Origin: Microcaldota archaeon | Lineage (GTDB): Archaea > Micrarchaeota > Micrarchaeia > Micrarchaeales > Micrarchaeaceae | DNA length: 15,604 nucleotides | Direction of reading: 5' to 3' | Assembly: GCA_021834785.1 (NCBI GenBank) | Contig: JAKBRJ010000015.1 | Location: 1-15,604 of the forward strand | In this document: piece by piece, positions 1-15,604 of the stretch | How the letters are laid out: each line of letters starts with the position of its first letter | Position numbering within the stretch: the stretch's first letter is position 1 | The notes under the pieces: model-generated | Seen by the model: the letters and a program-made list of their open reading frames with translations, nothing else | The model's database searches: none | What the model was told of the DNA's origin: nothing | Made by a program: the position numbers and the translations under genes

Positions 1-1036
1 GTTTACATCTATACAACCCCCTATGCACCCTTCCGTTTGTCTCTTTGCCGCACAGTGCACACGTCTTTGACGTATCCTTCTCTGATACTTTTGCCATCTT
101 TACCCCGAACTCCTTTGCCTTGTAGAATAGCTGTTTCGTTATCTCGGCAAACTGCCACTGATGTATTTTCTGGTTTGCATTATCGTTATATTTGGCATTG
201 TCCCTTATGTGCAACAGATCGCCTACGACTATGCCTTTGTTCTCAGCCTTTGCTGTTTGCACAATTGACTTTGTCATCGAATGCAACTGCTGTTTCAATT
301 GATGCAGCGCCTTTCTTGCAATCTGCCTTTTTTCCTTACTTGTCCTTTTTCCCATTGTTGAAAGAATGGCCTGCTGCTTCGCATTCTTTTTGTTTCTGTA
401 CCTGTTTATAGAACTGGCCTTTCCTCCCGAATAAATTACAACCTTTTTGCCGTCGAGTACTGTTGCGAGGTTTCTCACTCCAAGGTCTATGTATAGATTG
501 TCTTTTGGCGCCGATTCCTGCTGTTCTTTTATATCAACCACTATTGATGCATACCATTTGTCTGTTTTGTATAATTCGATGTATTTTACAATTCCATCAT
601 ACCGCAGATTTGGAATTTTTAGGTCAAGATGCGGCAACCCTTTTTCTTCTCTGTATTTCATCGACATCGGAACTGTCAAAATGTTCCCATCAATTTTTAT
701 CTGCTGGGATTTGAAAGGTATTACCCATTCTGTGTTCTTCTTGTGGTATCTTGGATATGCTGCATTTGCATTGTTTCTGCGAAGTTTAAGGAATGACTTT
801 ATTGCGCCTTCCACTTTCTGCAATACAGCTTGTGCCGTCTGGGAAGGCAGCAATGCATATAGCGCGTTGTCCTTTAGGATATTGCAGAGATTGTAGTAGA
901 AGTAGAATTTTTGCTCTCTCTTGTATCTTTGGCTGTTTTCATACAACGCAGAATTATACAATCCATTGGTTATCTTTGCAAGATTGTCCAGTATCTCATA
1001 ATTGCCCTCCACCTTTACAACCTGAGTTAATTTCAT
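1..1036 (-). CDS. tnpB: TnpB/OrfB-type IS200/IS605 RNA-guided nuclease, partial (C-terminus beyond window edge)
   Basis: I translated the reverse strand from ATG at 1036: 345 codons stay open to base 2, so the gene continues off the left edge. It reads as a TnpB/IS605 OrfB protein: N-terminal wedge-like region, the RuvC-I motif IDLG (Asp184), a basic helical stretch around 206-265, the RuvC-II strand GIVVGDL (268-274), then TSKTCALCG (322-330) and RGLYRC (339-344), which form the first part of the C-terminal zinc finger. The last Cys pair and RuvC-III Asp lie outside the window. TnpB family members are RNA-guided DNA nucleases encoded in IS200/IS605 elements. Position 272, where canonical TnpB has the catalytic Glu, is Gly; Glu319 could replace it. 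An AGTG core lies 6 nt before the ATG, the spacing seen for host genes here. No tnpA is visible in the window. Confidence 0.9.
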   Translation of the reverse strand, partial: MKLTQVVKVEGNYEILDNLAKITNGLYNSALYENSQRYKREQKFYFYYNLCNILKDNALYALLPSQTAQAVLQKVEGAIKSFLKLRRNNANAAYPRYHKKNTEWVIPFKSQQIKIDGNILTVPMSMKYREEKGLPHLDLKIPNLRYDGIVKYIELYKTDKWYASIVVDIKEQQESAPKDNLYIDLGVRNLATVLDGKKVVIYSGGKASSINRYRNKKNAKQQAILSTMGKRTSKEKRQIARKALHQLKQQLHSMTKSIVQTAKAENKGIVVGDLLHIRDNAKYNDNANQKIHQWQFAEITKQLFYKAKEFGVKMAKVSEKDTSKTCALCGKETNGRVHRGLYRCK

Positions 1037-1049
1037 TTACTTCACTATC

Positions 1050-1085
1050 GTATTATATATTTAATTACAATTATAAATATATGCA
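1050..1085 (-). promoter_or_regulatory. A/T-rich promoter region of tnpB
   Basis: Upstream of the tnpB ATG the minus strand has two TATA-like stretches, TTAAATATATAA (1063-1052) and ATATATTTATAA (about 1082-1071). They lie about 20-45 nt before the start codon. Which one is used cannot be told from the sequence. Confidence 0.45.
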
Positions 1086-1097
1086 TTTCGCATTCAT

Positions 1098-1118
1098 CCC
1101 ACGAATGAAGTTCGTGGG
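1098..1118. mobile_element. Terminal hairpin of the IS200/IS605 element (upstream end)
   Basis: CCCACGAA (1098-1105) and TTCGTGGG (1111-1118) form a perfect 8-bp stem with a 5-nt loop, directly upstream of the tnpB promoter. IS200/IS605 elements have no inverted repeats but carry short subterminal hairpins recognised by their Y1 transposase. This hairpin is in the right place for the left end. On the minus strand a TTTAC (1141-1137) lies 18 nt outside the hairpin foot, a plausible cleavage/target tetranucleotide, so the element boundary may be at about 1136/1137. The boundary is inferred. Confidence 0.6.
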
Positions 1119-1224
1119 CTTTCTGCTAGGCATTCTGTAAACATCCAGATTTCCATGGCTATCGATGCCAAACGTTTTTGGCTCCAAAAAAGGTTGCCCG
1201 CTCAATACCTGCCAATAAAGTATT

Positions 1225-1273
1225 ACATTGCGATGTAATAAAAATCAATAAATAATGACATTGTAATGTAATA
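1225..1273. repeat. Paired 16-bp operator-like repeats upstream of the DUF4143 ATPase gene
   Basis: ACATTGCGATGTAATA (1225-1240) and ACATTGTAATGTAATA (1258-1273) match at 14 of 16 positions and start 33 bp apart, about three helical turns. Each holds its own dyad: TATTACAT-TGCG-ATGTAATA at 1221-1240 and ACATT-GT-AATGT at 1258-1269. The second copy abuts the TATA-like element at 1277-1284. This looks like a tandem operator. The cognate regulator is unknown. Confidence 0.5.
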
Positions 1274-1274
1274 A

Positions 1275-1286
1275 GATTTAAATAGT
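1275..1286 (+). promoter_or_regulatory. TATA box of the DUF4143 ATPase gene
   Basis: TTTAAATA (1277-1284) is centred about 25 nt before the ATG at 1306. Transcription would therefore start at or near the start codon, making the mRNA essentially leaderless. No Shine-Dalgarno core precedes this ATG, which fits. Confidence 0.55.
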
Positions 1287-1305
1287 TTCCCGTTATATCT
1301 TTATT

Positions 1306-2574
1306 ATGGAAATTGAGGCATTAGAAAGTTTTAATACGTGGTGGCGCACTGGAAAAGTAAGAGACGACCTCTTAGCAAGCTATAGGCGCCACCTCTTTTC
1401 GCATATACATAAATATATTGGAACGCGGCAGGCGATTCTTATATATGGCTTGAGAAGAGTAGGTAAAAGCACCATGTTATACCAAATCATAAACGACCTC
1501 CTTGCTTCAGTAAAGCCAAATAACGTGCTGTATTTTTCATTTGATGATAAAAGATACGAACTTGAAGATGTCCTTAACACATATCAAAAATCGGTATTGC
1601 ATAATACATTCGAAAACGAAGCTAAGAAAATGTATATTTTCTTGGATGAAATACAAAAAGTAGAAGACTGGGAAAACAAAATAAAAAGCTATTACGACTT
1701 ATATCCGAATGTAAAATTTATCCTGAGCGGATCGGCATCGATAGCGCTAAGACGGGGTGCAACTGAAAGCCTTGCCGGAAGGATATTTGATTTTATTCTT
1801 GAACCTTTGAGTTTTATCGAATTCCTTGAAATGTATGGGAGAGACGTATCTAAAATCAGGAAAAATCCAGATTTATGGAATAGGGATATCTTGCCATTAT
1901 TCGATAAATATATAAAATTTGGAACGTTTCCCGAACTTATACACATAGATAATGAAGAGATAGCTAAAAAGTACATTAATTCTGACGTAATCGAAAAGAT
2001 ACTGTATAGGGACCTGCCAGAAGCTTTTGGCATTTCGGACATTGAACTGCTGAGAATGCTTGTCGATATAGTATCAAAAAGCCCAGGCATGCTTGTAGAT
2101 TATGCCGCACTTAGCAGGGATTTGAAAAGGGACCAGAGGACAATAGCAAACTATTTTGAATATCTTGAATTTGGTATGATTGTAAAATTTGTTTTCAATT
2201 ATAGCGGATCTCCTCTCACAAGCAAAAGAAAGCTTAAGAAGGTGTATCTGCAGACGCCGAACCTTGCGTTTGCGTCTGGAGAAAATCTAGATCGTATTTT
2301 ACCGAAAATGCTAGAGAATGTGGTAATGCTTGCAAGCAGAGCGGTATTCTTTTATAGAGCTTCTTTTGAAGTAGATTTTGTATTGCAAAAGGGCAATAAG
2401 TTAATCGGCATTGAGGTAAAGTCAGGAAGCGCAAATATAAGACAACTTCTTAAGCTAAAAGAAAAATTTGGAAACAAGATTGCAAGGCTGCTTTTATTAA
2501 GCGAAACCGATGAAAAACCTGCAGAGGGCATAGAAATAATTAAGATATGGCAGTATTGCTTATTCAACGGATAG
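1306..2574 (+). CDS. AAA_14/DUF4143 family ATPase
   Basis: This 422-residue protein belongs to the archaeal/bacterial P-loop ATPase family with an AAA_14 N-terminal half and a DUF4143 C-terminal half. Visible motifs: Walker A GLRRVGKST (48-56), Walker B IFLDE (111-115) followed by IQKVEDWE, a sensor-like SGSAS (141-145), and LAGR (156-159). A winged-helix-like segment spans about 260-292. The C-terminus has VDFVL (356-360) and GIEVKSG (368-374), a D...E-x-K arrangement typical of the PD-(D/E)xK-like fold in this family. Its biological role is generally unknown; members are often patchily distributed accessory genes. It stands alone between an IS element and a convergent housekeeping gene. The ATG fits a leaderless transcript. 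Confidence 0.85.
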   Translation: MEIEALESFNTWWRTGKVRDDLLASYRRHLFSHIHKYIGTRQAILIYGLRRVGKSTMLYQIINDLLASVKPNNVLYFSFDDKRYELEDVLNTYQKSVLHNTFENEAKKMYIFLDEIQKVEDWENKIKSYYDLYPNVKFILSGSASIALRRGATESLAGRIFDFILEPLSFIEFLEMYGRDVSKIRKNPDLWNRDILPLFDKYIKFGTFPELIHIDNEEIAKKYINSDVIEKILYRDLPEAFGISDIELLRMLVDIVSKSPGMLVDYAALSRDLKRDQRTIANYFEYLEFGMIVKFVFNYSGSPLTSKRKLKKVYLQTPNLAFASGENLDRILPKMLENVVMLASRAVFFYRASFEVDFVLQKGNKLIGIEVKSGSANIRQLLKLKEKFGNKIARLLLLSETDEKPAEGIEIIKIWQYCLFNG

Positions 2575-2588
2575 GGCAGGCAAGTTAC

Positions 2589-2595
2589 AAAAAAA
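2589..2595 (-). terminator. T7 tract downstream of the S-adenosylmethionine synthetase gene
   Basis: The minus strand has seven consecutive T (complement of A at 2589-2595) about 35 nt past the stop of the synthetase gene, in the 56-bp gap between two convergent genes. Archaeal RNA polymerase terminates at such U-tracts without needing a hairpin. Confidence 0.4.
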
Positions 2596-2630
2596 GTGCG
2601 ATGCCGACTCTGTGAACAATATGCTGCATG

Positions 2631-3830
2631 CTAGAACATGCTGTACTTGCCCGCCACGATTTCCCTCGTTAGAAATCCTATGTTTTCCAGCGACTGCTCT
2701 GCAAGTCCGGTCAGCTTGTTGGCAATGTTAGATATGCTTCCTTTTCCGTCAAGTATTACCTTTATGTCGAGGTTCCTTGGATCGTTTATAGGCCTTCCTA
2801 TCTGCGATACGATCGACACATTGCATTCTATTATTTCAGGATACAGCTTCACCGCATCGGAAGCTATCTCGTTGGCCAATATGCTGTATATCTTACCAAC
2901 ATGGCTTACCGGATTCTTGCCTGCTGCAGCTTCTAGGCTCATGTGCCTGAATGGAGTTATTATGCCGTTCGCCCTGTTGCCCCTTCCAACCGAACCATCG
3001 TCGCCGGATTCACAGCTCAATCCCGATTTGGTCAGATAGAAGCTGCCGCTTGCACGATGATCCCCGTTGTTAATTATTACCTCTACCTCTTTTGATGTTA
3101 TCTTCTTGGCAAATGCCTTTACATCTTCAGCAATCCTTGCCTTGTAATCATCGTACTGGTCTGCATTCGCGACAAACTTAGATACGAATGCAATTGCAAT
3201 TGTAAGGGTTATCTTGTCTTCTTCGCGCACACCCATGACCTTTATGTCCTCTCCAACATACGGATGTGCTTGCTTGTATTCGCTCCCGTTTAGGAAGTGC
3301 TCCGATTCTAGGACAAGCTTTTCGGTTTCAGTGAACGGCGCAAAACCTATGCCAAATGATGTGTCGTTGGACAGCGGCACATCTGTGCTCCTATTGAATA
3401 TGCCGGTGAGATCAGAAGAACCCATTAGGATCTTCGAATTGAATATTACTTCATTATCTAGGTCAAGGAACCTTGTATGCTCCTTCAAATAATCCTTCGC
3501 AGCTTTTAGCACGATATCGTCCACAGGTATGTCTATGTCCTGATATCTTTTTATTGCCCTTCCGGCAAGTATAATTTCTATAGGCTTTGTTATTTTGCCC
3601 ACGCCGAAAGACGCTTCAGATGCACCTCCTATTATCAGGCCCTTGTCCAGATTATGGTGCAGTATCATGCCGGTGTTGTCCATATAAGCCTTTGACAGCT
3701 CGACACTCGCCCTTTCCACTATCCCGTCTATCAGGCTGTCCGGATGCCCTATGCCCTTCCTTTCCACATACTCGACGTTTTGGCTTGCGATGTGCGCCGA
3801 TCTGCTTTCCGATATCCTTATGTTGCTCAT
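2631..3830 (-). CDS. mat: Archaeal-type S-adenosylmethionine synthetase (methionine adenosyltransferase)
   Basis: The enzyme makes S-adenosylmethionine from methionine and ATP, supplying methyl groups for RNA, protein and lipid methylation. The sequence is the archaeal MAT family, which is distinct from bacterial MetK. Landmarks from the chosen start: VERKGIGHPDSLIDG (22-36), HHNLDKGLIIGGA (58-70), NNGDHRASGSFYLTKSG (254-270), CESGDDGSVGRGNRANG (273-289), and SLEAAAGKNPVSHVGKIY (298-315). I chose ATG 3830 (MSNIRI...), giving 399 residues, near the roughly 400 usual for the family. An upstream in-frame ATG at 3929 would add 33 residues that resemble no MAT N-terminus, and that ATG lies upstream of the likely transcript start. 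The gene follows aIF5B on the same strand after 167 bp and appears to have its own promoter. Confidence 0.93.
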   Translation of the reverse strand: MSNIRISESRSAHIASQNVEYVERKGIGHPDSLIDGIVERASVELSKAYMDNTGMILHHNLDKGLIIGGASEASFGVGKITKPIEIILAGRAIKRYQDIDIPVDDIVLKAAKDYLKEHTRFLDLDNEVIFNSKILMGSSDLTGIFNRSTDVPLSNDTSFGIGFAPFTETEKLVLESEHFLNGSEYKQAHPYVGEDIKVMGVREEDKITLTIAIAFVSKFVANADQYDDYKARIAEDVKAFAKKITSKEVEVIINNGDHRASGSFYLTKSGLSCESGDDGSVGRGNRANGIITPFRHMSLEAAAGKNPVSHVGKIYSILANEIASDAVKLYPEIIECNVSIVSQIGRPINDPRNLDIKVILDGKGSISNIANKLTGLAEQSLENIGFLTREIVAGKYSMF

Positions 3831-3939
3831 TAAATCATTTTTATTTTTTAAACCTGCCAGCTGAATTATGGAAGATAGATATTCAAACCAAGTTAATAAG
3901 TTCCTTCCGCAAACGCTTATGCAGTACATATGCTTTTTT

Positions 3940-3950
3940 GATATATAAAG
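3940..3950 (-). promoter_or_regulatory. TATA box of the S-adenosylmethionine synthetase gene
   Basis: CTTTATATAT on the minus strand (3950-3941) is a good archaeal TATA box. It predicts a transcript start near 3920 and a leader of about 90 nt before the ATG at 3830. A weaker TTTAAAAAATA lies around 3852-3842 and could give a shorter leader. Confidence 0.5.
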
Positions 3951-3997
3951 AGTGTTGACAAAAATATTCCAAAAAGCATATTCTCCGCCTTTGGTTT

Positions 3998-5752
3998 TTA
4001 GCGCTTCTCCTTCTTTTTAATCACGATTATTTTTTCAAGGAGATCCTTCTCGTCATCAGCCAGCAGCGATGAGAATTCGCCTTTCAGGAGCACTTGGTCG
4101 CCGTCGCTGACCCGCACGTACAGCGTCTGCCCCTCGCGCACCTGGCGCCCAAATGATGGTTCATCCATAGATACTGCCACCTGGTCGCCTTTCTTTGCTG
4201 ACTGAAGGGGCGACTTTTCGTTCTGTATGCCCCTGATCTTGCCCACAACCTCGCCTATGTCATTCATGATAACATTGTTCGGCCTTATCCTGCCCAGTTT
4301 TATTTCTATGCCAAAAATTGCAGGGTGCGATGCCCTGAAGCAGGAATTTGGCAATACCTCTATCTCGGCAGGGAATGCTATGCTCTCTTCCACCCTCTTC
4401 TGCCTGTTCTTGGAGCTTTCTTCTACAAACGCTTTGTAGTCGTCTACAAGCTTGTATATTATATCGCTGCTTATTACTTTTATGCTGCTGGATGCTGCAG
4501 CCTCCTTCGCATCGTCTTCCATCTGGACGTTGAACGCCATAACCACAGCATAAGTTGGATTTGACGCGAGCATGCCGAATGCATCTATTATGTCGCGCTT
4601 GGAGATGCTGCCTATGCCCTTCTTGCTTATCCTGAAATTTTCAGATGCAAGCAGTTTTGATATGGCTTCTATGCTCCCTATGGAATCGGCTTTCAGGACT
4701 ATGCCTTCCCGGTCTACCTTGAATACGTCGCTTAATTCGGTAGTTATCTCCTTTGCATAGTCATTTCCAATTGCCTGCATTATTGGAGAGCCTGGCATCG
4801 CATCCTCCAAGCCAACTGCGCTTATCTTGATTCCAGAAGCCGCATTTACCTCATCTACATAGTAGAACTTGCTCGTCGATTCAAGCATCTCATGCAATGG
4901 CTTGGGCTTTAGGAGCGCCCTTATTTTTGTTGTTACTACCTTATTGTCTGCAGTGGCGAACGCTATCTGGTCGTTCACTCTAAGCGTGCCGTCGTAAAGT
5001 ATCACGTCTATCGTGGTGCCAAGGCCCTTCTCCTCTTTCTTTTCGAGTATGCTCCCTTTGCCTGGGCCATTGACCTCTATGTTTAGTTTCATTTCGAGGA
5101 ACCTCTGCGCCAGCCCGGATACCAGCATAAGCAGTTCAGCTATGCCCTCTCCAGTTTTTGCGCTGAGAGGGACTATGGCCAGTTCCTTCTGGAAGTTCTC
5201 TACCCTGCTGTAGAGTTCGCTATTGAATCCCAATTCGCTCAGTCTGCCTATGAGCTCGAATAGCTTAGTGTCAAGGGCTGACCTGACCGCTTCTGATTGT
5301 TTGGAAAGTGCTTCAACATAACTTTTTGATTTTGTTGCCCTCCAGCCAGTTATAAGATCTATCTTATTTGCAGCGATTATGAACGGGGTTTTGTATTCCT
5401 TGAGAATGTTTATGGCTTCTATGGTCTGGGGCTGGAAGCCCTGCATTATGTCAACTACTACAATGGCCAGGTCTGCAACGCTGCCGCCCCGCTTCCTCAG
5501 GTTGGTGAACGCTTCATGGCCAGGAGTGTCTATGAACAGAAGCCCAGGCAGGGTTATGGAGCCCTTTGCCATACCAGGGATGTCGGCGCATACGCTGTTG
5601 ACAACGCTTATAGGGACCTCGCTGGCACCTATGTGCTGGGTTATCCTGCCAGACTCTTTCGATGCTATCGCAGTATTCCTTATCCTGTCCAATAGCGATG
5701 TCTTGCCGTGGTCGACATGACCCATCACGCTTATTATCGGCTGTCTTATCAT
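3998..5752 (-). CDS. infB: Translation initiation factor aIF5B (IF-2 family GTPase)
   Basis: aIF5B is the GTPase that promotes ribosomal subunit joining in translation initiation, acting with aIF1A and initiator tRNA. The 584-residue length is that of archaeal aIF5B. From ATG 5752 the GTPase motifs are: G1 GHVDHGKT (11-18), a switch-I-like segment ITQHIGA (37-43), G3 DTPGHE (75-80) and G4 NKID (129-132). They are followed by the usual beta-barrel domain II, the IF2-N3-like domain III and C-terminal domain IV. A GTG nine bases upstream (5761) also opens the frame. However, AGGTG (5763-5759) sits exactly 6 nt before ATG 5752, the spacing used by other genes here, so the ATG is preferred. No intein or frameshift was seen. 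The C-terminus is lysine-rich (IVIKKKEKR). Confidence 0.95.
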   Translation of the reverse strand: MIRQPIISVMGHVDHGKTSLLDRIRNTAIASKESGRITQHIGASEVPISVVNSVCADIPGMAKGSITLPGLLFIDTPGHEAFTNLRKRGGSVADLAIVVVDIMQGFQPQTIEAINILKEYKTPFIIAANKIDLITGWRATKSKSYVEALSKQSEAVRSALDTKLFELIGRLSELGFNSELYSRVENFQKELAIVPLSAKTGEGIAELLMLVSGLAQRFLEMKLNIEVNGPGKGSILEKKEEKGLGTTIDVILYDGTLRVNDQIAFATADNKVVTTKIRALLKPKPLHEMLESTSKFYYVDEVNAASGIKISAVGLEDAMPGSPIMQAIGNDYAKEITTELSDVFKVDREGIVLKADSIGSIEAISKLLASENFRISKKGIGSISKRDIIDAFGMLASNPTYAVVMAFNVQMEDDAKEAAASSSIKVISSDIIYKLVDDYKAFVEESSKNRQKRVEESIAFPAEIEVLPNSCFRASHPAIFGIEIKLGRIRPNNVIMNDIGEVVGKIRGIQNEKSPLQSAKKGDQVAVSMDEPSFGRQVREGQTLYVRVSDGDQVLLKGEFSSLLADDEKDLLEKIIVIKKKEKR

Positions 5753-5859
5753 CGATAGCACCTAGTAAAAACCGAACCTTATGCATGAAGCTATTGGCAG
5801 TTCAGATTTTTAGATTTTACCACTGAAGGTTTTTATTGCATTTAGGAATAGATGCAGGC

Positions 5860-5867
5860 AAAAAAAA
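5860..5867 (-). terminator. T8 tract after the small basic ORF
   Basis: The minus strand carries eight consecutive T (complement of A at 5860-5867) starting 16 nt after the stop codon of the 62-residue ORF. This is a good archaeal U-tract terminator. It would separate that ORF from aIF5B, which begins about 107 nt further on. Confidence 0.5.
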
Positions 5868-5883
5868 CCTCATCATGGCTTAT

Positions 5884-6072
5884 TTATTTTATTTTTTTCT
5901 TGTCGGGCAGATACGAAGGAACAGCCTGATATTCGTCCAGCCATTCCATATGCCACGAATACGGCGTGTCCTTTATTATTATAATACTGCGGTTGTTGTT
6001 AGGGTCGTTGGCAAGCTTCTGCTCGCGCATCCTTCTCTTGATATTCAATATCCTTTGCGATATGGGATTCAT
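5884..6072 (-). CDS. Small basic protein of unknown function (62 aa)
   Basis: I do not recognise this protein. From ATG 6072 it is 62 residues, with a strongly basic N-terminal half (NIKRRMREQK at about 10-19), an isoleucine-rich strand (SIIIIKD), an aromatic segment (PYSWHMEWLDEYQ) and a lysine-rich end. There is no signal peptide or membrane helix. A start 30 bases upstream (6102) is also open and would overlap the preceding gene by 17 nt; ATG 6072 leaves a 13-nt gap instead. ATG 6072 sits in a 16-base stretch identical to the one around the start of the double-Lrp gene, which favours it. The tight spacing behind the RAM-domain gene suggests co-transcription. The T8 tract after its stop supports a real transcript end. 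Confidence 0.55.
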   Translation of the reverse strand: MNPISQRILNIKRRMREQKLANDPNNNRSIIIIKDTPYSWHMEWLDEYQAVPSYLPDKKKIK

Positions 6073-6085
6073 GATAACATCTTGT

Positions 6086-6412
6086 TTATGATTTATGCGC
6101 ATTCCTTTGTGCCATGTTTTTCAGCTTGCTGTAGCATATGAGCTCGCCATAGCCTTTGGCCATATGCCTTTCCATATAATTCTCAGCTTCCCTGTGCGTC
6201 TTTACGCTATTGAATCTTGCCATTATCTGGAATCCGCATTGGCCGCCTGATATGTATAGCTCTTTCACTTCATCCAGTTTCAGTATGCTGCCCGCCACCT
6301 CGCCCACCTCTGCATCGCTATAAGCATTCAATATATAGAATTTATGAAATCCTGCCCTGCTTGCTTCGGCAGTAGAACATGGCGCTTTTTTGCGGTTTTC
6401 TTTGGATCCCAT
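6086..6412 (-). CDS. Stand-alone Lrp/AsnC-type RAM (ligand-binding) domain protein
   Basis: The 108-residue protein lacks a helix-turn-helix. Residues about 23-96 look like the alpha-beta RAM domain of Lrp/AsnC regulators: strand FYILNAY, helix DAEVGEVAGSILKL, strand VKELYISGGQCGFQIMARF, helix HREAENYMERHMA, strand GELICYSKL. Stand-alone RAM proteins bind small molecules such as amino acids and can hetero-oligomerise with full Lrp proteins. A lysine-rich N-terminal tail of about 20 residues precedes it. A GTG at 6421 also opens the frame, but AGTG (6422-6419) lies 6 nt before ATG 6412, so the ATG is preferred. It is transcribed divergently from the double-Lrp gene at 6750 across a 337-bp region, which suggests a shared regulatory circuit. 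The family call rests on pattern and not on a search. Confidence 0.6.
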   Translation of the reverse strand: MGSKENRKKAPCSTAEASRAGFHKFYILNAYSDAEVGEVAGSILKLDEVKELYISGGQCGFQIMARFNSVKTHREAENYMERHMAKGYGELICYSKLKNMAQRNAHKS

Positions 6413-6453
6413 CAAAATCACTTATACATGATCAGAAAAGCAGTAGGGAATAG

Positions 6454-6542
6454 TGGTGTTGGGGATAAGGGTGGAATAGGGGTTGTATTGTGTAGGATAA
6501 TGCCTTTATAAAACGCATATCTACAACCATGACCCAACACCA
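6454..6542. repeat. Nested inverted repeats in the divergent promoter region
   Basis: Outer arms TGGTGTTGGG (6454-6463) and CCCAACACCA (6533-6542) are perfect 10-bp complements. Inside them, GGTTGTA (6481-6487) pairs with TACAACC (6522-6528). Alternatively TGTAG-g-ATA-a-TGC (6491-6503) pairs with GCATATCTACA (6515-6525), with two single-base bulges and TTTATAAA in the loop. The two inner options share 6522-6525 and exclude each other. This could be a DNA operator array for the flanking Lrp-type regulators or, read on the minus strand, a structured leader of the RAM gene. Confidence 0.55.
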
Positions 6543-6720
6543 ATGATATGATATAAGGGTTTGCTTTATAAATAGTTATACTGCATATTATGCGTGTATT
6601 TCTTGTTTTTAATACAAAATTTAGTTAAAAATATAGATTTTTTCATATTTAGATTTCAAATTTATGTTTTTTATAAGGATAATTGATTTAAAGTCTAAAT
6701 TTTTTAAGAATAGAAATCTA

Positions 6721-6731
6721 TTTATATTTAT
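6721..6731 (+). promoter_or_regulatory. TATA box of the double-Lrp gene
   Basis: TTTATATTTAT is centred about 25 nt before the ATG at 6750, so the message is predicted to be leaderless. No GGTG-type ribosome binding core precedes the start. Confidence 0.5.
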
Positions 6732-6749
6732 AATTAATTAGATGTTATC

Positions 6750-8087
6750 ATGAATGAGGATCAGCTCCCAGACAGCATAAGAAACGCCCTTTCATCGCTC
6801 AGGAAGAAAAGCAAACATTATGTGCAGGTAAGGTACATCCATAACGGATTCTACGCTTATGAAGTGGCAACGCATGTTGACGCAAAGACCCAAAAAAAGA
6901 AAAGAGTCTCCTTCTATTTAGGCAGGATATTGGACGATGGAAAACTTATCATGCCTAGAAGGAGGCAAGGCAGCGCAGCTGCCAACAGCATAGGCGAGCA
7001 GCTTTCCCGTATGGATTCCAGAAACGATGCATCACCTTTTGAAAACGCAGCACACCCGAATGAAATAGACTTGAGGATACTTACGGCTATAAGCACAGAT
7101 GGGAGGATGCCTATATCTGAGATAGGCGCGGCTGCGGGAATTGGGCGTACATCTGCGCAGTACAGGCTTGAGAAGCTAGAAAAGGAATATGGCATACGAT
7201 ATACCCTAGAATTCGGCCCGAGGCCGTTTGGCTTATTCAGGTATTTTATATTGGTGAGATTTATACATGGGAAACCGAGCGCAGATAAGATAAGGGATCT
7301 GCTCAAGGACAACTATATGATACAGCTTGTGGCTTTGACAAAGGGAGAATCAGATATGTTCATCTATGTGCTTGCAGAGGATACAAAAAAACTCGAGGAT
7401 ATGATTTATGAGATTAGATCTTCGCATGTATTCGCAGGATACGGGGCAGAATGGATGATTAGCTATATAACTTATTCCTATGGGTATCTGCCCATAAGGG
7501 AGGAATTCTTCGATTATCTCAACGGAAGGATATGGCACAGAACAAAGGAGACGCCCAGGAAAAAGGAGAGGCAGCTTTTGGAAAGGGAGTACATAGTGCT
7601 CAAAGAGCTAAATGCGAAAGGCAATCTTGAGTTTGAACAGATTGAGAAAAAGCATGGGCTTAGCCATGGTTCTGCCTCATATACGTATTATAAGCTCTTA
7701 GAGCAATCAGTGATAAAAAGGGCTACAATAACAATGGAGACGCCCCCAATTAAGTACAATGCAATAGTATTATTGAAGCAGTTTTATATAAATTATTTCA
7801 ATGCCACCAGGGATAGGTTCCTGATGCACATTATAAGCGATACGCAAACTCCCATAAACAAGTATCTTTTAATTGGCGATATAGGCGCACCATATGGTTT
7901 CCTTTTTATTTCGCCGATTTTCAATGATGGGGAATTGAACTCAGTAGAAGCTGAGCTAAAGAGCCTGACGGGAAAATCTGAGATAAGCTCACTTATAATA
8001 ACGGATATATTATTGGGATCTTTAGGATATAGAAGATTAGATAATAAAGAGTCGCTGCAGTACAAGGCCCTTTCAAAACCCTCTTAA
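6750..8087 (+). CDS. Tandem double Lrp/AsnC-family regulator with an extra N-terminal domain
   Basis: This 445-residue protein has five visible parts. Residues 22-66 (HYVQVRYIHNGFYAYEVATH, then FYLGRILDDGKLI) resemble the small N-terminal domain of IS4/IS1634-type transposases (Y-V-Y-E..., LG-x-L-D-x-x-G-K-I). Residues 104-156 are an AsnC-type helix-turn-helix (EIDLRILTAISTDGRMPISE, then GRTSAQYRLEKLEKEYGI). Residues 162-245 fit a first RAM-like domain. Residues 276-325 are a second winged helix (EYIVLKELNAKGNLEFEQI, then HGSASYTYYKLLEQSVIKR). Residues 335-422 fit a second, weaker RAM-like domain. Normal Lrp proteins are about 150 residues with one helix-turn-helix and one RAM, so this looks like a fused pseudo-dimer. 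It is likely a DNA-binding regulator, possibly of the divergent RAM gene and itself. Confidence 0.7.
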   Translation: MNEDQLPDSIRNALSSLRKKSKHYVQVRYIHNGFYAYEVATHVDAKTQKKKRVSFYLGRILDDGKLIMPRRRQGSAAANSIGEQLSRMDSRNDASPFENAAHPNEIDLRILTAISTDGRMPISEIGAAAGIGRTSAQYRLEKLEKEYGIRYTLEFGPRPFGLFRYFILVRFIHGKPSADKIRDLLKDNYMIQLVALTKGESDMFIYVLAEDTKKLEDMIYEIRSSHVFAGYGAEWMISYITYSYGYLPIREEFFDYLNGRIWHRTKETPRKKERQLLEREYIVLKELNAKGNLEFEQIEKKHGLSHGSASYTYYKLLEQSVIKRATITMETPPIKYNAIVLLKQFYINYFNATRDRFLMHIISDTQTPINKYLLIGDIGAPYGFLFISPIFNDGELNSVEAELKSLTGKSEISSLIITDILLGSLGYRRLDNKESLQYKALSKPS

Positions 8088-8108
8088 AATAGGCTGTAAA
8101 ATGAATAA

Positions 8109-8131
8109 CAGACAAGTAAAATACATGTCTG
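8109..8131. terminator. Stem-loop downstream of the double-Lrp gene
   Basis: CAGACA (8109-8114) pairs with TGTCTG (8126-8131), then after an A-A mismatch GT pairs with AC, closing a 5-nt AAAAT loop. It starts 21 nt after the stop codon and is followed by T-rich sequence to about 8160. It could be a terminator or a protein-binding dyad. Confidence 0.35.
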
Positions 8132-8204
8132 CGCCATATATTTGCATTTATTCGTTTTCTGCTCCTCCGAACATAATATCACATTGGAAAATGGTTTGAA
8201 AGCC

Positions 8205-8254
8205 TTTAAATACCTTCCTGTTTAAATCTTTACTGCGGATATAACTATATATGG
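8205..8254 (+). promoter_or_regulatory. Promoter region of ndk
   Basis: Three TATA-like elements lie in the 223-bp gap before ndk: TTTAAATA (8205-8212), TTTAAAT (8221-8227) and AACTATATATGG (8243-8254). The last would give a leader of about 35-40 nt before the ATG at 8311. The rest of the gap holds the stem-loop at 8109-8131 and no gene. Confidence 0.4.
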
Positions 8255-8310
8255 AACTCGGCAGAAGTTTCGCATGGTTTTTTGCTCACTTTGATTAGAT
8301 AGATGATTTT

Positions 8311-8874
8311 ATGATAGAAAGAACATTAGTATTGATAAAACCCGAAGCTGTATGCAGAGGCATTGCAGGCAGGATCATCCGAACATTCGAAGATGCAGGG
8401 TTGAAGGTAGTCGCAATAAAGGCAGTAAAACCTGCAAAGGAAACTGTAGAGAGGCATTATACATTAGATAAGGAGTGGTATGAGGGAGTATGGGAGAAAA
8501 CCAAGAAAAGCTATGACAAGCAAGGATTGGAATTAAAGGAAACTCCGCTTGAATTGGGCACCAAAATAAGGGGGTGGCTCATAGACGGCATTAAAGAGAA
8601 ACCGGTAATCGCAATGGTTTTGGAGGGCAACGATGCGATATCTGCAGTAAGGAAATTTGCCGGCGCCACTGCACCGAGCGTGGCAGATCCCTCCACCATA
8701 AGAGGCATGTTCTCGACGGATTCTTATAGCGTTGCAGACAGCGAACGCAGGGTGGTAAGAAGCGTAATACACGCTTCTGACGGCGTAAAGACTGCAGAGC
8801 GTGAGATAGCGGTTTGGTTTGAAAATGACGAGATAATAGATTACAAGAGGGCTGAAGAAAACATAGTTTATTGA
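8311..8874 (+). CDS. ndk: Nucleoside diphosphate kinase
   Basis: The enzyme transfers the gamma-phosphate of ATP to NDPs through a phosphohistidine, balancing NTP pools in the cytosol. Diagnostic residues are present: ERTLVLIKPEAV (3-14) with Lys10, GATAPSVADPSTIRGMF (118-134), the catalytic His154 in VIHASD, and AEREIAVWF (162-170) after it. At 187 residues it is longer than the common 150. The extra residues lie at about 56-92 (YEGVWEKTKKSYDKQ..., then GTKIRGWL) between the nucleotide-binding helices and the core, plus a short C-terminal tail. Longer NDKs of this kind are, to my recollection, known in archaea. ATG 8311 is preceded by GATGAT, a weak Shine-Dalgarno. The gene converges on the DUF59 gene with only 8 bp between stop codons. 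Confidence 0.93.
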   Translation: MIERTLVLIKPEAVCRGIAGRIIRTFEDAGLKVVAIKAVKPAKETVERHYTLDKEWYEGVWEKTKKSYDKQGLELKETPLELGTKIRGWLIDGIKEKPVIAMVLEGNDAISAVRKFAGATAPSVADPSTIRGMFSTDSYSVADSERRVVRSVIHASDGVKTAEREIAVWFENDEIIDYKRAEENIVY

Positions 8875-8882
8875 TAGCAGAA

Positions 8883-9173
8883 TTACCTGTACTTTATGTC
8901 ATCGCTCATCATCTCCGTGGCCCACATAGGATCCCAAACCAGTTCGAGCTCTACTTTTCCCACATTGCTTATGTTCTCAAGCCTGAGCTGCGCATCTGCT
9001 AGTATCAGCGATGTAACCGGACACATCGGTGACGTCATAGTCATCGTGACTTTAACATCTTTTCCTTCCAATATTTTTATGTTGTATATTAACCCCAGGT
9101 TTACTATGTCAGCATCAAGCTCAGGGTCCTTGCATTGGGATAGGGCTTCAACTACATCTTTTACCGCTACCAT
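8883..9173 (-). CDS. MIP18/DUF59 family iron-sulfur cluster assembly protein
   Basis: The 96-residue protein matches the DUF59 family (MIP18/PaaD/SufT-like), whose members help assemble or deliver Fe-S clusters to target proteins. Motifs from ATG 9173: the N-terminal helix VVEALSQCKDPELDADIV with the DPEL signature, NLGLIYNIKI, a strand VKVTMTMTSPMCPVTSLI containing the conserved Cys of the T-S-P-x-C-P loop, and ELVWDPMWATEMM near the end, like the V-W-x-P-x-W segment of the family. A TTG at 9182 also opens the frame. The ATG fits a TATA box 23 nt upstream and a leaderless mRNA. It lies 119 bp after uS10 on the same strand, with a terminator between, so it is probably a separate transcript. 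Confidence 0.9.
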   Translation of the reverse strand: MVAVKDVVEALSQCKDPELDADIVNLGLIYNIKILEGKDVKVTMTMTSPMCPVTSLILADAQLRLENISNVGKVELELVWDPMWATEMMSDDIKYR

Positions 9174-9191
9174 GGATATCAATATATTACA

Positions 9192-9199
9192 TTATTTAA
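9192..9199 (-). promoter_or_regulatory. TATA box of the DUF59 gene
   Basis: TTAAATAA on the minus strand (9199-9192) is centred about 23 nt before the ATG at 9173, consistent with a leaderless transcript. Confidence 0.45.
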
Positions 9200-9246
9200 T
9201 ACATAAAAGCGTTGGCGGATAAAACTTATACAAATTTACAAAATTT

Positions 9247-9278
9247 TAGAAGAAAAATAGAAAAAGAAAAAGGCAAAG
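9247..9278 (-). terminator. Pyrimidine-rich terminator after uS10
   Basis: Read on the minus strand, several T5-type runs separated by single C or other bases (CTTTTTCTTTTTCTATTTTT) start about 15-20 nt after the uS10 stop. This is typical of archaeal U-rich termination and would end the EF-1A/uS10 transcript. Confidence 0.55.
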
Positions 9279-9292
9279 AAGAGCGTAATAGT

Positions 9293-9604
9293 TCAGCTGC
9301 TTAGGCTTATTTCTATCTGGACAGTGTCAGGCACTGGTATCCTCATGACCTGCCTTAATGCTTGATCATTTGCATACACATGTATCAGCCTTTTGTGGAC
9401 CCTAAGTTCCCATTTCTCGTAGGTATGGCTTCCATCGCCGCACGGCGTCTTTCTGGTCGTGTGCGATATCCTTTTAGTAGGGAATGGGATTGGACCTTTG
9501 GTTTTTACATCCATAGAGGTTGCAATGGCCTTTATCTGCTGCATCACATCATCTGCATCCTTTTGCGAGATGCTTGCAAGCTTTATTACTGCTATATTTG
9601 CCAT
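9293..9604 (-). CDS. rps10: Small subunit ribosomal protein uS10
   Basis: uS10 sits in the head of the 30S subunit. The 103-residue protein has the family's conserved core: KLASISQKDADDVMQQIKAI (8-27), KGPIPFPTKRISHTTRKTPC (36-55, the extended loop), and WELRVHKRLIHVY (65-77), ending in an acidic/hydrophobic strand (VQIEISLSS). The length is normal for archaea. ATG 9604 follows GAGGT with 6 nt between. It starts 14 nt after the EF-1A stop, so the two genes are co-transcribed. EF-1A followed by uS10 is the classical end of the archaeal str operon. Confidence 0.95.
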   Translation of the reverse strand: MANIAVIKLASISQKDADDVMQQIKAIATSMDVKTKGPIPFPTKRISHTTRKTPCGDGSHTYEKWELRVHKRLIHVYANDQALRQVMRIPVPDTVQIEISLSS

Positions 9605-9618
9605 CTTAATACCTCAAT

Positions 9619-10896
9619 TTACTTAGGGACTGCAGGTACGACATCAAGTATGACGCCAGCACCGACAGTTTCTCCCATATCCCTTATCGCAAACCTTCCC
9701 AATTGCGGGAATTCGCTGTACTTCTCCAAAGCTATAGGCTTTGTTGGTTTTATTTTTACTATAGCTATGTCGCCGGTCTTTATGGTTTCCGGATTCTTCT
9801 CCAGAGTTTGGCCAGTCTTTGGATCCTTCTTCTCAAGTATATCGGTTATAGTGCATGCCAACTGTGCCGTATGTATGTGGAACACAGGAGTATATCCTTT
9901 GGCTATCACGTTCTGGTGGTGCAAAACTATTACCTGCGCAGTGAATTCTGCAGCTACCATTGGCGGGTTGCTTGTAGGGCCTATGACATCGCCGCGCTTT
10001 ATGTCCTTCCTGTCCACACCTTTGATGTTGAAGCCTACGTTGTCTCCAGGCTCTGCCTTCTGCAGCTGCTGGTGGTGCATCTCGATGCTCTTGATTTCAG
10101 TCTTTACGCCGCTTGGCATTATTATTACAGAGTCTCCAGGTTTCATTACTCCTGTTTCTACCCTGCCTACAGGTACTGTTCCAAAGCCGGATATGCTGTA
10201 TACGTCCTGTATTGGCAACCTAAGAGGTTTGTCTGTAGGCTTTACAGGCACAGTCAAAAGATCCAATGCTTGCAGAAGCGTTGGCCCGTTATACCATGGC
10301 ATCTTTTCTGGCTTCTTTGATATGTTGCTTCCTTCGTAAGCAGAATAGGGCACAACATTTATGGCATCTACATTCCTGTAGCCCAATGATTTCAAAAGGT
10401 CTGTTGCAGCTTTCTTTGCAGTCTCGAATTTAGATTGCTCAAAATTTGCAGCGTCCATCTTGTTTACGCCTACAATTATCTGGCCTATGCCCAGCACGTT
10501 TGCCAATATGGCATGCTCTCTCGTTTGCGACTGCACTCCATCGACTGCGCTTACAACAAGAACCGCGGCATCCGCTTGGCTTGCTCCGGTAATCATGTTC
10601 TTTACGAAGTCCCTGTGCCCTGGTGCATCTATGATTGTGAAATAGTACTTAGGGGTCTGAAAATCCCTGTGCATTATGTCTATGGTTATTCCTCTCTCTC
10701 GCTCCTCCTTCAGCTGATCCATTACGAATGCAAATTCGAACGTTGATCTGTTAAGCTGCTGTGTAATTTCCTTGTATCTAGCCAGATCCCTGTCCGTCAC
10801 TGCTCCAGTTTCGTAAAGCAATCTGCCTACAGTCGTTGATTTTCCGTGGTCAACGTGTCCTATAAAGATTAGGTTCAGATGTGGTTTTTCTGCCAT
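9619..10896 (-). CDS. tuf: Translation elongation factor EF-1A (EF-Tu family)
   Basis: EF-1A delivers aminoacyl-tRNA to the ribosomal A site as a GTP complex. From ATG 10896 it has 425 residues, normal for archaea. GTPase motifs: G1 GHVDHGKS (13-20), the switch-I signature ERERGITID (65-73), G3 DAPGH (90-94), G4 NKMD (145-148), and the SA-type G5 further on. They are followed by the beta-barrel domains with [11 protein letters not shown] and the terminal [21 protein letters not shown] nine bases upstream opens the frame, but it is part of the Shine-Dalgarno AAGGTGA (10908-10902) that sits 6 nt before the ATG. The classical upstream str partners (uS12, uS7, EF-2) are absent; a divergent plus-strand region begins instead. 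Confidence 0.97.
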
Positions 10897-10961
10897 TTGT
10901 TTCACCTTATTTAATATGAATTAATAATAACAATAATAGCTCAACCCATTATATGCCGTTC

Positions 10962-10975
10962 TAATATATATACCT
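10962..10975 (-). promoter_or_regulatory. Strong promoter of the EF-1A/uS10 operon
   Basis: The minus strand has AAAGGTATATATATTAG (about 10977-10961), a textbook TATA box with a purine-rich BRE-like stretch before it. The transcript start is predicted near 10942, giving a leader of about 45 nt that contains the Shine-Dalgarno AAGGTGA. Confidence 0.65.
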
Positions 10976-11023
10976 TTATACCGACGGGCATTCTAGATTT
11001 TAGAGCATACCTTTATGTAAACA

Positions 11024-11037
11024 GCAACGAAAGTTGC
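11024..11037. repeat. Short hairpin with a GNRA tetraloop
   Basis: GCAAC (11024-11028), GAAA, GTTGC (11033-11037): a perfect 5-bp stem closed on the plus strand by a GNRA tetraloop. It lies between the EF-1A promoter and the rightward genes, outside any ORF. It could be part of a small RNA or leader, or chance. Confidence 0.3.
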
Positions 11038-11059
11038 ACTTTATTTATGCAAGGCATAG

Positions 11060-11085
11060 AAATAAATATATTGCGTAATTTATTT
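11060..11085. repeat. A/T-rich inverted repeat upstream of the short ORF
   Basis: AAATAAAT (11060-11067) and ATTTATTT (11078-11085) are perfect 8-bp complements around a 10-bp spacer. It may be an operator. A/T-rich dyads also arise by chance here. Confidence 0.25.
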
Positions 11086-11101
11086 GAAGGGGTGCCGCAT
11101 T

Positions 11102-11248
11102 ATGCTGGCTGGCAGCCGCAAAAAAAGCAGCTTCTTGCGCGCATGGAATGCTTGTTTTGCAACTGCCTGGGATATGCATAAGGCAAAATGGATTTTTCAG
11201 AAAAGTTTTTATATATATTTGTATTTGTTATATAGCTTTAAGGAGTGA
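11102..11248 (+). CDS. Possible 48-residue basic/hydrophobic peptide
   Basis: ATG 11102 is preceded by GGGGTG (core GGTG at 11091-11094) with 7 nt between, close to the spacing of real genes here. It opens 48 codons to TGA 11246-11248. The peptide is basic at the N-terminus (GSRKKSSFLRAW) and aromatic/hydrophobic at the C-terminus (FYIYLYLLYSF), so it could be membrane-associated. Against it: its last third is the A/T-rich promoter of the next gene (TTTTTATATATATTT), which by itself translates into F/Y/I/L, and its stop lies inside the next gene's Shine-Dalgarno. I do not recognise it. It may be spurious, or the region may encode an RNA. Confidence 0.25.
   Translation: MLAGSRKKSSFLRAWNACFATAWDMHKAKWIFQKSFYIYLYLLYSFKE
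11206..11220 (+). promoter_or_regulatory. Strong TATA box of the polyacidic microprotein gene
   Basis: TTTTTATATATATTT is centred about 26 nt before the expected transcript start near 11239. That leaves a leader of about 14 nt carrying AAGGAGTGAT (11240-11249), the best Shine-Dalgarno in the window. Confidence 0.6.
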
Positions 11249-11252
11249 TACC

Positions 11253-11336
11253 ATGGCAAAAGATGAGGAAGAAGACGACGAAGAGGAAGAAGAGGAAGAA
11301 GACGACGAAGAGGAAGAAGACGACGAAGAGGAGTAA
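11253..11336 (+). CDS. Polyacidic 27-residue microprotein
   Basis: After MAK the peptide consists only of Asp and Glu: 17 Glu and 7 Asp, 24 acidic residues of 27. It ends at TAA. It is too short for a fold and must be disordered and very negatively charged (about -23). Evidence that it is expressed: a strong TATA box at 11206-11220, a near-consensus Shine-Dalgarno (GGAGTGAT, with ATACC and ATG after GTG), and a hairpin plus T-tracts behind it, so it looks like a complete single-gene unit. The coding DNA contains three copies of a 21-bp unit. Function is unknown. By analogy, acidic tails bind basic proteins such as ribosomal proteins or histones, or mimic nucleic acid. It lies upstream of cdc48 but appears to be transcribed separately. 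Confidence 0.6.
   Translation: MAKDEEEDDEEEEEEEDDEEEEDDEEE
11265..11330 (+). repeat. Three copies of a 21-bp purine-rich unit inside the microprotein gene
   Basis: The unit beginning GAGGAAGAAGACGACGAAGA (plus a final G) occurs at 11265-11285, 11292-11312 and 11310-11330. The last two overlap by one codon. All copies are in the same frame and encode EEEDDEE. Confidence 0.75.
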
Positions 11337-11373
11337 TGTATATAGGTAGAAACGGCAAGCGATTGTAACTTGT

Positions 11374-11407
11374 ATTTTTTGTTTTTAATATAAGATTCTT
11401 ATTTTTT
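11374..11407 (+). terminator. U-tracts plus hairpin after the microprotein gene
   Basis: TTTTTTGTTTTT (about 11375-11386) is followed by the dyad ATAAGATTCTTAT (11390-11402) and TTTTTT (11402-11407). This is a likely terminator about 40-70 nt past the stop codon and 70 bp before the cdc48 promoter. Confidence 0.5.
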
Positions 11408-11471
11408 AATTTCGCCTTTCTGTTAAGGTATGTTATTTATAACTTTCAATTTAAAACTACTAAATGTAACT

Positions 11472-11485
11472 TCTATATATAATAA
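11472..11485 (+). promoter_or_regulatory. TATA box of cdc48
   Basis: TATATATAATAAA starts at 11474. A transcript start near 11504 and a leader of about 20 nt with GGTGAT at 11517-11522 are predicted. This supports the TTG start at 11526 and rules out the upstream ATG at 11430. Confidence 0.55.
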
Positions 11486-11525
11486 AGCCAACAGGCTGAT
11501 TTTATTATATGCATGCGGTGATTTT

Positions 11526-13682
11526 TTGGTTAATGGGATTGAACTTACGACTACGGGTGCGCTTGTCACAGATGACGGTAGGGGCATAGCAAGGATAGAT
11601 TCAAAGGCCAGGAAGTTGCTGAACCTCACTTCAGGAGACATAATAGAGATGAAGGGCAAGCGCAGATCCACTGCGGCAATAGCCCTGCCAGCACACCAGC
11701 AGGATGAAGGGCTGGATTTTATAAGGATAGACGGATGGACAAGAGAGAGCCTCGGAGTAGGAATAGGGGATAAGGTATTTGTAACAAAAGCAGAGGTCAA
11801 CAACGCAGAAAAGGTAGTACTTGCACCACCCCAGAATCAGCGAACGCCCATATCTCCAGATTTCGCAGGATATGCGAAAAACAAGCTTGAAAACCATCCG
11901 CTGGTGAAAGGGGATGTGGTTCCGGTCCCGATGTTCGGATATGTCTTTAGGTTTGTTGTTGCGCAGATTGTGCCCCATGGCGTGGTTAGGGTAACGCAGA
12001 ACACTGAGATAGTAGTAAAGACTGAACCGGTATCCGAATCAATGATACGCATAGGCGACGTCCATTACGAGGACATTGGAGGGCTGAAGAACGAGATGCA
12101 GAAGATACGGGAGATGGTAGAACTGCCGATAAGGTACCCAGAGCTTTTCGAGAGATTGGGCATAGAACCGCCTAAAGGCGTGCTTCTGTTCGGGGCGCCA
12201 GGCACTGGCAAGACATTGCTGGCGAAGGCAGTAGCAAACGAGAGCGATGCCAATTTCATAGACATATCAGGCCCAGAACTGGTGAGCAAGTTCGTCGGAG
12301 AAAGCGAGGAGAGGCTGAGAAGCATATTCGTAGAGGCTAAGGAGAAGGCGCCAACAATAATATTCATGGATGAGATAGACGCCATAGCGCCTAAAAGGGA
12401 GGAGGCAACCAACGAAGTGGAAAGGAGAATGGTATCCCAGTTGCTTACGCTCATGGATGGAATGGCTTCAAGGGGCCAGGTCATAGTCATAGGGGCTACG
12501 AACAGGCAGAATGCAATAGACCCTGCACTTAGAAGACCGGGCAGGTTCGACAGAGAGATAGAGATAGGAGTGCCAGACAGGAATGCCAGGAAGGAGATAT
12601 TGCAGATACATACCAGGAACATGCCTTTGGCGAATGATGTAAGCGTAGAGGAGCTTGCTGACATAACGCACGGATATACTGGCGCAGACATAACGGCATT
12701 GGCTAGGGAAGCCGCAATGGCATCGCTCAGGAAGATACTTCCACAGGTATTGAACAAAAGGTCTGTGCCTAACGAATTGCTCATGAGCCTTGAGGTAACC
12801 AAAGGGGATTTCGTTGATGCATTTAACACAGTACAACCAAGCGCGCTCCGCGAGGTATTTGTAGAGAGGCCAAACCTGCACTGGAGCGACGTAGGAGGAC
12901 TAGATGATATTAAATCGCAGTTGAAAGAGGCTGTTGAATTACCCATAAAAAAGCCCGAGACATTCGAAAAGATGGGCATACGCCCGATAAGAGGAGTATT
13001 GCTTGTAGGGCCCCCAGGGACAGGAAAAACGATGCTGGCGAAGGCAGTAGCTACAGAAAGAGAATCGAATTTCATATCCATAAAAGGTCCTGAATTCCTG
13101 AGCAAATACGTTGGCGAAAGCGAGAAGGCCGTGCGCGAGGTCTTTAGGAAGGCTAAGATGGCCGCGCCGTGCATAATATTCATAGATGAAATAGATTCTG
13201 TTGCATACGCTAGGAGCGGCGATTCTTCGGACTCGATGGTCACAGAGAGGATTGTAGACACCCTGCTTACCGAAATGGATGGGCTGCAGGACCTTAAGAA
13301 TGTTATAGTCATAGCTGCAACCAACAGGCCAGACATAATGGATCCTGCACTCCTCAGGCCGGGCAGGTTCGACAAGATAATAGAGATACCTATGCCAGAT
13401 ATGGAGACAAGGAAGGCGATACTTAAGGTGCATACGAAGCGCATGCCATTGGCTAAAGATGTAGATATCGAGGAAGTGGCAAAGGCAACAGAAGGATACA
13501 CGGGCGCAGAACTGGAGAACATCTGCAGGGAGGCAGGCATGAGCGCGATAAGGAAGGAGAAGGAGACAGTATCAAGGAGCGATTTCGAAAACGCGCTCAA
13601 TGAGGTAAAACCTTCGGTGCCTAAGGAGCTTGCTGAAAGAATAAAGAGGTTCAAGGACGAACCTGAGAGCATGTACAGGTAA
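11526..13682 (+). CDS. cdc48: Cdc48/VCP-type double AAA+ ATPase
   Basis: This is the archaeal homologue of p97/VCP/VAT, a hexameric unfoldase that threads proteins and can feed the 20S proteasome. From TTG 11526 it has 718 residues: a double-psi barrel N-domain (about 1-180), D1 with Walker A GAPGTGKT (223-230) and Walker B MDEID (281-285), and D2 with Walker A GPPGTGKT (495-502) and Walker B IDEID (553-557). The RRPGRFDREIEI and LRPGRFDKIIEI segments carry the arginine fingers. The frame is open back to an ATG at 11430, but those 32 residues resemble no Cdc48 and lie upstream of the TATA box. GGTG sits 6 nt before the TTG. The protein ends in M-Y-R, an HbYX-type C-terminus like those that dock into proteasome alpha-ring pockets. 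It is followed by eS6 after 62 bp. Confidence 0.95.
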   Translation: MVNGIELTTTGALVTDDGRGIARIDSKARKLLNLTSGDIIEMKGKRRSTAAIALPAHQQDEGLDFIRIDGWTRESLGVGIGDKVFVTKAEVNNAEKVVLAPPQNQRTPISPDFAGYAKNKLENHPLVKGDVVPVPMFGYVFRFVVAQIVPHGVVRVTQNTEIVVKTEPVSESMIRIGDVHYEDIGGLKNEMQKIREMVELPIRYPELFERLGIEPPKGVLLFGAPGTGKTLLAKAVANESDANFIDISGPELVSKFVGESEERLRSIFVEAKEKAPTIIFMDEIDAIAPKREEATNEVERRMVSQLLTLMDGMASRGQVIVIGATNRQNAIDPALRRPGRFDREIEIGVPDRNARKEILQIHTRNMPLANDVSVEELADITHGYTGADITALAREAAMASLRKILPQVLNKRSVPNELLMSLEVTKGDFVDAFNTVQPSALREVFVERPNLHWSDVGGLDDIKSQLKEAVELPIKKPETFEKMGIRPIRGVLLVGPPGTGKTMLAKAVATERESNFISIKGPEFLSKYVGESEKAVREVFRKAKMAAPCIIFIDEIDSVAYARSGDSSDSMVTERIVDTLLTEMDGLQDLKNVIVIAATNRPDIMDPALLRPGRFDKIIEIPMPDMETRKAILKVHTKRMPLAKDVDIEEVAKATEGYTGAELENICREAGMSAIRKEKETVSRSDFENALNEVKPSVPKELAERIKRFKDEPESMYR

Positions 13683-13696
13683 GCCCCCGTGCATGC

Positions 13697-13712
13697 ATAT
13701 TATTAATAATAT
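13697..13712. promoter_or_regulatory. Perfect 16-bp A/T palindrome before eS6
   Basis: ATATTATTAATAATAT is its own reverse complement. It lies in the 62-bp gap between cdc48 and eS6, centred about 40 nt before the eS6 start. It could act as the TATA region of an internal promoter or as a dyad operator. Confidence 0.35.
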
Positions 13713-13744
13713 TAATGCGAATAAGAAGGCAGTAAGGTGAGATT

Positions 13745-14146
13745 TTGAAAATAGTATATTCAGATCCGAAAACAGGAAGGACGGCGCAGGCGGAGATAAG
13801 CAGCGAGATAGCGGTTGCATTGAACAATAAAAAGATAGGGGATACCATAGACGGCATGATCATAGGGCTTTCAGGCTATACGCTGAAAATCACCGGAGGA
13901 TCAGACACAAGCGGTTTCCCGATGCAGGCGAATATAGAGGGCACTGTAAAGAAAAGCGTGCTCAAGACGATCAGCAACTCTGGCAGCATGAAGGGCATGC
14001 ATAGGAGGAGGACTTTGGTAGGCAATTCGGTTGGCCCAGATACTGCACAGCTGAACCTTGCAATCCTAGAATACGGCGATAAGAGCATAGATGAAATAAT
14101 GCCGAAGAAAGAAAAGGGGAAAAAACCGGATGAGAAGAAGGAGTGA
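13745..14146 (+). CDS. rps6e: Small subunit ribosomal protein eS6
   Basis: eS6 is a 30S protein shared by archaea and eukaryotes. The 133-residue protein has the family core: KIVYSDPKTGRTAQAEI (2-18), KKIGDTIDGMIIGLSGYTLK (about 29-48), ITGGSDTSGFPMQ (about 49-61), HRRRTLVGNSVGPDTAQLNL (about 86-105), and a lysine-rich archaeal-type tail (PKKEKGKKPDEKKE). It lacks the long phosphorylated extension of eukaryotic eS6, as expected. The start is TTG 13745, preceded by AAGGTG with 5 nt between; no better ATG exists. It lies between cdc48 and aIF2-gamma, probably co-transcribed with the latter (21-bp gap). The eS6/aIF2-gamma pairing is, to my knowledge, common in archaea. Confidence 0.95.
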   Translation: MKIVYSDPKTGRTAQAEISSEIAVALNNKKIGDTIDGMIIGLSGYTLKITGGSDTSGFPMQANIEGTVKKSVLKTISNSGSMKGMHRRRTLVGNSVGPDTAQLNLAILEYGDKSIDEIMPKKEKGKKPDEKKE

Positions 14147-14167
14147 TCCTCTTTATGTTTAAGTGAT

Positions 14168-15388
14168 ATGTTGGATGATATAAAGCAGAGCTCGTTGAAT
14201 ATAGGCACGCTTGGCCATATAGACCACGGCAAGACATCGCTTGTCAGGGTACTTACAAATGTATGGACTGACAGGCATAGTGAGAGCCTCAAGCGCAACA
14301 TGACGATAAAGCTAGGCTATGCAGATGCAATAATAAAGAAATGTCCTAACTGCGATGGACCTGGCGCTTACACTGTCAATGACAAATGCAGCGGATGCGA
14401 CGGCATACCGGAGCCTTTCATGAGGATATCAATACTTGATGCGCCAGGGCACGAAACGCTTATGGCCACGGCCATCGCAGGCGCGAACATAATAAACGGC
14501 ATACTTTTTGTAATAGCGGCAAATGAGGCATGCCCGATGCAGCAGACAAAAGAGCATCTTATGATAATAAACCTGCTCGGACTTAAGAATGTCATAGTAG
14601 TGCAAAGCAAGATAGACATAGTTGGAAAGGCAAAGGCAATAGAGCACTACAAGCAGATAAAGGAGTTTATAAAGGGAAGCGTCATCGAGGATGCACCGAT
14701 AGTGCCTGTGATGACCAACAGGAACATCAACATAGATGTCCTGCTCTCGCTAATAGTAAACATGAAGAAGCCTGAGATAGACCCGAATGCAGATCCGCTC
14801 ATGTACGTCGCGCGCTCTTTTGACATCAATAGACCAGGGGCGACAGTAGGTGATATGAAGGGAGGAGTAATAGGAGGCACGCTGGTCAGGGGCAGCTTCA
14901 AGGTTGGGGATGAAATAGAGATTCGCCCAGGCATAAAGACCGAATCGAATTCCAAGAAGGAGACCTACAAGCCGGCTATAACAGTAATAACCGAAATAAG
15001 CAACGGTACGGAAAAACTTGAGAAGGCGCTCCCGGGAGGGCTCATCGGGCTCTCTACAGAGATAGACCCGTATTTCACAAAGGCCGACGGATTAGTAGGA
15101 AATGTGGTTGGATATCCAGGGAAGCTGCCAGATGTTATAACATCGATGAGCGTAGCATACCACTCGCTCAACAGGCAGGACATTCAGGAAAAAGGATTTG
15201 TGGAAAACGAACCTTTATTGCTGAGCGTTGGCACTCTTACTGTTGTAGGCTACATAAAGAAGGCAAAGAAGAGCAAGCTGGAGCTTGACCTTAGGCACCC
15301 CATATGCGCCGAGCAGGGCATAAAGATGGCGGTGATGCGCAACATGGGCCAGCGCTGGAGGCTCACCGGATACGCCATGATGCACTAA
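14168..15388 (+). CDS. Translation initiation factor aIF2 subunit gamma
   Basis: aIF2-gamma is the GTPase subunit that binds initiator Met-tRNA and carries it to the small subunit. The 406-residue length is normal. Motifs: G1 GHIDHGKT (16-23), switch I ESLKRNMTIKLGYAD (39-53), a zinc knuckle with Cys59, Cys62, Cys74 and Cys77, and G3 DAPGH (91-95). The G4 region is QSKID (146-150), where the family usually has QNKID. Domains II and III follow (RSFDINRPG, DMKGGVIGGTL, GQRWRLTGY at the end). Start choice is uncertain by one codon: ATG 14168 leaves only 2 nt after the AAGTG core, whereas the adjacent TTG 14171 leaves the 5 nt seen elsewhere. The gene follows eS6 closely. Confidence 0.95.
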   Translation: MLDDIKQSSLNIGTLGHIDHGKTSLVRVLTNVWTDRHSESLKRNMTIKLGYADAIIKKCPNCDGPGAYTVNDKCSGCDGIPEPFMRISILDAPGHETLMATAIAGANIINGILFVIAANEACPMQQTKEHLMIINLLGLKNVIVVQSKIDIVGKAKAIEHYKQIKEFIKGSVIEDAPIVPVMTNRNINIDVLLSLIVNMKKPEIDPNADPLMYVARSFDINRPGATVGDMKGGVIGGTLVRGSFKVGDEIEIRPGIKTESNSKKETYKPAITVITEISNGTEKLEKALPGGLIGLSTEIDPYFTKADGLVGNVVGYPGKLPDVITSMSVAYHSLNRQDIQEKGFVENEPLLLSVGTLTVVGYIKKAKKSKLELDLRHPICAEQGIKMAVMRNMGQRWRLTGYAMMH

Positions 15389-15392
15389 ACAG

Positions 15393-15420
15393 ATTTGTAT
15401 TCTATTTATGTATTTTATCA
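15393..15420 (+). terminator. T-rich stretch after aIF2-gamma
   Basis: Short T runs (TTTGTATTCTATTTATG, then TATTTTATC) begin just after the aIF2-gamma stop codon. They may terminate the cdc48-eS6-aIF2-gamma transcript. No strong hairpin is present. Confidence 0.3.
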
Positions 15421-15424
15421 GTTC

Positions 15425-15586
15425 TCAGTTCCTCGGCGCGACTTTTCGGTTCCTGTTGAACCTCAAAGATTGCAAGTGGTCCATGACATCCCGCTCGACC
15501 AGATAAAACGTGAATGCCGTATACGTGCAAAGCAGGTAGATAAAGTTTATATATCTATTTAGGCAATATAGCTTTGGAAGAGTCAT
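15425..15586 (-). CDS. Weak 53-residue ORF on the minus strand
   Basis: ATG 15586 opens 53 codons to TGA at 15425. The middle is hydrophobic (INFIYLLCTYTAFTFYLV at about residues 13-30), followed by a charged end (VERDVMDHLQSLRFNRNRK), so a single-pass membrane peptide is conceivable. There is no Shine-Dalgarno core. The frame overlaps the TATA box and transcript start predicted for a rightward gene beyond the window. I do not recognise it and regard it as doubtful. Nothing else protein-like was seen in 15389-15540. Confidence 0.2.
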   Translation of the reverse strand: MTLPKLYCLNRYINFIYLLCTYTAFTFYLVERDVMDHLQSLRFNRNRKVAPRN

Positions 15587-15598
15587 ATTTATAAGGTG
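15545..15598 (+). promoter_or_regulatory. Promoter and Shine-Dalgarno of a gene starting just past the window
   Basis: TTTATATATC (15545-15554) predicts a transcript start near 15575. AAGGTG ends at 15598 and exactly 6 bases remain to the window end. With the spacing used by aIF5B, EF-1A and cdc48 here, a start codon is expected at 15605. Confidence 0.5.
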
Positions 15599-15604
15599 CA
15601 ATCG

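Follow-up and report, generated by a model that had tools for sequence, protein, structure and literature searches.

Can a gene that specifies almost nothing but aspartate and glutamate be a gene at all and, if it can, what would such a peptide do? In the window (by which we mean the whole stretch of 15,604 nucleotides analysed here), translation of positions 11253-11336 gives MAKDEEEDDEEEEEEEDDEEEEDDEEE and a stop codon, that is, Met-Ala-Lys followed by 24 Asp or Glu residues, exactly the 27-residue product that the original prediction had described, and no other ORF in the window reaches 10 Asp or Glu in any 20 residues. Its neighbours in the window are EF-1alpha, cdc48, S6e (an assignment made 2 bits under its cut-off), aIF2gamma, an NDP-kinase-like ORF and archaeal IF-2. 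We argue that this ORF is almost certainly a real gene, judging from its sequence and those of its relatives, and we put at roughly 0.48 the probability that it is transcribed on its own and encodes a soluble, disordered polyanion with about 25 acidic residues, in effect a detached acidic tail working in trans. The argument turns on the following features.

9619-10896, minus strand: EF-1alpha, the divergent upstream neighbour, its start provisionally taken as ATG
11200-11213, plus strand: BRE/TATA promoter element GAAAAGTTTTTATA (family consensus GAAAGGTATTTATA), starting 53 nt before the ATG
11242-11249, plus strand: Shine-Dalgarno-like GGAGTGAT (GGTGTGAT or GGTGAT in near relatives)
11253-11336, plus strand: polyacidic microprotein gene, 27 aa, of which 24 are Asp or Glu
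11375-11386, plus strand: T-tract, a probable archaeal terminator (T-tracts also occur in relatives)
11526-13682, plus strand: cdc48, the downstream neighbour, its start taken as TTG 11526

The TATA box that had been claimed is present as the element at 11200-11213, and with a promoter element of its own the gene does look autonomous. The Shine-Dalgarno had been called the best in the window, for which we see no support: among ten starts compared, the longest exact match to the anti-Shine-Dalgarno complement is 5 nt for the acidic gene vs 6 nt for cdc48, S6e and EF-1alpha. A downstream hairpin with T-tracts had also been proposed, of which the T-tracts stand and the hairpin finds no support (the RNA fold has z = +0.88, and 163 of 200 shuffles fold equally well). 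The RNA of the acidic ORF likewise folds no better than shuffles, and Rfam gave no match in the window. As to cdc48, its listed ORF opens at 11430; homology in most relatives begins near codon 26-35, and for this reason we place the likely start at TTG 11526, behind a GGTGAT.

Two things stand apart from the gene itself. Between EF-1alpha and the acidic gene lies a hairpin, GCAACGAAAGTTGC (11024-11037), with a T-rich tail; its block is kept in the relatives G001 and G002 and altered in G003, whereas the stretch at about 11090-11185 is almost wholly different among the three, and the hairpin is possibly a small RNA or a regulatory site. A sigma-70 promoter scan of the window was set aside, since it does not apply to archaea.

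How widely does such a gene occur? The acidic ORF turned up in 57 genomes from 24 genera, and every one of these belongs to a single Micrarchaeota family, f1, which holds Ca. Micrarchaeum. The survey used six-frame scans beside cdc48 and, in part of the genomes, beside EF-1alpha too, with thresholds of 11-13 Asp/Glu per 20 residues or, in one scan, 50% Asp/Glu; a copy beside EF-1alpha in G084, cut by a contig end, was left out of the 57. Start codons were chosen by a script with a preference for starts behind a GGTG/GGAG-like motif (nine were assigned manually), and the presence of that motif in 47 of the 57 is partly circular and is for that reason not used here as evidence. In close relatives the reading frame has not been lost; the closest genome compared, G001, has 77% of sampled 31-mers in common with the window.

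Cdc48 itself was matched in 41 of 41 relatives searched (in G007 and G025 only by a weaker AAA match) and at E <= 1e-250 in 65 of 85 f1 genomes. In 53 of the 57 bearers the acidic gene comes right before cdc48 and on its strand, the place at which the original prediction had proposed to look in related genomes. These 53 comprise 52 of the 65 cdc48 genomes and G010, where the cdc48 match is split; the 52 are 51 by position and G022, in which the gene and cdc48 sit at the ends of two contigs with an identical overlap of 126 bases and which we count as adjacent. Of the other 13 cdc48 genomes, four have the gene beside EF-1alpha and G084 has its cut copy there; at the loci scanned, the remaining 8 showed none, namely G016, G060 and G061 (genus g14), G050, G072, G079, G085 and G073, so it may be dispensable there or have moved. 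The stretches upstream of both cdc48 and EF-1alpha were read in G016, G061, G050 and G072; G079 offers only 165 nt upstream of EF-1alpha, and in G073 cdc48 itself is cut.

Outside f1, the loci of cdc48 or EF-1alpha supplied 57 control stretches, about 174 kb in all, and no acidic ORF appeared in them at a threshold of 11 Asp/Glu in 20 residues, or 10 in 20 for 12 of the stretches. The controls were the cdc48 loci of 29 genomes of the sister family f2 and of 24 genomes of other families, together with four f2 EF-1alpha loci; two stretches (L133 and L150) leave less than 100 nt before cdc48 and are weak tests. For f1 and controls alike, the scans covered the cdc48 and EF-1alpha neighbourhoods rather than whole genomes.

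What, then, has been kept among the 57? The members are 27-46 aa long. They open with a head of 2-19 aa in which Lys, Met, Ala, Pro, Ile and Leu are abundant, and continue with a tail of 24-36 aa, 83% of it Asp/Glu. Every member has at least one Lys or Arg (in the head for 50 of them), and these residues number 95 in heads vs 19 in tails. The acidic count, over 56 distinct sequences, is 24.8 ± 2.4, with a range of 20-34 and all but one at 20-29; the outlier and most charged member is L100 (from G044, genus g33), with 34 acidic residues in 41 aa. That count holds steady while the D:E ratio spans 0.2 to 6.7, which fits selection on charge. An alignment of 21 members (A1) has no invariant column, and the order of residues is not conserved. 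Between members of a genus, 14 pairs (not independent, since several share a genome) differ at codon positions 1, 2 and 3 by 29, 33 and 139 changes over 460 codons, and since GAN always encodes Asp or Glu, such a bias to third positions matches selection on charge and not on the residue. Codon choice differs from that of the neighbouring genes, with GAC making up 0.79 of Asp codons vs 0.68 and GAA 0.66 of Glu codons vs 0.31. In the sequences compared, in other words, gene, frame, promoter element and charge count are conserved, and residue order is not.

The acidic stretch is a tandem repeat, and one could imagine that slippage in a GA-rich repeat had thrown up a spurious ORF. We consider this very improbable, for slippage would have to leave promoter element, open frame and charge in place across 24 genera, with changes gathered at third positions and nothing comparable in the control stretches; chance, too, is an unlikely origin for the ORF.

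If charge is the main thing conserved, and the promoter element is close to consensus, might the peptide be simply an abundant polycarboxylate that buffers Mg2+, Ca2+, iron or other cations in cells that are often acidophilic? Several related records presumably come from acid-mine sites, which would suit such a role. Bulk buffering, however, should need neither a narrow charge count nor a kept head, and we regard it as improbable, though less so than slippage.

The case for separate transcription is carried by a 14-nt BRE/TATA motif, GAAAGGTATTTATA, which starts a median of 64 nt before the start codon. With a gene's own genus left out of training, the motif scores at least 10 bits in 93% of the 57 acidic genes, vs 19% of 52 EF-1alpha upstreams, 18% of 90 cdc48 upstreams and 0.4% of shuffles, a comparison that measures likeness to the motif and not promoter strength, because the motif was learned on acidic-gene promoters. 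For G001 the leave-genus-out score is 18.2, and its upstream sequence is identical at the window's BRE/TATA element. Training on EF-1alpha upstreams instead gave a motif without a TATA box, which was not used further; on it the medians were 5.8 for acidic promoters, 6.2 for cdc48 and 4.1 for shuffles. Downstream, a T-tract (8 nt with 7 or more T, no further than 90 nt from the stop) follows the acidic gene in 44 of 57 genomes vs 31% of mononucleotide shuffles. If the gene is highly expressed, as had been proposed, it is the promoter sequence that suggests so. For Ca. Micrarchaeum harzensis A_DKE, passages of one paper state, citing unpublished data, that hypothetical genes make up 60% of the 10 highest-expressed (PMC8623467), and 12 of the 15 matching passages of a transcriptome paper do not name the polyacidic gene (PMC8975820). 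The latter also describes A_DKE in stable co-culture, which would make the expression and partners of the acidic gene testable; in this organism the gene lies at L033:5406-5501 (NZ_CP060530.1). The window's own peptide, with one Lys and no Arg, would probably escape tryptic proteomics.

A short acidic ORF that lies 87-593 nt before cdc48 (50 genomes measured) invites another thought. Could it be a leader acting in cis, whose consecutive acidic codons pause or drop ribosomes, by intrinsic ribosome destabilisation of the kind known for MgtL, and so set the expression of cdc48? Early acidic residues do destabilise bacterial ribosomes (PMC11282234), and a separate cdc48 promoter beats 95% of shuffles in only 17 of the 50 intergenic regions; in G001, where 42.5% of shuffles do as well as the cdc48 promoter, there is no clear separate promoter, so read-through into cdc48 is possible. 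Against a leader, the bond to cdc48 is not strict, for in four of the 57 genomes (G008, G017, G019 and G093) the gene lies beside EF-1alpha and away from cdc48. In G017, G019 and G093, the three with enough flank, the next ORF is convergent, on the opposite strand, and in the two tested with Pfam it encodes an Hjc resolvase (G017) and an amino-acid kinase (G019), leaving no obvious downstream target for a leader there. The four genomes argue for a product that acts in trans and against a cdc48 leader peptide. The T-tracts after the gene in 44 of the 57 likewise speak against a leader, and the charge count would seem to be held far beyond the few residues that a pause needs. The leader fails for those four genomes and may still apply where cdc48 follows; taken over the whole family, we think it unlikely.

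Somewhat less unlikely, though still doubtful, is a role beside Cdc48 in trans. That is, the peptide might be a cofactor of the Cdc48 pathway like eukaryotic Dss1/Sem1, a tiny, acidic and disordered helper of substrate recognition by Cdc48 or the proteasome. Synteny is closer with cdc48 (53 of 57) than with EF-1alpha, from which the gene lies within 900 nt in 27 of 57 genomes (flanks often being short), and from this one might infer a Cdc48 link instead. Dss1 uses hydrophobic residues with acidic neighbours to bind ubiquitin (PMC4232310), and the tails of 40 of the 57 members have aromatic residues; proteasome-family genes, moreover, are present in 41 of 41 genomes searched. Thirteen members, however, have no aromatic residue, all those of the window's genus among them. 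No match to DSS1_SEM1 (which we take to be PF05160) was found at E <= 1 in the 21 of the 57 members scanned, the only Pfam match being ANAPC15 at E 0.014 in one member. The spacing described for disordered ubiquitin binding in PMC9381478, aromatic-X2/3-aromatic in an acidic context, occurs in none of the 57. To this one must add the four genomes in which the gene is away from cdc48 and the presence of Cdc48 and proteasome genes in f2, where the gene is not seen at cdc48.

We come back, then, to a polyanion that works in trans as a detached acidic tail. For a peptide kept mainly by its charge the best explanation, we think, is a polyanion that is a rival of nucleic acids for basic proteins. The chaperone or modulator role suggested in the original prediction is likewise a proposal. 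Its charge would be enough to attach the peptide to ribosomal proteins or to basic binders of nucleic acids (candidates are histones, Alba and free ribosomal proteins), to prevent their aggregation or contact with the wrong RNA or DNA, and then to hand them over to their true nucleic-acid target, while the short head, usually with Lys or Arg and often with hydrophobic residues too, may give a weak docking contact. It seems to us quite possible, if less probable than the general reading, that a near-fixed set of about 25 negative charges is the chief conserved property of the family and that the peptide is a nucleic-acid mimic or chaperone acting in trans on chromatin or ribosomal proteins. There are precedents: Asp/Glu repeats attached to DNA-binding domains work through electrostatic competition, and when tethered to HMGB1 or a homeodomain they modulate DNA target search (PMC10250230); for poly-D/E proteins, DAXX among them, a chaperone role is discussed in PMC9896144. 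Possible basic partners are at hand: of 41 genomes searched, all have a histone fold (PF00808) and 40 have Alba. Since both are about equally common in f2, whose examined loci showed no such gene, the distribution of the gene is not explained by them.

The loci hold one further observation on Alba: among 25 f1 genomes searched, 11 have it no more than about 5 kb from cdc48, a count that contig breaks may have lowered. In G008 it is about 2 kb from EF-1alpha, and none of 16 f2 genomes has such an arrangement.

Why should so small a gene matter? Acidic tails have mostly been studied as parts of larger eukaryotic proteins, and a free, promoter-driven tail kept by its charge in archaea with reduced genomes would, if the reading is true, be among the simplest natural polyanionic chaperones. 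The family would also show that homology search overlooks genes so short and of such low complexity. When 12 genomes were searched at the protein level the peptide was found in none, although nine carry the gene (G001, G008, G009, G010, G011, G015, G017, G019 and G022), which means that this search says nothing about absence, and a large protein set compared with a 41-aa member gave 588 candidates, none at E <= 1. In the literature, by title and abstract, we found no description of a polyacidic family of this kind, which is no proof of absence.

How does the peptide compare with what is known? Its run of acidic residues resembles the D/E-repeat tails of HMGB1, UBF1 and similar proteins (PMC10250230), disordered runs of about 24-30 Asp/Glu (the peptide is presumably disordered as well); unlike those tails, which are tethered to DNA-binding domains and act in cis, the tail here is nearly the whole protein. 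With the poly-D/E chaperones DAXX and nucleophosmin it shares a poly-acidic tract, which in their case binds basic or misfolded clients, but these are larger eukaryotic proteins with folded domains. ANP32A is another chaperone of the poly-D/E kind. Like the MgtL-type leaders, the gene is a short acidic ORF before a larger one, but it has its own promoter element and many more acidic residues, and in 4 of 57 genomes it is away from cdc48, where a leader of this type would be expected 5' of the regulated gene in every bearer. There is also Dss1/Sem1, a tiny, acidic, disordered and free protein to which the genomic link with cdc48 adds a further likeness, from which the present family differs in having no such Pfam match (21 members), no ubiquitin-binding spacing (57) and, in 13 of its 57 members, no aromatic residues at all.
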